In this document: positions 1 to 56,400 of the stretch, in pieces
How positions within the stretch are numbered: the first letter of the stretch is position 1
How the letters are laid out: every line of letters begins with the position of its first letter
Assembly: GCA_017622175.1 (NCBI GenBank)
Contig: JAGARQ010000043.1
Location: 1-56,400, forward strand
Reading direction: 5' to 3'
Length of the DNA: 56,400 bases
From: Bacilli bacterium
GTDB lineage: Bacteria; Bacillota_I; Bacilli_A; RF39; UBA660
The notes under the pieces: generated by a model
Told to the model about the DNA's origin: nothing
The model's input: the letters and a program-made list of their open reading frames with translations, nothing else
The model's database searches: none
Translations under genes and position numbers: made by a program

Positions 1-38
1 AAAAAGCAAGTTCAAGATGAATTGAATTTGCTTTTTTT
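1..38 (+). terminator. Intrinsic terminator of an upstream gene
   Basis: An inverted repeat (GCAAgTTCAA with TTGAAtTTGC) is followed by a run of seven T. It closes a transcription unit that begins before the window. Confidence 0.7.
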
Positions 39-103
39 GTCGTTTGCATAAGTTTTTTTATTATGTTAGATTAGAAAACTGGAATATTTAGTTACTAGTG
101 TCT

Positions 104-127
104 ACCTTCTTTTAATTGAAAGGAGGT
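104..127 (+). promoter_or_regulatory. Hairpin sequestering the Shine-Dalgarno of the small hydrophobic ORF
   Basis: CCTTCTTTT (105-113) and GAAAGGAGG (118-126) pair over nine positions, two of them G-U, across an AATT loop. A104-U127 extends the stem. The whole ribosome-binding site AGGAGG (121-126) is buried in the stem. A second pairing is possible between positions 100-108 and 264-272 and would exclude this hairpin. Translation blocked by mRNA folding is typical of type I toxin messages. Confidence 0.6.
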
Positions 128-131
128 TTGA

Positions 132-227
132 GTGTTGAAGATTAGAATATTTGTCATAAATGTTTTGAAGTATGTTTCACTCATTTTATTTCTAGCGCTT
201 CTTATTATAATTGAAATAAAAAAATGA
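132..227 (+). CDS. Small hydrophobic peptide, candidate type I toxin
   Basis: This 31-residue frame starts at GTG (132) or TTG (135), 5 or 8 bases after a strong AGGAGG. The peptide is a short basic start (MLKIRIF), one hydrophobic stretch of about 18 residues ending LLIIIE, and a basic IKK tail. That is the usual plan of membrane-acting type I toxins, although I recognise no named family. The ribosome site is sequestered in a hairpin, and an opposite-strand promoter and terminator define a short RNA overlapping its 3' end. The stop is UGA, which conflicts with the suspected UGA-to-Trp reading elsewhere in the window; if UGA were sense the frame would run implausibly on towards 409. Function is inferred from arrangement only. 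Confidence 0.45.
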   Translation: MLKIRIFVINVLKYVSLILFLALLIIIEIKK

Positions 228-296
228 CACTTAATTCAATTGTGAATTAAATGTCTTACCCAAAAGGTAGACATTCAGATAACTGAATGTTCCCTT
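215..296 (-). ncRNA. Candidate antisense antitoxin RNA (about 75-80 nt)
   Basis: On the minus strand a consensus promoter (303-331) would start transcription near 296. The RNA would contain an ACATTCAG/CTGAATGT hairpin (271-290) and end at a strong terminator hairpin (226-255) followed by a U-rich tract. It overlaps the last codons and 3' region of the small hydrophobic ORF, the usual placement of a type I antitoxin. Existence of the RNA is inferred from promoter and terminator geometry. Confidence 0.5.
226..255 (-). terminator. Intrinsic terminator of the antisense RNA
   Basis: The stem is GACA plus TTAATTC on one side and GAATTAA plus TGTC on the other. Reading on the minus strand it is followed by ATTTTTTTATTT. 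There is no T-run on the plus-strand side, so the terminator is directional. Confidence 0.65.
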
Positions 297-302
297 GATT
301 TA

Positions 303-331
303 ATTATATTACTATTTATTTTGATTGTCAA
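303..331 (-). promoter_or_regulatory. Consensus sigma-A promoter for the antisense RNA
   Basis: On the minus strand TTGACA (331-326) and TATAAT (308-303) are separated by exactly 17 bases. Both boxes match the consensus perfectly, which is rare enough to indicate a strong dedicated promoter. It points away from the downstream transporter gene and toward the small ORF. Confidence 0.7.
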
Positions 332-408
332 AAGAGAAATATTTAGTCTTTTAAAAATGATTTTAATATGTTATACTTTTCTAGCGAATATAATTAGATG
401 GTGAGAAA

Positions 409-1308
409 ATGAGATTAGATAGGGAAGAAAAAAAGTATAAAGATATAAAGTTAGCTAGCATATTAGGAATTATTGGAAATATATTTTTACTTATTATTAA
501 GGGTATTGTTGGTATTATTAGTAATAGTCAAGCAATGATTGCGGATAGTGTGAATAGTGCTGGAGATATATTATCTTCTGTAATGACTTATATTGGTAAT
601 AAGATAGCATCTAAACCTGGAGATGATGATCATAATTTAGGACATGGTAAAGCAGAATATATTTATTCAATGCTTATTAGTATAGCAATGATGGGAACTG
701 CTTTAATTATTTTAAAAGATTCTATTTTAGTTATTATTAATAATCAAAAATATAATTTTTCTATTTGGTTAGTTATTGTATGTTTGATTACTATTATTAC
801 TAAATTAGGATTATTTACTTATACGTATAGTCTTTCTAAAAAGTATAATAATTTACTTATCAAAGCTAATTCAAAGGACCATATATGTGACTGTTTTGTG
901 ACTGGAGCCAATCTTATTTCTTGTTTACTTACATTAATTGGTATTTATGTATTTGATGGTATTGTTGGTATTGGTATTAGTATATGGATGCTTATTACTT
1001 ATTTAAAAATATTTATTGAAAGTTATCATGTACTAATGGATAAGGCAATGGATGAAAAAACAAAACAACAAGTATATGAAATTGTTAAAGAACATAAAGA
1101 AATAATTAAAACAAATCATTTTAATTCAACTCCAGTTGGTTATAAATATCAAATTTCTTTAACTATATTTGTTGATGGAAATTTATCTACTTTTGAAAGT
1201 CATGATATTGCAAATAGATTAGAAAAAGAAATTATTAAAAGAATAGATAGTATTTATTTAGCAGTAATTCATGTTAATCCTATGGATATTAAAAAGACTA
1301 AAAAATAG
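409..1308 (+). CDS. Cation diffusion facilitator (CDF) metal exporter
   Basis: A 299-residue CDF-family membrane exporter that would exchange a divalent metal ion for protons at the cytoplasmic membrane. About six transmembrane segments fill residues 15-205, followed by a cytoplasmic dimerisation domain (about 215-295). The metal-site signature ADSVNSAGD (45-53) gives Asn49-x3-Asp53 in helix 2, and SKDHICD gives Asp157-x3-Asp161 in helix 5. An N-x3-D / D-x3-D arrangement resembles manganese-exporting members (MntE-like) more than the zinc type, but substrate is inference. The ATG follows GGTGAG. It stands alone between the candidate toxin locus and a terminator overlapping its stop. Confidence 0.85.
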   Translation: MRLDREEKKYKDIKLASILGIIGNIFLLIIKGIVGIISNSQAMIADSVNSAGDILSSVMTYIGNKIASKPGDDDHNLGHGKAEYIYSMLISIAMMGTALIILKDSILVIINNQKYNFSIWLVIVCLITIITKLGLFTYTYSLSKKYNNLLIKANSKDHICDCFVTGANLISCLLTLIGIYVFDGIVGIGISIWMLITYLKIFIESYHVLMDKAMDEKTKQQVYEIVKEHKEIIKTNHFNSTPVGYKYQISLTIFVDGNLSTFESHDIANRLEKEIIKRIDSIYLAVIHVNPMDIKKTKK

Positions 1309-1317
1309 TCTTTTTTT
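1293..1317 (+). terminator. Intrinsic terminator after CDF exporter
   Basis: AAAGACT and AGTCTTT pair around a short A-rich loop and are followed by T's. The stem overlaps the last codons and stop of the exporter gene. Confidence 0.8.
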
Positions 1318-1346
1318 ATGTTATTATAAAGTTAGAGGTGATACTT

Positions 1347-1754
1347 ATGAAAAGAATGAATGTTATAGCGGTATATAGTCCTGATATGACAAAGTTATTA
1401 ATGTGTAAAAGAACTAAGAATCCATATATGGGTCTTTATAATTTAGTTGGTGGAAAGATTGAAGTTGAAAATGATGATTTAAATGAGGCATATCGTGAAT
1501 TAAAAGAAGAAACTAATATTGGTAAGGAGGATATTGATTTAACTCATGTAATGAGATTTACATATTATCAAGCTGGACTTGAGTTGGAAGTTTTCTATGG
1601 TGTTTTAAAACATGATGTAGAACTAATTGAAGAAGTTAATAAACTTGAATGGATTGAAATTGAAGGAGAAGATTTCTTTGATATGAAAAAATATGCTGGA
1701 GAGGGTAATATTGGTCATATGTTAGAATGGATCAAATATGATATGAATAAGTAA
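1347..1754 (+). CDS. Nudix hydrolase, MutT/8-oxo-dGTPase-like
   Basis: A 135-residue Nudix protein that would cleave a nucleoside diphosphate-X substrate with Mg2+. The Nudix box runs from GGKIEVENDD to the helix REL(K)EETNI, giving the expected G-x5-E-x7-RE-x2-EE pattern, though the exact spacing was judged by eye. The ATG at 1347 is chosen because GAGGTG lies just before it; an in-frame GTG at 1338 overlaps that ribosome site. Small size and the WCKR-like context (MCKRTKNPYMG) resemble oxidised-nucleotide pool sanitisers. Its stop overlaps the next start by one base, so the two genes are translationally coupled. Confidence 0.8.
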   Translation: MKRMNVIAVYSPDMTKLLMCKRTKNPYMGLYNLVGGKIEVENDDLNEAYRELKEETNIGKEDIDLTHVMRFTYYQAGLELEVFYGVLKHDVELIEEVNKLEWIEIEGEDFFDMKKYAGEGNIGHMLEWIKYDMNK

Positions 1755-2227
1755 TGAAAATATTAATTGTTGGGATAGTAGCAAGTGGAAAAACTACTTT
1801 AGCTAGAAAACTTTCAAAGTTACTTGGAATATGTCATTATGAAATAGATAGTGTTGTTCATGATGATATAAATAATATTAAAAGAAGTGAAAAAGAACAA
1901 AAGAAAATATTTAAAGAAATTAATAAAGAAGATAATTGGATAATAGAAGGAACTCTTAGGAAACATTTATTTTACTTATGTGAAATGGCAGATAAAATTA
2001 TATATTTAGATGTACCTGTTAAAGTTAGAAAGAGAAGGATATTTACTAGATTTGTTAGACAACTTTTTGGAATTGAGAAATGTAATTATACTGTGAACTT
2101 GAAAATGTTGAAACTTATGTATAAGTGGACTAATGATTTTGAGAGGGATAAGAGTGTTTTTGAGGAAAAGTTGTTTACATATAGAGATAAAGTTAGTGTT
2201 GTTAGTGATGATAAATTAATGTTATAA
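1754..2227 (+). CDS. P-loop kinase, adenylate-kinase/topology-modulation-like
   Basis: A 157-residue small P-loop NTPase. The Walker A is GIVASGKTT at residues 7-15, followed by YEIDSVVHDD, typical of the FlaR/topology-modulation branch of adenylate-kinase-like proteins. A lid-like arginine-rich stretch (RKRRIFTRFVRQL) sits near residue 95. The phosphate acceptor cannot be told from sequence. It overlaps the preceding Nudix gene by one base and probably shares its transcript. The lid has several AGG arginine codons, consistent with AGG reading as Arg. Confidence 0.7.
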   Translation: MKILIVGIVASGKTTLARKLSKLLGICHYEIDSVVHDDINNIKRSEKEQKKIFKEINKEDNWIIEGTLRKHLFYLCEMADKIIYLDVPVKVRKRRIFTRFVRQLFGIEKCNYTVNLKMLKLMYKWTNDFERDKSVFEEKLFTYRDKVSVVSDDKLML

Positions 2228-2255
2228 TTTATTTATATAAAGAGGAGGTGTATTT

Positions 2256-2657
2256 ATGTTTGATTTAATGTTTGTTTTAGTTCCTATTCTTGCAGTTTGT
2301 ATTTTTGTTTTTGTAATTTGTATGATGTTTGTACCTGGTTTAAGATCTAAGTTTATGGGACATCAATTAAAGATGCAAAAGAGAATGTTAGAGGATAACA
2401 AGGAAACTATTCAAGATATCGGTAAGATTACTGGAGAAATTGGAGTTAAGACTGCTAAAGGTGTTCTTGATGAAAATGAAGATGATATAAGACACGTTGT
2501 AGGTAAAACTGCTGATATTAGTAAAGATGCTATTACAACTACTACAAGAGCAATTAAAAAGGGTCTTACTGAAGATGATGGTGTTTATTGTAAACATTGT
2601 GGTGAAAGTATAGATAGTGATTCTACTTTCTGTAAAGCATGTGGTAAGAAACAATAA
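2256..2657 (+). CDS. Membrane-anchored zinc-ribbon protein
   Basis: A 133-residue protein with one N-terminal transmembrane helix (residues 3-27). A helical, probably coiled, linker rich in K, E and T follows, then a C-terminal zinc ribbon: YCKHCGESI and FCKACGKKQ supply two CxxC knuckles. Zinc-ribbon-plus-helix proteins of this type are common and mostly uncharacterised in Firmicutes. A strong AGGAGGTG precedes the ATG. It ends in its own terminator, so it closes the operon begun at 1347. Confidence 0.7.
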   Translation: MFDLMFVLVPILAVCIFVFVICMMFVPGLRSKFMGHQLKMQKRMLEDNKETIQDIGKITGEIGVKTAKGVLDENEDDIRHVVGKTADISKDAITTTTRAIKKGLTEDDGVYCKHCGESIDSDSTFCKACGKKQ

Positions 2658-2659
2658 TT

Positions 2660-2686
2660 AAAGACTATTTTAAATAGTCTTTTTTC
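2660..2686 (+). terminator. Intrinsic terminator
   Basis: AAAGACTATTT and AAATAGTCTTT pair, followed by T's, just after the zinc-ribbon gene. Confidence 0.8.
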
Positions 2687-2718
2687 TTGGTATAATATTA
2701 ATACTTTGGAGTGATTAG

Positions 2719-3360
2719 ATGTTAGAAGAATTAGTTAAAAAGTATGATAAGATGCAAAAGAAGTATGGAGATCCAAAACTTGATTCAATTAATTTTGGAG
2801 GTTGTACTGATAATCCTGATGTTTGTTTTGTATTTATGAATCCTACTGCTAGAAATGTAACTTCTAGTAAAGAATGGAAGGGGATAAAATCCCCATGGGT
2901 AGGTACTAAGAATGTTTGGACTTTATTTAATAAACTTGGTTTAATTGATGATGAAATTTATACTAGAATTCGTAGTATAAAGGGAAGTGAATGGACTTAT
3001 GAATTTGCTGAAGAAGTATATAGTCAAGTTGCAAAGAATAAGTTTTATATTACTAATTTAGCTAAATGTACTCAAGTTGATGCAAGACCTCTTCCTGATA
3101 GTGTTTATAAAGATTATTTAAATTTATTTATAAAAGAAATGGAAATTGTTAAACCAAAAGTTATTATTTTATTTGGTAATCAAGTATCTTCTGTTGTACT
3201 TGGGGAAAAGATATCTGTATCACAAGTTAGAAAGAAAGAGTTTTTATTAAAAAATAAGTTTAAGTGTTATTCTGTTTTTTATCCTGTAGGTAACGGTAGT
3301 TTTAATGTTGATAAGTCAATTGAAGATATTTTATATATAATTAATTCTCAAAAGAAGTAA
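2719..3360 (+). CDS. Uracil-DNA-glycosylase-fold protein
   Basis: A 213-residue protein with the UDG-superfamily layout. An N-terminal motif CFVFMNPTARNV (about residues 36-47) sits where the family has GxxPG-like catalytic loops. A central FYITNLAKCTQ matches the 'NxvKc' segment, and VKPKVIILFGNQV matches the strand before the C-terminal loop. The C-terminal YPVGNGSFN stands where family 4/5 enzymes have HPS. That change means catalytic activity on uracil is not assured. A second, more canonical UDG lies at 10507-11079. Confidence 0.6.
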   Translation: MLEELVKKYDKMQKKYGDPKLDSINFGGCTDNPDVCFVFMNPTARNVTSSKEWKGIKSPWVGTKNVWTLFNKLGLIDDEIYTRIRSIKGSEWTYEFAEEVYSQVAKNKFYITNLAKCTQVDARPLPDSVYKDYLNLFIKEMEIVKPKVIILFGNQVSSVVLGEKISVSQVRKKEFLLKNKFKCYSVFYPVGNGSFNVDKSIEDILYIINSQKK

Positions 3361-3399
3361 AGTTATGTTATAATTATAGAAGTTAAGGAGTTGGTTAAA

Positions 3400-4353
3400 G
3401 TGAATGAGCAATTAACAGGAGAAAATATTAAATCTAAACGTATAAGTGTTTTAAAAACTTATGGTGAAAATTTATCTGAAAAGTCTTATATTACTAATCC
3501 AGCTATTGGTAGAGATGAACAAATTAAACAAATGATTTTAATTTTACTTACTCCAGATAAGTCTTGTTGTTTAGTTGGTAAACCTGGTGTTGGTAAAACT
3601 GCTACTGTTGAAGGTCTTGCTTATCGTATTCAAAGAGGAGAAATTCCTGATGTATTAAAAGATTATAGAGTTATTAAATTAAGTACATCTGCGATGATTG
3701 GAGTTGACCCTGTTACTGGTGAAGCTAAGATTCAAATTTTACTTGATGAGTTAAAGAATGAAACTAATTTAATTTTATTTATAGATGAAGTTCATACTTT
3801 GATGGGGGATGGTCAAGCGATGGATTTTGCGAATGCATTTAAACCAGCACTTGATCGTGGAGATATTAAAGTTATTGGAGCGACTACTACAGAAGAATAT
3901 GAAAGATATATTTTAAGAGATAAAGCTTTTGTTAGACGTTTTCAAAAAGTGGAAATATTTGAACCTACTAGAGAAGAAAATATTGAAATATTAATGGGAA
4001 CTTTACCAAAGATTGAGAAAAGAACTGGTGCGAAGATGATGTATACATCTTTTGTAAAATCAAAAATTATGGAATTTGTTACTGATTTAACTAGTGAATA
4101 TAAAAGAATATATGAAATTGGTTCTAGATATCCAGATGTTTCTTTAACAATTATTCAACAAGCTTTTTCAAATGCATTATTTAATAATAGAAGGGATGTT
4201 AATATATTAGATGTTAGAACTGCAATAATAAGTTGTAAACATGTATATCCAGACGTTATTAAGAAAGCTATTCCTCAATTTGATACATTATTTGCTGATC
4301 AAATAAAAGAACTTGCAATGAATAACGTTACATTTGAAAAACTTGGAAGTTAG
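3400..4353 (+). CDS. Single-domain ClpA/ClpB-type AAA+ ATPase
   Basis: About 317 residues carrying one AAA+ module of the Clp D1 type. It has Walker A GKPGVGKT (60-67), Walker B FIDEVHTL, the Clp signature ANAFKPALDRG with IGATT, and an arginine finger region FVRRFQKVEI. ClpB and ClpC run to about 810-860 residues with an N domain, a middle coiled coil and a second AAA module; all are absent here. The GTG at 3400 is chosen, 9 bases after AAGGAG, over a TTG that abuts it. It has its own terminator. It could be an independent remodeller or a helper acting on other Clp subunits; which is unknown. Confidence 0.75.
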   Translation: MNEQLTGENIKSKRISVLKTYGENLSEKSYITNPAIGRDEQIKQMILILLTPDKSCCLVGKPGVGKTATVEGLAYRIQRGEIPDVLKDYRVIKLSTSAMIGVDPVTGEAKIQILLDELKNETNLILFIDEVHTLMGDGQAMDFANAFKPALDRGDIKVIGATTTEEYERYILRDKAFVRRFQKVEIFEPTREENIEILMGTLPKIEKRTGAKMMYTSFVKSKIMEFVTDLTSEYKRIYEIGSRYPDVSLTIIQQAFSNALFNNRRDVNILDVRTAIISCKHVYPDVIKKAIPQFDTLFADQIKELAMNNVTFEKLGS

Positions 4354-4366
4354 TGTCTAATTATGT

Positions 4367-4403
4367 AAAAAAAGAGTCTAAATTTGTCAGATTCTTTTTT
4401 TTT
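4367..4403 (+). terminator. Intrinsic terminator overlapping the glmS promoter
   Basis: AAAAAAAGA-TCT pairs with AGA-TCTTTTTTT. The 3' arm contains the -35 box of the next promoter, so termination and glmS initiation share bases. Confidence 0.75.
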
Positions 4404-4412
4404 GTATATAAT
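4384..4412 (+). promoter_or_regulatory. glmS promoter
   Basis: TTGTCA (4384-4389) and TATAAT (4407-4412) are spaced 17 bases apart, placing the start near 4419 and a short leader before the ribozyme. Confidence 0.65.
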
Positions 4413-4445
4413 AGTAGTATGTTGAAGATCAGAAAGGTTGTAGAT

Positions 4446-4591
4446 CCAACAGAGCGCCAGGACTCCATGAGTTGACGAGGTTAGTGGTTTTCGAAAGATT
4501 CGGCGGGTGCCACTACGGATGGAAAGTGATTCGTAAGATATATTGCAAAAAGTAAAATCAAAATTATAACAAATAATATATCATCACAGAT
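4446..4591 (+). ncRNA. glmS ribozyme riboswitch
   Basis: The leader of glmS carries the conserved glmS ribozyme elements: AGCGCCAG at the cleavage site, GTTGACGAGG, TCGGCGGGTGCC, then TTCGTAAGAT. Pairing of GATATATT with AATATATC matches the 3' helix that closes the accessory domain in Bacillus. Self-cleavage would fall between A4453 and G4454. This RNA uses glucosamine-6-phosphate as cofactor to cleave the mRNA and shut down synthesis of the same sugar phosphate. It lies 5' of the glmS start with a GGAGG between. Confidence 0.93.
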
Positions 4592-4617
4592 TTTTTTGTC
4601 ATGGAGGAATTTAGATT

Positions 4618-6381
4618 ATGTGTGGAATTGTTGGATATAAAGGAAAACAACAACCAAAAGAAATTTTAATAGAGGGGTTAAAAAATTTAGAATATAGAGG
4701 ATATGATTCTTCAGGAATCGCTTTAAAAGACGGGAAAGAAATTCAAATTATTAGAAGTGTCGGAAAGATATCTTCTTTAGAAGAAAAAGTAAATGGTGAA
4801 AAGTTAATTGATGCATATATGGGTATTGCGCATACTAGATGGGCTACTCATGGTGTACCAAGTGTAGAGAATGCTCATCCTCATAGAGTAGGAAAAGTTA
4901 CTTTAGTACATAATGGTATTATTGAAAATGCTAGTGAATTAAAAGAAAAATTATTAAAAGAAAAAGTAGTTTTTAATAGTGAAACTGATACTGAAGTAGC
5001 ATGTGCTCTTATTAATAAATATTATGAGGGAGATGCTGTTAAAGCTATTAATAAAGCTATTAAGGAATTAAAAGGTTCTTATGCTTTTTGTATTTTCTTT
5101 GAAGATAGTGATAAGTTATATGCAGTTAGAAAGGATTCTCCACTTATTGTAGGTTATGGAGAAGATGAAGTTTATGTTGCTTCTGATATAGCTGCGATTA
5201 TTAATTATACAAATAAGTATAGTTTAATTGATGAAAATGAAGTTGTAGAAATTAGCGATAAAGTTAAAGTTACTTTAAAAGGTAAAGAAGTTAAAAAAGA
5301 AGTTTTAACTGCAACTATAACAGCTGATTCTAAAGATAAATGTGGTTATGAACACTATATGTTAAAAGAAATAATGGAAGAACCAGTAGTGCTTGAAAAA
5401 ACATTAAAACCATATGTAGATAATTTAGATAAGTTACCTGATTTAACTAAGTATGAAGAAATTCATATAGTAGCATGTGGTTCTGCGATGTATGCAGGTA
5501 TGATTGGTAAAACTTTAATTGAAGAAAATTCTAACTTAAGAGTAACTGTTGAAGTTGCTAGTGAATATCGTTATAAGAAAGTTATTTATGATAGAAAAAC
5601 TTTAGTTATTTTAATTAGCCAATCAGGTGAAACTGCAGATACTATTGCGGCTATGAGAAAGGCAAAACTTGCTGGTATTGAGACACTTGCTATTGTTAAT
5701 GTAGTTGGTTCAACTATTGCTAGAGAAAGTGGTAGTCAAATATTTATTGAAGCCGGTCCAGAAATTGCAGTTGCTACTACAAAAGCTTATATGTTACAAG
5801 TTGCTATTTTATCACTTCTTGCATATAAAGCTGCATTATGTAGTGGACTTGATGATAAGAAGGTAATGGCTGAAATTAAGAAGATACCAAGAATGGTTAG
5901 AGAAATTTTAGATAGAAGAGATGATTATTTAGAGGTTGCTAAAGCAATTTATAAACGTGAAGATATTTTCTTTATTGGTAGAAAAATTGATTTTGCTGTT
6001 TCTATGGAAGGAAGTTTAAAATTAAAAGAAGTTTCTTATATTCATAGTGAAGCATATCAAGCAGGAGAGTTAAAACATGGTACTATTTCATTAGTAGATG
6101 ATGGTACTCCAGTTATTTCAATTATTACTGATAAAGATATTAAAGAAAAAACTATTAGTAATGTTCAAGAGGTTAAAGCTAGAGGCGCTAAATGTATTAT
6201 CATTAGTAATGAAGAAATTACAGGATATGATCATTTAATTCAAGTTCCTAAGATGAGTGATTTCTTCCAACCGTTAGTAGTTGTTCCTTGTTTACAATTA
6301 ATTGCTTATGAGGTTGCTAAGCTTAGAGGTTGTGATATAGATAAACCTAAAAATCTTGCTAAGAGTGTAACTGTTGAGTAG
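4618..6381 (+). CDS. glmS: Glutamine--fructose-6-phosphate aminotransferase
   Basis: A 587-residue enzyme making glucosamine-6-phosphate from fructose-6-phosphate and glutamine, the first step toward UDP-GlcNAc and peptidoglycan. MCGIVGYKG supplies the N-terminal nucleophile Cys after Met removal. HTRWATHG and EYRGYDSSG are glutaminase-domain motifs. Two SIS sugar-isomerase domains follow, with ISQSGETADT and the C-terminal KNLAKSVTVE ending. Length is close to the family's usual 600. It is preceded by its own ribozyme and followed by a terminator, so it is a single-gene unit under feedback control. Confidence 0.97.
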   Translation: MCGIVGYKGKQQPKEILIEGLKNLEYRGYDSSGIALKDGKEIQIIRSVGKISSLEEKVNGEKLIDAYMGIAHTRWATHGVPSVENAHPHRVGKVTLVHNGIIENASELKEKLLKEKVVFNSETDTEVACALINKYYEGDAVKAINKAIKELKGSYAFCIFFEDSDKLYAVRKDSPLIVGYGEDEVYVASDIAAIINYTNKYSLIDENEVVEISDKVKVTLKGKEVKKEVLTATITADSKDKCGYEHYMLKEIMEEPVVLEKTLKPYVDNLDKLPDLTKYEEIHIVACGSAMYAGMIGKTLIEENSNLRVTVEVASEYRYKKVIYDRKTLVILISQSGETADTIAAMRKAKLAGIETLAIVNVVGSTIARESGSQIFIEAGPEIAVATTKAYMLQVAILSLLAYKAALCSGLDDKKVMAEIKKIPRMVREILDRRDDYLEVAKAIYKREDIFFIGRKIDFAVSMEGSLKLKEVSYIHSEAYQAGELKHGTISLVDDGTPVISIITDKDIKEKTISNVQEVKARGAKCIIISNEEITGYDHLIQVPKMSDFFQPLVVVPCLQLIAYEVAKLRGCDIDKPKNLAKSVTVE

Positions 6382-6390
6382 AGAATAAAA

Positions 6391-6418
6391 GGATGCTATT
6401 TATTAGCATCTTTTTTTT
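6391..6418 (+). terminator. Intrinsic terminator after glmS
   Basis: GGATGCTA and TAGCATC pair around a four- or five-base loop and are followed by eight T's. Confidence 0.85.
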
Positions 6419-6445
6419 GACTTGTATTTGATTAAAATGTATAAT
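6417..6445 (+). promoter_or_regulatory. Sigma-A promoter for the DUF5011 surface protein
   Basis: TTGACT (6417-6422) and TATAAT (6440-6445) have a 17-base spacer. The -35 overlaps the end of the preceding terminator's T-run. Confidence 0.7.
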
Positions 6446-6476
6446 GTATGTAGAGTAGAAAAGTGTGGTGAAGTAC

Positions 6477-7874
6477 ATGGCAAGTAGTAAGAAGAAACCT
6501 CAATATAAAGAGGGGACTATTAATGGTGAGAAGACTAGTCAACCGCGTAGATTAACTAGAAAAGAAAAAGAAGCATTAGAATATAAAAGTTTAGTTAAAA
6601 TGCTTACTAGTTGTGTTTGTGTTTTAATTATGGTTTTTGTTCTTAATTGGATAATTACTAGTAGTTTTACGTTTAATGGTATTTTTTATGAAGAACCATC
6701 TGGTAATGAAGTTATTGAAGTTATTAGTAGTTCTGTTGAAGGTGAACCTGATGAATTAGTAACTTTATATTTAGATGGTAAGCTTACTGTTAAAGTTGAA
6801 CAAGGTAAGAAATATAAAGAGCCTGGATATAAAGCTACAAGTAATGTTTATGGGGATATTAGCGAAAATGTTATTGTTACTGGTAAAGTTGACACTAATA
6901 CTGTTGGTACATATGAACTTACTTATACACTTAGTTATAAAGGGATTAAACCAAAACTTACAAGACTTATAAAAGTAGTTGAAAAGAAAAAAGAGTCTAA
7001 ACCTGAAAAAGAAGAAAAGCCAAGTACTGGTGATGATAATAAAACTCCATCAGAGTCTACACCAACACAACCAAGTCAACCGACTCAACCAACTCAGCCA
7101 TCGCAACCAAGCCAACCGACTCAACCAAGTCAACCAACACAGCCAAGTCAGCCAACACAACCAACACAACCAGTTAAGCCAAAGGGAAATATTACTCTAA
7201 AATTAAATGGTGATGCGACAGTTTATTTAACTGAAGGAAGTACTTATAGAGATGCGGGAGCAACTGCTACAGATAATAATGGTAATGATGTATCAAGTCA
7301 AATTATTGTCAGTGGTAGTGTTAATACGAGTGATGCTGGTACATATAAAATTACTTATAGCATTAAGAATTATAATGGTGAGATGTTAACAGTTGTAAGA
7401 AATGTTATTGTTCAAGCAATGGGTATTTCATTAAAACTAGATAATAGTAATCCTACAAATAAAGCTGTTAATATTATTGTTAATACTAATGTTGATAATT
7501 TTGATAGATTGATGTTACCAAATGGTACTAAAGTACCAAATAAGACTTATACATATAAAGTAACAACAAATGGTACTTATGAGTTTATAGTATTTAACAC
7601 TTCTGGTGTTTCTAGAAAAGCGACTATTGTTGTTAGTAATATTGATAAAGATAAGCCTAAAGGAAAATGTGAAATTACTCATGGAGAAAATGAAAGTTAT
7701 ATTACTGTTACTGCTACTGATGTAAGTGGTATTGGTAAATATGTTTATTCTGGTAATGATTATACAAGTAATGTAATTACTATTAATCATAGATTAGCTA
7801 CTGGTATTCAAATTAATGTAGGATTCTATGACAAAGCAGGAAACTTTGGTAATGCTAATTGTTTAGTTCCATAA
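6477..7874 (+). CDS. Surface protein with two DUF5011/Ig-like domains and a PTQ/PSQ linker
   Basis: About 465 residues. A basic cytoplasmic N-terminus (residues 1-40) is followed by one transmembrane anchor (MLTSCVCVLIMVFVLNWIIT) and an extracellular part. Two bacterial Ig-like DUF5011 repeats flank a linker. Each has the signature of an extended 'GTYELTYTL' / 'GTYKITYSI' strand preceded by a 'Y..PGYKA' or 'YRDAGATA' turn. The linker is made of PTQ, PSQ and TQP triplets coded at roughly 7065-7175, probably a wall-spanning stalk. The C-terminal part has 'SGIGKYVYSG' style repeats. There is no sortase motif, so anchoring is by the N-terminal helix. The ATG at 6477 is preferred to upstream GTGs. 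Ligand unknown. Confidence 0.75.
   Translation: MASSKKKPQYKEGTINGEKTSQPRRLTRKEKEALEYKSLVKMLTSCVCVLIMVFVLNWIITSSFTFNGIFYEEPSGNEVIEVISSSVEGEPDELVTLYLDGKLTVKVEQGKKYKEPGYKATSNVYGDISENVIVTGKVDTNTVGTYELTYTLSYKGIKPKLTRLIKVVEKKKESKPEKEEKPSTGDDNKTPSESTPTQPSQPTQPTQPSQPSQPTQPSQPTQPSQPTQPTQPVKPKGNITLKLNGDATVYLTEGSTYRDAGATATDNNGNDVSSQIIVSGSVNTSDAGTYKITYSIKNYNGEMLTVVRNVIVQAMGISLKLDNSNPTNKAVNIIVNTNVDNFDRLMLPNGTKVPNKTYTYKVTTNGTYEFIVFNTSGVSRKATIVVSNIDKDKPKGKCEITHGENESYITVTATDVSGIGKYVYSGNDYTSNVITINHRLATGIQINVGFYDKAGNFGNANCLVP
7065..7175 (+). repeat. Short tandem repeat coding a Pro-Thr-Ser-Gln linker
   Basis: CAACCAAGT / CAACCAACA type nonamers are repeated with small variations and encode alternating PSQ and PTQ triplets. 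Such a coding microsatellite can change length by slippage in whole triplets without breaking the frame. Confidence 0.8.
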
Positions 7875-7876
7875 AA

Positions 7877-7902
7877 AAAGATATCAAATGATATCTTTTT
7901 TT
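7877..7902. terminator. Bidirectional terminator
   Basis: AAAGATATC and GATATCTTT pair around AAAT with A- and T-runs on both sides. It serves the convergent genes at 6477-7874 and 7901-8794. Confidence 0.8.
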
Positions 7903-8794
7903 ATGCAGCTCTTCTTCCGTGATGTGATTCGTATTCTTCTGATTGACCTTGTTCTTGTGAACCTTGAATCATTTGTTTTAGTTCTAATAATTCTTTTTTT
8001 CTTTCTTCTAAACTAATTATATTATTAGTATTTTGTACTTGCTCTTCTTTAGTTTCATTTCCAAATAATGCTTCTGCAAGTCCTGCAAAGGGACTATTTG
8101 CAAGTTGTTCTTCTTCAGTAAGTTGGACTGTTTCATATTGTTTATAAAGACTTTTGTCATCTTGAAGTTTTGGTTCTTTTGGATAAGGTAGAGGAGCTTG
8201 ACCTCTATAAAAGTTATTTGTATTTTGTCTTCTTATTTTTAAACATTCTTCACGATATTCACGTAATGCTTTAGCATAATTTCTTTGTAATTGTAGTTCG
8301 TTTGGAAATTGTCGCATTAGGTTTTCACATGCTAGATAAGTTGGACTTATTTTTAAAGAACTTGTTATACCTAAGGCATTACATATATCTTCAAATTGAT
8401 ATTGTTTTTTATCTACAATTTCATTTTGTTGGTAAAACCATTTTGCAATAATTTCATTTAATAATTGTGGAGTTGCATAACCAAATCTTGGATATTCTCT
8501 AGCTTGTTCAATTGGAACAACTAAACATTGAGTTGTATTAACTAATCCTCTTATGAAATTATTTGTTGTACAGTTTTTACCGGGAATTGTTTCTGCATAT
8601 TTTATTGTACTATTATATAGATTTCTTGTTTGACTATTTTTACCAATATGTTTAGTTTGAGATGTCATGGCGAAACAATAAACATTATTTTCATCAACTC
8701 CTGCAATAACAACAGGATGTTCAAATTGATCTTTTCTTCCGTTTTCAAAATAAATGTTATCATATATAAACATTTCAGCTTTGTGAGTTGGCAT
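7901..8794 (-). CDS. MazF/PemK-fold-like protein with Gln-rich tail
   Basis: A 297-residue protein whose first 125 residues resemble the MazF/PemK fold. HPVVIAGVDENNVYCFAMTSQ-type strands are followed by a 'CLVVPI' strand and a final 'YPRFGYATPQLLNEII' segment that matches the family's closing 'G.l....l.eI'. The remainder (about 125-297) is a helical extension, charged and Gln/Glu-rich, much longer than ordinary 110-residue MazF toxins. It starts within the stop of the upstream gene (one-base overlap), so the two are co-translated. A ribonuclease-toxin role is inference; catalytic Arg/Ser residues could not be placed with certainty. Confidence 0.45.
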   Translation of the reverse strand: MPTHKAEMFIYDNIYFENGRKDQFEHPVVIAGVDENNVYCFAMTSQTKHIGKNSQTRNLYNSTIKYAETIPGKNCTTNNFIRGLVNTTQCLVVPIEQAREYPRFGYATPQLLNEIIAKWFYQQNEIVDKKQYQFEDICNALGITSSLKISPTYLACENLMRQFPNELQLQRNYAKALREYREECLKIRRQNTNNFYRGQAPLPYPKEPKLQDDKSLYKQYETVQLTEEEQLANSPFAGLAEALFGNETKEEQVQNTNNIISLEERKKELLELKQMIQGSQEQGQSEEYESHHGRRAA

Positions 8795-9333
8795 TAATAA
8801 ACCACCAACTTTCCAGTTTCTTCATCTCTAAAGACTACAAAAGAATCTTGCTCTTTTTTGCTGTAGGATAATAATGAGTTTTTTTCATCTTCAGTAAGTG
8901 TTGTATTATTGTTTATGAAGAAAACATTATTACCAAGTAGTAGAACATATTCATCAAAAGGGTAGTATTTAAAATCTTCTAAATCTTTTTCAATACGTTC
9001 TTGAAGATAGTTTGTTACATTTGCAATATTAATATTTTGGATATGAGTTAAATCTAAAATTAAATATTTTAATTCTTCGTATCCGTAAACGTGATTAATA
9101 GTTTTTAATATTTGAATTTCATCATCATCAAATTCTGTATAAGAATTTGTATCTGTTATGCCAAAATTAAAATCATTATTTTCAAAATTTAGTTCCGAAC
9201 ATTTTAATTCTTTATTTAATAATGTATAGGCAACTTTGGTATATAAACTTAATACTTTAACTCTTAGAAAATCAGTTGTTGCTAAAATATTGTTTTCTTT
9301 AAACCAAGTTGCTATTTCATTTATGTTACGCAT
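8794..9333 (-). CDS. Panacea-like (SocA-type) protein, possible antitoxin
   Basis: A 179-residue protein. The N-terminal 'LRVKVLSLYTKVAYTLLN' followed by an acidic stretch, and the later 'DDDEIQILKTINHVYGYEEL' then 'LILDLTHI', follow the pattern of Panacea/SocA-like domains (a 'LqKLlYya' start and a 'YG.ls...L..LTH' end). Proteins with this domain act as antitoxins, or bring partners to proteases, and pair with many toxin types. Here it sits upstream of, and overlaps by one base, a MazF-like gene. An AGGAGAT site lies before the ATG. Family assignment is by eye and moderate. Confidence 0.45.
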   Translation of the reverse strand: MRNINEIATWFKENNILATTDFLRVKVLSLYTKVAYTLLNKELKCSELNFENNDFNFGITDTNSYTEFDDDEIQILKTINHVYGYEELKYLILDLTHIQNINIANVTNYLQERIEKDLEDFKYYPFDEYVLLLGNNVFFINNNTTLTEDEKNSLLSYSKKEQDSFVVFRDEETGKLVVY

Positions 9334-9398
9334 TGTATCATCTCCTATTAAAATAATTATAATATAAAATTATAATTAATAAAATAAAAGTGTAAAAG

Positions 9399-9421
9399 AA
9401 AAATGACTAATTAGTCATTTT
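9399..9421 (-). terminator. Terminator after radical SAM gene
   Basis: A near-perfect palindrome, AAAATGACTAATTAGTCATTTT, overlaps the stop codon of the minus-strand radical SAM gene and is followed, on that strand, by a T-rich tract. Confidence 0.6.
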
Positions 9422-10484
9422 CTTGTTTTATATAATTTTGAAAATTATATAGTTGTTTGCATAATGGATTTTTTCTACTACCTGAGTATACTTTAACTTT
9501 ATCTAATTCTGTATGAATATTAGGTGTTTTTATTCCTAATTGGTTAAGTACAGTTGTATCATATTCTTTAAAGGCTGGACAGGGTAGAACTGTTCCATCA
9601 TATTTAATTACTAGTTTTGATAAACCTGCGGTGCATAAATGGGTATCACTTTTAATAAGTGGTATTCCAACTCTTATTGTTCCATTAAATAAAGATAATG
9701 ATTTTTCATATATTTTTACAAAATCTTGCATTTCTTCATCTGATAATAATAGTTGTTCTTTATTAATTTCACCACGTCCTTGGGGAACAAAGTTTAGAAT
9801 ACTTAAACTTTCACAATTAGCTATATTTAGTAATTCAACTAATTTTGGTAAATCTTTATAATTTATTTTTGTTGGGATGAAGTGAACATCAGTTTTTAAT
9901 CCATGAGCAGTTGCTTTTATTAGAGATGATGCTAGATATGTGTAATAACTTCTTGTTCCCATTATTTTGTTATATATTTCAGGGGTTCCTGCTTGAAAGT
10001 CAAAAACTATTTTATCAAGACCTAGTTCTTTTAATTTTTTTACATCATCAGTAGATAGACTTGTGAATGTTTCTTTTGTACCTAAGAGAATTGATAATTC
10101 TTTTTGATAGAGAATTTTTGCTCTTTCTTCATCAAGTCCTTCTGAGACATATTTTTGATATTTGTTTCTTAGAGATTTAACTATATTTGATTCTTCAGTT
10201 TCTGATAGATGTTTTTTTCTTTGAATACCACTTGTAAATAGTACTGTTTTTATACCTTTTTCTTTACAATAAGCTATCATTTTAAATATGTCTGGGTGGA
10301 GAAGGGGTTCTCCTCCTGATAATGATATTTCTTCTATACCACCCAGGTTTATAAAATGATCAATTGTTTCTTTAAATAATTCGAAGGGAATTATTGTTTT
10401 AGCATCTATTGATGAACAAGATGAACAGAATAGACAATTATTTGGACATGTTTTAATTACTTCGAAGCATAAGTCTTTTAACAT
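9411..10484 (-). CDS. Radical SAM protein with SPASM-like C-terminus
   Basis: A 357-residue radical SAM enzyme. The cluster motif CPNNCLFC (Cys-x3-Cys-x2-Cys) at about residues 12-19 would hold the [4Fe-4S] that cleaves S-adenosylmethionine. LSGGEPLLHP is the 'GGEP' SAM-binding strand. The C-terminal Cys residues in CTAGLSKLVIKYDGTVLPCPA and a final NPLCKQLYNF look like a SPASM-type auxiliary-cluster site. SPASM enzymes often modify peptides, but no precursor peptide gene is visible beside it. The substrate is unknown. An AGGAGAT site precedes the ATG. Confidence 0.8.
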   Translation of the reverse strand: MLKDLCFEVIKTCPNNCLFCSSCSSIDAKTIIPFELFKETIDHFINLGGIEEISLSGGEPLLHPDIFKMIAYCKEKGIKTVLFTSGIQRKKHLSETEESNIVKSLRNKYQKYVSEGLDEERAKILYQKELSILLGTKETFTSLSTDDVKKLKELGLDKIVFDFQAGTPEIYNKIMGTRSYYTYLASSLIKATAHGLKTDVHFIPTKINYKDLPKLVELLNIANCESLSILNFVPQGRGEINKEQLLLSDEEMQDFVKIYEKSLSLFNGTIRVGIPLIKSDTHLCTAGLSKLVIKYDGTVLPCPAFKEYDTTVLNQLGIKTPNIHTELDKVKVYSGSRKNPLCKQLYNFQNYIKQEND

Positions 10485-10506
10485 AAGTTCATCTCCTTTT
10501 GATTTA

Positions 10507-11079
10507 TTATTTTAACATAGTTTTAGATAATTCTTCAAATATTGGAATATTTCCTTTATAACTTTTTGGTGATATAGGACTTGGATGATAAATTGGTAAA
10601 ACTTTGTAGTTATCTATTTCATAAATATTTCCTACTACATCAGAAAATTTCTTAAATTTAAAATTTAATAAATTTCTTGTTGGGAATTCTCCCAATGTTA
10701 TTATTAATTTTGGTTTTAGTATTTCTAATTGTTTTAACATAATGTTTTTACAGTTATTAGAACATGTTTTTAGATTTTTTCTATCTAGTGGATAACATTT
10801 TACTGATTCAATAAATGTAGTTTCGAAGATATCTCTTTTTATGATATCAAATAGTTTTTGTAAGATAATACCACTTGGAAGTACTTTATCATTAGTATCT
10901 TTCCATAGTTTATGAGATTTTCTCCAACCATTATTAGCTGGTGCTTCTCCGATTAAAACAATGTCATTATTTTTTCCTAGATAGACTGTTGGGCTATTAG
11001 GAAATTTATCTACTAAGTTTTTACATTTAGTACATAAATGTACTTCTTTATCTAAATCTTCTAATGTCATATTACTCAC
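10507..11079 (-). CDS. Uracil-DNA glycosylase, family 4-like
   Basis: A 190-residue protein of the iron-sulfur UDG type, which removes uracil from DNA. CTKCKNLV (residues 16-23) gives the first Cys pair, and VKCYPLDRKNLKTCSNNC carries the later pair in the usual 'KC.P..R.P...E...C' region. IVLIGEAPANNGWRK matches the 'GEaPg' catalytic loop and LPIYHPSPISPK contains the conserved HPSP. The G-E-A-P loop is followed by NNG rather than the common G-x-E-D, a modest divergence. Acts in base-excision repair. The preceding AGGTGAG is its ribosome site. Confidence 0.75.
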   Translation of the reverse strand: MSNMTLEDLDKEVHLCTKCKNLVDKFPNSPTVYLGKNNDIVLIGEAPANNGWRKSHKLWKDTNDKVLPSGIILQKLFDIIKRDIFETTFIESVKCYPLDRKNLKTCSNNCKNIMLKQLEILKPKLIITLGEFPTRNLLNFKFKKFSDVVGNIYEIDNYKVLPIYHPSPISPKSYKGNIPIFEELSKTMLK

Positions 11080-11099
11080 CTCATATTTATTATAACATT

Positions 11100-11131
11100 A
11101 AAAAAAGCACATTAAATAGATGTGCTTTTTT
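11100..11131. terminator. Terminator between UDG and flavoprotein genes
   Basis: AAAAAAGCAC and GTGCTTTTTT pair around ATTAAATAGAT. It lies between the minus-strand UDG gene and the upstream flavoprotein gene, so it terminates the latter and may act both ways. Confidence 0.75.
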
Positions 11132-11142
11132 GATTTGAATAA

Positions 11143-11682
11143 TTAGTTTAATTCTTCCTTTATTTTATTTATTTTTTGATCATAATCTATATTGGCAATT
11201 TTAACATCATCAATATTTTTTAAATCACCACTTGTAAAATAAGCTAGAAATTTAAATTTAAAATCCATCCATTCACTAATTCCTGTGAAGTAATCGATGA
11301 TAGCTTTTATTTCAGTTTCATTTTCTTCTTCTGTTCCTTGACCTGTTAGTATTAAAGATATTTCTTTACCTTGAAATAGGGAATGATAGTAGAATGGAGC
11401 AAGTCTATCAATTAATGCTTTTAATGTAGCAGTTATATTACTCATATAAAGAGGACTTGCGAATACTATTTTGTCTGCTTTTAATATTTTAGAATATATC
11501 TCTGTAATGTAATCATTTAAAACACAGTGATTTTCTAGTTTGTTTAAACATGAGTTACAGCCAATACAAAATTTAATATTTTTATTAGTTAGAGAAATTA
11601 GTTCATCATTGTCTGATTTTATATCATTTAAAATATTATAATTATTTTTTTCACGATTACTACCATTTATTAATAAGTTCAT
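11143..11682 (-). CDS. Iron-sulfur flavoprotein / NAD(P)H-dependent FMN reductase-like
   Basis: A 179-residue flavodoxin-fold protein. The phosphate loop is INGSNREKNN at residues 4-13. CIGCNSCLNKLENHC (about 38-52) provides cysteines like those of iron-sulfur flavoproteins of anaerobes, and IVFASPLYMSNI is the FMN-binding 'sPlY' strand. Such proteins move electrons between FMN and an Fe-S cluster or reduce small acceptors. The ATG overlaps the AGGAGGCAC region of its ribosome site, 10 bases after the stop of the Nudix gene, so it sits in the same minus-strand run. Confidence 0.75.
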   Translation of the reverse strand: MNLLINGSNREKNNYNILNDIKSDNDELISLTNKNIKFCIGCNSCLNKLENHCVLNDYITEIYSKILKADKIVFASPLYMSNITATLKALIDRLAPFYYHSLFQGKEISLILTGQGTEEENETEIKAIIDYFTGISEWMDFKFKFLAYFTSGDLKNIDDVKIANIDYDQKINKIKEELN

Positions 11683-11691
11683 AGTGCCTCC

Positions 11692-12258
11692 TTATTTAAT
11701 TAATCTTTTAATTTTAGAAACTATTTTTCCGTAGTTAGGATCTTGTTCTAATTCGTTTATATCAATCCATTTGTAAGCAGATGATTCATTTTCATCAATT
11801 GATACATTTTCTGTAGTTGGGGTTGTAAATAAATATCTTGTTTCAAAGTGATAATGTTCTGGTAAATTACGATATTCATTATATGGAATAATATGTGTAT
11901 CAATGTCAACTGGAAGAAGTGGATCATTTTCTAAAGTTAATTGAGTTAAATCTTCTAGAGAAGTTTCTTCTTTTATTTCTCTAATAGCAGCTTCTAATGT
12001 AGTTTTATCATCTTTATCAATGTGTCCTCCAGGATATAGATACATCTTTAGATCTTTGTGGTAAAGAACTAGGAATTTCTTTTCTGATATAGCATATATG
12101 AAACCACCAGCAACAAGATGACCATTAAAATTATTCCAGTCAGTTAGTTCTTCATCTGTTGCTGTTTCTAAATATTTTAATAAAATTTGTTGTCTTTCTT
12201 GTTCTTCTGGGAATAATTCTAAATATGTTTTTAATAAATCAATTAATTTTTCTTTCAT
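11692..12258 (-). CDS. Nudix hydrolase
   Basis: A 188-residue Nudix protein. The box is GGHIDKDDKTTLEAAIREIKEETSLE (quoted in part: GGHIDKDD, then REIKEET) with catalytic Glu in REIKEE. A 60-residue helical N-terminal segment precedes the domain, longer than in MutT. YKWIDINELEQD matches the usual final Nudix strand. Substrate cannot be read from sequence. The ATG follows AGGAGAT. The flavoprotein gene starts 10 bases after its stop, so they share a transcript. Confidence 0.8.
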   Translation of the reverse strand: MKEKLIDLLKTYLELFPEEQERQQILLKYLETATDEELTDWNNFNGHLVAGGFIYAISEKKFLVLYHKDLKMYLYPGGHIDKDDKTTLEAAIREIKEETSLEDLTQLTLENDPLLPVDIDTHIIPYNEYRNLPEHYHFETRYLFTTPTTENVSIDENESSAYKWIDINELEQDPNYGKIVSKIKRLIK

Positions 12259-12332
12259 AGTATCTCCTTAAATATATTTTTATTTTAACATATTTTGTTT
12301 ATTTATGTTCATATTAATAATGGTGATATGAA

Positions 12333-13793
12333 TTGAAAAATATTAGTATATGGTTAGATGAGCTAGAAAAGAAAAGTTTTAAGAGGTTAGATAAAGATAT
12401 TAATGTTGATGTGTTAGTAGTTGGTGGTGGTATTACTGGAATTAGTACGGCTTATCATCTAAGTACAGGTGATTTAAAAGTTTGTCTAGTTGAAAAAAAT
12501 AAATTGATGGAAGGAGTTACAAGTAGAACGACTGGTAAACTTACTTATTTACAAGAAAATATTTATTCTAAGTTAGTTAATTTTCATGGAAAAGAGAAAT
12601 CTAAATTATATTTAGAGTCGCAGAAAGAAGCAATTAAATTAGTTAAAGGAATTATTGATTCTAATAAGATTGATTGTAATTTAGATAAAGTAAGTTCCTA
12701 TGTTTTTGATTATGATGATATTGAAAGTGTTGAAGAAGAAATTAAATTATTAAATGAATTTGGAGTGTCATTAAAACTTAGTAATGTTTTTCCTAATGGT
12801 GAAGATATTAATAATGCTTATTTTGTAGAGGATACATATGTGTTTCACCCAATAAAATATTTAAGTAAGTTAGTTGATATTTGTAGTGATAGGGGTATTA
12901 ATTTTTATGAAGATACTAAAGTTATTAGTGTAGATGAAGATGATGGTTATTATATTTGTAAGACAGATAATAATATTATTAAAGCTAAATATGTAGTTAT
13001 TGCGGTACATTATCCATACTTTTTATTTCCGTTTTTAATGCCATTTAAATCTTATTTAGAAAAGTCTTATATTGAGGCATTTAAAGTAACTAAGAATTAT
13101 AGATTTAGTGCGATAAATATAACTAAACCAATTATTTCTACTAGGTATTATGAAAATAATGATGATATTTATCAACTTGTTTTAACTAATTCGCATAATT
13201 ATTGTTTTAAAAATGATGAAGAAAAGAATTTTGAAGAGTTATTTAATTATAATGATCAAGAAGCAGAGTATAGTTGGTCTAATAAAGATATTATGACTAA
13301 TGATTTACTTCCTTATATTGGTAGACTTAATGATAGTAATGTTTTAATTGGAACTGGTTATAATACTTGGGGAATGACTAATGGGAGTTTAGCTGGGAAA
13401 ATTATTTCTGATATTATTTTAGATAGAAAGAATAGATATATTGATTTGTTTAATCCACATAGAAAGTTAAATTTGGGTAGTTTTTTGAACTTTCCAGTAG
13501 CATTATTTAGTAGTGCTTATTCATTTTTGAAAACTAAAGTTAGTAAGAATAAAGAATGGTATTCCGAAAGAGTTAGATTTGAAAAGAGAAATGGTAGGGA
13601 TGTAGGTATTTATATTGATGATGATAAGCAAGAACATATTGTTTATAATTTATGTCCGCATATGAAATGTAGTTTAATTTTTAACGAAATAGAAAAGACA
13701 TGGGATTGTCCATGTCATGGTTCTAGGTTTGATATAGATGGTAAATCTATTGAAGGTCCTAGTAATTATGATATAACTTATTCGGAAGAATAG
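12333..13793 (+). CDS. FAD-dependent oxidoreductase with C-terminal Rieske domain
   Basis: A 486-residue fusion. The N-terminal DAO-type FAD domain begins VLVVGGGITGISTAYHL (dinucleotide-binding GxGxxG near residue 30) and ends with NVLIGTGYNTWGMTNG. A Rieske [2Fe-2S] domain occupies the last 90 residues, with CPHMKCSL and CPCHGSRFD supplying the two Cys-His pairs. Fused DAO-Rieske proteins are widespread in Firmicutes; the substrate is not established. Translation is best started at TTG 12333 after GGTGAT, as the nearby ATG is out of frame and closes quickly. It is the only plus-strand gene in a minus-strand region. Confidence 0.85.
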   Translation: MKNISIWLDELEKKSFKRLDKDINVDVLVVGGGITGISTAYHLSTGDLKVCLVEKNKLMEGVTSRTTGKLTYLQENIYSKLVNFHGKEKSKLYLESQKEAIKLVKGIIDSNKIDCNLDKVSSYVFDYDDIESVEEEIKLLNEFGVSLKLSNVFPNGEDINNAYFVEDTYVFHPIKYLSKLVDICSDRGINFYEDTKVISVDEDDGYYICKTDNNIIKAKYVVIAVHYPYFLFPFLMPFKSYLEKSYIEAFKVTKNYRFSAINITKPIISTRYYENNDDIYQLVLTNSHNYCFKNDEEKNFEELFNYNDQEAEYSWSNKDIMTNDLLPYIGRLNDSNVLIGTGYNTWGMTNGSLAGKIISDIILDRKNRYIDLFNPHRKLNLGSFLNFPVALFSSAYSFLKTKVSKNKEWYSERVRFEKRNGRDVGIYIDDDKQEHIVYNLCPHMKCSLIFNEIEKTWDCPCHGSRFDIDGKSIEGPSNYDITYSEE

Positions 13794-13799
13794 GTTTTT

Positions 13800-14372
13800 T
13801 TAGTCTTTATCTACAAATAATACTTTTAAGATGTTTTCATATCTTTCTTTTAAAAGTTCTTTAGTTCTTGGACTTAATTTATTATAGTCTCTAGCTAGTT
13901 TATCTTTAACGTATTTTGTTCCTTCTTCAATATTAAGATTTAGTCTTTGATAAGCTAGGCTAAATAGAGTAGGGATTGAATCAAAATGAGCTATTACATC
14001 AGCATCTGCGATTATTTCTTCTTCAAGAGTATTTCTTGGTAAATCTTGACTTCCTCTATGTCTTAGAACACATTCTTTTACACGTTCAATTCTATCTTTA
14101 GGATAATTATATTTTGTTAGTAATTCTTCAGCAATTTGGGCACCATAAATATGATGTTCTTCACGAGGACCAACTTTTGATGGCATAGCAATATCATGAA
14201 GTAGAGCTCCTAATTCTACAATTTCTTTATCAGCATTATAGACTTCTGCTAATTCAAGAGCATTTTTTACTACATATTTAATATGTTCTTCCCAAAAGTC
14301 AAAATTTTCTTCTTCTTTTTGTGCATTTGTTCTTTTTAAAAGTTCTTCTTTTATTTGTTCTGTTATTGTCAT
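13800..14372 (-). CDS. HD-domain phosphohydrolase
   Basis: A 190-residue HD-superfamily metal phosphohydrolase. The paired HD residues are in ALLHDIAMP (around 55-63), with a metal-site His earlier and HHIYGAQIAEELL and VLRHRG later, giving the usual H...HD...D order (DADVIAHF). Substrate may be a nucleotide or cyclic nucleotide but is unknown. The gene immediately upstream encodes a PHP phosphoesterase ending 12 bases before it, so two metal phosphoesterases are made together. AAAGGA precedes the ATG. Confidence 0.75.
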   Translation of the reverse strand: MTITEQIKEELLKRTNAQKEEENFDFWEEHIKYVVKNALELAEVYNADKEIVELGALLHDIAMPSKVGPREEHHIYGAQIAEELLTKYNYPKDRIERVKECVLRHRGSQDLPRNTLEEEIIADADVIAHFDSIPTLFSLAYQRLNLNIEEGTKYVKDKLARDYNKLSPRTKELLKERYENILKVLFVDKD

Positions 14373-14383
14373 ATTAGTCCTTT

Positions 14384-15253
14384 CTAATTTAACCAGTTGG
14401 CGATTGTTACTTCATCAATATTTAAATTATTATTTCCTGTTCCAATATTATGATTTGTTTTTCTTGTTCCATGATAGTCACTTCCACCACACATAAACAT
14501 ATTTCTTTCAATACATAAATCTACTAAGTAACGAGATTGTTCTGATGTGAATGTTGTATAGAAACACTCAATTCCATCTAAATCATAGTTTCTAATAATA
14601 TTTATTAAATCTTTTGAAATATTTGGAGAGTATGCATATACATGAGCTAAGAAAGCATAACCATCAGCATCATGAATCATATCAATAGTCTTTTCAAGTG
14701 ATGGGAATAGAGAAGACATGTCTACATATAATGGACTTTTTGGATTAAAGATTTCATTTCTTGTAAAACCTGTATCTGTATCTAGTGATTCTTTGTATAA
14801 GAAAAATTTATCATTTTCTCTATACTTTTTAATTTCTTTAACAAAGGCCACTCTTGATGATTCAACTTTTGGATTAAAAACTATATTTGCTTCATCAAAC
14901 ATAACACCAATTTTACGATAATGTTTTTTGATAAGTTCAAATTCTTTTAATTGTTTTTGTTCAAAAGATAAAACATTTTTATCTAATAAATCTTGCATTT
15001 TCTTTATATCAAAGTTGTATCCTAAAACTTCTATTACTTCACCTTTATATATAGTAGTTATTTCTACACCAGTAATTATTTTTCCTTTAAATAGTGTTCT
15101 TGTCCCATAATCTTTTAAATCATTATAAGCTGCTATAGAGTTATGATCTGTAATTGATAAAATTTTTAATCCTATTTTTTCTGCTTCTTTTAATAATTCT
15201 TCAGTAGTTGCAGAACCATCTGAATGTTTTGTATGTGTATGTAAATCTATCAT
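14384..15253 (-). CDS. PHP-domain phosphoesterase
   Basis: A 289-residue PHP protein. MIDLHTHTKHSDG at the N-terminus and LSITDHNS provide the first two metal motifs; FLAHVYAY and CGGSDYHG give the later His and Asp-His motifs. All four are present, so a trinuclear metal site is likely. The family includes histidinol-phosphate phosphatase-like and nucleoside 3',5'-bisphosphate phosphatases. Downstream partner is the HD hydrolase. The coding strand is minus, and GGAGTAC precedes the ATG. Confidence 0.8.
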   Translation of the reverse strand: MIDLHTHTKHSDGSATTEELLKEAEKIGLKILSITDHNSIAAYNDLKDYGTRTLFKGKIITGVEITTIYKGEVIEVLGYNFDIKKMQDLLDKNVLSFEQKQLKEFELIKKHYRKIGVMFDEANIVFNPKVESSRVAFVKEIKKYRENDKFFLYKESLDTDTGFTRNEIFNPKSPLYVDMSSLFPSLEKTIDMIHDADGYAFLAHVYAYSPNISKDLINIIRNYDLDGIECFYTTFTSEQSRYLVDLCIERNMFMCGGSDYHGTRKTNHNIGTGNNNLNIDEVTIANWLN

Positions 15254-15325
15254 ATTATGTACTCCTTATATTTTAAGTATAGCATATTTGATTTTATTTT
15301 TAAAAGATTATGTTCGATATATAAG

Positions 15326-15349
15326 AAAAAGAAGGAGTCCTTCTTAATT
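15326..15349 (-). terminator. Terminator after the cotJ operon
   Basis: AAGAAG and CTTCTT pair within a compact palindrome (AAGAAGGA and TCCTTCTT). On the minus strand it is followed by TTTTTCTT. It lies just after the CotJC gene stop. Confidence 0.55.
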
Positions 15350-15352
15350 TCT

Positions 15353-15985
15353 TTAAAAATTATTCATATCGTTATAAATAATATTTGGATTAAATTGATC
15401 TATTGGATTTGTATTTGGAAGTTTATTTTGTTTAAACATTTTTTCATAGTGTTCAAATAGTTCTTTAAATCTGGCATAATGAACTATTTCTCTTTGTCTT
15501 AACCAAAGTAGGGGACCTATAACATCTGGGTCTTGTGTTAAATCAATTAAGTTTTCATAGACAGCTCTTGCTTTTTGTTCTGCAGCCATATTTTCTGAGA
15601 TGTCTGCAAGAGGATCTCCTGTTGTTGCGAAGTAGGCTACTGTAAAAGGTACACCATTAGCATCTGTTGGATATAGGGCTTTACTATGTTCTGCATAGTG
15701 TGTATCAAGTCCTGCTTCGCGTAATTCTTCAAGAGATGCATCTTTCATTAATTGATAAATCATGGTAGAAATCATTTCTACATGGGCAAGTTCTTCAGTA
15801 CCAATATCAGTAAGTAAGGCTTTGCCTTTAGCATCTGGCATAGTATAACGTTGATTTAAATAACGTAGGGCAGCTGCTAATTCACCATTGGAACCTCCAT
15901 ATTGGGTAACTAGATATTTTGCCATTCTTAAATCTTTCTTTTTAATATTTACAGGATACTGTAATCTTTTGTTATAATTAAACAT
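15353..15985 (-). CDS. cotJC: Spore-coat manganese catalase-like protein CotJC
   Basis: A 210-residue manganese-catalase-fold protein of the CotJC type, found in inner coats of endospores. MFNYNKRLQYPVNIKKKD is the family N-terminus and YGGSNGELAAALRYLNQRY the conserved core. Metal ligands Glu and His are visible in TEELAHVEMI and in REIVHYARFKELFEH. Length matches CotJC. It overlaps the upstream CotJA-CotJB gene by 8 bases and its ribosome site (GGGAGGAT) is inside that gene. Presence suggests descent from a spore-former. Confidence 0.9.
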   Translation of the reverse strand: MFNYNKRLQYPVNIKKKDLRMAKYLVTQYGGSNGELAAALRYLNQRYTMPDAKGKALLTDIGTEELAHVEMISTMIYQLMKDASLEELREAGLDTHYAEHSKALYPTDANGVPFTVAYFATTGDPLADISENMAAEQKARAVYENLIDLTQDPDVIGPLLWLRQREIVHYARFKELFEHYEKMFKQNKLPNTNPIDQFNPNIIYNDMNNF

Positions 15986-16424
15986 TAAATTTATCCTCCC
16001 ATGGCCATGGACTTTTCTCCCACATAAATGGTGTTTGATTTAAGGTATCACTCTTTATAGTTAGAGGTCCATATTTTCTTTCATATTCTTTAGTAAGTTG
16101 TTCACACTTTTCTCTATAATCATTAAACAATTTAATCATAGAAGTATCGTTTGGATTTAAGTCTAAATATAAATTTAATTCATGTGCTGCAAAGTGAATT
16201 CTTGATAATTCTAAAAATAGTCTATCTTGTTCAGTTCTTCCTTCTAATTGTTCTGGTCTATAATTTTTATATTGATCATATAAATTTGCGAACATATTTC
16301 CACGATTATATCCTTCAGTTGGATTAACTAAAGATGGATTAGTGTAGTTCATATTTCTTAATGAACTGGTTGTTGTTGGTATGTTTTTATACCAATCATC
16401 ATTAAAATAGTTGTAATTGTTCAT
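15978..16424 (-). CDS. CotJA-CotJB fusion, spore-coat protein
   Basis: A 148-residue protein joining two coat families that are usually separate. Residues 28-60, with PTEGYNRGNMFANLYDQYKN, follow the CotJA pattern of 'eG..rGN.F.nLYd.Y'. Residues 62-148, with LELSRIHFAAHELNLYLD, then PNDTSMIKLFNDYRE and YERKYGPL, match CotJB, whose solo length is about 90. The join makes sense because CotJA, CotJB and CotJC form one coat sub-assembly. It overlaps cotJC by 8 bases. Fusion call rests on motif recall. Confidence 0.75.
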   Translation of the reverse strand: MNNYNYFNDDWYKNIPTTTSSLRNMNYTNPSLVNPTEGYNRGNMFANLYDQYKNYRPEQLEGRTEQDRLFLELSRIHFAAHELNLYLDLNPNDTSMIKLFNDYREKCEQLTKEYERKYGPLTIKSDTLNQTPFMWEKSPWPWEDKFNV

Positions 16425-16517
16425 AAATTCTCCCTTCTTAGTAATTTATTCAATTTGATAAAAAATGCTTGCTTTTTTAGAACATTTGTAATAAAATAAA
16501 GAAGTCAACTCAGTTAT

Positions 16518-16594
16518 GGCGGCATTGGTGAAGTGGTTAACACGCTAGTTTGTGGCACTAGTATGCAAGGGTTCGATTCCCTTATGCCGCCCCA
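16518..16594 (+). tRNA. tRNA-His (GTG)
   Basis: The cloverleaf has acceptor GCGGCAT with ATGCCGC, a D arm, anticodon GTG in TTTGTGGCA, T-loop GGTTCGATTCC, and encoded CCA. An extra 5' G (16518) pairs with C73, the identity element of tRNA-His. Single tRNA between the cotJ genes and the next operon. Confidence 0.95.
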
Positions 16595-16607
16595 TATTGG
16601 ATAATTA

Positions 16608-16633
16608 AGAACATCAAATGATGTTCTTTTTTT
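16608..16633 (+). terminator. Terminator after tRNA-His
   Basis: AGAACATC and GATGTTCT pair around AAAT, followed by T's. An ATG inside this hairpin is not used as a start for the following gene. Confidence 0.8.
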
Positions 16634-16665
16634 GTATAAATGTTATAATGTTATTGGTGATACAT

Positions 16666-17358
16666 ATGCTTATTAAAGAAATAGAACCAATTGGAGAAGC
16701 ATCTGTTTGTTTATTAGATGAGTCTTCTGACATTATTGATAGAATTATTGAACTTCCTTTAAGAGATGCTTGTAGAATTTTTAGAGATAAAGGTATTGAA
16801 ACCGTAATGAGTAGTGCTAATAAGACAAATCTTGTTGATGATTTAGAAAAAGTTATTGAAAAAGAAGACATTGGTAATAATCCTTTTGAAACACATATGT
16901 TTTATGAAGCTGGAAAAGGATATGCTTGGATTATGTTAAACTTTGAAACATTGTCTGATGAAAATAAAAATTTGTTATTTGCATTAGAACAAGAAAAAGA
17001 TGTAATTGGAAATCCAATTGGACAAAGACGTATTTGGTTTGTTCATCCATCTGAAATGTCTGGAAATATAGAATATGGTCTAAAGATTGGTAAATTTAAT
17101 TATGATTATTTAAAGATGTGTTTGCCAGAAGAGGAGATTCCTTATGGAATAGAAGTAGATGATAGTTTAATTGAATTTGAAAAGTGACATATAACACTTC
17201 TTTATCCTTGGACTGATTCTTCTCAATGTGCAGTTTTTTTAAGAATGCCAATTAATAGTGAAACTACTGTGGAAGAAGTAGATGGATATTTTGTAGAGTT
17301 TGCTAAAAATTTTTATAATCAAAAATTTGTAGATGAAAAAAAATCAATTAAGAAATAG
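16666..17358 (+). CDS. Unknown protein with in-frame UGA at codon 174
   Basis: Translation from ATG 16666 (after GGTGAT) runs 173 codons to a UGA at 17185, then continues in frame for 56 more codons to UAG 17356. The join reads EFEK-(UGA)-HITLLYPW, an uninterrupted-looking protein of 230 residues if UGA is Trp. The motif HITLLYPW resembles the H-x-T/S motif of 2H phosphoesterases, but only one copy is evident. The downstream hydrolase starts 8 bases after the UAG, at normal operon spacing, which supports the longer frame. I do not recognise the family. It is either a UGA-read gene, a readthrough product or a fresh nonsense mutation. Confidence 0.55.
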
Positions 17359-17365
17359 AGGGAAG

Positions 17366-17929
17366 ATGATGAAAAATATATTTATATTACATTCACTTAA
17401 TGGTGATACTTTAAATATGTGGGGAATGGATGTTAAAGAGAAATTTGATGATGTTTACATGCCAGAATTTCCTATTAGAGCAGAATCTAGATATGAGAAA
17501 TTTAAAGAAATTCTTTTTAATTATTTAGAAAATGGTATATTAAATAGTAATTCTATTGTGATTGGTCATTCTATTGGAAATGCATACTTTGTTAGGTTTT
17601 GTATGGAATTAAATTTTGTTCCTTATGCGTATATAGCAGTTGCTCCGGGAGCGGTTTATGAATATCCAACTACTAGAACTGATTATATTGTTGAAGTAAA
17701 AAAACAAGCGCATGCTAGTAGTGAAGCATTAGAATTTATAAAAAATATGAACTCTAAAAAGTATTGTTTATATTCTGATGAAGATGATAATAATAAAGAA
17801 AAGTTTACTAGATTTATAGAAGATACTAATTCTATAGAAATGTATTTAAAAGGTTATAATCATTTTGATGGATATCATAGAATTTATAAAATTCCTGAAT
17901 TAAATGAGTTAATTAAAAGTCTGTTGTAA
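17366..17929 (+). CDS. RBBP9/YdeN-like alpha/beta hydrolase
   Basis: A 187-residue serine hydrolase of the RBBP9/DUF1749-like group. NIFILHSLNGDTLNMW is the first strand and oxyanion region, and IVIGHSIGNAYF holds the GxSxG-type nucleophile Ser. AspGlu-rich SDEDD and a C-terminal YNHFDGYHR provide likely Asp and His. The ATG at 17366 or 17369 follows GAGGGAAG and is preferred to an upstream ATG inside the preceding gene's tail. Substrate unknown. Confidence 0.75.
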   Translation: MMKNIFILHSLNGDTLNMWGMDVKEKFDDVYMPEFPIRAESRYEKFKEILFNYLENGILNSNSIVIGHSIGNAYFVRFCMELNFVPYAYIAVAPGAVYEYPTTRTDYIVEVKKQAHASSEALEFIKNMNSKKYCLYSDEDDNNKEKFTRFIEDTNSIEMYLKGYNHFDGYHRIYKIPELNELIKSLL

Positions 17930-17933
17930 AGAG

Positions 17934-17958
17934 AAAGTGAAAAATTTTCACTTTTTTT
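17934..17958 (+). terminator. Intrinsic terminator
   Basis: AAAGTGAA and TTCACTTT pair around AAAT, followed by T's. Confidence 0.8.
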
Positions 17959-18030
17959 ATTTGTATTGTTTTACGAACTAATGTTTGATATAATATTTTT
18001 GCAAGTTATTATTAAGAAGGAGGAAATTTA

Positions 18031-18861
18031 TTGAATAAAAATTTAGCATTATTTGAAGAAAAAGAAATTAGAAAGACATATGTGGATGGGAAATGGTACT
18101 TTAGTATTGAAGATGTAGTTTATGTTTTGACTAATTCTAGGGATCCTAAGCAATATATTAATAAGTTAAGAAAACGAGATTTATTTTTAAATGAAGGGTG
18201 GGTACAAATTGTACATACCCTTAAGATGGAGACTAATGGCGGAAAGCAAAGAATTAATTGTGCAGATACTGAGGGGATTTTACGTATAATACAATCTATT
18301 CCATCTACTAAAGCAGAACCATTTAAAAGATGGCTTTCAAAGGTTGGTAGTGAAAGAATTGAAGAGATTAATAATCCTGAACTTGCGATGAAACGTATGA
18401 GAGAGCTTTATGAGAAGAAGGGATATTCAAAATCTTGGATTGCACAGAGGGAAAGGGGAATAGCAACTAGAAATAGTCTTACGGATGAATGGAATGATAG
18501 AGGCGCTAAAACTAGTATTGATTATGCAATATTAACCAATGAAATATATAAGTCTGGTTTTGGTATAACTGCTGGTGAATATAGAGATATTAAACAAATT
18601 CATGAAAGTCAGAATTTAAGAGATTCTATGACAAATATTGAACTTGCTTTAACTAATTTAGGCGAAGCAGCAGCTGTTGAAATTCATCAGAAAAATGATA
18701 GTTATGGAATGCCAAATTTAAAAATAGATGTTAATACAGCTGGTAAGATTATGAATAAAGCAAAAACTGAATTAGAAGGTGTACTTGAAAGAAGTATTAT
18801 TAGTTCTGAAAATTATATTGATTTAACAAACAGAAAGAGAATTACAGATAATAAAGAGTAA
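18031..18861 (+). CDS. BRO-N/DinD-like DNA-damage-inducible or antirepressor-type protein
   Basis: A 276-residue protein. Residues 1-105 match the BRO N-terminal domain (WYFSIEDVVYVLTNS and RDPKQYINKLRKRD). The remainder, with AKTSIDYAILTNEIYKSGFG and LTNLGEAAAVEIHQKND, follows the DinD/antirepressor-like C-terminal region. Such proteins occur in phages and in chromosomes as damage-response or antirepressor factors. Start is TTG after AGGAGG. It has terminators on both sides and no phage neighbours, so it is an isolated chromosomal copy. Confidence 0.75.
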   Translation: MNKNLALFEEKEIRKTYVDGKWYFSIEDVVYVLTNSRDPKQYINKLRKRDLFLNEGWVQIVHTLKMETNGGKQRINCADTEGILRIIQSIPSTKAEPFKRWLSKVGSERIEEINNPELAMKRMRELYEKKGYSKSWIAQRERGIATRNSLTDEWNDRGAKTSIDYAILTNEIYKSGFGITAGEYRDIKQIHESQNLRDSMTNIELALTNLGEAAAVEIHQKNDSYGMPNLKIDVNTAGKIMNKAKTELEGVLERSIISSENYIDLTNRKRITDNKE

Positions 18862-18867
18862 TTTTGT

Positions 18868-18898
18868 AAAGTGAAGTTTATAGAATTTCACTTTTTTT
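18868..18898 (+). terminator. Intrinsic terminator
   Basis: AAAGTGAA and TTTCACTTT pair around a nine-base loop, followed by T's. Confidence 0.75.
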
Positions 18899-18933
18899 AT
18901 TTGAGATGATATAATTTATGTAGGTGATGTAGT

Positions 18934-19494
18934 ATGAAGAAAAAAGAATATAAGATTACTGTATCTAAGTTTTTTAAACATTTACATTTAGTAAATAGAC
19001 ATAGATTTAAAGTTTTTTGTTTATGTTTAAAAGCAGGAGAACCTTGGAGAGGATTACTTCATGATTTATCAAAATATAGTCCTGAAGAGTTTTTTGAAGG
19101 TGTAAAATATTTTGAAGGAAGTTATAGTCCTATAAGAAATTGTAAGATTGAAAATGGGTATTCAAAAGCATGGCTTCATCATATTGGAAGAAATAAACAT
19201 CATTATGAATACTGGTATGATTATAATGCAGAAATATCATCTCCAGTAATGCCTTATAAATATTTTGTTGAAATGGTATGTGATTCTTTAGCAGCAGGAA
19301 TGATATATGAAGGTAAAAAGTGGGATAATGAATACCAAATGCATTATTGGTTAAGAGCAAGAGAAAAAGCAAGAATTCATCCAAAAATGGATAAATTACT
19401 TACAAAAGTTTATACTGATATTGCGAAAAAGGGACTTGATGAAGTTTTAAAAAAAGAATATTTAAGTGATTTATATAAAAGATATACAAGATAG
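18934..19494 (+). CDS. DUF5662 family protein
   Basis: A 186-residue DUF5662 protein. The conserved pattern is visible as FKHLHLVNRHRFKVF, GLLHDLSKYSPEEF and WLHHIGRNKHHYEYW. These contain His/Asp residues spaced like an HD-type metal site (HDLSK, HH, HH), though the catalytic role has not been established for the family. The next gene follows 8 bases after its stop with a GGTGG site, so they form an operon. Confidence 0.75.
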   Translation: MKKKEYKITVSKFFKHLHLVNRHRFKVFCLCLKAGEPWRGLLHDLSKYSPEEFFEGVKYFEGSYSPIRNCKIENGYSKAWLHHIGRNKHHYEYWYDYNAEISSPVMPYKYFVEMVCDSLAAGMIYEGKKWDNEYQMHYWLRAREKARIHPKMDKLLTKVYTDIAKKGLDEVLKKEYLSDLYKRYTR

Positions 19495-19502
19495 GTGGAA
19501 AT

Positions 19503-20108
19503 ATGCTTGAAGGAGTAAATAAACCAATAGACATTCAAATTAATATTTTGAAAGAAATTCTTTTTAAAAATGAAAAACTTCTTCAAACACTTAAAGTGTT
19601 AGAAGAATATGCAAAGGAAAATCCTAGATTTAAAAATTATTATTTAGGTGCTGGAGGAGTTAATCAAACTGTTTTTAATTATTATCACGGTTATGATTTA
19701 AATTATGGAATAAAAGATTTTGATATTGTTTATTATGATGAAGATGAAAGTTATGAATCAGAAGATATTATTATTAAAGATTTAAGTAAAAGATTATCGC
19801 ATATTGATACATCGTTTGATATTAAGAATCAAGCAAGAGTTTATATTTGGTATAATGAAAAATATGGTACAAATAGAGAAAAGTATTCGAGTGTAGAAGA
19901 TGCTGTTTCTAGTTGGGGTGCTACTGTTACTTGTATTGGAGTTAGACTAGAAAATAATGAATTAAAAGTATATTGTCCGTATGGATTAAATGATGTTTTT
20001 TCTTTGACTATTAGACCAGTAAAAAAAGATTTTGAAAAAGAAAATTTCGAAGCAAGAGCTAATAGATGGAAAAAGACATGGGAGAAATTAAATATAATTG
20101 AATGGTAA
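19503..20108 (+). CDS. Nucleotidyltransferase-like protein (DUF925/NTP_transf_6)
   Basis: A 201-residue protein. YYLGAGGVNQTVFNY fits the family's 'aGgvrn.vw' segment, and YGIKDFDIVYYDEDE holds the paired acidic residues (D-x-D) of the nucleotidyltransferase palm. IKNQARVYIWY is the conserved NQAR motif. Substrate unknown. It is the second gene of the DUF5662 operon, closed by a terminator. Confidence 0.75.
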   Translation: MLEGVNKPIDIQINILKEILFKNEKLLQTLKVLEEYAKENPRFKNYYLGAGGVNQTVFNYYHGYDLNYGIKDFDIVYYDEDESYESEDIIIKDLSKRLSHIDTSFDIKNQARVYIWYNEKYGTNREKYSSVEDAVSSWGATVTCIGVRLENNELKVYCPYGLNDVFSLTIRPVKKDFEKENFEARANRWKKTWEKLNIIEW

Positions 20109-20128
20109 GAGGGGAACCTCTTTTTTTA
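20108..20128 (+). terminator. Intrinsic terminator
   Basis: AGAGG and CCTCT pair around GGAA, followed by T's. Confidence 0.75.
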
Positions 20129-20169
20129 TTTAATAAAAGTTGTGTTATAATGAAAGTAGGAGTGATGTT

Positions 20170-21081
20170 ATGAAAGTTTTAAGAATATTAGGTTTAGTAT
20201 TTACAAAGATTGCATTAGTAATTTCAGTACTATTATTTATGTTATCTTTATGTACAAGTTTTGTACTTGAAAACGGGATATCTAGTTTGTTGATTGGAGG
20301 TTTACCAAATTTTGGGGAAAGTCTTCAAAGAAAAGAGTTAACTGTTGAGAATATTGAACAATTAGAAGAAATTGATTTAAATGAAGTGTATAATCAAGTG
20401 CTTAATGAAATTGGAATTAGTGAAGAACAACTTTTAAATATTTTAGAAAGTCCAGTTGCAAAAGAATTAGTATCAGAATTTGTAGATACAGTTTTAGAAG
20501 ATGTTACATCAGGAGATACAAGTGACTTTAATTTAGGGGAAAAAGTTTTAGATTTTGTAACTGATAATCAAAGTGAAATTGAAAGTGTTATTGGGGAACC
20601 ATTACCAATGGATAAGATTGAGAATTTTGCAAATTCAGATGAAGTTAGTAACTTTAATGAACAATATAAAAATGTGATGAGTACAGTTAGTGGAAAGATT
20701 CCAACTCCATTAAAAGGTGTAATTGAATTTGTTGAAAAGTTTATTTCAGAAGATTTTAGAGAAGGTTGTCTAATTATTGGATTAATTTCATTAATTTTAA
20801 CTGCGTTATTACAATGGTCACTTTATAAGTGGATTAGAACATTAGGTAATACAGTATTAGGTGTTGGAATATTTACATTTATTATTAGTTTAATTGGTAA
20901 TATTTTCTCATCAGCAATTACAGCATTATTAAGATTTGGTGGTACATTAGGATTTGGTAAAGCTGTATGGTCTTCAGCAATCTGTGGTGGTACGGGAATT
21001 ATATTATTAATTGTTTATGCTATTATAAAAAAATGTGCAGATAAGAAGGAGAACAAAAATGAAATATCCCAAAATGCTTAA
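20170..21081 (+). CDS. Multi-spanning membrane protein with acidic extracellular domain
   Basis: About 303 residues. One N-terminal transmembrane helix (8-30) is followed by an acidic soluble domain (50-195) rich in E, L and I. Four helices close the C-terminus (about 200-225, 230-250, 252-272, 282-298), ending in a Lys-rich tail. The ATG at 20170 follows GGAGTGATG. No family recognised. Its 3' end overlaps the next gene by 23 bases, implying coupled translation with an LD-carboxypeptidase-like protein, so a cell-wall link is possible. Confidence 0.6.
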   Translation: MKVLRILGLVFTKIALVISVLLFMLSLCTSFVLENGISSLLIGGLPNFGESLQRKELTVENIEQLEEIDLNEVYNQVLNEIGISEEQLLNILESPVAKELVSEFVDTVLEDVTSGDTSDFNLGEKVLDFVTDNQSEIESVIGEPLPMDKIENFANSDEVSNFNEQYKNVMSTVSGKIPTPLKGVIEFVEKFISEDFREGCLIIGLISLILTALLQWSLYKWIRTLGNTVLGVGIFTFIISLIGNIFSSAITALLRFGGTLGFGKAVWSSAICGGTGIILLIVYAIIKKCADKKENKNEISQNA

Positions 21082-22051
21082 AAAAGGTTCAACTATTGGT
21101 GTTACCGCGATGTCTGCAGGAGTCGGTAAAAAAATAGATGAATATGAATTATCAATTTCAAAACTAAAAGAAAATGGTTTTAATATAGTAGAAACAGAAA
21201 GTGTTAGAGTAAATCATTTTATTTCTAATACTGGAGAAAATCGTGCTAAAGAATTAGATGAATTAATTTGTGATGAAAATATTGATATGGTAATGTGTGC
21301 CGCAGGAGGAGACTTTGCTTTAGAAATGTTACCATATGTTAATTGGGAGAATATAAAAAATAACCATAAGTGGATAATGGGAGCATCTGATCCAACATCA
21401 ATTCTTTATTATGTAACTACTAAGTTAGATATTGCGACAATATATGGTCATAATGCTGGTGGATATGATGCAATTAATTTGGATAAGTCTAATTTGATAA
21501 GCTTAGATTATTTAAAGGGAAATTTAGTAAAACAAGAAAGTTATCCACTATATGAATCAGATAAGAAATCAAGAACAATGGATGGCTATAAATTAGATAC
21601 TCCAGTTGTATATGAAAATTTATTTGGAGATGTTGATGTAAGTGGACGTATTATTGGTGGATGTATTGATGTATTAAAAGATATCATTGGAACTAAGTAT
21701 GATGGTACAGAAGAGTTCTTGAAAAGGTATAGTGATGATGGAATAATTTGGTATTTTGATAATTTTGCAATGGATAGTGCTAGTTTTTATAGAACTTTAA
21801 TTCAATTTAGAGAAGCAGGATGGTTTAAAAATACTAAGGCTATATTAGTTGGAAGAGTTATGTATCCAAATGAAGAATTTGATATGTCTTATCAAGATGC
21901 TTTGATTAAGGCTTTTGAAGGTATGAATATACCTGTTGTATATAATATGGATATTGGTCATGTTGTTCCTAAGATGACAATTATTAATGGAGCAATTTGT
22001 CATGTTAAGAGTAGTAATGGTAAAGGTAGTTTAGAATTTGAACTAAGATAG
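21059..22051 (+). CDS. S66-family LD-carboxypeptidase / MccF-like peptidase
   Basis: A 330-residue S66 peptidase. The nucleophile motif is GASDPTSILYYV, matching G-x-SD-x-T in LdcA/MccF; a Glu in the interior and the C-terminal DIGHVVP His complete the triad. LD-carboxypeptidases trim recycled peptidoglycan tetrapeptides; MccF-type relatives hydrolyse peptide-nucleotide antibiotics. Sequence cannot decide between them. The ATG at 21059 follows AAGGAG and lies inside the upstream membrane gene. Two small genes follow in the same operon. Confidence 0.85.
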   Translation: MKYPKMLKKGSTIGVTAMSAGVGKKIDEYELSISKLKENGFNIVETESVRVNHFISNTGENRAKELDELICDENIDMVMCAAGGDFALEMLPYVNWENIKNNHKWIMGASDPTSILYYVTTKLDIATIYGHNAGGYDAINLDKSNLISLDYLKGNLVKQESYPLYESDKKSRTMDGYKLDTPVVYENLFGDVDVSGRIIGGCIDVLKDIIGTKYDGTEEFLKRYSDDGIIWYFDNFAMDSASFYRTLIQFREAGWFKNTKAILVGRVMYPNEEFDMSYQDALIKAFEGMNIPVVYNMDIGHVVPKMTIINGAICHVKSSNGKGSLEFELR

Positions 22052-22059
22052 GAGTAATT

Positions 22060-22317
22060 ATGAAAGATTTAGAAAAAGAAATAGAACTTATAAAAGAGAG
22101 AAATAAAAGAGTAGAAGCTGATAAAGCGTGGGAAACTTCATGGCTTAGAAAAGTATGTATTGCAGTTTTAACATATCTGGTAGTTGTATGTTATAATTAT
22201 GGTACAACAAAAATAAGTAATATCTTTTTAGCGTCACTTGTACCGGTTATGGGATTTTTACTTTCGACATTATCGTTGAAGTTAGTTAGAAACTTATGGG
22301 AGAAAAGAGGTAAGTAA
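22060..22317 (+). CDS. Small two-helix membrane protein
   Basis: An 85-residue protein with a charged coiled N-terminus, KERNKRVEADKAWETSW, then two hydrophobic helices (about 31-47 and 56-74), and a basic tail. The 'ADKAWETSW' segment recurs in small bacterial membrane proteins of unknown function. It starts 9 bases after the peptidase stop and its stop touches the next ATG. Confidence 0.65.
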   Translation: MKDLEKEIELIKERNKRVEADKAWETSWLRKVCIAVLTYLVVVCYNYGTTKISNIFLASLVPVMGFLLSTLSLKLVRNLWEKRGK

Positions 22318-22551
22318 ATGGATAAAGATGAATTAGAAACAACTGGAATGATTGGTAAAATAATTGCTGATGATGAAGTTTCAATGGAAGAAAGATTAGT
22401 AGAAATTTTAGATAGAATTGAATATAATGATTTTCCTATTTGGAAGAAAAATGAAATTAGAAATTTAATTGAAGATATTAAAAAAGCTAGAAAGAAAGAA
22501 ACAAAAGAAAAAGCCTTTTTTCAATTAATTGAATTAATGGATAGTGAATAA
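22318..22551 (+). CDS. Small acidic helical protein
   Basis: A 77-residue soluble protein, mostly helical and rich in E, K and D, with no Cys and no obvious domain. It starts at the base after the stop of the preceding membrane protein. Tight spacing and a following terminator make it the last gene of the peptidase operon. Function unknown. Confidence 0.6.
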   Translation: MDKDELETTGMIGKIIADDEVSMEERLVEILDRIEYNDFPIWKKNEIRNLIEDIKKARKKETKEKAFFQLIELMDSE

Positions 22552-22575
22552 AAGCATCTTATGATGCTTTTTTTG
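22551..22575 (+). terminator. Intrinsic terminator
   Basis: AAAGCATC and GATGCTTT pair around TTAT, followed by T's. Confidence 0.85.
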
Positions 22576-22670
22576 TGTAAAGAACTTGTAAAATAAAGAA
22601 TTTGTTGGTTGCTTTCAATTTATTAAAATTATCTTTTTTGTTATAATTACTAGCTACAGGAGGGGATAGT

Positions 22671-23552
22671 ATGAAAATATTTCATGATTTTTGTAATTAT
22701 TTAAGTAAAATAACATCTATAGAAGAATTATATTTATATTTAATTTTATCAACAGTAGTAGTTGTACTTGTTTTTTTAGGAATAAAAAAGTTAGGTATTT
22801 TAATATTTAGAAAGTTTTTAAGTGGAAGAAGAGAATATGTTGTTAATCAAGCATTTAAAATAGTAGTTAATATTGGTCAAATTATTGTTTTATTATTTAT
22901 ATGGGATGATTATATTAAAGATTTAATGACATTAATTAGTGTTGTTTCAGCAGCAATGACTATTGCTTTAAGAGAATTAATTTTAAACTTTTTCTGTGGA
23001 TTATATATTCAAATAAAAAAACCATTTAAGGTTGAGGATAGAATTGAGATTGATGGTATTAAGGGAGATGTTATGAGTATTTCTTCTTTAGATTTTGAAG
23101 TATTAGAAATATCGAATAAAGAAGAAAGAGGACAATCTACTGGTGTAGTAATTACTTTTCCAAATTCAATGGTTTTTTCAAAACCAGTTAAGAATGTTAC
23201 TAAAGGATTTAAATATGTTTGGGATGAAATTACTATAAAGATTAAGATGGATGCTGATTTAAGTGAAAATAAGAAGAATTTATATAAAATAGTTAATGAA
23301 TTAGATGTTGTTAAAAGTATACCTAAAAAGATGAAGGAACAAATTAATAGTATTAATAATTCTAATAGAATTTATTTTAATAAGTTTGATCCAATTATTT
23401 ATACTAAGTTAGTTGATAATCATGTAGAACTTACTATTAGATATTTAATGCATCCAAAGAAATCTAGATTTATAGAAAGTGTTATTTGGAATAAAATTTA
23501 TTTAGCTTATAAAGATGGAAGTATTGATTTGTTTACTGGAGCAGAGAGTTAA
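22671..23552 (+). CDS. Mechanosensitive channel MscS family
   Basis: A 293-residue MscS-type channel that would release osmolytes on hypo-osmotic shock. Three transmembrane helices occupy residues 18-36, 60-80 and 88-115; the pore helix includes SVVSAAMTIALRELILNF. The beta domain begins KKPFKVEDRIEIDGIKGDV, the classic 'p..vgD.v.i.g..G.V', with TFPNSMVFSKPVKN. Length is typical of short MscS. GGAGGGG precedes the ATG. Its end overlaps the convergent glycosyltransferase gene by 20 bases. Confidence 0.85.
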   Translation: MKIFHDFCNYLSKITSIEELYLYLILSTVVVVLVFLGIKKLGILIFRKFLSGRREYVVNQAFKIVVNIGQIIVLLFIWDDYIKDLMTLISVVSAAMTIALRELILNFFCGLYIQIKKPFKVEDRIEIDGIKGDVMSISSLDFEVLEISNKEERGQSTGVVITFPNSMVFSKPVKNVTKGFKYVWDEITIKIKMDADLSENKKNLYKIVNELDVVKSIPKKMKEQINSINNSNRIYFNKFDPIIYTKLVDNHVELTIRYLMHPKKSRFIESVIWNKIYLAYKDGSIDLFTGAES

Positions 23553-24624
23553 TCTGCTCTTGTTTTTTATATATAGTTTGATTATTTAAAAGACGAGTAG
23601 ATGTAGGATTCATCTCTAGGGCTAAATCATTAAATAAAACTGCATAATTTGGTTTATTTAAATAATAGCAAGAGATTGCTAGTAAATCATAAAGTGTACT
23701 ATCCCAACTAAATGGTTCATTAATATATGTTTTTTGATGTGTTCTTATTTGAAGAGCTTTAAGACAATATTTTTCTGTTTCATTATAGTTTTTTAATTCA
23801 TATTCAAGAATTGCTCTTTCGACATAGGCATCTCTTAAATAAGGTGCTTCTTTAATGGCTTTATCAAGATAATGTCTTGCTTCAGAATAGTTATCTAAAT
23901 TTTTATAGCAACGACTTATGAAGCGCATTGATGCAGCACGTTCATCTTTCCAAGTAGCATTTTTTAAATCTAAATGACGTTTTAAGGTATTAATTGCTTC
24001 TTGGTATTTGCCATAGTACATATATTCTCGACCAAGATAATGCATATTACGATCATCTTCTGGATCTTCTTTAACAGAAAGTTCAAGTAGGGGTAAGTAA
24101 GAACTGCGAGATTTTGTTTTATCTGGATAATGATTTAGAGTTATATCATTTATTGTAATAGTATGTTCAAGTTCGCCAGTAAACTTTAATACTTCATGGA
24201 CAGGATGTGTCCATGTGTAGTTGTTTCTTGTATGTATTTTTTCAATATTAAAGTTTACTATTGGTTTATTATTTTCATCTAATGACCAGTTATAGTTATA
24301 TCTAGCTTTTGTTGCTGTATTAGTCCAGTTTTTTTCTAGTATATTTCTCCATCCTGGAAGGAATACTTCATCTAAATCTGTACAGACACAAATATCTGTA
24401 TTCATTGGAACTAGTTTTAATGATTCATTTCTGGCAACATCAAAACGCCATGGATTAATTATTTTTCTTGTGACATGAACACCTAATTTTTCTAATTCTT
24501 CTTTAGTATTATCGGTTGAACCAGTATCAAGTACATATATTTCATCTGCTTCGTTCATTGATTCAACCCATCTTTTAACATATTTTTCTTCGTTTTTACA
24601 AATTGCATAGACACATATTTTCAT
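23533..24624 (-). CDS. Family 2 glycosyltransferase with TPR repeats
   Basis: A 363-residue protein. The GT2 domain (1-190) begins ICVYAICKNEEKYVKRWVES and contains VLDTGSTDNTKEEL and the acidic DLDEVF. A TPR-like helical part follows (about 190-350), with repeats around YLGREYMYYGKYQEAINTL and YSEARHYLDKAIKEAP. This GT2-TPR layout is common in Firmicutes glycan modification and in protein O-glycosylation. Acceptor unknown. It is convergent with the mscS gene. Confidence 0.85.
   Translation of the reverse strand: MKICVYAICKNEEKYVKRWVESMNEADEIYVLDTGSTDNTKEELEKLGVHVTRKIINPWRFDVARNESLKLVPMNTDICVCTDLDEVFLPGWRNILEKNWTNTATKARYNYNWSLDENNKPIVNFNIEKIHTRNNYTWTHPVHEVLKFTGELEHTITINDITLNHYPDKTKSRSSYLPLLELSVKEDPEDDRNMHYLGREYMYYGKYQEAINTLKRHLDLKNATWKDERAASMRFISRCYKNLDNYSEARHYLDKAIKEAPYLRDAYVERAILEYELKNYNETEKYCLKALQIRTHQKTYINEPFSWDSTLYDLLAISCYYLNKPNYAVLFNDLALEMNPTSTRLLNNQTIYKKQEQINSLLQ
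23539..23568. terminator. Shared terminator of convergent genes
   Basis: GAGCAGA and TCTGCTC pair around GAGTTAA, followed by T-rich DNA. It lies inside the 20-base overlap of the two convergent genes and may serve the plus-strand unit. Confidence 0.6.
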
Positions 24625-24707
24625 ATTTACACTTCCTTTTTAATTAAATATATGTACTTGATATATAAATATGTTAAAATGTCAGTATAAGAGTAAGAGG
24701 TGTTTGT

Positions 24708-25016
24708 ATGAAAAAAGAAACAATTAAGAAAGTAAAAAAATCAATTTGGTTAAGCCATGGATTTATACTTTTAGTAAATGCGATCATTATATGGACAGTT
24801 TTATATATGTTGTTTTCAAATACATCAATACTTAAAGATTTAGCAAGAGTTATTAATGATGGAGTAGCAAGTCCAGTAAAAATTACTTGGGGAATATTTT
24901 GGATTATTATGCCAATAATTATGATTGTTCAATTTATTGGTTCATTAATATCATTTGCGAGTGTTGAAGACAAGAAAAAAGAGAAAGAAGTTAAAAGTAA
25001 AAGAAAAAAGAAGTAG
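24708..25016 (+). CDS. Small two-helix membrane protein with basic tail
   Basis: A 102-residue protein with two transmembrane helices (about 15-36 and 62-84) and a C-terminal lysine-rich tail (KEVKSKRKKK). AGAGGTG precedes the ATG. It is monocistronic with a bidirectional terminator. Function unknown. Confidence 0.6.
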   Translation: MKKETIKKVKKSIWLSHGFILLVNAIIIWTVLYMLFSNTSILKDLARVINDGVASPVKITWGIFWIIMPIIMIVQFIGSLISFASVEDKKKEKEVKSKRKKK

Positions 25017-25030
25017 ATACTTCTTTTTTT
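25004..25030. terminator. Bidirectional terminator
   Basis: AAGAAGTA and TACTTCTT pair with A- and T-runs on both sides, between convergent genes at 24708 and 25029. Confidence 0.8.
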
Positions 25031-25424
25031 ATGCAGTTGGCCCGGTTGGACCTTGAGGTATTGTTAGGTTTAGGACAAAGTTTGGTGATGTTCCTGTAAT
25101 TGAAGCTGATGCTTCTGTTCCAGGATCACCTGTTGTAACTGTTCCAATTGTTAGAGTTGGTGTATCACCAGCAGGTCCAGTAGGACCAGTTACACCTTGA
25201 ATTCCTTCAGGACCTGTTGCACCTGTTGGACCAGTGGGACCAGTTATACCTTGAATTCCTTCAGGACCTGTTGCACCTGTTGGCCCAGTAGGACCAGTAG
25301 GTCCAGTTACACCTGTTGCTCCACCACTTGGTCCAGTAGGTCCAGTTGGTCCTGTTGGACCATAGAAGAATAGCGGTCTAATTGGCTGCCATTCTCTATC
25401 ATGTTCATTACAATTATGATTCAT
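25029..25424 (-). CDS. Collagen-like GXT-repeat protein, possible exosporium filament
   Basis: A 131-residue protein with a 24-residue N-terminal segment ending in [13 protein letters not shown], then GPT/GAT/GPE collagen triplets broken by GIQGITGP and GIQGVTGP units. It ends in a beta-rich domain ([16 protein letters not shown]) and a final GPTGPTA. BclA-like exosporium proteins have the same plan: short leader, GPT repeats, compact C-terminus. Here the array is very short. The DNA contains a near-identical 54-base direct repeat coding part of the array. GGAGTAAA precedes the ATG. Localisation on spores is inference. Confidence 0.75.
25169..25360 (-). repeat. Collagen-triplet coding repeats
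   Basis: Near-identical units of about 54 bases coding [16 protein letters not shown]-type steps occur side by side (around 25185-25240 and 25240-25295), with extra 9-base GPT units after them. Expansion or contraction would change filament length. Confidence 0.7.
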
Positions 25425-25488
25425 TTTTTACTCCTTTCATTTATATAATATGAATTTAGTGTATAAAGTGGCATTACATTTTAAATTA

Positions 25489-25516
25489 TTGACTTTTCTT
25501 TTTTAGGTTGTATAAT
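25489..25516 (+). promoter_or_regulatory. Promoter of the PH-like membrane protein gene
   Basis: TTGACT (25489-25494) and TATAAT (25511-25516) are spaced 16 bases apart. This places the transcript start near 25522, immediately before AAGGAGG. Confidence 0.65.
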
Positions 25517-25555
25517 GAGGTTAAGGAGGATGTGCTTTTAGAAGCAGTTTTGTTT

Positions 25556-26563
25556 ATGGAAAAAGAAGTGAAAAAAGAAGATTTAAAAGACAAGGTTAGT
25601 GATGTTATTGAAAACATTGTCGAAAAAGTGGGAGAGGAAAAAGAAAGCAAAAAGAAAGTAAAACCGTTAGTTTCAAGTCGTGTATTATTTGTATCTATTT
25701 TAGATAAACTATATTTTATTTGTTTTGTTTTCAGCTATATTATTGCTGTATGGGGCTATGTAGCTGGTAATTTATCATTCTTTGAGTATGGAAGTGATTT
25801 CTTCCCAACACTATGGTCATTAATAGGAGGATTCATTGGAATTACCGTTGGCTTTGCCATTTTATATTTTATTCTTAATTGGTTATATAAATGTATTGCT
25901 AAAACAATGTTATGTATAACTAAAAATGAAATTTATGGAGAGTTTTATGCACCTTTTTATAGAGGTGAATTAAGTATTCCTATTGAAAAAATTACAAAGA
26001 TTGATACAGTTAAAGTATTTTGGATATTTAGAACATTAATTATTCATAGATATCATCAAATTCCAATTGTATTCCCAACATGGAATGCACAAGAATTTAA
26101 AGATGCTTGGACTAATTTAGTAATGAATCGTAATGAAAAAATAGAAAATGAATTTGAAAGTAAGAATATTTTCCCTGAATGGTTAAAGAAAAGACTTATT
26201 GTTGTTGTTATTTTCTTAGGTATTGTTTTAGGGTTAATTATTATTGCATATGTTGCTACTTATTTAGATGATCCATTTAAGAAAATTCCTGGTACTTATG
26301 TTTATGAAAATCAAAAGATAACTTTAAATAAAGATAATACTTGTAAATTAGAAAATGTTATCGATTATGATGTTGTTAAATGTACTTGGAAGAGTGAAGA
26401 TACTAGTTATGGTTCTGTTGATATTGATGTTGATTATACTTATAAATATAAGTCTAGTTGGTCTAGTAAATATTATGAATATGATAGATCAATGTCACTT
26501 AACTTTAATGGTGATGATGAAACTATTGAACATAACTGGGATACTTATAGAAAAGAAAAATAA
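25556..26563 (+). CDS. Membrane protein with PH-like domain and extracellular C-terminal domain
   Basis: About 335 residues. An acidic-lysine N-terminus leads to two helices (LYFICFVFSYIIAVWGYV and LIGGFIGITVGFAILYFI). A bacterial PH-like domain follows (ITKNEIYGEFYAPFYRGE to FPTWNAQEFKDAW). A third helix (IVVVIFLGIVLGLIIIAY) precedes an extracellular beta domain of about 95 residues with PGTYVYENQKITLNKD, as in lipocalin-like exported domains. An earlier GTG at 25532 is possible but its spacing to AAGGAGG is too tight; the true start is uncertain. Function unknown. Confidence 0.6.
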   Translation: MEKEVKKEDLKDKVSDVIENIVEKVGEEKESKKKVKPLVSSRVLFVSILDKLYFICFVFSYIIAVWGYVAGNLSFFEYGSDFFPTLWSLIGGFIGITVGFAILYFILNWLYKCIAKTMLCITKNEIYGEFYAPFYRGELSIPIEKITKIDTVKVFWIFRTLIIHRYHQIPIVFPTWNAQEFKDAWTNLVMNRNEKIENEFESKNIFPEWLKKRLIVVVIFLGIVLGLIIIAYVATYLDDPFKKIPGTYVYENQKITLNKDNTCKLENVIDYDVVKCTWKSEDTSYGSVDIDVDYTYKYKSSWSSKYYEYDRSMSLNFNGDDETIEHNWDTYRKEK

Positions 26564-26572
26564 TATTTTAAG

Positions 26573-26599
26573 AGTTACTCAAATGAGTAACTTTTTTTT
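26573..26599 (+). terminator. Intrinsic terminator
   Basis: AGTTACTC and GAGTAACT pair around AAAT, followed by T's. Confidence 0.85.
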
Positions 26600-26630
26600 T
26601 ATTTATTCATATACTTTTATGAGGTGAAAT

Positions 26631-27473
26631 ATGCAGAGTTATATTGTTCAGATGGGAGATACTTTGTATGGTATTGGTAAGCAGTTTGGTGTAACTGTTG
26701 AAGAGATTAAACTAACTAATGATTTAAGTAATAATACTTTAATTATTGGACAAGTATTAAGAATTCCAACTTTGGAAACAACTTCGTTATATGTAGTTAA
26801 GAAAGGGGATACATTATATAGTATTGCTTCTAGATATGGAGTTAGTGTTTCTTCTTTAGTTGAACTTAATAATTTGAAAAATACTAATTTGTCTATTGGA
26901 CAACAACTTAGAATTCCAATTAATGGAGATAATTCTAATAATAGTTTTGTTATTTATACAGTAAAAGTTGGGGATAATTTATATAATATTGCTAAAAAAT
27001 ATAATATTACTGTTGATGAAATAATTAATTTTAATAATTTATCTAGTAATTTATTATCTATTGGAATGCAGTTGAAAATACCAATTAGAAGTAATATTGA
27101 TGTTGATAATCAGTATGGAACTTATATAGTTCAAAGTGGAGATACTTTATATAGTGTTGCGAAGAAATATGGAATGACTGTTAGTCAATTAATGGCCATT
27201 AATAAGTTAGAGGGGACATCACTAAAGATTGGCCAAGTATTAAAAGTTACTAGTGGTGGTGGAAATAGTTCTGGAATTGGTTTAGGAGCAAGTTGTTATG
27301 GCGAAGGATATAAGGAACCAACTTATATTACATATGTGGTAAAAAGAGGAGATAATTTATATAGTATTGCGAAGAGTTTTGGTACTAGTGTTGATGAATT
27401 AGTTAAATTGAATAGTCTTTCTAATAGTAATTTGTCTATTGGACAAGTTTTAAAAATTAGGGAGGTGAGATAA
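26631..27473 (+). CDS. Five-LysM-domain protein, likely spore-coat or cortex associated
   Basis: A 280-residue protein made of five LysM peptidoglycan-binding repeats of about 45 residues. Each has a Y..(V/I)..GD(T/N)LY.I...(F/Y)G segment and ends in IGQ.L.IP (for example IGQVLRIP, IGQQLRIP, IGMQLKIP). A Gly/Ser-rich linker (SGGGNSSGIGLGASC) precedes the last repeat. There is no signal peptide. That, with the adjacent SleC-like gene, suggests assembly from the mother-cell side of a spore. Its stop is immediately followed by the next gene's TTG start. Confidence 0.8.
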   Translation: MQSYIVQMGDTLYGIGKQFGVTVEEIKLTNDLSNNTLIIGQVLRIPTLETTSLYVVKKGDTLYSIASRYGVSVSSLVELNNLKNTNLSIGQQLRIPINGDNSNNSFVIYTVKVGDNLYNIAKKYNITVDEIINFNNLSSNLLSIGMQLKIPIRSNIDVDNQYGTYIVQSGDTLYSVAKKYGMTVSQLMAINKLEGTSLKIGQVLKVTSGGGNSSGIGLGASCYGEGYKEPTYITYVVKRGDNLYSIAKSFGTSVDELVKLNSLSNSNLSIGQVLKIREVR

Positions 27474-27890
27474 TTGAATATTATTAGTTATGAAGAATTT
27501 AAAAATACTGATTTATATGAGGATTTTATAAGAGAAAATGATGATGTTGGTAATTTGAAAGTTCAAGTTTTTACTGCTTATGGAGCTATTCCAATTGAAA
27601 ATACAAATATTGTTGTTTATAAAGATATTGAAGAGTATAGAGTTATATTTTTTCAAGGGATTACTGATTCTAGTGGAATAATATCTGATATTAGTTTACC
27701 AGCTCCTAAGATGGTTACTTCTAATGAAGAAACACCAGTATATACAATTTATAATATGACGGCATTTAATACTGGATATGAGAGTTTAAAATCATTTGCA
27801 ATTGGAATGCTTGGGGGAGTTAATGTTATTCAGTATGTTAAGATGATGCCAAATATTACATTAGAGGGAGTTGATAATAATGAATATTAG
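27474..27890 (+). CDS. Small partner protein of the SleC-like cluster
   Basis: A 138-residue protein starting at TTG directly after the LysM gene. It contains LKVQVFTAYGAIPIENTNIVVYKD, a beta-sandwich-like segment resembling the N-terminal 'regulatory' part of SleC-type proteins (carboxypeptidase-regulatory fold). The sequence after this has VIFFQGITDSSGIISDISLPAPK. No enzyme motif. It overlaps the next gene by 11 bases. It looks like the N-terminal domain of a normally longer SleC precursor encoded here as a separate gene. Confidence 0.5.
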   Translation: MNIISYEEFKNTDLYEDFIRENDDVGNLKVQVFTAYGAIPIENTNIVVYKDIEEYRVIFFQGITDSSGIISDISLPAPKMVTSNEETPVYTIYNMTAFNTGYESLKSFAIGMLGGVNVIQYVKMMPNITLEGVDNNEY

Positions 27891-29226
27891 AATTCCAATC
27901 ATCCCTGGAGAAATAATTGTACATTTAGGGGAGCCTGATGAGAAAGCAAGAAATATTACGGTGCCATTTCCAGAATATATAAAGAATGTTGCATCTGGGG
28001 AGATTTATCCTAATTGGCCAATTGATGCAATAAAGGCAAATGTTTTAGCGCAAATTTCTTTTGCATTAAATAGAGTTTACAATGAGTGGTATCCTTCAAA
28101 AGGATATGATTTTGATATTACTAGTAGCCCTTTGTATGATCAAAGTTTTGTTGAAAATAGACAATTTTTTGAAGTTATATCTCAAGTTGTAGATGAGTAT
28201 TTTAATGATTATTTAGTTAAAGATGAGCAAGTACAACCTTTTTTTGCAATGTACTGTGATGGGAGAAATACAAAATGTGATGGTTTATCACAATGGGGAA
28301 GTGTTAGTTTAGCTAATCAAGGAAAGAGTCCTTTAGAAATATTAAGAAATTATTATGGTAATGTTAATGTCATTTTTAATGCGCCTACAGAGGAAAATAT
28401 TAGAAGTTATCCTGGATTTTTAGTTGAATTGGGTACTGCAGGAGATTTTGTAAGAACATTAAAGGTTCAACTTAATAGAATTGGACAAAATTATCCAGCA
28501 ATTCCTGTTATTTTAAATGATGATCAATATTTTACAGTAGAAACTGAAAGAGCAGTAAGAAAGTTTCAAGAGATATTTGATTTACCGATAACTGGTTCTG
28601 TTGATAAAAGTACGTGGTATAAAATTAAATATATTTATAATGCGGTTAAAAAGATAAGCGATTTATATTCAGAAGGTATTTCTATTGATGAAGCAACACT
28701 TTTGTTTAATAGAAAATTAGAACTGGGAGATAGTGGTCAGTATATATATACATTACATTATTTAATTAATGTTATTTCTTATTTTGATTCATCAATTCCT
28801 TTTTTAGATTTAAAGGGAAATGTATTTGATGAAAATACTAAACAGGTTGTTATGGCTATACAAAAGAAATATGGACTTACTGATAATGGGGTAGTTGATG
28901 CAAGAACTTGGAAAGTTATTAGAGATATTTATAGACAGACTGTTAGAAATGTTCCAAGTGAATATTTTACTGTGCTTAATGAATTTTATCCTGGAAGATT
29001 TTTATCTAAAGGTATGACTGGTGATGATATTGTTAATTTACAAAGATTTTTATATATTATTTGTAAGAATACTGGAAGTATTCCAGGGATTGTTGTAAAT
29101 GGAGTTTTTGATACTTTAACAGAACAATCTGTTAAGGCGATTCAAAGAAAATATAATTTAGAAGAATCGGGTATTGTTAGTCCTATTGTATGGTATAGAA
29201 TAGTTGAGTTAAGTAAAGAAAAGTGA
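27880..29226 (+). CDS. SleC-like spore-cortex-lytic/peptidoglycan-binding protein
   Basis: About 449 residues. The N-terminal half matches the SleC/SpoIID-like region: IVHLGEPDEKARNITVPF, YIKNVASGEIYPNWP, AQISFALNRVYNEWY and a Cys pair in YCDGRNTKCDGLSQWG. The rest has three peptidoglycan-binding_1 repeats (FVRTLKVQLNRIG..; YTLHYLINVISYF..; IVNLQRFLYI..), each ending near 'W..I...Y'. SleC precursors are cortex-lytic enzymes of clostridial spores. The ATG at 27880 follows AGAGGGAG. The stop is UGA, followed by TAT TAT TAA; if UGA is sense the protein ends at 29235 with three extra residues. Confidence 0.75.
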   Translation: MNIRIPIIPGEIIVHLGEPDEKARNITVPFPEYIKNVASGEIYPNWPIDAIKANVLAQISFALNRVYNEWYPSKGYDFDITSSPLYDQSFVENRQFFEVISQVVDEYFNDYLVKDEQVQPFFAMYCDGRNTKCDGLSQWGSVSLANQGKSPLEILRNYYGNVNVIFNAPTEENIRSYPGFLVELGTAGDFVRTLKVQLNRIGQNYPAIPVILNDDQYFTVETERAVRKFQEIFDLPITGSVDKSTWYKIKYIYNAVKKISDLYSEGISIDEATLLFNRKLELGDSGQYIYTLHYLINVISYFDSSIPFLDLKGNVFDENTKQVVMAIQKKYGLTDNGVVDARTWKVIRDIYRQTVRNVPSEYFTVLNEFYPGRFLSKGMTGDDIVNLQRFLYIICKNTGSIPGIVVNGVFDTLTEQSVKAIQRKYNLEESGIVSPIVWYRIVELSKEK

Positions 29227-29254
29227 TATTATTAAAATGATAGGAGGAATATAT

Positions 29255-29746
29255 ATGGAAGAAATTTATGTAAGACGTAGCATTAGAAAATATCTTGATA
29301 AAGAAATAAGTGATGAAGATGTTAAGAAAATATTAAAAGCTGGTATGAATGCTCCTACAGCGAGAAATTTAAAACCATTTGAGTTTGTTGTTGTAAGAAA
29401 TAAAAACACTTTATTAAAATTATCTGAAATGAAGAAAAATTCTTATTTTGCCAAAGATAGTAATGTTACTATTGTGTTACTTGCTAGAGAATTAAGTGAT
29501 TATTGGCAACAAGATTTAGGGGCAGTTTCTGAGAATATGTTACTTGAAGCTACTCGTTTAGGAATTGGTAGTTGTTGGGTTGGAATTACTCCAAATGAAA
29601 ATTATGAAAATTATGTTAGAGATGTACTTTGTATACCAAAAGATATTAGAGTGTTTTCTTTTATGACACTTGGTTATCCTGGAGAGGAAAAACAACCTAA
29701 TGATAATTATTATGAAGAAAAAGTACATTACGAAATGTTTTTATAG
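29255..29746 (+). CDS. Nitroreductase family protein
   Basis: A 163-residue FMN-binding nitroreductase-fold enzyme. RRSIRKYLDKEI is the N-terminal 'RRS.R.' FMN-phosphate site, NAPTARNLKPFEFVVV the second, and LGIGSCWVGI the conserved GIgs.wig segment. It would reduce nitro or quinone compounds with NAD(P)H. The ATG at 29255 follows AGGAGG. A terminator ends the unit just after its stop. Confidence 0.85.
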   Translation: MEEIYVRRSIRKYLDKEISDEDVKKILKAGMNAPTARNLKPFEFVVVRNKNTLLKLSEMKKNSYFAKDSNVTIVLLARELSDYWQQDLGAVSENMLLEATRLGIGSCWVGITPNENYENYVRDVLCIPKDIRVFSFMTLGYPGEEKQPNDNYYEEKVHYEMFL

Positions 29747-29770
29747 GACTAGAAATAGTCCTTTTATTTT
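29745..29770 (+). terminator. Intrinsic terminator
   Basis: AGGACTA and TAGTCCT pair around GAAA, followed by T's. Confidence 0.75.
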
Positions 29771-29793
29771 GGTAAAATTAAGTTGGTGATAAT

Positions 29794-30174
29794 ATGAAAA
29801 AGATGGTTATTTTATTAGTAATGATTTTATTTTTAATTACGGGATGTGGTACAATGAAAGAAGAAAGAAAAATGATTAGTTATGAAGAGGTTAATGGGAT
29901 AATTGAAAATTACGAAAATTTAGAACATGTTTATATAATTGATGTACGTGAAGAAGATGAATATGAAGAAGGACATTTAATTAATTCTTATAATATTCCT
30001 CTTAGTAGACTTGAAGATATTAATAATGAAAATATTAGTAAGGATGCTAAAATAATTATTTATTGTAGAAGTGGTAATAGAAGTAAAACTGCTCAAGATA
30101 GATTAAATAATATGGGATATACTAATGTATATGATATGGGTGGTATTACTAATTGGCCATATGACATTGTTTAA
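29794..30174 (+). CDS. Rhodanese-domain lipoprotein
   Basis: A 126-residue exported rhodanese. The signal peptide MKKMVILLVMILFLITGCG carries a lipobox (ITGC), so Cys would be lipidated and the protein held on the outer face of the membrane. The rhodanese active-site loop is YCRSGNRSKT with the catalytic Cys, and IIDVREEDEYEEGHL is the family's N-terminal DvRe motif. A sulfurtransferase role outside the membrane is inference. The next gene starts 11 bases on. Confidence 0.85.
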   Translation: MKKMVILLVMILFLITGCGTMKEERKMISYEEVNGIIENYENLEHVYIIDVREEDEYEEGHLINSYNIPLSRLEDINNENISKDAKIIIYCRSGNRSKTAQDRLNNMGYTNVYDMGGITNWPYDIV

Positions 30175-30185
30175 GGAGAATTAGT

Positions 30186-31157
30186 ATGGATTTAGGAGAA
30201 AGACTAATTTGTGATTGTGAAGATTTAATTAATAGTGGAGCTAGTGTTGAAGATATTAGAGAAGTGATGAATTCTGTTTATAGGTTTTATAAGAAGGAGT
30301 TAAAAGAAGAAGTTAGATTATCAGATCCTAGATTACTTAAACTTTTTAAATTAGAAAGATTAATGAAAAATATGTATTTACCTATTGATAGTGAACCGGT
30401 ATTTGATCCTACTATGGAAGTTAAATTTCCTGATGTTGTTGATAGTGAAGAGAAGTGTCATGAGGCTTTAAGAACAATAGTTCACGAAGCAAGAATGGAA
30501 TTGAGTAAGAAATCAGATTTAAAAGTTGATACTTTAGAAGCTAGATGTCCTAGTGGTAGTATTGCTGTATCAAAGGCTTGTAAGAGATATGGTGTTAAAG
30601 ATAAAGACTATGGTTTAGATATGAATCTTGGTCCAGGACTATTTCATTGTTTTGATATTGTGACTTTTGATGTAGATGGTGTTGAAAAGAAATATTTAGT
30701 TGATTGTACGTATAGACAATTTTTTACTTATCAACATTCATTTGTGGAAAGAATTGGTCTTCCTTTTAATAGTGGTTCTTCAATTGGAACTTTTATGATG
30801 ATGGATGAAGGAAGAAAGAAGATTGCTGAAAGTATTTTACAAAATGGATATGTAGAATTTACTGATGAAGTTTGTGAAGCGTATTTTGGTGGTTTTATTT
30901 TTTCGGGAAGAAATGGAAATTATTATTCTTCTCTTGGAAAAGAAAATCTTGAAAGAAAGGATTTTGAACCAGGGTATACCGCTAAAGAATATATGATGGC
31001 TATAGCTGATGGTGGATTTCATGATGATAGAATAGGTAGACAAATAGGAACAGGTGGAAATCCAAATATATTATATGATTCAAGTGAAGTTATGCCATAC
31101 TTGCAAAGTAAAGTAAATGTTAGTGATAATGCTGATACAAAAAAACAAACTGTTTGA
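30186..31157 (+). CDS. Unknown protein with possible Cys-His-Asp catalytic arrangement
   Basis: A 323-residue protein. CPSGSIAVSKACK (Cys121), LFHCFDIVTF (His154) and YLVDCTYRQFF (Asp173) lie in the order of a papain/transglutaminase-fold triad, with 'y.vD.Ty.qF' being typical of such folds. No peptidase family is recognised. The stop is UGA directly followed by UAA; if UGA is sense one Trp is added and the protein ends at 31160. A terminator stem begins before the stop. It is 11 bases after the rhodanese lipoprotein. Confidence 0.55.
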   Translation: MDLGERLICDCEDLINSGASVEDIREVMNSVYRFYKKELKEEVRLSDPRLLKLFKLERLMKNMYLPIDSEPVFDPTMEVKFPDVVDSEEKCHEALRTIVHEARMELSKKSDLKVDTLEARCPSGSIAVSKACKRYGVKDKDYGLDMNLGPGLFHCFDIVTFDVDGVEKKYLVDCTYRQFFTYQHSFVERIGLPFNSGSSIGTFMMMDEGRKKIAESILQNGYVEFTDEVCEAYFGGFIFSGRNGNYYSSLGKENLERKDFEPGYTAKEYMMAIADGGFHDDRIGRQIGTGGNPNILYDSSEVMPYLQSKVNVSDNADTKKQTV

Positions 31158-31172
31158 TAATAGTTTGTTTTA
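31143..31172 (+). terminator. Terminator enclosing a UGA-UAA tandem stop
   Basis: AAAACAAACT and AGTTTGTTTT pair around the loop that contains the tandem stop codons. Confidence 0.7.
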
Positions 31173-31192
31173 ATTATGGTAAATTATGTTTT

Positions 31193-31234
31193 TTAGCACT
31201 CGTGATTGACAACTGCTAAAAAGAGTGCTATAAA
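31193..31234 (+). promoter_or_regulatory. htpG promoter with split CIRCE-like operator
   Basis: TTAGCACTC (31193-31201) and GAGTGCTA (31223-31230) are the two HrcA-operator half-sites, but separated by 21 bases instead of the usual 9. A consensus promoter, TTGACA (31206-31211) with TATAAA (31229-31234) and a 17-base spacer, fits inside, so one half-site abuts the -35 and the other overlaps the -10. A second inverted repeat, TTTTAGCA with TGCTAAAA, shares part of the element. Heat-shock repression of htpG is inferred. Confidence 0.7.
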
Positions 31235-31263
31235 TTAATTATAGAAAATTTTAAGGAGATGAA

Positions 31264-33147
31264 ATGATGGAAAAGTATGAATTTAAGTCAGAGTCAAAAA
31301 GACTTTTAGATTTAATGATTAATTCTATTTATACAAATAAAGATATATTTTTAAGAGAGTTAATTTCTAATGCAAGTGATGCTTTAGATAAACTTTATTA
31401 TCGTAGTTTAACTGATAAAGAAGTTAAAGTTGATAAGGAAGATTTAGAAATTAATTTAGAGTTTGATGAAAAAGATAGAACTATTACTATTACTGATAAT
31501 GGTTGTGGTATGACAAAAGAAGAACTTGAAAGTAATTTAGGTACTATTGCGAAGAGTGGCTCTTTATCTTTTAAAGAAAATATGAGTCAAGAAGATAAAG
31601 TTAATATTATTGGACAATTTGGTGTAGGTTTTTATTCTGCATTTATGGTTGCTGATAAGATTACTGTTACAAGTAAGAGTATTGATAGTGATAAGGCTTA
31701 TGTTTGGGAAAGTGAAGGTGTAGATGGATATACTATCACTGAGGGTAAGAAGAAAAAGAATGGTACTGAAATAGTATTATATATTAAAGAAGATACTGAA
31801 GAAGAAAATTATAGTAAGTATCTACAAGAATATGAATTAAAGAGTTTAGTTAAAAAATATTCTGATTATATTAATTTCCCAATTAAAATGGAAGTTACTC
31901 ATCATGAATTAGTAGATGAGGAAAAACATGAATATGAAGATCATAAACATGAAGAAACTTTAAATAGTATGGTTCCTTTATGGAAGAAGAAAAAAGAAGA
32001 TGTAAGTGATGAAGATTATAATAATTTCTATATGGATAAGTTTAGTGATTATGATAATCCATTAAAAGTAATTACATCATCTGTTGAAGGAATGTGTTCT
32101 TATAAAGCATTATTATTTATTCCTAGTCATGCTCCATATGATTATTATTCACAAGAATATAAGAAGGGTTTAAGTTTATATTCTAATGGAGTATTAATAA
32201 TGGAAAAATGTGAAGAATTACTTCCAGATTACTTTAGTTTTGTTAAAGGTGTAGTTGATACAGAAGATATTTCATTAAATATTTCAAGAGAATTACTACA
32301 AGAATCTCATAGTCTTAAGTTGATTGCTAAAAATATTGAAGGTAAGATTCGTAAAGAATTAGAAGATATGCTTAAGAATGATAGAGAAAACTATGAAAGC
32401 TTCTTTAAAACATTTGGTGTTCAATTAAAGTATGGTGTTTATAATAACTATGGTGCTGATAAAGATAAGTTAAAAGATTTAGTTATGTTTTATTCATCTA
32501 AGCATGAAAAACTTATTACTTTAAAAGAATATGTTGAAAAGATGAAAGAAGGACAAGATAAGATTTATTATGCATCTGGTTCTTCTATAGAAAAAGTTAA
32601 TAGTCTTCCTCAAGTAGAAAAAGTTAAAGATAAAGAATTTGATATTTTATATTTAACTGATTATGTTGATGAATTTGCGATTACTGCAATTCAAAAGTAT
32701 GAAGAAAAGAGTTTCCAAAATGTTGAAAGTGGAGATTTAGATTTAGATACTGAAGAAGAAAGAAAAGAAACTGAAAAAGTAAATAAAGATAATGAAGATT
32801 TATTAAAAGACATGGTTTCAGTTTTATCAGAAGTTGAAGAAGTTAAGTTTACTAATAAGTTAAAATCTCATCCAGTATGTTTAACTAGTCAAGGGGACGT
32901 TTCAATTGAAATGCAAAAAGTATTTGATGCAATGCCTAATGATATGGGAATTAAGGCTAAACTTGTACTTGAAATTAATAGTAAACATCCAATTAGTAAG
33001 AAGTTAAAAGAACTTTATAAAGAAGATAGAGAATCATTTGATAAGTATGCTAAAATTTTATATAGTGAAGCTAGAATGATAGCTGGACTTCCAATTGATA
33101 ATCCAACAGAAATATCTACATTAATTTGTGATGTTATTTCTAAGTAA
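31264..33147 (+). CDS. htpG: Chaperone HtpG (bacterial Hsp90)
   Basis: A 627-residue ATP-dependent chaperone. The GHKL ATPase motifs are present: EFKSESKRLLDLMINS, ELISNASDALDKL with the Mg-binding Asn, ITDNGCGMTKEEL and IGQFGVGFYSAFMVAD. The middle-domain catalytic arginine lies in LNISRELLQE. The C-terminal dimerisation domain is present, ending near residue 625, so the protein is full length. It is preceded by a CIRCE-like promoter and AAGGAG, and is a single-gene unit with its own terminator. Confidence 0.97.
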   Translation: MMEKYEFKSESKRLLDLMINSIYTNKDIFLRELISNASDALDKLYYRSLTDKEVKVDKEDLEINLEFDEKDRTITITDNGCGMTKEELESNLGTIAKSGSLSFKENMSQEDKVNIIGQFGVGFYSAFMVADKITVTSKSIDSDKAYVWESEGVDGYTITEGKKKKNGTEIVLYIKEDTEEENYSKYLQEYELKSLVKKYSDYINFPIKMEVTHHELVDEEKHEYEDHKHEETLNSMVPLWKKKKEDVSDEDYNNFYMDKFSDYDNPLKVITSSVEGMCSYKALLFIPSHAPYDYYSQEYKKGLSLYSNGVLIMEKCEELLPDYFSFVKGVVDTEDISLNISRELLQESHSLKLIAKNIEGKIRKELEDMLKNDRENYESFFKTFGVQLKYGVYNNYGADKDKLKDLVMFYSSKHEKLITLKEYVEKMKEGQDKIYYASGSSIEKVNSLPQVEKVKDKEFDILYLTDYVDEFAITAIQKYEEKSFQNVESGDLDLDTEEERKETEKVNKDNEDLLKDMVSVLSEVEEVKFTNKLKSHPVCLTSQGDVSIEMQKVFDAMPNDMGIKAKLVLEINSKHPISKKLKELYKEDRESFDKYAKILYSEARMIAGLPIDNPTEISTLICDVISK

Positions 33148-33154
33148 GATATTA

Positions 33155-33186
33155 AAAGACACTTTTATAATAGTGTCTTTTTTGTT
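33155..33186 (+). terminator. Intrinsic terminator after htpG
   Basis: AAAGACACTT and TAGTGTCTTT pair around TTATAA, followed by T's. Confidence 0.8.
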
Positions 33187-33193
33187 TGTTGAT

Positions 33194-33222
33194 TTGCAAT
33201 TTTTTTCATAATGTGGTATAAT
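33194..33222 (+). promoter_or_regulatory. Promoter for the 33254 operon
   Basis: TTGCAA (33194-33199) and TATAAT (33217-33222) are spaced 17 bases apart. The first gene starts 32 bases after the -10 with AAGGGG in between. Confidence 0.55.
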
Positions 33223-33253
33223 ATGCATCGCCAATTGGAAAAGGGGTGTTTAT

Positions 33254-33730
33254 ATGAAAAAATTTGGAGTTAGTAAAGAACAAGTAGATACTTTATCTTA
33301 TGCTGTTTCTGAGTATGTTAATGGACTTGGAGAACATGATTGGATTGAAGGAGTATTTATTATGCCTTGTGGTGAAGATAAAGTTGACTCAATTGTTTTA
33401 GGTGTTGTATATAATAACTGGAGAATGGGTCAAAAAATAGAAGCTTCTAATAAGAATAGATTACATATGTTATCAGGTGGAGTTGGAATTGGATTACAAG
33501 TAAAAGCTGTTAGTTTTGATAAATGTATGGATCATTTAGCATATCGTAATTATGAATATCCAATTAAAGGTATGGTTAAAACTGGAGCAATTATTTATGA
33601 TGCTCAAGGGAGACTTCATACATTACAAGAAGAATATAGAAGAGATATTTCTATTCAATCACTTGAATCACGTGGTGCTGTAGAAATGGAACCTGCTATT
33701 CAATATAGTAAAACAATTAAAAATTATTAA
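33254..33730 (+). CDS. Unknown 158-residue soluble protein
   Basis: A 158-residue protein with an alpha/beta pattern. Segments VSKEQVDTLSYAVSEYVNG, WIEGVFIMPCGEDKVDSIVLGVVY and IKGMVKTGAIIYDAQGRL suggest two mixed sheets, loosely like a nucleotidyltransferase core, but no acidic catalytic pair is certain. The following membrane gene begins 18 bases later. I do not recognise the family. Confidence 0.55.
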   Translation: MKKFGVSKEQVDTLSYAVSEYVNGLGEHDWIEGVFIMPCGEDKVDSIVLGVVYNNWRMGQKIEASNKNRLHMLSGGVGIGLQVKAVSFDKCMDHLAYRNYEYPIKGMVKTGAIIYDAQGRLHTLQEEYRRDISIQSLESRGAVEMEPAIQYSKTIKNY

Positions 33731-33748
33731 TAATATGAGGTGTTGTTT

Positions 33749-34078
33749 ATGGGAAAGTATGTTTTAAAAGAAAGATTAAATGATAATAAAAAAGATATTA
33801 TTAAAGATTCGTGTATTTTTGCAGGTGGTGCAGTTGTCGCTATTGCAGGAGTATTTGGAGTTATATATTTTGGAAAAGAATTAATTGATTTTTATCAATC
33901 TGGAGAAACATTAACTTTTGCTTCAAGACTTGCAGCGGATTGGGGAGAAACAAAAGTTGGACTTTCTGCAGTACCTGCTATTTTTGGTGGAATGGTTTCT
34001 TATAATAGTGGAAAGAAATTAAAAGATGACATTGTATATAGAAAAGAATTAAAAAAAGAAAGAACTTATAAGAAATAA
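33749..34078 (+). CDS. Small two-helix membrane protein
   Basis: A 109-residue protein with a charged N-terminus and two transmembrane helices (about 22-42 and 66-86), ending in a basic Arg/Lys tail (KKERTYKK). The ATG at 33749 follows GAGGTG. Second gene of a short operon, ended by a strong terminator overlapping its 3' end. Function unknown. Confidence 0.6.
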   Translation: MGKYVLKERLNDNKKDIIKDSCIFAGGAVVAIAGVFGVIYFGKELIDFYQSGETLTFASRLAADWGETKVGLSAVPAIFGGMVSYNSGKKLKDDIVYRKELKKERTYKK

Positions 34079-34089
34079 GTTCTTTTTTT
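34059..34089 (+). terminator. Intrinsic terminator
   Basis: AAGAACTTAT and ATAAGTTCTT pair around AAGAA, followed by T's; the stem includes the last codons of the preceding gene. Confidence 0.85.
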
Positions 34090-34148
34090 ATATCTAGATT
34101 TATTTTTATTTGTGATATATAATTAGGTTAATATAGGGAGGCTAGTTT

Positions 34149-36485
34149 ATGGCAGTTTTATCAAAAAGTGAATTAAACAAAATGGATGCTTATTTTAGAG
34201 CATTAAATTATTTATCTGTTGCACAACTTTATTTACTTGATAATCCACTATTAAAACGTGAATTATTAATTACAGATATTAAACCAAATGTAGTAGGACA
34301 TTGGGGAACAGCACCAGGACAAAATTTTATTTATATGCATTTAAATCGTGTTATTAAGAAATTTAATTTAAATATGATTTATTTATCTGGTCCAGGACAT
34401 GGTGGACAAGCTATGATTGCGAATAACTATTTAGAGGGAGTTTATACTAGATTTTATCCTGAAATAACTGAGGATGAAGAAGGGTTAAAGAAACTTTGTA
34501 AACAATTTAGCTTCCCTGGAGGAGTAAGTAGTCACGTTGCACCTGAGACACCAGGTTCTATTCATGAAGGTGGAGAACTTGGATATAGTTTATCTCATGC
34601 AGCTGGAGCAGTACTTGATAATCCTAATTTAATTGCAGCTTGTGTAGTAGGTGATGGTGAAGCTGAAACTGGACCATTAGCAGCAAGTTGGAATATTAAT
34701 AAATTTTTAAACAGAAAAAATGATGGAGTAGTTTTACCAATTCTTCATCGTAATGGTTATAAGATAGCAAATCCTACTGTTATGGGTAGAATGAGTGTTG
34801 AAGAATTAGAAGATTTATTCTATGGATATGGATGGAAACCTTATTTTGTATCTGGAAATACTACAATGAAGATGCATGAAGCAATGGCTAAGGTTTTAGA
34901 TAAAGTAATTAAAGAAATTAAGAAGATTAAAGAAACAGGTAAGGGAACTTATCCAATGATTATTGTTACTACTCCTAAAGGATGGACTGGTCCTAAAGAA
35001 GTAAATGATAAAAAGATTGAAGGAAGCTTTAGAGCACATCAAGTTCCAATTACAATATCTCGTGATAATCCTGAAAATTTAGGATTATTAGAGAAATGGT
35101 TAAGAAGTTATAAACCTGAAGAATTATTTGATTTTAATGGTAAACTTCGTAAGGATTTAAAAGAATTATGTCCAACTCCATCTAAATGTATGGGTGCTAG
35201 CAGTCATGCTAATGGAGGATTATTACTTAGAGATATAGTTGTACCTAAGTGGGAAGATTATTGTTTAGATTTTAAAAAACATGGTTCAGTTATTTCACAA
35301 GATACTATGAATCTTGGGCATTATATTAGAGATGTATTTAAGTTAAATGCTAAGAATAAGAATTTTAGAATATTTGGACCAGATGAAGCATTATCAAATA
35401 GATTTAATCATGTATTTGAAACTGAAAATAGATCTTGGAATTATAAGACATTAAAGAATGATGAATTTTTATCAGAAGATGGACGTGTAATGGATTCGTA
35501 TTTATCTGAACATGTTTGTCAAGGTATGTTAGAAGGATATTTATTAACTGGTAGACATGGATTTGTTCATAGTTATGAAGCATTTATTCGTATTGTTGAT
35601 TCTATGGCTAGTCAACATGCTAAATGGTTAAAAGTTTGTAATCAAATTCCTTGGAGAGCACCAATTGCATCACTTAACTTTATGTTAGTGTCACATGTTT
35701 TCCAACAAGATCATAATGGTTATACACATCAAGATCCAGGTTTCTTAAATCACTTAGTTACTAAGAAAGCTGATGTTGTTAGAATGTATTTACCACCAGA
35801 TACAAACTGTTTATTATCTACATTTGATCATTGTATTCAAACTAAGAATTACATTAATGTAATTGTTGCTTCTAAGCATCCAAGACCGCAATGGTTAACT
35901 AAGAGTGAAGCTAAGAAGCATTGTGCTAAAGGTGTTAGTATTTGGGATTTTGCAAGTAATGATGAAGGAAATCCAGATATTGTAATGGCTTGTTGTGGAG
36001 AAACTCCTACACTTGAAACACTTGCTGCAGTTGATATATTACGTAAGTATGTTAAAGGTATTAAAATTAGAGTTGTTAATGTAATTGACTTAATGAAATT
36101 ACAATCTAACTATACTCATCCACATGGATTAACTGACGAAGAATATGATGAAATATTTACTAAAAATAAACCAATTATATTTAACTTCCATGGTTATGGT
36201 TCATTAATTCATCAATTAACTTATAAGAGAAATAATCTTGATTTACATGTTCATGGTTATAAAGAAGAAGGAACTATTACTACAACATTTGATATTCGTG
36301 TTCAAAATGAAATTGATAGATTCCATTTAGTAATTGATGCATTACAAAGAATGCCAAGATATGCTAAAACATCTGGGTCTTTAATTGATTGGTGTAGACA
36401 AATGTTAGTTAAACATAAAGAATATATTGCTGAACATGGAGAAGATATGCCATATATCAAAGATTGGAAATGGCCTGAAGAATAA
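34149..36485 (+). CDS. xfp: Xylulose-5-phosphate/fructose-6-phosphate phosphoketolase
   Basis: A 778-residue thiamine-diphosphate enzyme that phosphorolytically cleaves xylulose-5-P (and often fructose-6-P) to acetyl-phosphate plus a triose or tetrose phosphate. Family signatures are GHWGTAPGQNFIY, LSGPGHGGQA, the TPP/Mg site VVGDGEAETGPLAASWNINK, and GFLNH- and HPRPQW-type C-terminal motifs. Length is close to the usual 790, with the start and end intact. It offers ATP via acetate kinase without glycolysis. It has a TATAAT-like -10 and its own terminator, so it is a single-gene unit. Confidence 0.96.
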   Translation: MAVLSKSELNKMDAYFRALNYLSVAQLYLLDNPLLKRELLITDIKPNVVGHWGTAPGQNFIYMHLNRVIKKFNLNMIYLSGPGHGGQAMIANNYLEGVYTRFYPEITEDEEGLKKLCKQFSFPGGVSSHVAPETPGSIHEGGELGYSLSHAAGAVLDNPNLIAACVVGDGEAETGPLAASWNINKFLNRKNDGVVLPILHRNGYKIANPTVMGRMSVEELEDLFYGYGWKPYFVSGNTTMKMHEAMAKVLDKVIKEIKKIKETGKGTYPMIIVTTPKGWTGPKEVNDKKIEGSFRAHQVPITISRDNPENLGLLEKWLRSYKPEELFDFNGKLRKDLKELCPTPSKCMGASSHANGGLLLRDIVVPKWEDYCLDFKKHGSVISQDTMNLGHYIRDVFKLNAKNKNFRIFGPDEALSNRFNHVFETENRSWNYKTLKNDEFLSEDGRVMDSYLSEHVCQGMLEGYLLTGRHGFVHSYEAFIRIVDSMASQHAKWLKVCNQIPWRAPIASLNFMLVSHVFQQDHNGYTHQDPGFLNHLVTKKADVVRMYLPPDTNCLLSTFDHCIQTKNYINVIVASKHPRPQWLTKSEAKKHCAKGVSIWDFASNDEGNPDIVMACCGETPTLETLAAVDILRKYVKGIKIRVVNVIDLMKLQSNYTHPHGLTDEEYDEIFTKNKPIIFNFHGYGSLIHQLTYKRNNLDLHVHGYKEEGTITTTFDIRVQNEIDRFHLVIDALQRMPRYAKTSGSLIDWCRQMLVKHKEYIAEHGEDMPYIKDWKWPEE

Positions 36486-36490
36486 TAAAT

Positions 36491-36517
36491 AAAGATGCTT
36501 TTGTGCATCTTTTTTTG
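36491..36517 (+). terminator. Intrinsic terminator after xfp
   Basis: AAAGATGC and GCATCTTT pair around TTTTGT, followed by T's. Confidence 0.85.
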
Positions 36518-36604
36518 TTTACATATGTTTGTAAAAGGTTTTATCTATGTATTTTTTTATTTTGTTTGGAATGATATACTTATTATGAAAGAATCGGTGA
36601 TTAT

Positions 36605-37825
36605 ATGGAACATAGTAGAAAACAAAAATTATTAATGATAGTTGCTTTGATAGTGGGGATTGCAAGTTTATCAGTTGGGTTTGCAGCATTTTCAGTGAGT
36701 TTAAATATTTCATCAAGTGCAAGTGTAACTCCAAGTTCTGATACTTTTAGTGTTAAGTTTTCAACTGAAAAAGATAGTTTAGTTGTTGAGCCGGTTGTAC
36801 CTTCATCTATATATAATGCTACAAATGTTACAAATGGGATAATTAATAATACGAATCACCCAACAATTACAAATTTATCGGCAAGTTTTTCTGCTCCAAA
36901 TCAAGATGTAGAATATAGTTTTTATATAAGAAATGAAGGAGAATATACAGCATATTTGAATAATGTAAATTTTATTGGAGATAAAACATGTGTAGCGGAT
37001 GTAGGCACAACTGATTCATTAGTCCAACAAGCATGTGAGTCAATGAAAATAGTTTTAAATGTTGATGGGAATGCATATTATGATACAACGAAAGTATCTA
37101 ATAAGCCCCTTGCTCCAGGAGAGTCAATTTCTGCAGTAGTTGGTTTAGCTTATAGTGATGGAGAAAAATATTCTGATGGGTCATTTAAAGTAACATTCCC
37201 AAGTATTTCTTTAGTATACTCAACGATAGATGATTCATCCATTAGTGGAGAAGTAATTAGAATAGTTAGTGGAGACATAAATACTATAGGTAGTGTAGTT
37301 GCGATAGGAAATGAACAATTCTATGTAATTGGTCAAGAAGATGGAAAAGTTAAGTTATTATCAATGTATAATTTACATGTGGGAAATGTAGTTAATAACG
37401 ATAAAAGTATAGTTGCTTTACAAGCTCCTACTGGTATTCAATATAGTGGAGCTAAAGGACATATTACTGGTGGGCTTCCTTTTATAGGTGTTACTCCGTT
37501 TTCTGAAACTGATGTTTTATATGAAAATAGTATAGTTAAAGGGTACGTTGATAATTATTTATATTATTTGAATTCATTAGGTGTAACAGTTCTCGATGCT
37601 CGTTTAATAAATTCAAATGAGTTGAATTTATTAGGGTGTAGTACTTCTGCGTGCAGTAGTGTTCCAGCATGGCTTATATCTTCTTCTTTTTGGTGTGATG
37701 GTCATGATGATAGTGTTGGTGTTTGTGTTGTTATTAGTGATGGCATTAATAGTTTTTCAAGTTATGATTATGGAAAGGCTTTAGGTGTTCGTCCAGTTAT
37801 AGAAATATCTTTATCAGAATTTTAG
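36605..37825 (+). CDS. Exported surface protein with SipW/TasA-type signal peptide
   Basis: A 406-residue exported protein. The signal region MEHSRKQKLLMIVALIVG then LSVGFAAFS resembles the SipW-dependent type seen in TasA/camelysin relatives. The middle is a beta-rich domain with 'NVNFIGDKTCVADVG'. A separate C-terminal module includes NSNELNLLGCS, AWLISSSFWCDG and a final LGVRPVIEI, as in surface modules that end 'GVRPVi.l'. Four Cys may form disulfides. It is a single-gene unit. Its ligand is unknown, and a fibre-forming role is possible but unproven. Confidence 0.65.
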   Translation: MEHSRKQKLLMIVALIVGIASLSVGFAAFSVSLNISSSASVTPSSDTFSVKFSTEKDSLVVEPVVPSSIYNATNVTNGIINNTNHPTITNLSASFSAPNQDVEYSFYIRNEGEYTAYLNNVNFIGDKTCVADVGTTDSLVQQACESMKIVLNVDGNAYYDTTKVSNKPLAPGESISAVVGLAYSDGEKYSDGSFKVTFPSISLVYSTIDDSSISGEVIRIVSGDINTIGSVVAIGNEQFYVIGQEDGKVKLLSMYNLHVGNVVNNDKSIVALQAPTGIQYSGAKGHITGGLPFIGVTPFSETDVLYENSIVKGYVDNYLYYLNSLGVTVLDARLINSNELNLLGCSTSACSSVPAWLISSSFWCDGHDDSVGVCVVISDGINSFSSYDYGKALGVRPVIEISLSEF

Positions 37826-37846
37826 AAGACTTATGTCTTCTTTTTG
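37826..37846 (+). terminator. Intrinsic terminator
   Basis: GAAGAC and GTCTTC pair around TTAT, followed by T's. Confidence 0.75.
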
Positions 37847-37902
37847 TTTCTATTGAAGATTTTTGTTACATATGATATAATATGTCCGAGAGGTGGTAAA
37901 AG

Positions 37903-38427
37903 ATGTTTTCAAATAAAGGAAAAGGATTACCTATGATTATTACAATATTTATGATTGTTGTAATTATCTATTTATTTGCGACTGTTGAGCAACCTCTTGT
38001 AGTGTGCGAAAAGAGAAATGTTAATGATTTAGATATAGTTGTTTCAGAGGTTTTAGAAACTACTCTTGATAGTAATGAAATCAGAAAGATGGTACTTGTG
38101 AAAACAATAATATTACCTGATGAATATTTAGTGGACGATAGTGAGTTAGATAGTATTATGTTTGCGATTGAAAAGTCTTATCAATATTTAGGTGCTGATA
38201 AGTATACAATTACTAAAGGTAAAGATAGAGTTACTGTTAGAGTAGAAGTTGAAGATGATGAAACTCTTATATTAAATAATATTGAATTTTTCGATAACGA
38301 TGGACTACAAATGAGAATAAATTCTAATACAAAAAGTAGTGATGTCTTAACATTAAAAATAGATGACGACTATAGTGAGGGAGAATTTATGACTCGATTA
38401 AAAAATAATGGTTATTCTTGTAAATAA
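37903..38427 (+). CDS. Single-anchor membrane protein
   Basis: A 174-residue protein. One N-terminal transmembrane helix (IITIFMIVVIIYLFATV, about 12-28) is followed by an extracellular acidic domain of about 140 residues containing two Cys, one near the helix and one at the end. The GAGAGGTG site precedes the ATG. A 22-base gap separates it from the next gene, so the two are in one transcript. Function unknown. Confidence 0.6.
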   Translation: MFSNKGKGLPMIITIFMIVVIIYLFATVEQPLVVCEKRNVNDLDIVVSEVLETTLDSNEIRKMVLVKTIILPDEYLVDDSELDSIMFAIEKSYQYLGADKYTITKGKDRVTVRVEVEDDETLILNNIEFFDNDGLQMRINSNTKSSDVLTLKIDDDYSEGEFMTRLKNNGYSCK

Positions 38428-38448
38428 CTTTTAGAGAGGTAGAGATTA

Positions 38449-38718
38449 GTGAATTTCGATATAAGTTCGTTAGTTGATGGATTAGACTTTTCTACAAATC
38501 ATTTTGTTGATGCTGGAAATGGTTTAATGCTTACTAATGGAGAGATTAGTGTTTTAAAAAGATTTGGTATTAATTATTTAAAGTGTAGTTCTTTAAAAGA
38601 AATTTTATATCAAATTGATGTAGTTTTAAAAGAAGATGAAGATGAGGATTTAGATGAACTTGATTTAATTGCATCTTCTATTGCTGAAAGAGACTATTAT
38701 CAAAATACTAATAAATAA
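38449..38718 (+). CDS. Small acidic protein of unknown function
   Basis: An 89-residue soluble protein starting at GTG after AGAGGTAG. It is rich in D, E, L and S with a Glu/Asp-rich centre (VVLKEDEDEDLDELDLI). No domain recognised. It shares a transcript with the membrane protein before it and ends before a terminator. Confidence 0.55.
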   Translation: MNFDISSLVDGLDFSTNHFVDAGNGLMLTNGEISVLKRFGINYLKCSSLKEILYQIDVVLKEDEDEDLDELDLIASSIAERDYYQNTNK

Positions 38719-38737
38719 TAAATTTGTATTTTTAAGA

Positions 38738-38772
38738 AGTAGTAAATTTTATTAATGGTTTACTACTTTTTT
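38738..38772 (+). terminator. Intrinsic terminator
   Basis: AGTAGTAAA and TTTACTACT pair around a 12-base loop, followed by T's. Confidence 0.75.
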
Positions 38773-38794
38773 ATGGAAAAGAGGAGGTTAAATA

Positions 38795-39409
38795 GTGGAA
38801 TTAGAGAGAAGTATAGAGTATCAAGAAATGATGCTTAAGTATGAATTTGCAAAGAAGAAAGTGGAGACTGATTTAGAAATATTACTTAGGGAATATGCTT
38901 TTAAAGAGGGGTATAATCCTGTTGAACATATAAAATCAAGAATTAAAAGTTATGAAAGAATTGTTGAAAAACTTAAAAGAAAAGAAAAAGAAATTACAGT
39001 AACTAATATTTTAAGTAATGTTAGTGATGTTGTTGGAATGAGAATAGTTTGTTCTTTTATAAAAGATGTTTATACTATTGCAGATATTATTAGATCTACT
39101 GGAGAATTTATTTTAAAGAGTGAAAAAGACTATATTGAGGAACCTAAAGAATCTGGTTATAGAAGTTATCATATGATTGTTTTAGTACCAATTCATTTAG
39201 AAAATAGAACGGAATATATTCCTGTTGAAATTCAGATTAGAACAATTGCAATGGATTGTTGGGCAAGTCTTGATCATAAATTAAGATATAGATATCCTGA
39301 TAAAATAAGTTTAGAATTAGAAAACGAAATAGTAGAAAGTGCTAATGACATGTTAGAAATAGATAAGAAGATGCAACGTATTTCAGATGTTATTAACAAA
39401 GAGGTTTAA
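38795..39409 (+). CDS. Small alarmone synthetase (RelQ/YjbM-type GTP pyrophosphokinase)
   Basis: A 204-residue stand-alone (p)ppGpp synthetase that transfers pyrophosphate from ATP to GDP or GTP. VGMRIVCSFIKDVYTI and DYIEEPKESGYRSYHMIV are the RelA/SpoT synthetase motifs, and VEIQIRTIAMDCWASLDHKLRY matches the 'E.Qirt...d.wa...h' motif. No hydrolase domain is present, so breakdown must be elsewhere. It starts GTG after AGGAGG. A 63-residue gene follows two bases later. Confidence 0.9.
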   Translation: MELERSIEYQEMMLKYEFAKKKVETDLEILLREYAFKEGYNPVEHIKSRIKSYERIVEKLKRKEKEITVTNILSNVSDVVGMRIVCSFIKDVYTIADIIRSTGEFILKSEKDYIEEPKESGYRSYHMIVLVPIHLENRTEYIPVEIQIRTIAMDCWASLDHKLRYRYPDKISLELENEIVESANDMLEIDKKMQRISDVINKEV

Positions 39410-39411
39410 TT

Positions 39412-39603
39412 ATGAATTATATGTTAGATAAGATAAATGTGCATGAGAAGAAAGAAGAAATTATTAAGACTTCAAATGAGATTTTAAAGTTATTAAAAGA
39501 TAATAAGAATTTAAATGAAAGTGAAATGTTAATGACAATTGAACTAGCTCTTGCTCAGTTAAATTATGATTTATATAAAATAAGTGGAGATAATGATAAG
39601 TAA
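39412..39603 (+). CDS. Small helical protein after RelQ-type synthetase
   Basis: A 63-residue, mainly helical charged protein starting two bases after the synthetase stop. No recognisable domain. The spacing shows they are translated together, so a regulator of alarmone synthesis is possible but only by context. Confidence 0.5.
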   Translation: MNYMLDKINVHEKKEEIIKTSNEILKLLKDNKNLNESEMLMTIELALAQLNYDLYKISGDNDK

Positions 39604-39660
39604 TTATTTCCTCTTTTTTTTGTTTTTGATATAATAGATATATTGGAAAAGAGTGATAAG

Positions 39661-40779
39661 ATGATTTATTTAGATTATAGTGCGACAACTCCTGTTAATG
39701 ATAATGTATTAGATACTTATGTTAAGGCTACTAAGGAGTTTATAGGTAACCCTAATTCATTACATAGTTTAGGGGTAAATGCTAAGAAGTTAATTGATGC
39801 TTCTACTAATCAAATTGCATCTATTTTAGGTGTGAAGGCTAGTGAAGTTATTTATACAAGTGGAGCAAGTGAAGCTAATAATCAAGCTATTAAGGGTATT
39901 TGTTTAAAATATCAAAATAGAGGTAAACATATTATTAGTACAGAACTTGAACATTCTTCTGTAATAGCACCTCTTGCTTATTTAGAAAATTTAGGATTTG
40001 ATGTTGATTTTGTTAAGTTAGATGAAAATGGTGTAGTTGATTTAGAAGATTTAGAAAGACTTATGAGAGATGATACTATTTTAGTTAGTATTGCTTCTGT
40101 TAATAGTGAAGTTGGTGTTAAACAACCTCTTGATAAAATTAGTAAAATAGTTAGAAAATATCCTAAATGTTTCTTTCATAGTGATGTTACTCAAAGTATT
40201 GGTAAAGAGAAAGTTGATTTATCAGTAGTTGATTTAGCTTCTTTTTCTGGACAAAAGTTTTATGGTATGAAGGGTATTGGTGGTTTAATTAAGAAAGAAA
40301 GTATTGTGATTGAACCATTAATTCATGGGGGAAAATCTACTACTATTTATAGAAGTGGTACTCCAGCAACTCCTTTAATTGCTAGTTTAGCTAAAGCATT
40401 AAGACTTGCTTATGAAGATTTTGATAATAAGTTAAATCATGTTATTGAATTAAATAAATATTTAAAAGAAAAATTAGAGAGTTTAGATGTATTTATTAAT
40501 AGTAATGAATTATGTGTTCCACATATTGTTAATATTAGTTTAAAAGGTATTAAATCAGAAACTATGTTACATGCTTTAGAGGGTCATGATATTTATGTTT
40601 CGACTCAAACAGCTTGTTCTACAGGGAATTATTCTAAAGCAGTATATGCTGTTGTTAGAGATGAAGAAAGAGCAGGTAAGAGTTTAAGAATTAGTTTATC
40701 TTATTTGACTACAAAAGAGGAATTAGATAAATTTATTAGTGTATTTAAAAAGTTAATTGATGAATTACATATTAAGTAG
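39661..40779 (+). CDS. Cysteine desulfurase (NifS/IscS family)
   Basis: A 372-residue PLP enzyme releasing sulfur from cysteine as a persulfide. YLDYSATTPV is the N-terminus, and SELEHSS-like STELEHSSVI contains the PLP-stacking His. FSGQKFYGMKG holds the Schiff-base Lys, and STQTACSTGNYS the catalytic Cys on a short loop, as in group I/SufS-like hybrids. The loop has 'TACSTG', rather than 'GSACxS'. The ATG at 39661 is preferred. Neighbouring thiol genes follow 10 bases on. No scaffold protein is visible in the window. Confidence 0.9.
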   Translation: MIYLDYSATTPVNDNVLDTYVKATKEFIGNPNSLHSLGVNAKKLIDASTNQIASILGVKASEVIYTSGASEANNQAIKGICLKYQNRGKHIISTELEHSSVIAPLAYLENLGFDVDFVKLDENGVVDLEDLERLMRDDTILVSIASVNSEVGVKQPLDKISKIVRKYPKCFFHSDVTQSIGKEKVDLSVVDLASFSGQKFYGMKGIGGLIKKESIVIEPLIHGGKSTTIYRSGTPATPLIASLAKALRLAYEDFDNKLNHVIELNKYLKEKLESLDVFINSNELCVPHIVNISLKGIKSETMLHALEGHDIYVSTQTACSTGNYSKAVYAVVRDEERAGKSLRISLSYLTTKEELDKFISVFKKLIDELHIK

Positions 40780-40789
40780 GTGATATTTA

Positions 40790-41059
40790 ATGAAGGTTGT
40801 TAAAATAAATGCTATTTGGTGTAGTGGATGTTTAGTGATGAATAAGAGATGGAAAAATATTTTAAAGAATCAGACAATCGAGACAATTAATTTAGATTAT
40901 GATATGGATGAAGATGAAGTAAAAAAATATAATGTTGGAGATATTTTACCAGTATTTATATTTTATAAAGATGATAAAGAAGTTATTCGTACGACTGGTG
41001 AGGTTAGTGAAGAAGAACTACTTAAAATAATTGAGGAAGTAGGTGGTTCTAATGAATAA
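40790..41059 (+). CDS. Thioredoxin-like protein
   Basis: An 89-residue thioredoxin-fold protein with active site IWCSGCLVM (Cys-Ser-Gly-Cys). KYNVGDILPVFIFYKDDKE contains the cis-Pro strand. The usual WCGPC is altered to WCSGC, so its redox potential may differ. It lies between the cysteine desulfurase and the membrane thiol protein, with an 8-base overlap with the latter. It likely shuttles electrons in the same module. Confidence 0.8.
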   Translation: MKVVKINAIWCSGCLVMNKRWKNILKNQTIETINLDYDMDEDEVKKYNVGDILPVFIFYKDDKEVIRTTGEVSEEELLKIIEEVGGSNE

Positions 41060-42266
41060 AGTTATTAGATTTTTACTTTTATTAGTTGTTTCATTTTTAT
41101 TTGTTTTACCTGTAAGTGCCAAAGAGGATGATAAAATTACTTTATATTTGTTCTATGGTGATGGTTGTCCTCATTGTGCTCAAGAAAAAATATTTTTAGA
41201 TAGTATAAAAGATAGTTATGATAATTTGGATATTGTAATGTATGAGGTTTGGAAAAACCCTGAAAATCAAAAGTTTTTAGAACAAGTTAAAAATGAACTT
41301 GGTATTCAAAGAAGTGGTGTTCCTGTTACTATAATTGGTGATACTTATATGGTTGGATGGAGTGAAGCTTTAGAAGGAAGAGTTACTCGTGCAATTAGAT
41401 TTTATAATCAAAATGATTATGTTGATGTTGTTGAACAAATAAAAAATGGAGTTTATGAAAAAGAAGAGGAACATGAAGGGGAATTTGATAAAGAAGAAGA
41501 GAAGTCTGATGATGATGCAACTGTTGATGTTCCTATAATTGGTAAAGTTAATTTGAAAAATGTTTCATTAACTACAGCAGGTGTTATACTTGGACTTGTC
41601 GATGGATTTAATCCTTGTGCTATGTGGGTATTACTATTCTTAATTAGCATGTTAATTGGAATGAAGAATAAGAAAAGAATGTGGATTATTGGTCTTACAT
41701 TCTTAGGTAGTTCAGCACTTGTTTATATGTTAATTATGTTGTCATGGTTAAATATTGTTGTTAGTGTAGCAACATCTATTTGGGTAAGAAATATAATTGC
41801 TTGTGTTGCAATTATTGGTGGAATTATTAATTTAGTTAATTTCTTCAAACATCAGGATAGTGGATGTAGTGTTGTTGATGAAAAGAAAAGAAAAAGTGTA
41901 TTTTCTAGAATTAAGAAATTTACTCAAGAAAAGAGTTTGATTCTTGCACTTATTGGTGCAGTAGCACTTGCTTTTTCAGTTAATATAATTGAACTTGCTT
42001 GTTCTGCTGGACTTCCACTTGTTTATACTCAATTACTTGCTATAAATAATATTACTGGATTCGGAGCTTTCATATATGTTTTACTTTATATAATTTTCTT
42101 CTTATTAGATGATTTAATTATATTTTTTATAGCAATGAAAACTATGGAAGTAACTGGTTTTTCAACTAAGTATAGTAAGTATTCTCACTTAGTTGGGGGA
42201 ATATTAATGGTACTAATTGGAATTTTACTAATTTTTAAACCAGAATGGTTAATGTTTGGATTTTAG
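41052..42266 (+). CDS. Exported glutaredoxin-like domain fused to CcdA-like membrane domain
   Basis: About 404 residues. A signal-like N-terminus (FLLLLVVSFLFVLPVSAKE) leads to a thioredoxin/glutaredoxin domain with FYGDGCPHCAQEK (CPHC) and a cis-Pro loop SGVPVTIIG. An acidic spacer (about 138-165) follows, then a six-helix CcdA-like region containing DGFNPCAMWVLLFLISMLIG and CSAGLPLVYTQLL with its Cys pair. The layout is like a compact DsbD, carrying reducing power across the membrane. The ATG is inside the thioredoxin gene's end. A terminator follows. Confidence 0.8.
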   Translation: MNKVIRFLLLLVVSFLFVLPVSAKEDDKITLYLFYGDGCPHCAQEKIFLDSIKDSYDNLDIVMYEVWKNPENQKFLEQVKNELGIQRSGVPVTIIGDTYMVGWSEALEGRVTRAIRFYNQNDYVDVVEQIKNGVYEKEEEHEGEFDKEEEKSDDDATVDVPIIGKVNLKNVSLTTAGVILGLVDGFNPCAMWVLLFLISMLIGMKNKKRMWIIGLTFLGSSALVYMLIMLSWLNIVVSVATSIWVRNIIACVAIIGGIINLVNFFKHQDSGCSVVDEKKRKSVFSRIKKFTQEKSLILALIGAVALAFSVNIIELACSAGLPLVYTQLLAINNITGFGAFIYVLLYIIFFLLDDLIIFFIAMKTMEVTGFSTKYSKYSHLVGGILMVLIGILLIFKPEWLMFGF

Positions 42267-42290
42267 GGAGTTTACAACTTCCTTTTTATT
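42266..42290 (+). terminator. Intrinsic terminator
   Basis: GGGAGTT and AACTTCC pair (one G-T step) around TAC, followed by T's. Confidence 0.6.
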
Positions 42291-42326
42291 TTGTATAATT
42301 ATATAAGAGAATAAAGGAGTGGCATT

Positions 42327-42599
42327 ATGGAAAAAGAAATGATTGAAATAGTAAATACAAATGGTTCAATTGATAAAGTTGAAGTAGTAACTTATTTAGT
42401 AACAGAGGATGGTCAAAGTAAGTATTTAGTTTATACAAAAGGTGAAACTCAAGGTACTGAGGGTGATCAAGTTATATATATTTCTAAAATAATTTCTGAA
42501 GATGGCACTTTGAAATTAGATGAGATTCAAAATGATGAAGAGTGGTCTACTGTTCAACAATTATTAAAGAAAATAGCAAATTCAAATGAAGGTGAATAA
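42327..42599 (+). CDS. DUF1292 (YrzB-like) protein
   Basis: A 90-residue DUF1292 protein, acidic and soluble, with the conserved 'VEVVTYLVTEDGQSKYLVYTK' type strand pair and 'IYISKI' strand. Function of the family is unknown. It is followed 20 bases on by the large Ala/Glu-rich gene, so the two are probably co-transcribed. Confidence 0.75.
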   Translation: MEKEMIEIVNTNGSIDKVEVVTYLVTEDGQSKYLVYTKGETQGTEGDQVIYISKIISEDGTLKLDEIQNDEEWSTVQQLLKKIANSNEGE

Positions 42600-42619
42600 T
42601 TAGAAAGGTGGTCTTAAAC

Positions 42620-44260
42620 ATGAAACATGAAAGTAAAGCTTTAGATAGTCTAGATAAAATTATTGATTTAATTTGGCATGAAGAAGGTCGTTTAGCAATT
42701 ATTAATAGATATGGTGCATATTTAAGTGATAATGAAAAAGCTCAAGCTACACAATTAATTACTAGTCAAAAAGCAAATATGGATCGTCTTTTTACTATTT
42801 ATAGAGATGAATTATTACCTTTAATGCATGAAGTTCGTAGAAATAGTGAAGCAATGGATCCACTATTTGATAAATTACTTACATCTGCGATGATAGCAAG
42901 ACAAATGAGTGGCGAACAAAATGTAACCGCAGAAAATACTGTGATTGATGCAGTTAGAACTGAGGAAACTGCAATACAAGATGGTACTGCATTAGTAAAT
43001 AATACTGGTGCTGGTGTTGCTCCAGCAGAGGTTTCTTCTAGTGAAGTTTCTGGTGAGGGTATTGAAAATGCTGTTGAAGTTACAGCTACTGAAGGTTCTG
43101 ATGTTGTAGGTGCTGTAAGTGAACCGGCAGGTGATAGTGTTGCTCCTACAGAGGAAACTGTTAGTGAGTCACAATTTAATTTAGGTGATGCTGCTGCTAA
43201 TGCTGGTACAGGTGAAGGAGCAAGCGATGCTTCAGTTGATACTAGTAGTGTTGTAGAAGAATCACAAGCTGTTTCTAATGAAAATCCATTAGGTAGTGGA
43301 GTTGAAATAGCAGGAGAAACTACTAGTAGTGAAGGTGCTTCAGCAGAAGGTGCTCCTGTAGAAGGTGGTTCAGATAATTCTGAAGTTACACTTTCTAGTA
43401 TGGAAGAAGAATCAGCTGCGCCTTTCGTATTATCTCCAATAGATGAAGATGTTGCACCAGCAGTTACTGAGGAAGAAGCTAAGAAAGCAGAAGAAACAAT
43501 TGCTCAGGCTGATCAACAATTAGGTACAATTGATGCTATGAAGACTGATATTATGGCAAGTACCGAATTAACTGAAGAAGAAAAAACTGAAAAGTTAGAA
43601 CAATATACAAGAATATCTGATGTTGCTGTTAAAGCAATATTAGTTACAAAAGCTCAATGTGAAAAATTATTAGCATCTAGAGCTAGTCAAAAAGCATTAT
43701 TAAGTCCAAAAGCAGAAGAAGTAACTGCTGATGTGACTTCAACTGATGAAGTAGTTGCATTACCTGATCTTTCAGCAGGTGAAGGAGAAGCTGTTGTTGC
43801 TCTTCCTGCTGCTGATGGAGAAGCCGCTACAACAGAAGAAAAGAAAGAAGATGGAGTAGTAATACCTGCAATTGGTTCAGATGCACCAGCAAGTGATGCT
43901 CCTGTTACTTCCGATAATGCAGAAGCAACTGCAACAGACGGAGTAGTATTACCAATGATTGGTGCTGATGCACCAGCAAGTTCTGCTCCAGCTGCTGAAG
44001 CAGTAGCAAGCGATGCTGTTGTTAGTGATTTAGTTCTTGAAATACCAGGTGCTGCTCCTAGTGAAGCTGCAACTGATGCACAAAATAGTCAAAATGAATT
44101 ACAAACAATGATTGAACAAGCTAATGCATTATACAAAGAAGGTAAGACAGCTGAAGCTCAAGCGTTATTTGAAAAAATTGGAACGATGAATAAAGAGGCA
44201 GCAAGTGGAGATGCTTCTGCAGAAGTTGCTGAAGATGCAGCAGTACTTGTTAAGAAATAA
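42620..44260 (+). CDS. Large Ala/Glu/Thr/Ser-rich low-complexity protein
   Basis: About 546 residues. The N-terminal 90 residues are helical and ordinary (LDSLDKIIDLIWHEEGRLA, QKANMDRLFTIYRDELLP). The next 300 are low-complexity, rich in A, E, S, T, V and G, with repeats such as VVLPMIGADAPASSAP and VVIPAIGSDAPASDAP. The last 60 residues return to helix (LQTMIEQANALYKEGKTAEAQ, a TPR-like step). Its codon and residue use differ strongly from its neighbours, with many GCT, GCA and GAA codons. There is no signal peptide. Possibly a cytoplasmic scaffold or filament component; no family recognised. Confidence 0.6.
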   Translation: MKHESKALDSLDKIIDLIWHEEGRLAIINRYGAYLSDNEKAQATQLITSQKANMDRLFTIYRDELLPLMHEVRRNSEAMDPLFDKLLTSAMIARQMSGEQNVTAENTVIDAVRTEETAIQDGTALVNNTGAGVAPAEVSSSEVSGEGIENAVEVTATEGSDVVGAVSEPAGDSVAPTEETVSESQFNLGDAAANAGTGEGASDASVDTSSVVEESQAVSNENPLGSGVEIAGETTSSEGASAEGAPVEGGSDNSEVTLSSMEEESAAPFVLSPIDEDVAPAVTEEEAKKAEETIAQADQQLGTIDAMKTDIMASTELTEEEKTEKLEQYTRISDVAVKAILVTKAQCEKLLASRASQKALLSPKAEEVTADVTSTDEVVALPDLSAGEGEAVVALPAADGEAATTEEKKEDGVVIPAIGSDAPASDAPVTSDNAEATATDGVVLPMIGADAPASSAPAAEAVASDAVVSDLVLEIPGAAPSEAATDAQNSQNELQTMIEQANALYKEGKTAEAQALFEKIGTMNKEAASGDASAEVAEDAAVLVKK

Positions 44261-44268
44261 GAGGCTTT

Positions 44269-44775
44269 ATGATAGATAAAGATAAGTATGAAGAATATAT
44301 AGAAAGTCTATTAAATATTGCACGTCTTACTAATAAAGAAAATTCTATTTTATTTAATTTTGATATTTCAGGTGAGACTTGTAGTAATGTTGTAAGTTTT
44401 ATTCAAAGAGATGGAACTAAAGATATTTTAAAAGAAGAATCATTTGCTTGTGATGATGAATTTTATAAAGATTTTTTAGAAAAGTTTATTGTCGAATATT
44501 ATGAAGAAATGGTTGTTGCTTTTAATGATAATATTGATATTTCATTAGATGGAAATTATTCTTTTAGAGTTATTACCGATGATAATGATATGTTATCAAT
44601 AAATGGTATTTCATTAGATTATGCAAATTATTTAATGGATTTAACAAAGAAAAGACAAGAAAAAGTAGAAGAACTAGTATTAAATGATGATGGTGTTACA
44701 ACAGCATTTGCAACATTTGTATTAGTTGGAGGAATTGGACTTGTATTTCTTGCAATGGTTTTATTATTAAGTTAA
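44269..44775 (+). CDS. C-terminally anchored protein of unknown function
   Basis: A 168-residue protein. A soluble acidic part (1-140) is followed by one C-terminal transmembrane helix (TTAFATFVLVGGIGLVFLAM, about 146-165). This is a tail-anchored layout, with most of the protein in the cytoplasm. It starts 8 bases after the preceding stop with AGAGG. A terminator follows. No domain recognised. Confidence 0.55.
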   Translation: MIDKDKYEEYIESLLNIARLTNKENSILFNFDISGETCSNVVSFIQRDGTKDILKEESFACDDEFYKDFLEKFIVEYYEEMVVAFNDNIDISLDGNYSFRVITDDNDMLSINGISLDYANYLMDLTKKRQEKVEELVLNDDGVTTAFATFVLVGGIGLVFLAMVLLLS

Positions 44776-44803
44776 CAGTATTTGATACTGTTTTCTTTTT
44801 TTT
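44774..44803 (+). terminator. Intrinsic terminator
   Basis: AACAGTA and TACTGTT pair around TTTGA, followed by T-rich DNA. Confidence 0.75.
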
Positions 44804-44859
44804 ATAGATTTTTATTTTGGGGTTTGCTATAATTATTTATAGTAGAAGGGAGTGTTAAT

Positions 44860-45819
44860 ATGAAGACAAAAGCAAAATTGTTTTTGGGCAAATTATTAAT
44901 AGTCTTTTCTGTTTTTTTGATTATGTTGGGAGTTGCTTTTACATTTTCAAAAGATGAAAAATTACTTCATCCAATTTATGATGTTACACTTTTAACTAGT
45001 AGTGAAAATGAAACTATTTCGATTACAACAGCAGCATCAGATGAAGAAATATTTCCAGCAGATACTTCTACTAAAGTTGAACATGATACTAATCCTAGTG
45101 ATAATGCTCAAAGTATGATTAAGCCTACTGCAGATGAGGTATCAGTTTTACTTAGAGAACAAATTGAAAAGACATATGGTGTAAAAGTTAAATATGCTAG
45201 TGAGACAAACGGATATAGTGTAGGAGGTATGTCAACTACACCTATAATTGATCCTGTTACTAGTCAAAATGCTTTAATTAATTTGAATATGGCACTAGCT
45301 TTATATCCTAAAGGTTTTTTTCAAGAAATTAAGAGTAAGGGTTATCCATTAACTTTTTATTTAGTAAAAAGATATTCTACTGATAATGTTACTGGAGTTA
45401 CTGATTCTTCTAATAAGAATGTTATTATTTCAGTAGCTACTGATTATGATTTTATTGATACTTTTCATCATGAAGTTTATCATTATATAGAAAGATATAT
45501 GTTAAAATCAGGAGCAACATTTACTTCTTGGAATGGTTTAAATCCAGCTGGATTTAAATATGGTGTTATTGATTCTGCATATTCTTATTCTAGCGATTTT
45601 TCACAAGATGCATTTTTTGTTAATAGTTATGCTATGACAGATCAATATGAAGATAGAGCTTCTACATTTGAATATATGATGAAGACGAATAAAGCAAGTT
45701 GTTTAAATTATGGAAAAACAATTTGGTTAAAAGCAAAGACAATGAGTGAACAAATTGATTATTTCTTTAATACAGTTACACCTACTGTGACTGAACATTG
45801 GGAAAGACATTTATATTAA
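44860..45819 (+). CDS. Exported zinc metallopeptidase-like protein
   Basis: A 319-residue protein. An N-terminal transmembrane/signal helix (VFLIMLGVAFTFSK, preceded by KLLIVFS) is followed by a Ser/Thr/Asp-rich linker. The extracellular domain carries DTFHHEVYHYIERYM: HEVYH is an HExxH zinc-binding motif. A likely third ligand lies downstream near DQYEDRASTFEYM (E-x-x-x-x-F-E region). Substrate may be cell wall or protein; unknown. It has an AAGGGAG site and a solitary promoter. The Nudix gene follows 14 bases later. Confidence 0.7.
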   Translation: MKTKAKLFLGKLLIVFSVFLIMLGVAFTFSKDEKLLHPIYDVTLLTSSENETISITTAASDEEIFPADTSTKVEHDTNPSDNAQSMIKPTADEVSVLLREQIEKTYGVKVKYASETNGYSVGGMSTTPIIDPVTSQNALINLNMALALYPKGFFQEIKSKGYPLTFYLVKRYSTDNVTGVTDSSNKNVIISVATDYDFIDTFHHEVYHYIERYMLKSGATFTSWNGLNPAGFKYGVIDSAYSYSSDFSQDAFFVNSYAMTDQYEDRASTFEYMMKTNKASCLNYGKTIWLKAKTMSEQIDYFFNTVTPTVTEHWERHLY

Positions 45820-45833
45820 AAAGGTGGTTAAGA

Positions 45834-46346
45834 ATGAAACAAATATTTATTAATGAAGATAATTTACATGAAGAAGATTTAGAAGGTACAGTTATTAGAG
45901 TTAAAGCAATGCTTATAAATAGTAATAATGAAATATTACTTGCTCATAATAATGGGACTTATCAATTTCCTGGAGGTCATAAAGAAGATGATGAGGAAAT
46001 GGAAGAAACTTTAATTAGAGAAGTAAAAGAAGAAACTGGTATTGATGTTAGTTTAGATATGGGACCATTTATGCAAATAGTTACATATGATTCTAATTAT
46101 TTTGGTACTGGTAGAAAAATGTGTAGTAAAATCTATTATTATGTTATTCATACTGATGAGACACCTAATTATCAAGAAACTAATTATGATGAATTAGAAT
46201 GTCAAACAGAATTTAATTTAATGTATACTGATGTTTTAGGTTTATGTAAGTTTTTAGATGATGCTGTAGTAGAAGGAACAATGGATCCTAATATTTGTAG
46301 AGAAATGAAATTAGTTGTTGAAGAATATAATAGAATTTATAATTAA
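45834..46346 (+). CDS. Nudix hydrolase
   Basis: A 170-residue Nudix protein. The box begins FPGGHKEDDEEMEETL and continues REVKEETGID, holding the expected Gly, Glu and REx2EE residues. ATG 45834 follows GGTGG and is preferred to an upstream in-frame start within the metallopeptidase gene. Cleaves a nucleoside-diphosphate-linked substrate, which is not identifiable. Third Nudix gene of the window. Confidence 0.8.
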   Translation: MKQIFINEDNLHEEDLEGTVIRVKAMLINSNNEILLAHNNGTYQFPGGHKEDDEEMEETLIREVKEETGIDVSLDMGPFMQIVTYDSNYFGTGRKMCSKIYYYVIHTDETPNYQETNYDELECQTEFNLMYTDVLGLCKFLDDAVVEGTMDPNICREMKLVVEEYNRIYN

Positions 46347-46350
46347 GTGT

Positions 46351-46375
46351 AAAGATAGGCTATGCCTATTTTTTT
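46351..46375 (+). terminator. Intrinsic terminator
   Basis: AAAGATAGGC and GCCTATTTTT pair around a three-base loop (TAT), followed by T's. Confidence 0.75.
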
Positions 46376-46381
46376 GTTTAT

Positions 46382-46410
46382 TTGACAAAGTTTTTAAATA
46401 AGTGTAGAAT
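46382..46410 (+). promoter_or_regulatory. Promoter of the glucosaminidase gene
   Basis: TTGACA (46382-46387) and TAGAAT (46405-46410) have a 17-base spacer, 34 bases before the chosen start. Confidence 0.7.
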
Positions 46411-46443
46411 TGTCATAGTGGGGTTGCAATTGAGGTGAACACT

Positions 46444-47103
46444 TTGAAGAAAGAGAAAATTATTAGTGGACTTTTAGCACTTGTTGGTTTTGCTATGATA
46501 AGTGTTGCAGTTTTTTTACAAACGGAAAAGTCTTTTAGTATTGATGAAATAGATGTTAAGAGTATGTCTGCTTCTGCAAATATGTATGTTAAAGATAATC
46601 ATAATAATGATGATGTTGAAATGGTTTTTGAAGAAGTAGATATGGAAACAACTCCTGTTGCAGTTATGATTCTTCCAAGAACTGAAGTTTATGATGGACT
46701 TACATTAGAAGAGTTAGGTGCTAAGATTGATAGAAATTTAGGAGATGGCTACATTGGTGGAAAAGGAGAATTAATTGCTAGTTATTGTATTGAAAAGGGT
46801 GTAGATCCTTATATTGCAACAGCGATAATACTTCATGAAACTGGATGCCGTGCTAAATGCTCTAAATTAGTTAGAAATTGTAATAATGTAGGTGGTATAA
46901 AAGGTAAACCTTCATGTGGAGGAGGCGCTTTTAAAAGATTTGATACATTAGACGATGGAATTAGAGGATTTGTAAATAATTTACAAAAGAATTATTATGC
47001 ATATGGATTAACTACTGTTGAAGCAATTGCTCCAAAGTATTGTGAAGGAAATACTTGGGCAGGGAAAATTAATTGGTATGTAAATGTAATTAAAAATAGT
47101 TAG
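46444..47103 (+). CDS. Exported glucosaminidase-domain cell-wall hydrolase
   Basis: About 219 residues. A signal/anchor helix (SGLLALVGFAMISVAVFLQ) is followed by a linker and a domain of the FlgJ/AcmA-type glucosaminidase family, with IASYCIEKGVDPYIATAIILHETGC as the catalytic region (Glu in HETG). GGIKGKPSCGGGAFKRF and CEGNTWAGKINWYVN complete it. Cysteines suggest disulfides. It would cut GlcNAc-MurNAc bonds in the wall. TTG 46444, six bases after the GAGGTG, is preferred. Confidence 0.8.
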   Translation: MKKEKIISGLLALVGFAMISVAVFLQTEKSFSIDEIDVKSMSASANMYVKDNHNNDDVEMVFEEVDMETTPVAVMILPRTEVYDGLTLEELGAKIDRNLGDGYIGGKGELIASYCIEKGVDPYIATAIILHETGCRAKCSKLVRNCNNVGGIKGKPSCGGGAFKRFDTLDDGIRGFVNNLQKNYYAYGLTTVEAIAPKYCEGNTWAGKINWYVNVIKNS

Positions 47104-47126
47104 ACCACTGAAAAGGTGGTTTTTTA
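47104..47126 (+). terminator. Intrinsic terminator
   Basis: ACCAC and GTGGT pair around TGAAAAG, followed by T's. Confidence 0.7.
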
Positions 47127-47181
47127 TTGCTTTTTTTTAGGTTTTGTGATATAATATAGCCACATTTGAGGGGGACTTAAT

Positions 47182-48465
47182 ATGGATAGTGAAAGACTAG
47201 ATGATATTGTAGAAGAAAATGAAGAATCTTCTAAAAAAGATCCTGACTTTGTTTTGGTAGAAGATTCAGATTTATTTGAATCTTGTCCTGATGAGGTATC
47301 TATTTCATCTGAATGTATTGATGAATTAGATGAGGAAGAAGAACAAGAAAATGCTAAATTTGTTAAGACTACAAGAATATTTTGGGGTGTTTTAACTGCG
47401 ATTTCTGCTTTATTACTTTGTGGCTTAATTTATATGAAGTATATTATGTGGAATCCTACGGATAGAGATTTATGTCAAGATAACTTATTTTGTGGTAGTT
47501 CACTTGCTATTTCACCTGATGAACTTGATGATATAACTTCGACACTAGAAAATAGTTTGGGTATTAAAATAGAAGATGAATTTAAAGATGAATATGCTTT
47601 ACTTTATGCAGTATTAGAAAATGATTGTTTAACTGAAGATGAGAAAAATGTTTTTTATGGATTTATTGATATTATTAAAGATAATCCTTATATTGATAGG
47701 GAAGAAGCATATAGATCTTTAAGAAATGTTGATGTTTTATACAAATGTAGACCTTATTATTTTGATAAGACTGTACAAGGTGCTTACTCCCATGAATTTG
47801 AAAGTATTGGAATTTTTGAAAAAGATGAAGACAATTTAATATTAAAACATGAAGGAATTCATGCGATATTTTGTAATGATAAAACAGCTAATCTACCTAA
47901 GTATTTTAAAGAGGGTATGACTGAATTATTAGTTAATGAATATTTTGAAAGTAAGCCTTTTGTAGAGCTTTCTAATTATCCTTTTGAGATTGCAGGAGTT
48001 AAGATTTTATGTGAAGTTACTTCTCCTGATACTGTTTTAAAAGCTTTTTCAACAGGAGATATGGATGTTATTGCGCAAGATATGGCTACTATTACTGGTG
48101 ATATTGAAGTCGCTAGAAAAGCATTAGATGCTTTTGGAAAAGTTTTTTTGAAACATTATGGAGAATTAGAAGAAGATTTAACTTATGAAGAAATAGTTAA
48201 TGAATGTATTCCAGTATTTAGAGGTATAGTTACTGCTAAATATAAAGAAGAAGATGCTAATAGGGTTTCATATTTTTATAATGAAATTTTATTAGGTAAT
48301 ATTTTCTATGATGGAGCATATGATAAGTATGTAGATGATTTAGTTGAGTTTGGTAGTGATCATAAAGCTTATTTTTCAAGTAAATTAAAAAATAAGTTAG
48401 CATCTGAAGAAATTGTTGATAAAATTAGTGATGATGATTCTAAAACTTATAAAAAAGATAAATAA
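47182..48465 (+). CDS. Membrane-anchored zinc metallopeptidase-like protein
   Basis: A 427-residue protein with an acidic cytoplasmic N-terminus (1-65), one transmembrane helix (FWGVLTAISALLLCGLIYM, about 72-90) and a large extracellular domain. LKHEGIHAIFC contains HEGIH, a zinc-binding HExxH. EGMTELLVNEYF, about 20 residues on, supplies a gluzincin-type Glu. It has an acidic tail and a single Cys pair (CQDNLFCG). Substrate unknown. It is the second HExxH exported protein in about 2.5 kb. No terminator follows; the next promoter begins 9 bases after its stop. Confidence 0.7.
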   Translation: MDSERLDDIVEENEESSKKDPDFVLVEDSDLFESCPDEVSISSECIDELDEEEEQENAKFVKTTRIFWGVLTAISALLLCGLIYMKYIMWNPTDRDLCQDNLFCGSSLAISPDELDDITSTLENSLGIKIEDEFKDEYALLYAVLENDCLTEDEKNVFYGFIDIIKDNPYIDREEAYRSLRNVDVLYKCRPYYFDKTVQGAYSHEFESIGIFEKDEDNLILKHEGIHAIFCNDKTANLPKYFKEGMTELLVNEYFESKPFVELSNYPFEIAGVKILCEVTSPDTVLKAFSTGDMDVIAQDMATITGDIEVARKALDAFGKVFLKHYGELEEDLTYEEIVNECIPVFRGIVTAKYKEEDANRVSYFYNEILLGNIFYDGAYDKYVDDLVEFGSDHKAYFSSKLKNKLASEEIVDKISDDDSKTYKKDK

Positions 48466-48473
48466 GTGTAAAC

Positions 48474-48502
48474 TTGACAAATTATTTTTAATATGATATA
48501 AT
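48474..48502 (+). promoter_or_regulatory. Perfect sigma-A promoter of the large RNA
   Basis: TTGACA (48474-48479) and TATAAT (48497-48502) are both exact consensus with a 17-base spacer. A start near 48509 would begin the structured RNA. Strength fits an abundant noncoding RNA. Confidence 0.85.
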
Positions 48503-48508
48503 TATCTT

Positions 48509-49110
48509 CGTAATTGATGGCACATTATTCTAGTCAATTACTTTACTAGGAAGACGAAATTAAAAAGTCGTTAAAGGGCATATCGATGAAACCTTTGGTG
48601 TCTGCTTCTTACGCCCAGTTTGGGGTGGATGCTGAAGATGAAAGATATAGGGCGCTCGTAATGGCATACGATCAACGACCCTGTATCTATGGAGACCTAT
48701 TGTTGTAGCAAACCTATACGTACAGACTGATGGATTTGTTATGAGGTAGGATAGAACCTGCAATGTGGCGAAAGCTATGTGCAGTGTAGCCTGTCTTGAG
48801 TGAAAATATTGGGATAAATGAACTACTTTATTTATAGGCGGCCACCTATTAGTAAATGATTGCGTTTTGAAATTATTTTTGCAAAAAAGAATTAGAAGTA
48901 GAGTGTTGGGGAGGAAATCTCCTAGGGTGCTTTTAATATAGGATTGCAGTGGGCACTAAGTGGTAATCAAGTCGTATGAACGGTGACGTCATACTTGCTT
49001 CAGTAAAGGGGAACCGCATTATTGGTAACGGTAATGTTGAGGTGAGAGAAATTCTACTTGACCTAAGGCTCAGAGTTTACTATATTAACGCCATTACTTA
49101 TTTTTATAAA
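48509..49110 (+). ncRNA. Large structured RNA, probable OLE RNA
   Basis: About 600 nt with no supported reading frame lies between a perfect promoter and a membrane-protein gene. It is folded. CTGCA/TGCAG (48758-48784) encloses GGCGAAAGCT, a GNRA-capped stem. GATATAGGG (48644-48652) pairs with CCCTGTATC (48679-48687) around an inner TCGTA/TACGA hairpin. CAAGT-GTATG pairs with CATAC-TTG near 48970-49000. Size and position directly upstream of an OapA-like gene fit OLE RNA, which is about 600 nt in Bacillus relatives and binds OapA at membranes. Base composition is richer in GC than the surroundings. Identification rests mainly on context. Confidence 0.75.
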
Positions 49111-49111
49111 T

Positions 49112-49138
49112 AATAGTATTTTATATACTATTTTTTTA
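49112..49138 (+). terminator. Terminator/attenuator between large RNA and oapA
   Basis: AATAGTAT (49112-49119) and ATACTATT (49125-49132) pair around TTTAT and are followed by T's. It would end the RNA while letting partial readthrough express the downstream gene. Confidence 0.65.
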
Positions 49139-49164
49139 TTAGTTTAAAGGAGTTTAAAAGGAAT

Positions 49165-49761
49165 ATGAAAAAATGTACTGAGAAGGAAGAACTGAAAAAC
49201 TTAATAGTACAAACAAGAAGAAAAGAAAAGATAAAAAAGGAACATGTTAATGTTAAATGGATTATTGAAATAGTTATAATGGCATTTACTATTTCATTTG
49301 CATTGTCATTTGTTTCACAAACAACAATACCAAAATTATCTACTTGGATTGGTGTAGTTATTACCTTAATATTCATTGGATTAGGTATTATCTTTGATAT
49401 TGTGGGAGTTGCTGTGAATAGTGCAGATGAAAAGGTATTTCATTCTATGAATGCTAGAAAAGTAAAGGGGTCAAAAGTAGCTGTTATTTTTAAGAAAAAT
49501 GCTGATAAGGTATCTAGTTTCTGTAATGACGTTATTGGAGATATTTGTGGTATTATTTCTGGTGCAGCTGGGACAACTATTGCAGTTAATATTGCTAAGT
49601 CATTAAATGTTGAATTATTATTTGTGAATTTAACTGTTGCAGCAATAATTGCAGCTTTAACTATTGGTGGAAAAGCTATGGGTAAAAGTTTTGCAATGAA
49701 TAAGAGTGATATTATTCTTTATGAATTTGCTAAAATAGTTTCTATATTTTATAAGGGATAG
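49165..49761 (+). CDS. oapA: OapA-like OLE-RNA-associated membrane protein
   Basis: A 198-residue membrane protein with a basic N-terminal arm (residues 8-30). About four hydrophobic segments follow (33-50, 62-84, about 126-144, 152-170). FDIVGVAVNSADEKVFHSM and NADKVSSFCNDVIGDICG are conserved-looking; the latter holds D122-x3-D126, the DxxxD motif reported for OapA. The family partners OLE RNA and is linked to Mg2+ and stress responses. It begins about 55 bases after the RNA with AAAGGAG. An uncharacterised CorB-like annotation is the alternative name. Identification by family recall and context. Confidence 0.75.
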   Translation: MKKCTEKEELKNLIVQTRRKEKIKKEHVNVKWIIEIVIMAFTISFALSFVSQTTIPKLSTWIGVVITLIFIGLGIIFDIVGVAVNSADEKVFHSMNARKVKGSKVAVIFKKNADKVSSFCNDVIGDICGIISGAAGTTIAVNIAKSLNVELLFVNLTVAAIIAALTIGGKAMGKSFAMNKSDIILYEFAKIVSIFYKG

Positions 49762-49778
49762 AGATATCTCTTTTTTTA
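49759..49778 (+). terminator. Intrinsic terminator
   Basis: AGAGAT and ATCTCT form a compact palindrome overlapping the oapA stop, followed by seven T's. Confidence 0.7.
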
Positions 49779-49810
49779 TTGTATAATTGTTAATAGAGGG
49801 TGATAAGGTT

Positions 49811-50791
49811 ATGGTAAAGAAAAGAAATCAAGCAATCCAAATATTAAGAGTAGTTGCATGTATTATGGTTTTCTTTGTACATTTTGGACAACGTTTATCA
49901 ATAACAGGAACAATTGGTTCTTTATTTGATTTTGGTAAATATGGTGTTCAATTGTTTTTTCTTATAAGTGGTTTCTTAGCTGCTAAAACGTTTAAAGAAA
50001 ATAAGAAAGTAAATATAAAAGAATATTATATTAAAAGAGCAATTACATTATTACCTTTATATTATTTTGTTATTTTAATTTATTTTATTTTAGAAAATAT
50101 TTGTAATAATTATATGGATACTATTCCAATTGATAATACTGGTTTATATTGGTTTAGATATATATTTTTATTAAATGGATTTATTAATAGTGATACGTAT
50201 TTTTGGTCTAACTTAGGTATTACTTGGACAATTCCAATATTTGCATTTTTTTATTTAATGGCTCCATTCATATTGAAGAAGGTTAAGAATTTTTCATCTT
50301 CTATAGTTTGTTATATATCTATTTTTGGTGTTAGTAGAGTATTAAATTATATTTATGAGTGTAATATATTTACTTATATTCATTATTTATTTTTAGGGGT
50401 TTTATTATATTATTCTATAAAAGAAAAGAAAGAAGTAATTACTTCGTTAGTATTTTTAGTTTTATGTTTAGTTGCGGGGATTTTTCTAAAGATTGAATGG
50501 TTATATGTATTTGTATTTTGTTCTATTATTTTATTGTTATCAAAAGTTAAATTTAAGTTACCTAAATTTTTAGAAAAGATTATTAATGTTTTAGATAAGT
50601 ATTCTTATACTTTATATCTTGGACATGGTGTTATTTTTTGTGGGATATTAGATAAATTAATTTTATTTGGTACTTCATGAATTATTATTTTATTAATTGC
50701 AATATTTGGTACTTGTTTATTTACTTTTATAGTTGGTAAGTATATTGAGAAACCTATGCAAAGAATTCTTTCTAAAAAACTTTTAGATTAA
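49811..50791 (+). CDS. Acyltransferase family 3 membrane protein with in-frame UGA
   Basis: ATG 49811 (after AGGGTGATAAGG) gives 289 codons to a UGA at 50678, then 36 more codons to UAA at 50789. Residues before it match acyltransferase_3 (OafA-like): IQILRVVACIMVFFVHFG at the N-terminus, GVQLFFLISGFLAAKTF, and several transmembrane helices. Beyond the UGA the sequence is a last helix (IIILLIAIFGTCLFTFIVG) ending YIEKPMQRI, the conserved 'EKP' C-terminus. A Trp at this point before the last helix fits the family. So the gene is probably intact and UGA is read; otherwise it lacks its last helix. It would O-acylate a surface glycan. Confidence 0.75.
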
Positions 50792-50800
50792 TATGAATAT

Positions 50801-50829
50801 GACAAGTTTGAAGACTTGTCTTTTCTTTT
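50801..50829 (+). terminator. Intrinsic terminator
   Basis: GACAAGT and ACTTGTC pair around TTGAAG, followed by T-rich DNA, just after the extended acyltransferase frame. Its placement supports 50791 as the gene end. Confidence 0.75.
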
Positions 50830-50875
50830 GTTTTCTGATAAAATAAAGTGACTTTGATAAAACGAGGTGGATAAT

Positions 50876-52459
50876 ATGATACAAGTAAATAATGTAAGTT
50901 TAAAGTTTGGTAAAAGAACATTGTTTGAAGAAGTTAATATTAAATTTACTAATGGTAATTGTTATGGATTAATTGGAGCAAATGGTTCAGGTAAATCAAC
51001 TTTTTTAAAGATATTAAGTGGTGAGCAAGAAACTACTACTGGTGAAGTTGTTATTGGTAAAGATGAAAGAATGTCTTTCTTAAGACAAGATCACTATCAA
51101 TATGATGATAAGAGAGTTATTGATGTAGTTATTATGGGTAACCAAAAACTATATGCAATAATGGAAGAAAAGGACAGAATGTATCAACAAACTGAATTTA
51201 GTGATGAAGATGGTATGAAGTTAGCAGAACTTGAAGCTGAATTTATGGATTTAGATGGATGGAATGCTGAACCTGATGCAGCAGTACTTTTAAATAATTT
51301 AGGTATTGCAGAAGAACATCATTATATGACAATGGGTGAACTTCCAGTTAAGGAAAGAGTTAAAGTATTACTTGCTCAAGCTTTATTTGGAAATCCAGAC
51401 ATATTATTATTAGATGAACCTACTAACAGTTTGGACTTAGAAGCTATTAGATGGTTAGAAGAGTTTTTAATTAACTTTGATAATACAGTTATTATTGTTT
51501 CACATGATAGACATTTCTTAAATAAAGTATGTACACATATAGCTGATATTGATTATGGAAAAATTAAGTTATATGTAGGTAACTATGATTTCTGGTATGA
51601 ATCAAGTGAGTTATTACAAAGACAAATGAAAGAATCTAATAAGAAGAAAGAAGAAAAGATTAAAGAATTACAATCATTTATTGCGAGATTTAGTGCTAAT
51701 GCGTCTAAGAGTAAACAAGCTACTTCTCGTAAGAAAATGTTAGAAAAGATTCAATTGGATGAAATTATTCCTTCATCTAGAAAATATCCATATATTGATT
51801 TTAAAATTGAAAAACCTGCAGGTAAGGAAATTTTAAAAGTAGAAAATCTTACAAAGATTGTTGATGGAAGAAAGATTTTAGATAAAGTATCATTTACTAT
51901 TTTAAAGGGTGATAAAATTACTTTTATTGCTCAAGATGATATGGTTAAAACTACTTTATTTAATATTTTAATGGGTAAAGAAAAGTATGATAAAGGTACT
52001 ATTGAATGGGGTAAAACAATTATTCCAGGATATTTACCACAAGATAATAATGAATATTTTAATACTGATAAAAATATAATGGAGTGGATTGGTCAATACT
52101 ATGACATTAAAGATGAAACTATTTTACGTGGATTCTTAGGAAGAATGTTATTTAGTGGAGAAGATGTATTTAAGAAAGTTAATGTTTTATCTGGAGGAGA
52201 AAAAGCAAGATGTATGTTATCTAAGATGATGCTTGAAAATCCTAATTTCTTAATACTAGATGAACCTACAAACCACTTAGATCTTGAAAGTATTACGTCT
52301 TTAAATAAGGGACTTGTTAATTTCCAAGGAGAAATTTTATTTACATCACGTGACTATGAATTAAATAATACTGTTACTAATCGTGTAATTGAAATTTTAG
52401 AAGATGGAAAGATTATTGATAGAAGTGTTCCTTATGAAGAATATATTGATAAAAAGTAG
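50876..52459 (+). CDS. ABC-F family ATPase (YkpA/YbiT-like)
   Basis: A 527-residue cytoplasmic protein with two ABC domains and no membrane part. Domain 1 has Walker A GANGSGKST, a Walker B ILLLDEPTNSLD and VSHDRHFLN; domain 2 has LSGGEKARCML and ILDEPTNHLD. ABC-F proteins act on the ribosome. The first-domain signature is MGELPVKERVKV instead of LSGGE, and the second Walker A is FIAQDDMVKTT, lacking the GxxGxGK glycines, so nucleotide binding may be asymmetric. ATG 50876 follows GAGGTGG. The linker region is basic (KKKEEKIKELQ). Confidence 0.85.
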   Translation: MIQVNNVSLKFGKRTLFEEVNIKFTNGNCYGLIGANGSGKSTFLKILSGEQETTTGEVVIGKDERMSFLRQDHYQYDDKRVIDVVIMGNQKLYAIMEEKDRMYQQTEFSDEDGMKLAELEAEFMDLDGWNAEPDAAVLLNNLGIAEEHHYMTMGELPVKERVKVLLAQALFGNPDILLLDEPTNSLDLEAIRWLEEFLINFDNTVIIVSHDRHFLNKVCTHIADIDYGKIKLYVGNYDFWYESSELLQRQMKESNKKKEEKIKELQSFIARFSANASKSKQATSRKKMLEKIQLDEIIPSSRKYPYIDFKIEKPAGKEILKVENLTKIVDGRKILDKVSFTILKGDKITFIAQDDMVKTTLFNILMGKEKYDKGTIEWGKTIIPGYLPQDNNEYFNTDKNIMEWIGQYYDIKDETILRGFLGRMLFSGEDVFKKVNVLSGGEKARCMLSKMMLENPNFLILDEPTNHLDLESITSLNKGLVNFQGEILFTSRDYELNNTVTNRVIEILEDGKIIDRSVPYEEYIDKK

Positions 52460-52467
52460 GGGGATTT

Positions 52468-52923
52468 ATGGAAATAAAACAGGGTATAGTTCGTAATTAT
52501 GTTGTTACTGATAGAGAAAAGTTCTGTGATGCTATGGCAAGAACTTTATGTAAGATGCAAATTTCTTATGTTCAAATAGATAATGAATTTCATTTTAATG
52601 ATAAGATTTATAGATTTTATAATTTTGGAGAAGTTATTGAACTTACAGAACATGTTTCATTTGTTTGTCTAGATAGAGAGAAAGTTTTAACTTTATCACC
52701 TAGTGATTTATTATTTACTAGAGAAAAAGATGATTTAGCTAGAATGCTTGATCCTTTACAAGCAGATGTTATTTCTGCTCCAGAAGAAGTAACTTTTGAA
52801 GATAAAAGACAAAAAACACAAGTAAATGTAAAACAATTAAGAAAACATGATAATAAAATGGTTAATCAAAGATTAAGAAATAGTTATAGACAACAAGGTT
52901 TTAGAAATAGACGTAATGGTTAA
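52468..52923 (+). CDS. Small protein with basic C-terminal tail
   Basis: A 151-residue protein starting 8 bases after the ABC-F stop with GGGGG. The first 100 residues are mixed alpha/beta (FCDAMARTLCKMQISYVQID, KIYRFYNFGEVIE). The last 30 are Arg/Lys/Asn/Gln-rich (NQRLRNSYRQQGFRNRR), typical of RNA- or ribosome-binding tails. Operon with an ABC-F factor suggests a translation-related role, by context only. Confidence 0.5.
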   Translation: MEIKQGIVRNYVVTDREKFCDAMARTLCKMQISYVQIDNEFHFNDKIYRFYNFGEVIELTEHVSFVCLDREKVLTLSPSDLLFTREKDDLARMLDPLQADVISAPEEVTFEDKRQKTQVNVKQLRKHDNKMVNQRLRNSYRQQGFRNRRNG

Positions 52924-52983
52924 ATTTATAGTTTTTGTTCTAAAGGTTGTGTGTTATAATATTGTTAGATGAGAGGTGCTAAT

Positions 52984-53424
52984 ATGGGAAAAGTATATGA
53001 GCAAGTATTAAAATTTAAAGAAAGACATCCAATGACAATTGCATGGAGATTAAAACAAAATGCTTCTGTTATTGAGCAACATTTAAATCCAGGAGAAAGA
53101 CCATTATATACTTTTGCAGCACAAAAGAATGATAGTCCATTTAATATTTGGAGTACTGCTGTTATATGTCTTACTAATAAAAGAATATTAATTGGTAGAA
53201 AAAGAGTAGTTATTGGATATTTCTATAATGCTATTACACCAGATATGTTTAATGATTTAAAAATATCTAGTGGTATTATTTGGGGAAAAGTTCATATTGA
53301 TACTGTTAAAGAATTTATTACTTTATCAAATATTTCTAAAGAAGCATTATTAGAAATTGAAACAGAAATTTCTTCTTATATGATGGAAGAAAAGAAAAAA
53401 TATGCTAGAGAAGGCGATAAATAA
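52984..53424 (+). CDS. PH-domain protein
   Basis: A 146-residue soluble protein with a bacterial PH-like core: ERPLYTFAAQKNDSPFN, STAVICLTNKRILIGRKRV and IWGKVHIDTVKEFITLSN follow the 'a.v.lTnkRil......i.y..I' pattern. A helical N-terminus (about 1-35) precedes and a charged tail follows. The ATG at 52984 follows GAGAGGTG. The role is unknown. Confidence 0.65.
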   Translation: MGKVYEQVLKFKERHPMTIAWRLKQNASVIEQHLNPGERPLYTFAAQKNDSPFNIWSTAVICLTNKRILIGRKRVVIGYFYNAITPDMFNDLKISSGIIWGKVHIDTVKEFITLSNISKEALLEIETEISSYMMEEKKKYAREGDK

Positions 53425-53452
53425 AAGGACTTTATTTACGTCTTTTTTTTTG
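53424..53452 (+). terminator. Weak intrinsic terminator
   Basis: AAAGGAC and GTCTTTT pair imperfectly around TTTATTTAC, followed by a long T-run. Confidence 0.5.
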
Positions 53453-53476
53453 TTATAATGAGTATGGTGATAAGGT

Positions 53477-54751
53477 ATGAAAAAGGCTATGCCAATTCTA
53501 TTAATTATTGGGTGTTTAGGTTTAATATTACAAGTTGCTGTTAATGTTTTTACTGTTGAAAAGAATAGTAATTATACTTTGAAGACAGATGAGAATGTTT
53601 ATAGTATTAAAGAACATTTAGAAGTAATTGATGAAGTTTCTTATTATAATATTGGAATTACAGATAAAGATGGTCAAGTATATACAGTGTTTTTAGAAAA
53701 AAATCTTAATAAGCAAACTGAGATTGTTAGGGATATTAAGACTTTTAAATCTAATAATTTAAGTTGTATATTTCCGATATTTAGAAGAGGTGTAACTGGA
53801 AATGTTACATGTTTATATAATGGTGAAGCAGTTAGTTATGATTATTTAAAACAAATGGGTAATGCTGATGTAAAAACTATTGTAGAAAAATTAAAGAGTG
53901 AAAAGTATTCTCATAAGACTTGGGAAGAAAGAACTTCTTCTGTAGAAAAAATGTTTGCTGAGGGTAGAGGTATTGATGTTTATACAGATAATATTTTAAA
54001 AGATTATACTTTCTTAATATGGAGATATAAGGGATTATATATTTTAAAAAATGATGATTTATTAATAAAAGATTATTTAGAAAAAGATATTTATGATAAT
54101 ACTTTATCTGCTATTGTTGGTAGATATTATGTTACTGCAGAAAAGAAAACTGAAACGTTTAGGGTAAGTGAACTAGTTTATTATAATACTAAAGAACTTG
54201 GTAGAGGAAAGATAATATTACCTGATGCTACAAGTAGTGATATTTATTTTAATGGTGTTGTAGGTAATGTTCTTTATATGACTGATATTGGTAATAAGAA
54301 ACAATTTGTTATTAATCCTGCTGCAGAAAAAGTTACTGAAGTTGGTAATGCTGAAAAAGGATTTATTACTTTTGTAGATGGTGAAAAGAAAGAAGTTTCT
54401 GCAAATGAGTTTTTAACTTCAAAAGTTTATTTTAGTAATGCTTTAGTTACTAATGATGAAATTATTAAAAAGTATGGTGCTGATGTACAAATAAAAAGAG
54501 ATGGAGAATTTTATTATTTTAAATGTAGTAATGGAAAGTTCTATAGATCACATATTGATAGTCCTGATAAAGCTGAAGTTTTATTTAGTTTTAATAATAT
54601 TACTGAATGGAAAGTAAAGAATGGTGATATATTATTAGCTGCTGGGGATATGGTTTATTTCTATAATGAAAAAGAAGGTTTATTACCAATTGCTAATAAT
54701 AAAGAGTTATTATATAACAGTAATAATATTATTGATTTTTGGAAGAAGTAG
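53477..54751 (+). CDS. Membrane-anchored beta-rich extracellular protein
   Basis: A 424-residue protein. An N-terminal transmembrane helix (MPILLIIGCLGLILQVAVNVF) is followed by a beta-rich extracellular part. A helical segment near residues 150-165 contains TWEERTSSVEKMFAEG. The second half has repeated strand patterns (GLYILKNDDLL, GNVLYMTDIGNKKQF, DGEFYYFKCSNGKF, DMVYFYNEKEGLL), possibly a beta-propeller. No catalytic motif. It is the last gene before the tRNA pair and has its own terminator. Confidence 0.6.
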   Translation: MKKAMPILLIIGCLGLILQVAVNVFTVEKNSNYTLKTDENVYSIKEHLEVIDEVSYYNIGITDKDGQVYTVFLEKNLNKQTEIVRDIKTFKSNNLSCIFPIFRRGVTGNVTCLYNGEAVSYDYLKQMGNADVKTIVEKLKSEKYSHKTWEERTSSVEKMFAEGRGIDVYTDNILKDYTFLIWRYKGLYILKNDDLLIKDYLEKDIYDNTLSAIVGRYYVTAEKKTETFRVSELVYYNTKELGRGKIILPDATSSDIYFNGVVGNVLYMTDIGNKKQFVINPAAEKVTEVGNAEKGFITFVDGEKKEVSANEFLTSKVYFSNALVTNDEIIKKYGADVQIKRDGEFYYFKCSNGKFYRSHIDSPDKAEVLFSFNNITEWKVKNGDILLAAGDMVYFYNEKEGLLPIANNKELLYNSNNIIDFWKK

Positions 54752-54769
54752 GAAACTACTTCTTTTTTA
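54745..54769 (+). terminator. Intrinsic terminator
   Basis: AGAAGTAG and CTACTTCT pair around GAAA, followed by T's, overlapping the stop of the preceding gene. Confidence 0.8.
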
Positions 54770-54840
54770 TTGCATATAATATAAAAAATAATTTTTTTAG
54801 TTGAAATTTAAAAAAAGGTCTGATATAATCATAGGTACAT

Positions 54841-54914
54841 GGGGCTTTAGCCAAGTGGTAAGGCGTGGGTCTGCAACACCCTGAGCACCGGTTCAAATCC
54901 GGTAGGCCCCTCCA
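54841..54914 (+). tRNA. tRNA-Cys (GCA)
   Basis: Acceptor GGGGCTT pairs with AGGCCCC (one G-T). The anticodon is GCA in TCTGCAACA, the T-loop is GGTTCAAATCC, the discriminator is U73 and CCA is encoded. U73 with GCA is the Cys identity set. Confidence 0.95.
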
Positions 54915-54927
54915 TTTTTTTTTATTT

Positions 54928-55002
54928 GCGGATGTAGTTTAATGGTTAGAATACGGCCTTGCCAAGGCTGTGATGGGGGTTCGATTCCCCTCATCCGCTC
55001 CA
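54928..55002 (+). tRNA. tRNA-Gly (GCC)
   Basis: Acceptor GCGGATG pairs with CATCCGC. The anticodon is GCC in CTTGCCAAG, the T-loop is GGTTCGATTCC and CCA is encoded. It is 13 bases after tRNA-Cys, so both are probably co-transcribed. A recombinase begins 600 bases downstream. Confidence 0.95.
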
Positions 55003-55039
55003 TAGTGAAATCTGCTCGAACTTTTCGAGTTTAATAAAT

Positions 55040-55069
55040 AACTAATCTAGAAATGGATTAGTTTTTTTG
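55040..55069 (+). terminator. Intrinsic terminator after the tRNA pair
   Basis: AACTAATC and GGATTAGTT pair around TAGAAAT, followed by T's. Confidence 0.75.
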
Positions 55070-55112
55070 TGTTTAAAAAGACTATCCTACTTTATAAGGA
55101 AAGGATGGAACT

Positions 55113-55385
55113 ATGGTAAAGATTATTAAGGAAGAACTATCATTTGAAGAATCATTAAAAAAGAAAATTGAGTTTATTTGTGATTTTTGTAATACTACTC
55201 CAAAATTTATTAACGGAAGTATTAGAAAGATTGATAAGACAAATTTAACTTATATTGAACCACATAGAATTATTATCAATAATATTACTTTTCTTGCTTT
55301 TAATTATTCTAATGAGATTTTTATTGAAAACTTATCTAATAATATTAAGTTATCAGATTTAGAAAACTATTTAAAATCAATCTAA
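55113..55385 (+). CDS. Small protein of unknown function between tRNAs and recombinase
   Basis: A 90-residue protein with one Cys pair (ICDFCNT, CxxC) and otherwise alpha/beta character. AAAGGA precedes the ATG. It lies between the tRNA-Gly gene and the recombinase. Whether it belongs to the chromosome or to the mobile element is not clear. No family recognised. Confidence 0.5.
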   Translation: MVKIIKEELSFEESLKKKIEFICDFCNTTPKFINGSIRKIDKTNLTYIEPHRIIINNITFLAFNYSNEIFIENLSNNIKLSDLENYLKSI

Positions 55386-55407
55386 ATACTATGCCCTATT
55401 TGGGGCA

Positions 55408-55435
55408 TTGACAAATCTTTAAAAAATGATATTAT
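55408..55435 (+). promoter_or_regulatory. Promoter of leader peptide and recombinase
   Basis: TTGACA (55408-55413) and TATTAT (55430-55435) are spaced 16 bases apart. A GGGCAT/ATGCCC stem of the previous unit's end lies immediately before it. Confidence 0.6.
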
Positions 55436-55482
55436 ATAAAACCAATAAAGGATGTATCATCTCTAGAAATGGAGGGACATTT

Positions 55483-55560
55483 ATGATAAAATATATACAT
55501 AAGAAAATAAATTTATATAATGATTTTATTGAGGAGTCAGTAGTATTTAGACTTTATTAA
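55483..55560 (+). CDS. Leader peptide of recombinase attenuator
   Basis: A 25-codon ORF with GGAGGG before its ATG (55483) encodes a basic start (MIKYIHKKINLY) and an end ESVVFRLY, then UAA. Its 3' end overlaps the 5' arm and loop of a strong terminator. A ribosome that finishes the peptide would cover the 5' arm and block the terminator. Tn916-type tet(M) leaders use a similar plan; family relation is inference. Confidence 0.6.
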   Translation: MIKYIHKKINLYNDFIEESVVFRLY

Positions 55561-55584
55561 ATACTATTGTCTCCTCTTTTTTTG
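55531..55584 (+). promoter_or_regulatory. Transcription attenuator upstream of serine recombinase
   Basis: A stem of about 20 pairs joins GAGGAG-CA-TAGTATTTA (55531-55549) with TAAATACTA-TG-CTCCTC (55558-55576), with a single T-T mismatch and one G-T pair. It is followed by seven T's (55577-55583). The 5' arm is the leader ORF's last codons. The recombinase ATG is 20 bases beyond the T-run. Confidence 0.7.
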
Positions 55585-55597
55585 GAAAAGGAGTTGA

Positions 55598-56400
<803 letters not shown>

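Follow-up and report, generated by a model that had tools for sequence, protein, structure and literature searches.

A small gene of the kind that encodes type I toxins and a convergent antisense unit both lie within positions 44–331 of the window (the whole stretch of DNA that was analyzed, which comprises the first 56,400 bases of a contig from a 1.43-Mb draft genome and starts at the contig end). The antisense unit overlaps the last ~80 nt of the predicted toxin mRNA, and the next gene after the module, at 409, encodes a CDF cation-efflux transporter. The features are as follows.

44–72, + strand: toxin promoter (TTGCAT, 17-nt spacer, extended -10 element TGtTAGATT), with the transcription start expected near 79–81
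79–296, + strand: toxin mRNA, with predicted ends and a fold z score of -8.0
81–103, + strand: 5′ arm of the clamp that joins the mRNA's two ends, from the minimum free energy (MFE) fold and covariation
104–127, + strand: hairpin hiding the ribosome site AGGAGG (121–126), with 10 pairs (104–113 with 118–127)
132–227, + strand: 31-residue hydrophobic peptide, the predicted toxin (GTG start, 31 codons)
217–255, − strand: intrinsic terminator of the antisense unit, with its T-run inside the last codons of the peptide ORF
217–297, − strand: antisense RNA of about 80 nt, the predicted antitoxin (family-wide; covariance model R1, 88.7 bits)
270–293, + strand: 3′ arm of the clamp; the same bases are complementary to the 5′ hairpin of the antisense RNA
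271–290, − strand: 5′ hairpin of the antisense RNA, ACATTCAG-TTAT-CTGAATGT
303–331, − strand: antisense promoter, TTGACA-17-TATAAT, a 12/12 match to consensus

The original prediction described a 31-residue hydrophobic peptide, and its ORF is present at 132–227; the peptide may be 30 residues long if translation starts at the TTG at 135, where the ATG of relatives aligns. All parts were also said to lie within ~230 bp, with the antisense promoter and terminator both overlapping the last codons of the ORF. The T-run of the terminator does so, but the promoter lies 76–104 bases beyond the stop codon. Promoters that match the consensus at 12/12 positions are expected 0.03 times per window and were found twice; the second is on the + strand at 48474–48502. 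The antisense terminator has a 13-pair stem (255–226) followed by a T-run (224–218), against 0.0 terminator-like sites in shuffled sequences, and the antisense RNA folds with a z score of -6.2. The whole toxin mRNA folds at -64.5 kcal/mol, compared with -35.9 kcal/mol for shuffles (z -8.0; 0/200). A chance origin of the locus is rejected by the promoter expectation and by comparison with shuffles of both the mRNA fold and the clamp covariation described below.

A DNA search of relatives gave matches throughout the taxonomic family of the window, at several per genome and mostly 67–85% identical over most of the module. In an alignment of 24 relatives the layout is kept: a -10 box, a GGAA...TTGAGTGTCTACC leader, a AGAGGAGGT ribosome site, and an ORF of ~30 codons of the type MK(K/T)xxFxIKVLxxIxIILFLLIILIVVIKK, followed by AAAAAAATGACACTTAATTC...GAATTAAATGTC and then GGGTAGACATTCA...AACTGAATGTTCCCTTTTTT. 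A + strand hairpin near 271–290, followed by CCCTTTTTT, forms a terminator in relatives and marks the 3′ end of the toxin mRNA. The toxin promoter is kept in both congeneric species, and a TAnnnT -10 element precedes the leader in 87 of 89 modules (67 expected from shuffling). In the three congeneric species (the window's, G001, and G002), the antisense TTGACA-17-TATAAT is fully kept around unrelated 17-nt spacers. Most other family members have a different antisense promoter further upstream (consensus TTG..AAAaa....ttTTTATGtTAttATG), and an extended -10 element is found in the antisense promoters of 65 of 92 modules, compared with 2.4 in shuffles. In many members with this alternative promoter, a small hairpin (CAAG-GAAA-CTTG) follows it; it lies at the likely antisense 5′ end in most members and is absent from the window's genus. 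Compensatory changes are seen in the stem of the antisense terminator, and one module (L046, G022:C28:91169-91316) carries an extra, GC-richer hairpin of ~50 nt inside the terminator loop. Judged by sequence and conservation, the antisense unit is a real gene, with its own promoter and terminator and with complementarity to the toxin mRNA.

Of 291 genomes from the window's taxonomic family, the covariance model R1, built on the antisense region, matched 185 and left 106 without a match; an overlapping draw from the order gave 199 of 288 genomes, with the window's family alone among the matches listed. There are up to 14 matches per genome, and the named genomes among them are metagenome-assembled genomes of uncultured gut Bacilli/'Tenericutes', including Candidatus Ventrenecus and Candidatus Onthousia. 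The lineage is presumably the GTDB order RF39. In a class sample almost all R1 matches fell within the family, and in a phylum sample those outside it were weak among the matches listed. The weak class-level matches outside the family that were checked (L122 and L123) had no clear peptide. One copy in another family (L115, in genome G572) is a genuine module, which was probably acquired by transfer because the neighboring protein on its contig is 78% identical to one from the host's own genus. We found no R1 module in 2.9 million viral contigs, 50,697 phages, and 72,556 plasmids (IMG/VR, INPHARED, and PLSDB), and a phage or plasmid origin is therefore rejected.

An ORF ends at the antisense terminator in 99 of 127 model matches examined, and 12 of the 28 matches that lack one are cut by contig ends. 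Under a stricter filter, which required full upstream DNA and dropped spurious calls, 93 of the 99 remain. About 93 modules from many genera keep the peptide ORF, promoters, and terminators together, and the module occupies the same site in the three congeneric species; the original prediction had named the joint conservation of promoter, hairpin, and ORF in relatives as its test. Among the window's peptide gene and its orthologues in the two congeneric species, dN/dS is 0.35, 0.17, and 0.13, and pN/pS is 0.44 over 1692 pairs of family ORFs, in which third codon positions vary most. By these measures the peptide is under purifying selection. AlphaFold2 predicts a single helix (residues 2–30, pLDDT 96), and the family's peptides, although they diverge widely in sequence and in length (25–38 residues), retain a basic hydrophobic helix with a net charge of +1 to +7 (about +5 on average) and a mean peak hydropathy of 2.9. 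The locus thus encodes a small hydrophobic peptide that has a ribosome site and is selected as a protein, as is characteristic of the type I class.

It is conceivable that the main work of the antisense RNA is done in trans, on other targets, with the ORF as a by-product. One copy keeps the antisense region but has lost the peptide ORF (L109), and another has an in-frame stop within it (L082), as this explanation would allow; nearly all intact copies, however, retain both ORF and ribosome site, and the pN/pS value indicates selection on the peptide. We regard a primary role in trans as very improbable.

The original prediction also rested on a ribosome site buried in a nine-pair stem. The site is buried in the window, where its unpaired probability is 0.15 or less and the z score of the stem is -2.6, but the stem has 10 pairs (104–113/118–127). 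Across the family, the site is mostly paired, but its burial does not exceed the control (mean unpaired probability 0.23, compared with 0.23 for shuffled leaders), and so we rejected family-wide sequestration of the ribosome site as the key signal. When the 3′ arm of the clamp was removed in silico, the family mean rose from 0.23 to 0.28 (p 0.01) and the value for the window was unchanged. Burial is real in the window's copy but gives no family-wide signal above control, and the structure that is conserved is the 5′–3′ clamp.

For the mRNA ends, a pairing of 100–108 with 264–272 had been proposed. The perfect 9-bp match exists, but the favored long-distance helix is larger, at about 81–102/270–293, and ~22–27 bp of pairing between the 5′ and 3′ ends of the mRNA is found across the family. 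RNAalifold predicted this pairing from 42 diverse mRNAs when it was not supplied. Of the 27 pairs in the named clamp helix, 16 have changed on both sides, with 51 such cells compared with 11 in shuffles (0/500 shuffles as high). In this helix 92% of cells are paired, which collapses to 46% when the alignment is slid by one column; because the structure was derived from these sequences, the sliding control is biased in its favor, whereas the tally of double changes is not. The end-to-end duplex is stronger for cognate ends (-37.8 kcal/mol) than for non-cognate (-31.9 kcal/mol) or shuffled ends (-16.2 kcal/mol). The ends of diverged modules are strongly cognate, with, for example, -35.3 kcal/mol for one module's own ends and -13 to -17 kcal/mol with the three other modules tested from the window's genome. 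The mRNA tail is the complement of the mRNA's own leader as well as of the antisense RNA, which makes the two leaders near copies: the first ~27 nt of the antisense RNA nearly repeat the mRNA 5′ leader, so that both compete for the same 3′ arm. The putative antitoxin resembles the clamp's 5′ arm and could displace it.

Copies that are multiple, dispersed, and intergenic, that carry a long inverted repeat, and that in several cases lie at contig ends, as repeats do, could also be MITE-like or REPIN-like mobile elements, in which the paired mRNA ends would be terminal inverted repeats and the ORF incidental. Conservation nevertheless extends beyond the repeats into both promoters, which does not fit a MITE, and the dN/dS values disfavor a neutral ORF; we rejected a MITE as the main reading. 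Moreover, the copies in the window's genome are strongly diverged and not products of recent transposition, one copy has held its site through dS 0.2–0.6, and no transposase-like gene recurs beside them. A mobile repeat is thus improbable, though a little less so than a role of the antisense RNA mainly in trans. The window's genome contains at least four further modules, of which two encode MxKKDLLITSLILIIFSLIALLFIQ and a tandem pair encodes 29-residue forms; the diverged sister loci L112, L113, and L114 (contigs C50, C13, and C42; 25- and 29-residue peptides, two in tandem) have RNA ends that changed in step. Tandem arrays of 3–5 modules occur elsewhere (L193:1206-2776, L138:6694-7531, and L177:377-1170), and some adjacent peptides are very different.

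The window's copy is flanked by a NUDIX hydrolase gene, which lies on contig C38 of the same genome, and by the CDF transporter gene, and the order NUDIX–module–transporter is common to the three congeneric species. The end of C38 (G000:C38:1-36) is joined to positions 1–36 of the window, and C38 very probably precedes it, as the gene order in the two congeneric species confirms. The contig break falls inside a terminator-like palindrome common to both contig ends. At 3–66 on the − strand there is a weak, sub-threshold Rfam match to the Enterococcus sRNA RefA9 (E 0.02), probably caused by the terminator hairpin. The neighbors of other copies are varied, ordinary chromosomal genes, which we take from their sequences to be recA-, SMC-, L21-, and acetate-kinase-like. 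No mobility or transposase-like gene recurs across the sampled copies, which argues against a prophage or transposon neighborhood, and a leader peptide of the CDF transporter is rejected because other copies adjoin other genes.

The conserved peptide, and the site beside the transporter kept in three species, would suit a membrane peptide that is small, nontoxic, and useful to the cell (by modulating a transporter, for example), and whose level the antisense RNA merely tunes. But the neighbors are unrelated housekeeping genes that differ between copies, the sequence varies widely while the basic hydrophobic helix is kept, and decayed copies exist, a combination typical of type I toxins. We consider a nontoxic role unlikely, if slightly less so than a mobile repeat.

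By every feature that sequence can address, the locus is a type I toxin-antitoxin module. We consider it highly likely that it is a chromosomal module of a new, lineage-specific, multicopy family, in which we infer the toxicity of the peptide and the transcription of both RNAs. The joint conservation of the module in relatives and the lack of a match to known families support this reading, which is that of the original prediction; it had also suggested that the peptide might belong to a new family, and six libraries gave no match. A Pfam profile search that covered Fst, Hok, Ldr, Ibs, and other type I toxins, with members of several subtypes, returned 0 significant families; NCBIfam, PHROGs, PADLOC, and PDB had no match to the peptide family; and at gathering score Rfam had no antisense family, tRNAs being the only matches.

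The arrangement is similar to that of Fst/RNAII (par of pAD1), which has convergent genes, a common terminator region, repeated elements, and a toxin of ~30 residues, and in which the repeats make the 5′ ends of the two RNAs complementary. The module shares the first three of these properties and the peptide length, but its repeat is inverted, so that both RNAs have similar 5′ ends, and it has no Pfam match.

The Bacillus subtilis systems bsrG/SR4, txpA/RatA, and yonT/SR6, together with CD2517.1/RCd8 of C. difficile, combine a small membrane peptide, a convergent antisense RNA that overlaps the 3′ end of the toxin mRNA, and a stem that holds the ribosome site (PMC6562991, PMC6563280). We found the same 3′ overlap as in the bsrG/txpA type, but unlike these systems the module has no peptide or RNA match to curated families. 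Its peptides are shorter (25–38 residues, compared with 50–53 in the C. difficile cases), its copy number is far higher, and its antisense leader copies the mRNA leader. In aapA/IsoA of Helicobacter pylori and in hok/Sok, the mRNA is locked by a 5′–3′ long-distance interaction, and aapA has several module-specific chromosomal copies (PMC6733600). The module resembles these in its conserved clamp and its several chromosomal copies, but the peptides are unrelated in sequence and the bacterial class differs. In aapA3 it is the region of the ribosome site in the trimmed mRNA that the antisense RNA masks, whereas the module's covers the 3′ end, which is the clamp's 3′ arm. The best reading of the sequence is that the module combines a Bacillus-type 3′-overlapping antitoxin with a hok/AapA-type clamp.

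On this combined model, the strongly promoted antisense RNA would bind the final ~80 nt of the toxin mRNA and bring about its decay, like RatA and SR4 in Bacillus. The clamp and the local stem over the ribosome site would silence unpaired mRNA until it is trimmed or refolded, as in hok and AapA, and a fall in the antisense level would allow the peptide to be made and to insert into the membrane, with depolarization or growth arrest. As the antisense RNA covers the 3′ arm that hok/AapA-type trimming removes, the decay step and the clamp step cannot both be borrowed unchanged.

Type I systems have been reported from few phyla, and many occur in under 5% of species there; the difficulty of finding them is part of the reason (PMC12390103). 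The family described here is present in about two thirds of the genomes sampled from a single gut lineage. With hundreds of copies to compare, covariation reveals the design of clamp and antisense RNA. The copies are a rich natural resource for exploring how many modules can coexist without cross-talk, and they raise the question of why streamlined genomes of ~1.2 Mb retain up to 14 of them. A bolder proposal, which we put forward tentatively and at somewhat less than even odds, is that about two thirds of the lineage's genomes carry many type I modules that are mutually orthogonal and whose antitoxin RNA is a copy of the mRNA 5′ leader. If this is true, the mRNA leader, the mRNA tail, and the antitoxin would evolve as a locked triple with a private code for each copy, and tandem arrays would coexist without cross-talk.

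Follow-up and report, generated by a model that had tools for sequence, protein, structure and literature searches.

A 56,400-nucleotide stretch of a low-GC metagenome-assembled genome (MAG) of uncultured gut Bacilli, hereafter called the window (contig JAGARQ010000043.1, assembly GCA_017622175.1), very probably carries a functional ole-oapA locus whose products would form an OLE-OapA membrane particle. The OLE type, the partner set, and related gut MAGs point to RF39 as the probable order of the host. OLE is a large structured bacterial RNA, among the largest that have no assigned reaction, and the binding of OLE by OapA and its anchoring in the membrane have been demonstrated in Halalkalibacterium halodurans. 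At the present locus, a dedicated strong promoter would give rise to an OLE RNA of roughly 600 nt, most transcripts would probably stop at a hairpin directly after OLE, and oapA would be made by read-through or from another start. OapA, a CNNM-like membrane protein, would bind OLE and hold the RNA in the membrane, and the OLE dimer together with OapA would constitute a membrane particle serving Mg2+ homeostasis and stress adaptation, which at this locus would likely do without OapC and probably also without OapB.

OLE RNA identity and structure

When the window was scanned in full against Rfam, the OLE model (RF01071; gathering score, 50 bits) matched positions 48501 to 49110 of the plus strand, with a score of 399.8 bits (E = 5e-114) across the entire model (positions 1 to 616), identifying an OLE RNA of the full-length type. 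The GC content of this stretch is 40%, compared with 27.9% for the window, placing it in the top 1% among windows of equal length. The initial annotation had taken this GC-richer, structured RNA of ∼600 nt for OLE and proposed a covariance-model search, and the end-to-end match bears this reading out. OLE is present as a single copy in the 1.43-Mb, 66-contig host genome. The accompanying statement that OLE RNAs are few in number is incorrect, with 2,822 matches reported for Bacillota in 2024, including those of the gut clades RF39 and TANB77 (PMC11332333). Elsewhere in the window, a glmS ribozyme (positions 4442 to 4592, 68.4 bits) lies ahead of the gene at 4618.

The window OLE retains 155 of the 159 model pairs, with 141 being canonical and 14 noncanonical, and the 4 missing pairs belong to one small hairpin (model positions about 424 to 435). 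Among 25 OLE RNAs from the same family, which share 53 to 95% identity with the window copy, double-sided changes were found in 119 of the 155 pairs, compared with 54 to 73 in slid controls, and 87.7% of the pair cells were canonical, compared with 38 to 45% in these controls; the consensus secondary structure thus has compensatory-change support across the family. For the P3/P3.1 helix (5' strand at 48535 to 48545 of the plus strand, 3' strand at about 48899 to 48908), duplex folding indicated that strand pairing is possible in 25/25 relatives, with most pairs varying on both sides, and published cryo-EM-based models place this helix across the membrane (PMC12265935).

The loops L5 (ACGCCCAGU) and L6.1 (AAUGGCAU), located at 48606 to 48671 of the plus strand, are near-invariant in the family when aligned, and their role in dimerization has been described (PMC12265935, PMC12286853). 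The P9.3 arm (48821 to 48862, plus strand) bears a palindromic GGCC loop (CGGCCA), for which a kissing interaction is described in the cryo-EM papers, and both this P9 loop and the A-rich P4 loop are retained in most OLE RNAs of the family. At the sequence level, the dimerization elements (P4 A-rich loop, L5/L6.1, and P9 GGCC loop) are conserved in the window OLE. Three altered P9.3 loops in the family remain palindromic, while the wider set, from which loop extraction was poor, yielded only GGCC or nonpalindromic loops. A palindrome in P4a (AUCGAU; window positions 48573 to 48592), located near a mapped OapA site, persists only in the window OLE and in L121, L124, and L131; the other full-length relatives carry changes in it, and RNAs of the short OLE type have a shortened version (corresponding region in L137 to L142).

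OapA and its predicted fold

The open reading frame at 49165 to 49761 of the plus strand encodes a 198-amino-acid membrane protein with a basic N-terminal arm, and phmmer matched it to the gene following OLE in about 100 comparison loci, Halalkalibacter included, which had been fetched by the OLE core motif. Its identity to the Alicyclobacillus and Halalkalibacter proteins is ∼30 to 36% (about 36% to OapA of Halalkalibacter wakoensis). The residues D78, G102, D122, G125, D126, G133, K170, and K174 are invariant among 47 OapA sequences, so that the DxxxD motif noticed earlier at residues 122 to 126 is not only present as described but also fully conserved, and D122/D126 align with D100/D104 of the H. 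wakoensis protein, the numbering used for the PM1 mutations (PMC9723947).

Because no Pfam or NCBIfam family model matched above its cutoff (the similarity to PF01595 fell below it), the assignment was tested through homologs and fold. The AlphaFold2 model built from a 47-row alignment had a pLDDT of 88.7, and its top five Foldseek matches, including 7m1t, 7m1u, 7cff, and 7cfg, were all CNNM/CorB/CorC structures (probability of 0.85 to 1.00, TMq of 0.46 to 0.56, and E values from 5e-3, the best, to 1.5). The predicted fold thus resembles that of CNNM Mg2+ transporters, a likeness that has also been reported for OapA of H. halodurans (PMC11332333). Homology to genes beside OLE in other Bacillota, together with this CNNM-like predicted fold, upholds the proposal that the gene after the RNA is oapA.

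Transcription of the locus

A sigma-A-type promoter (TTGACA-17-TATAAT with an extended -10 TG; 48474 to 48502, plus strand) lies directly ahead of OLE. As initially annotated, it is exact, fitting the consensus at 12/12 positions as the only such site in the region, and transcription would be expected to start at about 48509. This promoter is kept in relatives: across 23 same-family loci, the best site at the corresponding position had on average 0.87 mismatches, compared with 3.87 in shuffled sequences, and 18 of them had 0 or 1 mismatch, which occurred in 0.4% of the shuffles. At nearly all family loci, the promoter is situated ∼19 to 29 nt upstream of a conserved TCTAGT. Downstream, the small terminator noted between RNA and gene corresponds to an AT-rich, terminator-like hairpin, AATAGTA(TTTTATA)TACTATT, followed by a T run (49112 to 49140, plus strand; -4.7 kcal/mol), which a stock terminator scan misses because it is AT only except for one G-C pair. 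Hairpins with a T run, differing in sequence, follow OLE at 14 of 25 same-family loci, compared with about 1 expected from shuffles. Given that promoter and hairpin are kept in place among relatives, OLE is supported as a transcription unit of its own. The ribosome-binding site of oapA (AAAGGAG region, 49147 to 49152, plus strand) was recognized by eye; some transcripts may read through into oapA, and the intervening terminator might, as initially suggested, provide dosage control.

The order of OLE, terminator-like hairpin, and oapA, which recurs in many relatives, would also suit an RNA that serves as an extended 5' leader, controlling oapA by attenuation at the hairpin rather than acting as a free particle RNA. 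This is improbable, however, since the entire ornate structure and the dimer loops are conserved, OLE in H. halodurans is an abundant RNA of ∼630 nt (PMC9723947), and two OLE RNAs of the family without a neighboring oapA (L130, G005:C3:30733-31341; L133, G036:C19:42076-42678) still keep a promoter-like site and a hairpin. In G005, OLE and oapA sit on separate contigs, and the search of G036 yielded no oapA either beside OLE or elsewhere in the genome, so a shared OLE-oapA transcript is not obligatory. Even less probable is that the window OLE is a degenerating remnant that has survived by chance: the clade has undergone genome reduction and one relative (G027) contains a broken copy, but pairs are retained with compensation among relatives, the promoter is intact, OapA is conserved, and same-genus copies are 92 to 95% identical, all of which contradicts decay in favor of a functional locus. 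The broken copy (L143, G027:C3:70010-70394) is a second, incomplete OLE that is missing the conserved 5' part and ends at a contig edge, with the intact copy on another contig, and may represent a decayed copy, contamination, or a chimera; its contig is equal in length to that of L113. Another large RNA class (ROOL, GOLLD, or RNase P), which along with a protein unrelated to OapA would have spoken against the initial annotation, is refuted with near certainty by the whole-model match, as OLE is the sole Rfam match at 48501 to 49110 and the protein is related to OapA.

Distribution of OLE and OapA within the family

OLE was detected in 25 of 37 family genomes and OapA in 23 of these 25, compared with 0 of the 12 OLE-less genomes; all 23 same-family genomes with OapA also have OLE, and the two therefore co-occur tightly within the family. 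In G020, oapA is cut by a contig end. Outside the family, the OapA search gave a single match (G056, E = 4e-9), which is a CNNM protein. The majority of the family OLE RNAs are full length (543 to 613 nt, 332 to 435 bits), and six are short (∼480 to 515 nt, 227 to 248 bits). The two short ones inspected, L138 and L141, have no counterpart of the model P7/P8 region, which the full-length window OLE retains. OLE RNAs of RF39 commonly belong to variant 2, without P7 and P8 (Fernando and Breaker 2024, PMC11332333), and L138 and L141 look like this published type, although the label applies by resemblance only, because the bit-score classes of that study were based on another model. With full-length and short OLE RNAs alternating between genera and OapA nearly always kept, the family offers a natural comparison for working out the RNA elements and partners that are required.

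Genetic code

The suspected reassignment of UGA was not sustained. UGA as Trp (code 4) was rejected, as the genome encodes release factor RF2 (515.6 bits), whose gene retains the classical UGA frameshift site intact (MEKKEMKKVLEKNLEIVTNLWRSL followed by CTT TGA C, with GGAGG upstream), and UGA serves as a stop. TGA ends 4 of 46 plus-strand open reading frames, and UGA was likewise concluded to be a stop in RF39 (PMC8629427). The acyltransferase-3 gene after oapA contains an in-frame TGA (window positions 50678 to 50680), past which the frame stays open for 36 codons and is closed by the stop at 50791. This TGA is best explained by a nonsense mutation in an accessory gene, given that neither of the two same-genus genomes has the acyltransferase in the interval from oapA to the ABC-F gene.

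Other OLE partners and a possible minimal system

OapC (YbxF) is a member of the L7Ae family and OapB is a KOW protein; both are essential in H. halodurans but not in all OLE clades. A search of the host genome (95% complete), whose control worked, found no L7Ae-family protein and hence no OapC. The only two open reading frames with KOW matches, obtained with a short KOW profile and without a YbzG control, were read as L24 and NusG, and thus no OapB is evident. RF39 and TANB77 have been described as largely devoid of OapB and OapC (PMC11332333), and OapC is accordingly not required for the OLE class, being reported absent from OLE-bearing organisms of these clades. The host genome does encode bS21 (PF01165 search), a reported OLE partner (PMC12054373), and, away from the locus, a separate CNNM-CBS protein of about 340 amino acids without a CorC domain.

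The CNNM-CBS protein without CorC is recorded at G000:C33:32922-33464 (L144), in an OLE-bearing genome. Within the family, CNNM-CBS and OLE occur together only in the genus of G000, against a general anticorrelation. Ribosomal protein bS20 had no match in the whole G000 genome, possibly owing to an assembly gap. Replacement of OLE by MpfA at the family level was considered and rejected, strong CNNM matches being found in 3 of the 25 genomes with OLE and in 1 of the 12 without it.

It is conceivable, although less likely than not, that a full-length OLE particle working with OapA (perhaps also bS21) alone, beside a CNNM-CBS magnesium protein, constitutes a natural minimal system. If so, OapB and OapC would be dispensable even for an RNA that still has P7, P8, and the P13 loop. 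The locus adds one OLE-OapA pair to thousands, in a clade already reported to carry OLE, and its value lies in belonging to a family that appears to manage with a reduced partner set.

Comparison with known systems

The window locus shares with OLE/OapA of H. halodurans the full-length architecture, an adjacent oapA, a promoter of its own, the equivalent DxxxD motif, and a CNNM-like fold. It differs in that its RNA does not have one 4-pair model hairpin (about 424 to 435), OapC was not found and OapB is not evident in its genome, and its source is a gut MAG rather than a cultured alkaliphile. Compared with the CNNM magnesium transporters MpfA and CorB, the predicted OapA fold matches their membrane domain, whereas the CBS and CorC domains are absent from OapA. 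The OLE RNAs of the RF39 clade (PMC11332333) likewise come from uncultured gut Bacilli that keep OapA, with OapB and OapC missing there; in contrast, the window copy is full length with P7/P8, and both OLE types occur in its family.
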